A stretch of 9,668 nt of DNA from positions 1-9,668 of the forward strand of contig JAADFV010000026.1 of the NCBI GenBank assembly GCA_013152695.1. Reading direction: 5' to 3'. The translations under genes were made by a program, and so were the position numbers. Shown here in pieces: positions 1-9,668 of the stretch (positions are counted from its first letter, which is position 1; each line of letters starts with the position of its first letter). The notes beneath the pieces are model-generated. The model saw only the letters and a program-made list of their open reading frames with translations. It had not been told where the DNA came from and did no database searches. This DNA comes from Chloroflexota bacterium (GTDB lineage Bacteria > Chloroflexota > Anaerolineae > J102).

Positions 1-463
1 TCGCTTTGAAGCCCTTAAGGCCCCGGTTTCGTAACGGCACAGACACGATCTGGCGCACTGTCTTGCGGGGATTTAAGGAAGAATAGGGATTCTGAAAAAT
101 GATTTGCGTGGTCTGAAAGAAAGTTTCATAATCAAATAAACGATCGCGAGGAACACTCGGTGCATCATCAAAGATCACCGCCTCCTCGCTTGTGACCTTA
201 GCGTTAATGGGATGCCCTTTAAACAGGACCTGGCCGGCTGTGGGTTTGTAGAGACGCGTCAGCACCCTTCCGAAGGTGGTTTTGCCACATCCTGATTCCC
301 CCACCAGTCCAACAGTTTCTCCGGCATAAATCTTGAGATCCACACCATCAACTGCCTTCACCCACTGATCCTTACGCTCTGTCAGGAGCTTGATCAGCCA
401 GCTTTGGCGGATGGGAAAGTGCATTTTAATCCCTCGCGCTTCCACTAATGGTATCTCTGACAA
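1..463 (-). CDS. dppF: Peptide ABC transporter ATP-binding protein, OppF/DppF type (3' end cut off by window)
   Basis: This is the second nucleotide-binding subunit of the importer; it would hydrolyse ATP on the cytoplasmic face together with the ATPase encoded at 514-1545. About 154 N-terminal residues are visible. They show the opening strand LVEARGIKMHFPI, a Walker A motif GESGCGKTT (residues 55-63) and a Q-loop IIFQNPYSSLNPR centred on Q124. The PYSSLNPR sequence after the Q-loop is typical of OppF/DppF rather than OppD/DppD. The signature motif, Walker B and H-loop lie outside the window. I chose a TTG start at 461-463 because GGAGG lies 5 bases upstream and no ATG or GTG nearby has such a site; the first in-frame ATG falls inside the conserved first strand. 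Between the first beta sheet and the Q-loop there are about a dozen residues more than I expect for the family (roughly residues 85-115, including DDAPSVPRDRLFDYE). Family assignment is firm; the substrate is unknown. Confidence 0.93.
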   Translation of the reverse strand, partial: MSEIPLVEARGIKMHFPIRQSWLIKLLTERKDQWVKAVDGVDLKIYAGETVGLVGESGCGKTTFGRVLTRLYKPTAGQVLFKGHPINAKVTSEEAVIFDDAPSVPRDRLFDYETFFQTTQIIFQNPYSSLNPRKTVRQIVSVPLRNRGLKGFKA

Positions 464-475
464 GTGATCCTCCTC
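464..475 (-). promoter_or_regulatory. Strong ribosome-binding site selecting a TTG start
   Basis: The minus strand reads GAGGAGGATCAC immediately before TTG. GGAGG (469-473) is a near-perfect Shine-Dalgarno sequence with 5-base spacing. This supports TTG (461-463) as the start of the second ATPase gene. The 50-base gap to the preceding gene contains no other obvious signal. Confidence 0.75.
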
Positions 476-513
476 AAAGGTGGAGATAAGTACTGAGCTG
501 GCAATGATAAAGG

Positions 514-1545
514 TTATAGGAGCAAACAGCGGACCAAACGGCCATCTGAGAATTTTTGTAGAGGAATGGTTTCACTCTCGGTGCAGGCAGGCATGACGCT
601 TTCACAGCGAGGGGCAAAGGGGCAACCTTTGTGTAAGCTACTCAGATCGGGAGCCTGGCCCGGGATAGGCTCAATTCTCTCCCGTCGCGCGCCAATCTTG
701 GGTAAACAGCGCAGGAGACCGCGAGTGTACGGGTGCTTCGGATTTTCGATGATTTGTGTGATGCTACCTTTTTCCATCAGTTGCCCGGCGTACAGAACGA
801 TCACATTATGACAAAACTCTGCGACCACGGCTAAGTCGTGTGTAACAAGAATGATCGTTGTGCCTTGCTCACGGTTAATTTTATCCAAGAGAGCCAATAT
901 CTGGGCCTGGATGGTGACATCGAGCGCAGTCGTTGGCTCATCGGCCAACAAAAGCTTGGGTTCACAAGCCAGGGCAATAGCTGTTAGGGCTCGTTGTTGC
1001 ATACCGCCACTGAACTGGTGAGGATAGCGGCGGGCGTTTTGCGCCGGGTCAGGAATTCCAACCTCGGCCATCGCTTGCAGAACACGCTCCACTTCCCTAC
1101 TTTTGCGTTTACGGTCATATACACGAGAGAGGATACCAGGGCCGGGAGGGATGATGTTGTGAACCCGTAGTGATTCACGAATCTGTTCGCCGACGACAAA
1201 AGCCGGATTGAGTGTGCTCATCGGGTCCTGGAAGATCATGGCAATGTCCTTGCCCCGAATTTGCCGCATTTCCCTCTCGGTTTTACGCCGCAGGTTGTGG
1301 CCCTGGAAACGGATCTCACCGGCAACAATCTGGCCTGGGTAAGGTACCAATCTTAGAATCGAGCGTAATGTGACACTCTTTCCCGAGCCGGATTCGCCGA
1401 CAATACCCAGCTTTTCTCCTTCAAATACACGAAAACTAAGGTCATTGACCGCTCGTACCTGACCGTGTCGCAGGGGGAAGTCTGTGGTTAGACCTTCGAC
1501 TTCTAGAAGAGGCGAAGCTTGGCTTGCTACAGGTCGTTCTGACAT
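514..1545 (-). CDS. dppD: Peptide ABC transporter ATP-binding protein, DppD/OppD type
   Basis: A cytoplasmic ATPase of 343 residues that powers the importer. Visible motifs are Walker A GESGSGKS (50-57), Q-loop IFQDPMSTLNP around Q106, ABC signature FSGGMQQR (178-185), Walker B LLLADEP (198-204) and H-loop H236. The C-terminal oligopeptide-transporter extension starts near residue 265 (NPKHPYTRGLL). It contains four cysteines, C308, C314, C321 and C340, in the GCPFAPRC...AC...VRC pattern. In the structurally studied DppD family these ligate a [4Fe-4S] cluster, so an iron-sulfur cluster is likely here. An upstream in-frame TTG at 1566 would add 7 residues and overlap the permease gene, but it has no suitable ribosome site. 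The ATG at 1545 has AGGAGA 9 bases upstream and was preferred. The stop of the preceding permease lies 13 bases upstream, suggesting translational coupling. Confidence 0.95.
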   Translation of the reverse strand: MSERPVASQASPLLEVEGLTTDFPLRHGQVRAVNDLSFRVFEGEKLGIVGESGSGKSVTLRSILRLVPYPGQIVAGEIRFQGHNLRRKTEREMRQIRGKDIAMIFQDPMSTLNPAFVVGEQIRESLRVHNIIPPGPGILSRVYDRKRKSREVERVLQAMAEVGIPDPAQNARRYPHQFSGGMQQRALTAIALACEPKLLLADEPTTALDVTIQAQILALLDKINREQGTTIILVTHDLAVVAEFCHNVIVLYAGQLMEKGSITQIIENPKHPYTRGLLRCLPKIGARRERIEPIPGQAPDLSSLHKGCPFAPRCESVMPACTESETIPLQKFSDGRLVRCLLL

Positions 1546-1554
1546 GGGACGATG

Positions 1555-1561
1555 TCTCCTA
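1555..1561 (-). promoter_or_regulatory. Ribosome-binding site overlapping the previous stop codon
   Basis: The minus strand reads GAGTAGGAGACATCGTCCCATG. The permease stop TAG (1559-1561) is partly inside the AGGAGA Shine-Dalgarno sequence (1555-1560) of the following ATPase gene. Ribosomes ending the permease would sit on this site, so the two proteins are probably translationally coupled. This site also decides for the ATG start at 1545. Confidence 0.7.
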
Positions 1562-2485
1562 CTCAATCTTCAAACGAGGGTCTAGGATATCACGCAGGCC
1601 TTCACCAAAGAGATTGATGCTCAGCACTAAGACCAGAATGGCCACACCGGGCAAGGTGGCGATCCACCACGATGTAATAAGGTAGTCCCTGCCATCGGCG
1701 ATCATGGAGCCCCAGGCCGGGGTTGGGGGTTGAATCCCCAGGCCTAAAAAGCTCAAACTGGCCTCGGCGATGATCAGCGAGCCCATGCGCAACGTACCCA
1801 GGACCAAAATGGAGTGGATGATATTGGGCATGAGCTCACTGAGGATAATTGTGGGATTTGACTGACCCACAACTTTAGCAGCCTCGATGTATTCGGCTGT
1901 TTTTTCGGCGATAACTGCGCCGCGCGCCAGGCGAAAAAATTCAACCCAACTCTTGAGCGTCAGAGCCAGGAGCAAATTTGTAAAACCCGGACCCAAAAAA
2001 GCCATCATCCCGATCGCGAAAATAAGAAAGGGGAAGGCGAGAAGGATATCGGCAAAACGGGAGATTATCGCGTCCAGCCGGCCGCGGTAGTAACCGGCTA
2101 TTGCCCCAAGCGCCGTGCCGACGATGGCAGAAATCCCCACAGCGAGGAGGCCGACCGACAACGAGATTCGTGCACCGTAGATGATACGCGACAACAGGTC
2201 TCTCCCTTGCACGTCGGTTCCCAGCAAGAATTCTGGATTTCCTCCTTCTTGCCAGACCGGTGGAAGTAATTGGTTGCGTAGTTTACCTCGGGTGGGGTCA
2301 TGGGGGGCAATCTGGGGAGCGAAGATGGCCATGAGTACCACCAACAACATGAGTAAAGCACCCAGCGATGCCGATGGATGTCGGTAAAGTTCGCGTAGAA
2401 ATTGGAGGGTGTTGCGTTTCCAAAGCCGAAATCGATATTTAAGGGGATACAAGCGCTGGGACAGGGTTATGACTTGAGCATCCAT
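1559..2485 (-). CDS. dppC: Peptide ABC transporter inner permease, DppC/OppC type
   Basis: A 308-residue integral membrane subunit forming half of the translocation pore with the DppB-like protein. The N-terminal region has a first membrane helix at about 38-60 followed by the conserved external segment APHDPT (58-65) and FLLGTDVQGRDLLSRIIYGAR (86-106), hallmarks of the OppC N-terminal domain. Further hydrophobic helices fall near 107-132, 144-163, 167-180, 220-248 and 275-297. The EAA loop that docks onto the ATPase is at about 199-221 (YIEAAKVVGQ...ILSELMPNI). The end FGEGLRDILDPRLK is the family's usual C-terminus. The ATG at 2485 has a modest AGGA site 7 bases upstream; there is no better alternative. 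The gene lies 51 bases after the DppB-like gene. Length and motifs are normal and the gene looks intact. Confidence 0.96.
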   Translation of the reverse strand: MDAQVITLSQRLYPLKYRFRLWKRNTLQFLRELYRHPSASLGALLMLLVVLMAIFAPQIAPHDPTRGKLRNQLLPPVWQEGGNPEFLLGTDVQGRDLLSRIIYGARISLSVGLLAVGISAIVGTALGAIAGYYRGRLDAIISRFADILLAFPFLIFAIGMMAFLGPGFTNLLLALTLKSWVEFFRLARGAVIAEKTAEYIEAAKVVGQSNPTIILSELMPNIIHSILVLGTLRMGSLIIAEASLSFLGLGIQPPTPAWGSMIADGRDYLITSWWIATLPGVAILVLVLSINLFGEGLRDILDPRLKIE

Positions 2486-2536
2486 AGATGAATCCTGGCC
2501 TACGGAATAGGGTGAAGGGGCCGGTGACTTCGTTGA

Positions 2537-3547
2537 TTACATCACTATCTTGGGATTGAGATAAGTGTAGAGAACATCGACAATTAGGTTCATGATTACA
2601 AAAACGAAAGCGTAAACCATTACGGCACCCTGCACCAGGGGGAAGTCGCGGGCGAAAATGGCCTGTACGACCAAACGCCCCAGACCCGGCCAGGCAAAAA
2701 CCGTTTCCACGATCATATTCCCGCCCAAGAGGACGCCAATTTGCAGTCCGACAACGGTTACCGTAGGGATAAGAGCGTTACGCAAGGCATGCTTGATGAT
2801 GACCTTTGTATAGGGCACGCCCTTAGCTCGTGCCAGAAGTACATAATCCTGTCGCAACACTTCCAACATGCTCGAACGCAGAATCCGGGCAACTGTGGCT
2901 GCTACGGCTGCACCCAGGCTTACTGAAGGTAAAACTAAATGTTTGAGACTGCTGACTAAGGCGGGCCAGTTGGAGGTGAGGATGCTATCCAACACATACA
3001 GCCCCGTGATTGATTGCAGTTTAATGTTATGATCCAAACGCCCGGAGACAGGGAGCCAGCGCAGAATTACAGAAAAGATGAGCATAAGGATAATGCCTAG
3101 CCAAAAGGGGGGCATCGAGATGCCCACGAAAGCCCCGGCCATGCTTAACCTGTCTATGGCAGAATTCTGTTTGATAGCGGAGATAATACCAATGGGCATG
3201 GCTACCGCCAGGCCAAAGAGCAGTGCTCCTAAAGCCAACTCGATTGTGGCAGGCAGTCGTTCGGCAATCAGTTTACTTACCGGTGCATGTTTGACAAAGG
3301 AATTACCCAGATCGCCACGGATAGCGTCAGCCAAAAAAATGTAGAGTTGGACGTATAAGGGCTTGTCCAGGTTGAATTCCCGCCGCAGGTTTTCTACTTC
3401 ACCTGCCGATACAAAGCCGGTTTCCCCCATCATGATATCTACGGGATCACCCGGTGTCAGGCGCATAAAAAGAAAAACAATGATAGCCACGACAAACATG
3501 ATGGGGACAACAGCCAGAACCCGCTCTAGGATTTTGATTGCTCTCAT
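2537..3547 (-). CDS. dppB: Peptide ABC transporter inner permease, DppB/OppB type
   Basis: A 336-residue integral membrane subunit, partner of the DppC-like permease. Helix 1 is at about 9-29, followed by the family signature FLFMRLTPGDPVD (25-37) and the external region FNLDKPLYVQLYIFL with GDLGNSF (78-84). Further helices lie near 101-123, 137-163, 205-221, 262-283 and 305-328. The EAA loop contacting the ATPase is at about 234-260 (DYVLLARAKGVPYTKVI...HALRNALIP). The end WPGLGRLVVQAIFARDFPLVQG and YLNP is typical. The open frame extends to 3616, but that would add 23 unlike residues read through an mRNA stem-loop. The ATG at 3547 has AAGGAG (3556-3561) at 8-base spacing and begins the conserved first helix, so I chose it. 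It is separated from the binding-protein gene by a structured 180-base gap. Confidence 0.96.
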   Translation of the reverse strand: MRAIKILERVLAVVPIMFVVAIIVFLFMRLTPGDPVDIMMGETGFVSAGEVENLRREFNLDKPLYVQLYIFLADAIRGDLGNSFVKHAPVSKLIAERLPATIELALGALLFGLAVAMPIGIISAIKQNSAIDRLSMAGAFVGISMPPFWLGIILMLIFSVILRWLPVSGRLDHNIKLQSITGLYVLDSILTSNWPALVSSLKHLVLPSVSLGAAVAATVARILRSSMLEVLRQDYVLLARAKGVPYTKVIIKHALRNALIPTVTVVGLQIGVLLGGNMIVETVFAWPGLGRLVVQAIFARDFPLVQGAVMVYAFVFVIMNLIVDVLYTYLNPKIVM

Positions 3548-3586
3548 ATCACGTACTCCTTTTGGCCAACCGCATAGCAGATGGCC

Positions 3587-3651
3587 GAGAAGCCAGCTTC
3601 CCCTGGTAACACCCAAACCTTCCGGTAAAGTCCCGGGGTGGCTGGCTTCTC
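3587..3651. repeat. Inverted repeat / mRNA stem-loop upstream of the permease gene
   Basis: GAGAAGCCAGC (3587-3597) is perfectly complementary to GCTGGCTTCTC (3641-3651). After two unpaired positions on each side, four more G-C pairs form inward (3600-3603 with 3635-3638), leaving a loop of about 31 bases. In the minus-strand transcript this folds 39 bases upstream of the DppB-like start. No run of U follows it, so it is not a standard intrinsic terminator. Intercistronic stem-loops after binding-protein genes are known to protect the upstream mRNA from 3' decay, and that is the inferred role. Confidence 0.75.
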
Positions 3652-3669
3652 AATCCAACTCGAATGTGA

Positions 3670-3717
3670 GCAAATGACGGCTATGCCAAGCTGTATCTAG
3701 ACACGGCCGTCACTTGC
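3670..3717. repeat. Inverted repeat / mRNA stem-loop just after the binding-protein stop
   Basis: GCAAATGACGGC (3670-3681) pairs with GCCGTCACTTGC (3706-3717) over 12 positions, with a single A/C mismatch on the plus strand. In the minus-strand transcript that mismatch becomes a G-U pair, so the stem is continuous only in the coding-direction RNA. The loop is 24 bases. It begins 10 bases after the binding-protein stop codon and has no U tract, which fits an mRNA-stabilising or attenuating hairpin better than a full terminator. Confidence 0.72.
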
Positions 3718-3727
3718 GGAGGTGCTT

Positions 3728-5431
3728 TTAACGAGACAGCCAGACATCGTGCATGTTCAAGCGTCCATCGGCGCTGACACGCCAGTTTTGCACATTGGTT
3801 GTGCTCGCTTCGATGATATCCGGTAGAAACAGGAAGACTGCCGGTACCTCTTTGTAGACAATCTGCTGGGCTTCGTTGTAGATTTCGTGACGTTTTTCCA
3901 CATCCGGCTCCACTTCACCTGCTTCGATCAGTTCATCGACACGAGGATTGCTGTAACCGGAGAAGTTGCCGCGCCCATTGCCGGTTCCTTCCACTCTGGT
4001 GTGCCATTTGGCTTCGAAATGCCCTACCGGATCAAAGGCTGAGTCGCCCCAGTCACCGACGTAGGCCGTGCGTTCGCCCTTCAGCATCAAAGGCTTGAGC
4101 ACACTATAGTCTCCCCAGACACGGACAGAGGCATCGATGCCCAGGTCTTGCAACTGTCCGGCAATCGCCTCGGCAATGGCCTTATTACTGGGACGTACAT
4201 CGATGACAAAGGAGAATTTCTCGCCATCCTTATCCAGGAAGCCATCACCATCAGAGTCGGTCCAGCCCGCCTCGGCCAACAAAGCCAGAGCCTTATCGGC
4301 ATCATAGCCATAAGGTTTCAGTGAATGATCGGCAAAATTGTTGTAGGGAGAGAGGGGGCCGGGGATAATGATGCCAAGGCCGCCTAGCACGGTATCGAGA
4401 ATCGTCTGGGCGTCGATAGCGTAGTTCATGGCCAGACGCACACGAATGTCATCGAAAGGCGGTTTGTTGACATTCATTTCCATCCAGGCGGGTCGCGTAC
4501 TGGGCCCGCTGACCACCTGAACAGTAGGATCGGTGGCAAGGACGGGGATCATGTGGGATGGTACTTCTTGGATGATGTTTACTTCGCCGGAACGCAGTGC
4601 CGCCACTCGTGTCGAAGGCTCGGGCAGCACTTTGAAAACGACGCCATCCAGTGGTGCCGGCGCTACAGGCGGCAGTTCGTCGGCGCCGCCATAATACTCA
4701 TCGAAGCGTTCCAACACGATCTGATCGCCAAGAGAACCTTCGACAAACTTAAAGGGGCCTGCCCCTACTGGTGCCTGGTTGAATCCTTCGTTGCCCACTT
4801 CTTCGAAATAGTCTTTGGGGACGATTTGCTGGTGCACGAACATTTGCATGGCAACGGGCCAAGGCGCAGACAGATGGAAACGTACAGTGTAATCATCGAC
4901 AACCTCTACACTCTGCAATGGCGAAATCAGGCCCTTGCGCGGAGAGGTATGGGGCTCGGGATAAGCAATACCATTTTCGGAAATGATACGATCAAAAGTA
5001 AACTTCACATCTTCGGCTGTCAGGTCTTCACCGTTGTGGAAGGTGACGCCTTGTTTAAGCACAAACTCCCACGTAGTATCATCGATCAATTCTGCCGATT
5101 TTGCTAACTCTAGCACTACCCGACCATCGGTGGTGCGGGTAACCAAGCCATCGAACATATTGCGAAGTACTGTTTCCGTGGTTCGGTCGCGGTAATCGGC
5201 GGGGTCGAGTGTTACGATTTCGTCAGCCAGACCAATGGCGATAATTCCTCCCTTTTGAGGGCCGCTTACGGGCGTAGCTGTAACTTCGACAATAGTCTGA
5301 ACTTCCTTCTCGACCACGACTGTTTCTTTGACGACGACCGTTTCTTTGACGGTTTGGGGCGCAGCGCAAGCGCCCAGAGCCGTGATTAATAGCAGTAAAG
5401 CTACGAATAAAATAAACCGATTGGTTCGCAT
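3728..5431 (-). CDS. Lipoprotein substrate-binding protein of a peptide-type ABC importer (SBP family 5)
   Basis: A 567-residue extracytoplasmic receptor that captures the transported compound and delivers it to the permease pair. The N-terminus MRTNRF is followed by a hydrophobic core and the lipobox LGAC with C22 as the predicted lipidated cysteine. Residues 28-54 form a repeated KETVVV linker ending TATP. The mature family-5 fold follows: GGIIAIGLADEIVTLDPADYRD (about 61-82), then WEFVLKQGVTFHNGEDLTAEDVKFTFDRI, the RVAALRSGEVNIIQEVP segment, and VRLAMNYAIDAQTIL. DSDGDGFLDKDGE resembles an acidic calcium-binding loop and is common in this family. The ATG at 5431 has AAGGAGG at 5-base spacing and directly starts the signal peptide. 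Longer in-frame starts at 5527 and 5608 would bury that signal, and the latter would overlap the upstream gene. Family 5 includes peptide, nickel, opine and sugar binders, so the ligand cannot be read from sequence alone. Confidence 0.94.
   Translation of the reverse strand: MRTNRFILFVALLLLITALGACAAPQTVKETVVVKETVVVEKEVQTIVEVTATPVSGPQKGGIIAIGLADEIVTLDPADYRDRTTETVLRNMFDGLVTRTTDGRVVLELAKSAELIDDTTWEFVLKQGVTFHNGEDLTAEDVKFTFDRIISENGIAYPEPHTSPRKGLISPLQSVEVVDDYTVRFHLSAPWPVAMQMFVHQQIVPKDYFEEVGNEGFNQAPVGAGPFKFVEGSLGDQIVLERFDEYYGGADELPPVAPAPLDGVVFKVLPEPSTRVAALRSGEVNIIQEVPSHMIPVLATDPTVQVVSGPSTRPAWMEMNVNKPPFDDIRVRLAMNYAIDAQTILDTVLGGLGIIIPGPLSPYNNFADHSLKPYGYDADKALALLAEAGWTDSDGDGFLDKDGEKFSFVIDVRPSNKAIAEAIAGQLQDLGIDASVRVWGDYSVLKPLMLKGERTAYVGDWGDSAFDPVGHFEAKWHTRVEGTGNGRGNFSGYSNPRVDELIEAGEVEPDVEKRHEIYNEAQQIVYKEVPAVFLFLPDIIEASTTNVQNWRVSADGRLNMHDVWLSR
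5322..5351. repeat. 18-base tandem repeat encoding the lipoprotein linker
   Basis: GTTTCTTTGACG occurs at 5322-5333 and again at 5340-5351, giving an 18-base period. On the coding strand this encodes two successive VKETVV units directly after the lipidated cysteine of the binding protein. It probably arose by small duplication and provides a flexible tether between the membrane anchor and the binding domain. Confidence 0.8.
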
Positions 5432-5436
5432 GTGAG

Positions 5437-5443
5437 CCTCCTT
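5437..5443 (-). promoter_or_regulatory. Ribosome-binding site of the binding-protein gene
   Basis: AAGGAGG on the minus strand lies 5 bases before ATG 5429-5431. It is a full-strength Shine-Dalgarno sequence and fixes the start at the lipoprotein signal peptide. Confidence 0.82.
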
Positions 5444-5524
5444 CACAATAAACGTGTAGACAGTGAGTGTGAGATGGGACAGACGGCAGTTGTAATTCCG
5501 GGAAGACACCCCTTCTTTGTCGTT

Positions 5525-5536
5525 CATGGCCTCCTT
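5525..5536 (-). promoter_or_regulatory. Second in-frame start with its own Shine-Dalgarno-like sequence, upstream of the binding protein
   Basis: The minus strand reads AAGGAGGCCATG (5525-5536). This ATG at 5527 is in frame with the binding protein and would add 32 residues (MNDKEGVSSRNYNC...KEAH) before the lipoprotein signal, with no stop between. The spacing of 2 bases is too short for good initiation. It may be an unused start, a remnant, or a translational enhancer. Confidence 0.4.
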
Positions 5537-5573
5537 AAAGATGATGAGTGGATGTGGAAATAAGGGTGAGAAG

Positions 5574-8500
5574 CTATGCGCGTTGCAGGGCTTTCTCTGC
5601 GACGGCATCTGTCATCTGCAACTGCTGTAACTCACGTTTCATAACGCGCAAGGCGCGTTCGGGTTCCAGACGACCATAAAGGCCGCCCAGGATGCTGACT
5701 AGATAACTGGCGTCCAGCAAGACCTCCCCTTGGGGGCGCAGAATGTGCGGTTCATCTTCGTTATACTGTACGCCTTCGGCGATAAGGCGAAGGTCGTCTA
5801 AATACCCTGGTTCTTGATCGTGGCACTTGTGATAGATCGTGCCACCGATAAGCAACACAGTTGTGGATTGATTGAAAAAATTGACACCATACTGGAGGAA
5901 ATAGGTGTCTGTTTCACGTACCGACCCCACATGTTTGGCCGTGGCCACAGATATGATTTCACGCGCCAGGAAGGAACGAACACTATTCTCTACCGGCCCG
6001 ATAGCATTGGCATGTGGATTAGCGCTGATCCAGCTCAGATAGCGGTCGAGATTCACACGCAGTCGAGAGCCATCCCGTACCGTAAAGCGACCCAACTGGT
6101 CCTTGCCAGGCCGGTAGTGAGGGAATCTGGCAGAAATAAATTGGCTGAGTCGGTAACTGAGATCGCCGTTTTGAAACTGGGGCAGTTCTTTCAAATTTTC
6201 TGCATTATAACTCAAACCGAATTTGCCTTCCACTCGACGATAAGACAGGGGTGTATTGGGTGTTTTGAGAATAGTACGCTTTACTTTTTTACGCGCATCA
6301 TCGCCAGGATAGAGGTAAAGAGGGTTGTCGAGAACCATCGAATAAAAATCTGTTGTTGCGCCACCAATATCCAGAGCGAGGATATTGCCCAGGCCTGGTT
6401 CGTTGCCGTAGCCGTGCGAGAGGAGTTGGATGCCTCGGAAACAGGCGCGAGGGGTGGGGATGAAGGGCGCATCCATATATTCTTCCACCACATCGAAGCC
6501 TTTGCCGCGAATGATGATCGTCTGAAATAGCTCGCGAATCGCCTCGTTGACTACTTCGATACGGAAGTCGTTGATTTCGGGCATTACATTGGGGGTGATG
6601 CGGTAGTCTACATTATTATCCCGACAAATACGTTCGATCTGGGCACGAACATCTCTATTGCCGGCATAGATGAAGGGCACACCGTAATCAGTGTAGGTGG
6701 CAAGATGTGCCGCTTCAGCGAGGAGACGGATGTTGTGAACTTGAGTTTCGCCATCGCCACCATAGTCGACCCCTCCCGTGATCAGGACGATCTCAGGGCC
6801 ATCTTTCAGGAAGATATTTCGAGCTTGTTCCGGTGTTAGTCTGCCTTCATAGGTTCCCACCAACTTGGCTCCGGCCGTCAAAGCAGCTAATTCTGCGGCA
6901 AAACCACTCTCTGCTTTGCTCAGCGATACCGTGACCATTTTTAGGCCTCCCTTGGCACTGGAGCAAGGCAGTCGTATGTCGAATTGTTCCATGGCCGTAC
7001 GTAAGGGCGTCCAATTATAAGTCGGTGCCCCACGGCTGTCTTGGAGACATTGTTCTAACACCCCCATACCGCTGGCCAAGCCGATACGAATATCATCTGG
7101 TGTGGTGGGTACGTAGGTGAGCTGGAAACTATCGTTGTTTGGATCGAAGATGCCCACTTTGGTGTATGTGCTGCCAAAATCTACAACAAGGACCTTACCG
7201 GTGATCTGCTTGCTGATCCCAACTTCCTGACGATATCGTTCTACGGCCTCGGCTGTGATGTCATCATCTTCAGCTTCGTCACTGATGAAGTTTTCGTCAT
7301 CAGCATGGCTGATGTTTTTGTCGAAATACCAGGGAAAACGATTACGCACCAGGTCTACTCGCGCAAATTCGCTGTCAACGGCGATACCGTCCCACTCGTA
7401 GCAACGACACATACCATCGATCACATGGGTGCGGCAGGCTCCCACCAGTTCATAGCGGCGGTCGATAACGGTGATGTGGGGTGCCTGGAACAGCCCCACC
7501 TGCATAGCTAGATCGAGAGTATCGGGGCTGATCATGCCGCATTCACCGCTGGGATAGTTGGCTTCGTCAATGAGATCGAGCAACATGGTCTCAAAGTGGC
7601 GGTCGCCGTTAGCTTCGCTGGCGGGATGGGCCCACTCCCAGAAGTTTTCTACCGTGATCTGACCTTCGTACCCACCCAAGAGAGCTAGATGCAGTAAATT
7701 GTACATTACCGCCTGTTTGAGCTCTAGCTTACGCTCGATGATTTTGGCATCCGCCCAGATGTTAGGCACATCCCCTTTGGCGAAATCATAACACACTTGT
7801 TTGACGATTTCGCACGATTCGATAATGTCGTCGGCAGAAGCCTCATGGTGTGCCTCGGAATGTGTGACGACATGAAGGATGTGTGGTTCCATGTAAAGCT
7901 GGGTGTAAACGCCGAAGGCTAGATGTCCTTTTGCCTCATTGAGGTTGGGGGGAAAGCTGGGAAGTCCGCTACGACATTGGCGGATAACATGGAAATCGAA
8001 ATGCTTTTCTAGGGGCTCGATTAGTTCGCAGGCTGCCTTCATTTTTGCGAGATCATCTAAGGCGCTGATCGAAGGTGGTAGTTCGAACATCTGCTGCATC
8101 ACATAGTTTTTTACACCTAGCTTCTGAGCGATGATGGCCACCAACACATGGTCGGTTGTCTGCATATCGTCGGAAGCATAACGTAATCCCCACTGATGCG
8201 GGTCGTTGATCTCCACGGGCTTGCCCACTTTTACCCAGTAGCGGATGGTGTCGTAGTGTTCGTCGAAGCTATCGCGAATGGAGATAGGCCCACGGCCATC
8301 GACCTCGTTGTAGAAAAAGATCGGCACCGCCGCAAAGGCCATGTTCAGATGTTCCTCCCAAAGTTTGGCCAGCTCCACCAATTCATCGGTACCGGTGTAA
8401 ATACGCGTGAGGGGGTAATTCCCCCGTTTGCTTGCTGCTTTTAAACGTTTCAGGTCGGCGATGGTGCGAATGGGGGCGCCACCTTGTCCCGCCAGATATT

Positions 8501-9329
8501 TACTGGGGTCTTCCTCTCCCCGGATAAACTTGGCAAGCAATTCTTGCGCAGTTTGGTCCGGCGCCAGGGAGACGATCTCGAAGGTGGCAGCTTCAGCCAG
8601 CTTCTCGATCGCCTTGATCGTGGGTTCGATGGTTCCGGCGGCAATACCGATATGGGCACGAATAATGGGGCGGTTTTCCCGTTCTTTCACCTGTTGGATG
8701 CGTTCCAGCAAATTGTCGGACCAGGGTTCCTCTTCCTCAGTAACGTGGCTGGTCGTGCGCCCGGAAGCAAATTCTTCCAGTTCTGCCATGCTGATATAGT
8801 CGTCGGCCACGAGGTCGAAGAAGCCCTGGAAGTGTTCTCGATCGGCAAACTCGATGCGGACATCGTCCAGATCATAGTTGCGTTCTTCTTCACGCCCGAA
8901 ACGATCCTCTTCCAAGGGCAAACCGGTCATGGCTCTGACCACGTTGGCGGCAGGCCGGAGGCCACTAAAAGCATAACGGATGCCGCTATCCCTAGGATGT
9001 AATCCGTAGATCGTGGCTTTGTCGATGAATTCGCTGATGAGCTTGTCTACGTGCAGATCACCTAAGCGCATAGAGATACCAACGATTTCGGGGCGCGCTT
9101 CTCGCACCTTTCCGATCACTTCCTCGATAGGTACTGCCGGTCCAAGCTTGACCGCAACAAAACCTTCGCCCCGGTCTTGCATCCAGTCGGCAAAGTTCTC
9201 GACACCTAAGTTGTGAACGCACTTGCCGATGGCGCCTACCATGACCCGGCGTTTGTATTGTTGCTCAGATGAGACCGACTGATCGATCGATTGCGCAGAA
9301 TTTGTTTGCTGCGGGATTTCATCACTCAT
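5574..9329 (-). CDS. Three-domain fusion: B12-binding-like, glutamate-mutase E-like barrel, and MutL/GlmL ASKHA ATPase
   Basis: A cytoplasmic protein of 1251 residues, here read as a self-contained cobalamin-dependent carbon-skeleton mutase with its own reactivating ATPase. After a polar tail (1-27), residues 28-137 form a Rossmann-like domain resembling B12-binding subunits. GKCVHNLG (35-42) sits at the DxHxxG position and keeps the cobalt-ligand histidine (H39), but C37 replaces Asp; FSG (121-123) replaces the later GG. An acidic linker follows. Residues about 216-670 resemble the glutamate mutase E-subunit barrel: TRIYTGTD (308-315) matches the Arg-containing ARHGTPD loop, and THSEA (489-493) matches KTPHEA. 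A second acidic linker spans 676-691. Residues 712-1251 are a full MutL domain with phosphate loops VVDFGSTYTKV (715-725) and LALDIGGATTDFYS (984-997), and LLIGGT (1159-1164). The ATG at 9329 has GAGAGG 9 bases upstream. The MutL part is firm, the E-like part good, the B12 domain probable; the substrate is unknown. Confidence 0.85.
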   Translation of the reverse strand: MSDEIPQQTNSAQSIDQSVSSEQQYKRRVMVGAIGKCVHNLGVENFADWMQDRGEGFVAVKLGPAVPIEEVIGKVREARPEIVGISMRLGDLHVDKLISEFIDKATIYGLHPRDSGIRYAFSGLRPAANVVRAMTGLPLEEDRFGREEERNYDLDDVRIEFADREHFQGFFDLVADDYISMAELEEFASGRTTSHVTEEEEPWSDNLLERIQQVKERENRPIIRAHIGIAAGTIEPTIKAIEKLAEAATFEIVSLAPDQTAQELLAKFIRGEEDPSKYLAGQGGAPIRTIADLKRLKAASKRGNYPLTRIYTGTDELVELAKLWEEHLNMAFAAVPIFFYNEVDGRGPISIRDSFDEHYDTIRYWVKVGKPVEINDPHQWGLRYASDDMQTTDHVLVAIIAQKLGVKNYVMQQMFELPPSISALDDLAKMKAACELIEPLEKHFDFHVIRQCRSGLPSFPPNLNEAKGHLAFGVYTQLYMEPHILHVVTHSEAHHEASADDIIESCEIVKQVCYDFAKGDVPNIWADAKIIERKLELKQAVMYNLLHLALLGGYEGQITVENFWEWAHPASEANGDRHFETMLLDLIDEANYPSGECGMISPDTLDLAMQVGLFQAPHITVIDRRYELVGACRTHVIDGMCRCYEWDGIAVDSEFARVDLVRNRFPWYFDKNISHADDENFISDEAEDDDITAEAVERYRQEVGISKQITGKVLVVDFGSTYTKVGIFDPNNDSFQLTYVPTTPDDIRIGLASGMGVLEQCLQDSRGAPTYNWTPLRTAMEQFDIRLPCSSAKGGLKMVTVSLSKAESGFAAELAALTAGAKLVGTYEGRLTPEQARNIFLKDGPEIVLITGGVDYGGDGETQVHNIRLLAEAAHLATYTDYGVPFIYAGNRDVRAQIERICRDNNVDYRITPNVMPEINDFRIEVVNEAIRELFQTIIIRGKGFDVVEEYMDAPFIPTPRACFRGIQLLSHGYGNEPGLGNILALDIGGATTDFYSMVLDNPLYLYPGDDARKKVKRTILKTPNTPLSYRRVEGKFGLSYNAENLKELPQFQNGDLSYRLSQFISARFPHYRPGKDQLGRFTVRDGSRLRVNLDRYLSWISANPHANAIGPVENSVRSFLAREIISVATAKHVGSVRETDTYFLQYGVNFFNQSTTVLLIGGTIYHKCHDQEPGYLDDLRLIAEGVQYNEDEPHILRPQGEVLLDASYLVSILGGLYGRLEPERALRVMKRELQQLQMTDAVAEKALQRA

Positions 9330-9422
9330 AAAAGTGTACCTCTCGAATTATTGGTCACAAAGGAGATGACAGTGCTGCTCTCCAGGGAGGTGGTGAGGGA
9401 AAAGATTCTCTGATCTTCGTGT

Positions 9423-9668
9423 TTAGTCAAACAATAGTAAATCGCCAAAGCGATAGGCGGCATCTACATCACGAAGAGCTTGCATGGTTTCATCCGGGCG
9501 CAAATGCGACAACATAACCAATAGAGCGTTGGCCATAGCCGTCATGCCCGAGAGGGGCAGAGTATGGGCGACCCCTTCTGTAGGTGTAATAAAGATGTAA
9601 TCGGCGCGCGTAGCCAGGGGAGATACCGGACTGTCTGTGATGGCAATGCACCGCGCTCCCCGCTTTTT
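9423..9668 (-). CDS. SIS-domain protein, probably the C-terminus of an RpiR-type regulator (5' end outside window)
   Basis: Only the last 81 residues are present, ending at TAA 9423-9425. They read RGARCIAITDSPVSPLATRADYIFITPTEG followed by a helical tail ending RFGDLLLFD. The pattern A-I-T-D-S-P-x-S-P-L-A-x-x-A-D is the second half of a SIS (sugar isomerase) fold, as found in RpiR/MurR transcription factors, where it senses phosphosugars or similar ligands. The N-terminal helix-turn-helix that would prove a regulator is off the window, so a stand-alone SIS isomerase cannot be excluded. It lies 93 bases upstream of the mutase-like gene on the same strand, with no clear terminator between, so it may belong to the same operon and control it. 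Confidence 0.75.
   Translation of the reverse strand, partial: KKRGARCIAITDSPVSPLATRADYIFITPTEGVAHTLPLSGMTAMANALLVMLSHLRPDETMQALRDVDAAYRFGDLLLFD

What the first reader, a model, noticed from the sequence alone, without database searches (positions are those of the whole stretch)
5574..9329. All-in-one cobalamin mutase: S-like, E-like and MutL chaperone domains in one chain
Glutamate mutase is normally encoded as three genes: a small B12-binding subunit, a catalytic E subunit, and MutL/GlmL, an ASKHA ATPase thought to load or repair the enzyme. Here all three appear in fixed order in one 1251-residue reading frame joined by acidic linkers. The only well-known analogue is IcmF, where the chaperone is a G-protein rather than an ASKHA ATPase. 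A covalent ASKHA reactivase would guarantee 1:1 stoichiometry and suggests a distinct, little-described mutase class.
Basis: partly seen in the sequence, partly recalled or inferred. Interest (0 to 1): 0.85.

Follow-up and report, generated by a model that had tools for sequence, protein, structure and literature searches.

The report
B12 mutase fused to its repair ATPase
One long bacterial protein joins a vitamin-B12-binding part, a radical-mutase barrel distantly related to glutamate mutase and an ATP-driven helper that normally comes as a separate protein; relatives occur in many phyla beside an opine-dehydrogenase gene, which points to an unstudied B12 enzyme of amino-acid metabolism.

Summary
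The 1251-aa frame is real. 450 homologues were found; the 120 listed align over 96-100% of it. Residues 27-150 are a B12-binding domain with Cys where DxHxxG has Asp. Residues 713-1234 are MutL/GlmL (E 2e-80). The middle domain matches no family alone, but a profile of its relatives aligns with glutamate mutase E (E 1e-7 to 3e-8, 366-391 columns), not with methylmalonyl-CoA mutase or lysine aminomutase. Glutamate mutase E and methylmalonyl-CoA mutase score about the same against each other, so this looks like a mutase family of its own. A two-domain form lacks MutL; fused and two-domain rows part on one fully supported branch. Both sit beside an opine-dehydrogenase gene (36 of 39 fused, 17 of 19 two-domain loci with flanks), missing from the window's locus. 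The glutamate-binding arginines align to other residues, and methylaspartate ammonia-lyase is strong in only 3 of 23 fused genomes, so probably not ordinary glutamate mutase. Substrate unknown; a glutamate- or opine-type amino acid is my guess. New variant of a known kind.

The parts
5574..9329 (-). fused S-E-MutL protein, 1251 aa
   Evidence: full-length homologues
8880..9251 (-). B12-binding (S-like) domain, residues 27-150
   Evidence: PF02310 28-88 sub-threshold; family profile hits corrinoid proteins, GlmS, OraE and lysine aminomutase beta chains
9204..9221 (-). C37-V-H39-N-L-G42, counterpart of the DxHxxG motif with Cys in place of Asp
   Evidence: Cys at this place in 119 of 120 fused homologues (Ala in one); Cys 29, Asp 2, Phe 1 of 32 two-domain relatives
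7329..8684 (-). GlmE-like catalytic domain, residues 216-667
   Evidence: hhalign with GlmE, Prob 94-95, E 1.3e-7 to 2.7e-8, 366-391 columns; PF06368 on two-domain relatives
7194..7328 (-). acidic linker between E-like and MutL domains, residues 668-712
5628..7193 (-). MutL/GlmL ASKHA-type domain, residues 713-1234, with DFGSTYTK (from D717) and DIGGATTDF (from D987)
   Evidence: PF13941 E 2.1e-80, full profile; NF040745 GlmL 265 bits, below its cut-off of 475; like motifs in free GlmL
9423..9668 (-). C-terminal end of an RpiR-type (HTH_6 + SIS) regulator
   Evidence: 80 of 81 residues identical to L001 2150-3016, which carries HTH_6 and SIS
9330..9422 (.). short spacer where the nearest relative L001 carries a ~1.2 kb opine-dehydrogenase gene
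   Evidence: window matches L001 up to the RpiR stop, over 25 bases at the mutase start, and again from about codon 25 of the mutase
3728..5431 (-). oligopeptide-type ABC solute-binding lipoprotein; likely start at 5431 (MRTNRF..LGAC) rather than the ORF start 5608
   Evidence: SBP_bac_5 E 1.3e-88; the start is inference from the lipobox and homologue lengths
2537..3616 (-). ABC permease, OppB/DppB type
   Evidence: PF00528, PF19300
1559..2485 (-). ABC permease, OppC/DppC type
   Evidence: PF00528, PF12911
514..1566 (-). ABC ATPase, OppD/DppD type
   Evidence: PF00005, PF08352
2..463 (-). ABC ATPase, second (OppF position), cut by the window end
   Evidence: PF00005

Best explanation
The gene encodes an adenosylcobalamin-dependent carbon-skeleton mutase in one chain. 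The N-terminal Rossmann-type domain holds B12 base-off through His39, the middle barrel binds substrate and lets the 5'-deoxyadenosyl radical rearrange its carbon skeleton, and the C-terminal MutL domain uses ATP to open the S-E interface and swap out damaged cobalamin, as separate reactivases are thought to do in trans. It works in a catabolic operon: an RpiR regulator and an Opp-type importer bring in small peptide-like or opine-like compounds, and an opine-dehydrogenase partner (missing from this locus, adjacent in most relatives) makes or uses the mutase's substrate or product. The substrate is most likely a glutamate-type amino acid in unusual form (D-, beta-, gamma-linked or N-carboxyalkyl glutamate) rather than free L-glutamate. 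Shown here: domain content, homology, conserved partner gene, one-branch split of fused and two-domain forms. Inferred: the folds, AdoCbl chemistry, reactivation by MutL, catabolic direction, and substrate (substrate confidence about 0.3).
For: B12 domain: family profile to corrinoid proteins 1.9e-9, GlmS 3e-4; S part matches the B12 part of OraE-like rows at E 4.5e-7. Barrel: GlmE E 1.3e-7/2.7e-8 over 366-391 columns; MCM 0.094, KamD 0.074, and the ten other families and two reversed controls between 0.024 and 0.38. PF06368 precomputed on 35 of 120 listed homologues of the E domain, over its cut-off on P0163 but just under it on P0168 and under it on P0161. MutL: PF13941 2e-80, ATPase motifs like those of GlmL. 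AdoCbl: a corrinoid adenosyltransferase (PF02572) directly after the fused gene in L038 and its cluster mate in L029. Partner: opine dehydrogenase within 300 bases in 34 of 37 fused loci plus both loci whose fused frame is broken (L015, L045), and in 17 of 19 two-domain loci with 1.5 kb flanks (which counts L015 and L045 as standalone and so prints 19 of 21). Glutamate theme: D-glutamate cyclase PF14336 in L037 and its cluster mates L029, L036, L038, glutamate 2,3-aminomutase in L034 over its cut-off, gamma-glutamyltransferase over its cut-off and an Orr-like racemase below it in L025, peptidase C26 in L034.
Against: No structure could be predicted. Asp of DxHxxG is Cys in nearly all members, so B12 binding may be altered. 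GlmE's claw arginines, E171 and Y177 are not aligned to like residues, so radical chemistry on an amino acid is inferred from ancestry. The glutamate-theme neighbours are few; the four D-glutamate cyclase loci lie within one clade of the tree. AsnB beside some two-domain loci suggests a biosynthetic rather than catabolic role there. The window itself and three of 37 fused loci lack the adjacent dehydrogenase. 17 of 19 further genomes with the two-domain form carry some MutL gene elsewhere, so MutL need is not settled.
Confidence: 0.7

Rival explanations
1. It is an ordinary glutamate mutase (L-glutamate to 3-methylaspartate) whose three genes fused.
For: Closest catalytic family is GlmE; MutL scores highest against the GlmL model; D96 and E330 of GlmE align to invariant D258 and E492; arginines R224 and R309 lie two residues before the aligned claw positions.
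Against: Claw R66, R100, R149 (named in PMC9545868, passages read) align to His226, Gln262, Tyr311, at middling confidence. Methylaspartate ammonia-lyase (PF07476) is strong (E<1e-80) in 3 of 23 fused and 0 of 11 two-domain genomes; six more of the 34 pass the cut-off weakly (27-85 bits), but the model also rings in 11 of 14 control genomes. Two fused genomes (G004, G092) carry a separate true GlmE as well.
Confidence: 0.13
2. It is a corrinoid methyltransferase, as the label 'methionine synthase' on many named two-domain relatives says.
For: The B12 domain scores best against methyltransferase-type corrinoid proteins; source names; MttB-like genes within the fetched flanks of 4 of 64 loci.
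Against: The barrel aligns with the radical mutase GlmE, not with MttB (0.024, 26 columns); other MutL genes lie next to GlmE (the loci) and next to OraE-like genes in G049 and G057; adenosyltransferase neighbour.
Confidence: 0.08
3. MutL here is not a reactivase but an ATP-driven switch or loader, for example gating delivery of AdoCbl from the adenosyltransferase.
For: GlmL's reactivating role is a literature assignment (legend in PMC4682846, passage read; the reference given there is on diol dehydratase), not demonstrated here; adenosyltransferase gene beside two fused loci.
Against: None direct; the two roles overlap, as in the G-protein chaperones that both deliver and help remove cobalamin (start of the abstract of PMC10481361).
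Confidence: 0.2
4. The fusion is an assembly or gene-calling artefact.
For: Two loci have the frame broken (L015, L045).
Against: Frames that join S-E to MutL without a stop in 51 loci of titled records from about ten phylum-level groups, six of them cut by a contig end, and the 120 listed proteins.
Confidence: 0.01

Closest known systems
Glutamate (methylaspartate) mutase GlmS + GlmE with GlmL/MutL
   Same: Same three building blocks; profile homology of the barrel, B12 domain and MutL
   Different: One chain in order S-E-L; barrel as far from GlmE as MCM is by score; claw arginines not aligned; opine-dehydrogenase partner, ammonia-lyase strong in few genomes; Cys for Asp in DxHxxG
IcmF (isobutyryl-CoA mutase fused to its G-protein chaperone)
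   Same: Works like it in plan: B12 mutase and its maintenance NTPase in one chain (the IcmF fusion seen as a reference title in PMC10481361)
   Different: IcmF's chaperone is a G protein and its mutase is of the acyl-CoA type (recalled beyond that title); here a MutL ASKHA-type domain and a GlmE-like barrel
OraE/OraS ornithine aminomutase with OR-4 (GlmL-related)
   Same: B12 domain similarity (E 4.5e-7); the model NF040744 for OR-4 hits the MutL domain at 154 bits, below its cut-off of 600; MutL genes next to OraE-like genes in G049 and G057
   Different: Ornithine aminomutase needs PLP (start of the abstract of PMC3958899); only its B12 part aligned here
Opine dehydrogenases (octopine DH; Arthrobacter CENDH)
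   Same: The partner gene: a fused-clade copy (L034) hits octopine DH 3c7a at 9e-68, a two-domain-clade copy (L093) hits 1bg6 at 1.7e-75
   Different: No link to a B12 mutase found in print (no held paper contains both 'opine dehydrogenase' and 'glutamate mutase')

Membership tests
Glutamate mutase (GlmS/GlmE) | barrel homologous to GlmE (PF06368) | tested here: met
   Only by family profile (E 1.3e-7 to 2.7e-8); the window's own sequence has no PF06368 hit
Glutamate mutase (GlmS/GlmE) | arginine claw R66/R100/R149 for glutamate | tested here: inconclusive
   Aligned to His/Gln/Tyr at per-column confidence 6-7 of 9; Arg two residues earlier at two of the places; no structure
Glutamate mutase (GlmS/GlmE) | pathway partner methylaspartate ammonia-lyase | tested here: not met
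   Strong match in 3 of 23 fused genomes; weak ones in others cannot be told from other enolase-like proteins; genomes may be incomplete
B12-binding domain (base-off/His-on) | DxHxxG motif | tested here: not met
   His and Gly kept, Asp is Cys in 119 of 120; profile homology to the fold met
MutL/GlmL (PF13941) | full-length match and ATPase phosphate motifs | tested here: met
   271 bits, 1-450 of 450; DFGSTYTK and DIGGATTDF against DFGSTYTK (4 of 4 shown) and D[IV]GGATTDV (3 of 4 shown) in free ones
GlmL equivalog (NF040745) and TIGR01319 | score over curated cut-off | tested here: not met
   265 of 475 and 173 of 204 bits
AdoCbl carbon-skeleton mutase | AdoCbl binding and radical rearrangement | not testable with these tools
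   needs protein
AdoCbl carbon-skeleton mutase | TIM-barrel fold | not tested
   structure prediction switched off
IcmF-type mutase-chaperone fusion | G-protein domain | tested here: not met
   No such hit among the three Pfam families up to E 1; chaperone domain is MutL

The most novel reading that the evidence does not exclude
A third major family of B12 carbon-skeleton mutases, as distant from glutamate mutase as methylmalonyl-CoA mutase is, that together with an opine dehydrogenase runs an undescribed pathway for opine- or D-/beta-glutamate-type compounds in Chloroflexota, Asgard archaea and others, one branch of which built its ATP-driven reactivase into the enzyme.
Probability: 0.4. Interest if true: 0.82.

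Novelty: new variant of a known kind. Interest (0 to 1): 0.62.

Why it matters
How MutL/GlmL works is, as far as I recall, poorly known, because enzyme and helper are separate proteins that must find each other. A covalent version gives one polypeptide in which ATP use, cobalamin exchange and mutase turnover can be measured together, with a natural two-domain sister family as control. The constant opine-dehydrogenase neighbour gives a concrete lead to a new B12 reaction and to how Chloroflexota and Asgard archaea handle unusual amino acids.

Tried and rejected
Sequence search of the PDB found nothing for the barrel and nothing credible for the MutL domain (protoglobin at E 0.3, taken as chance). 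A first hhalign with a shallow GlmE set gave no hit with the fused E domain alone (E 0.36) and E 7.8e-4 with the S-E set; it became convincing only with deeper sets (E 3.4e-5, E 1.3e-7). An hhalign run with a wrong option (end) and a residue map made with wrong match columns (second half) were discarded; the map used is. A weak PF06368 hit alone is not proof: a true methylmalonyl-CoA mutase (L121) scores 22.7 bits, which is why MCM and KamD were compared. The idea that two-domain forms live without any MutL was tested and weakened: 4 of 6 genomes have none, but 17 of 19 have one somewhere, in four of them 21-29 kb from the S-E gene on the same contig (compare). Eight paper searches listed no paper that by its title or abstract start describes a mutase-MutL fusion or a mutase-opine-dehydrogenase pair; only open-licence papers are held and most listed papers were not opened. 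Plasmid records hold no relative of the barrel at E 1e-5. Asparagine synthase beside some two-domain loci was not followed further.

The tree used 30 fused and 32 two-domain rows; duplicates, many close Chloroflexota rows, contig-truncated rows and broken frames were left out, the root is a midpoint, several two-domain rows have long branches, and no GlmE outgroup was used, so fusion rather than fission is inferred. The MutL tree used only 9 of 20 free MutL frames (those in which my motif was found) and carries long-branch warnings. In one search two loci gave no S-E frame: L121 holds a methylmalonyl-CoA mutase, and in L097 the ORF picker chose an antisense frame; L097, and L116 and L117 which were outside that call, were recovered, all three with an adjacent opine dehydrogenase but not added to the counts.
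Full report
WHAT IS THERE. The minus strand holds one frame of 1251 codons at 5574-9329. Pfam gives MutL PF13941 over its whole length at residues 713-1234 (E 2.1e-80) and a sub-threshold B12-binding match at 28-88; nothing in the middle. NCBIfam gives GlmL-family models below their cut-offs. The chain is conserved: 450 proteins match and the 120 listed are all full-length fusions; where a source names the organism it is Chloroflexota (Anaerolineae, Caldilinea), and the protein is called 'glutamate mutase L', 'TIGR01319 family' or hypothetical. In these 121 sequences the mean share of the commonest residue per column is highest in residues 216-520 (0.91) and in the S domain (0.88).

THE B12 DOMAIN. 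A profile of 32 S-E sequences (A3) hits corrinoid proteins of the PDB at 1.9e-9 and, further down, lysine aminomutase beta, glutamate mutase S and ornithine aminomutase E. His39 and Gly42 of the classic DxHxxG motif are kept but the Asp is Cys in 119 of 120 fused homologues; two of 32 two-domain relatives (L061, L122) keep Asp.

THE CATALYTIC DOMAIN. Searching with the middle domain alone (A1) brought in proteins of about 580 aa that hold S and E only, at 36-43% identity, the named ones mostly from Asgard archaea; 35 of the 120 listed rows carry PF06368, the glutamate mutase E family. On scanning three of them, P0163 passes the Pfam cut-off (27.5 against 26.6 bits) and P0168 (25.2) and P0161 (21.6) do not. 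In a PF06368 scan of 119 genomes of the phylum of G004 (L027's genome, titled Clostridiales), the nine weak hits of 18-31 bits proved to be eight members of the same S-E family (L116-L120, L122-L124) and one methylmalonyl-CoA mutase (L121). Profile against profile, 117 S-E rows and 30 GlmE rows align over 366-391 columns at E 1.3e-7 and 2.7e-8 (either order). The same S-E profile gives 0.094 with methylmalonyl-CoA mutase, 0.074 with lysine aminomutase alpha, and 0.024 to 0.38 with ten unrelated families; reversed S-E gives 0.15 with GlmE and 0.049 with methylmalonyl-CoA mutase. As a yardstick, GlmE against methylmalonyl-CoA mutase gives 8.1e-8. So the domain belongs with GlmE but at a distance like that between GlmE and methylmalonyl-CoA mutase.

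ACTIVE SITE. PMC9545868 (passages read) names R66, R149 and R100 as the claw, with E171 and Y177. They align to window H226, Y311, Q262, A333 and F339 (confidence 4-7 of 9); the first three are invariant in A3. R224 and R309, also invariant, lie two residues before two of the places. GlmE D96 and E330 align to invariant D258 and E492. Whether an arginine claw survives in a shifted register needs a structure.

THE MUTL DOMAIN. It has DFGSTYTK and DIGGATTDF; of four free MutL proteins printed, all have DFGSTYTK and three D[IV]GGATTDV. Free ~450-aa MutL frames beside GlmE (18 loci) score 139-217 bits with the fused MutL profile; in a quick tree of 29 fused and 9 free rows the fused domains are one side of a branch with support 100.

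DISTRIBUTION AND HISTORY. One scan of GTDB species genomes gave 64 loci. By record title, fused frames occur in Chloroflexota, Bacillota, Bipolaricaulota, Atribacterota, SAR324, Desulfovibrio, Spirochaetales, Aerophobetes, Actinomycetota and one Lokiarchaeota bin whose 3.7-kb contig nests with Atribacteria and may be misbinned. So in that sample the two-domain form is the commoner one, whereas the pattern scan favoured fused ones. Fused and two-domain rows separate on one fully supported branch (30 and 32 rows).

THE PARTNER GENE. The commonest neighbour is an opine dehydrogenase (PF02317). Of loci with 1.5 kb on both sides it lies within 300 bases in 34 of 37 fused loci (not in L002, L003, L022) and, in the call's standalone class, 19 of 21 (not in L094, L118); two of those 21 are L015 and L045, fused genes with a broken frame, so 36 of 39 and 17 of 19. 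Where it lies that close, it is on the same strand in 45 of 45 fused-type loci (broken and cut ones included) and 22 of 24 two-domain loci, with median gaps of 42 and 10.5 bases. The copies tested differ in kind: octopine-dehydrogenase-like in the fused L034 (9e-68) and CENDH-like in the two-domain L093 (1.7e-75), so the link has been kept or made anew. The window lacks it: it matches L001 up to the RpiR stop, over 25 bases at the mutase start, and again from about codon 25 on, while L001 has 1.2 kb with the dehydrogenase between. In L002's and L003's genomes a 57% and 49% identical copy lies elsewhere; in L022's and L020's only weaker matches.

SETTING. In the 37 fused loci with flanks, up to 10 kb each side, SBP, OppB and OppC genes occur in 28 each, OppD/F in 25, RpiR in 17, a C45-type acylase in 15, GntR in 8, TRAP parts in 5. 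Rarer neighbours touch glutamate: D-glutamate cyclase (L037 by Pfam, cluster mates L029, L036, L038), glutamate 2,3-aminomutase (L034), gamma-glutamyltransferase and, below cut-off, an Orr-like racemase (L025), an epimerase of the Ala-D/L-Glu type below cut-off (L029), peptidase C26 (L034). A corrinoid adenosyltransferase follows the gene in L038 and its cluster mate in L029. Methylaspartate ammonia-lyase is strong in 3 of 23 fused and 0 of 11 two-domain genomes; six more of the 34 pass its cut-off weakly. No true GlmE was found in 21 of the fused genomes (two weak hits, one just over the cut-off, in 552-579-aa frames not examined); two others, G004 and G092, have one. Completeness of these genomes is not known.

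VERDICT. A real and widespread B12 mutase-type protein with a built-in MutL, in a catalytic family of its own near glutamate mutase, tied to opine dehydrogenases. It works like IcmF in plan; it is not a member of IcmF, and is not shown to be a glutamate mutase. Fold, substrate, chemistry and reactivation are inferred.

Noticed in passing
window 9330-9422: The opine-dehydrogenase gene present between RpiR and mutase in the closest relative L001 is missing here; 1.2 kb replaced by about 80 unrelated bases.
   Followed up: yes
L093, L059: Asparagine synthase next to the opine dehydrogenase of a two-domain locus (L093, true AsnB by NCBIfam) or next to S-E (L059, Pfam); similar-sized genes at the same place in L098, L102, L104 were not annotated.
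   Followed up: partly
Partner enzyme unknown.
   Followed up: partly
L015 9344-11230 and 11234 on; L045 7510-9141 and 9090 on: Fused gene split into two frames; in L045 near a run of G, so probably a sequence error.
   Followed up: partly
L042: Fused gene in a Lokiarchaeota bin is close to an Atribacteria sequence; likely misbinned or recent transfer.
   Followed up: no
window 3728-5608: The listed ORF start of the solute-binding protein overlaps the mutase; the lipoprotein start at 5431 is more likely.
   Followed up: no
L023: A second opine-dehydrogenase-like gene and a C45 acylase just upstream of the fused mutase and its own dehydrogenase.
   Followed up: no
G049, G057: MutL genes next to OraE-like genes, showing that the MutL family serves more than one B12 mutase.
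   Followed up: no
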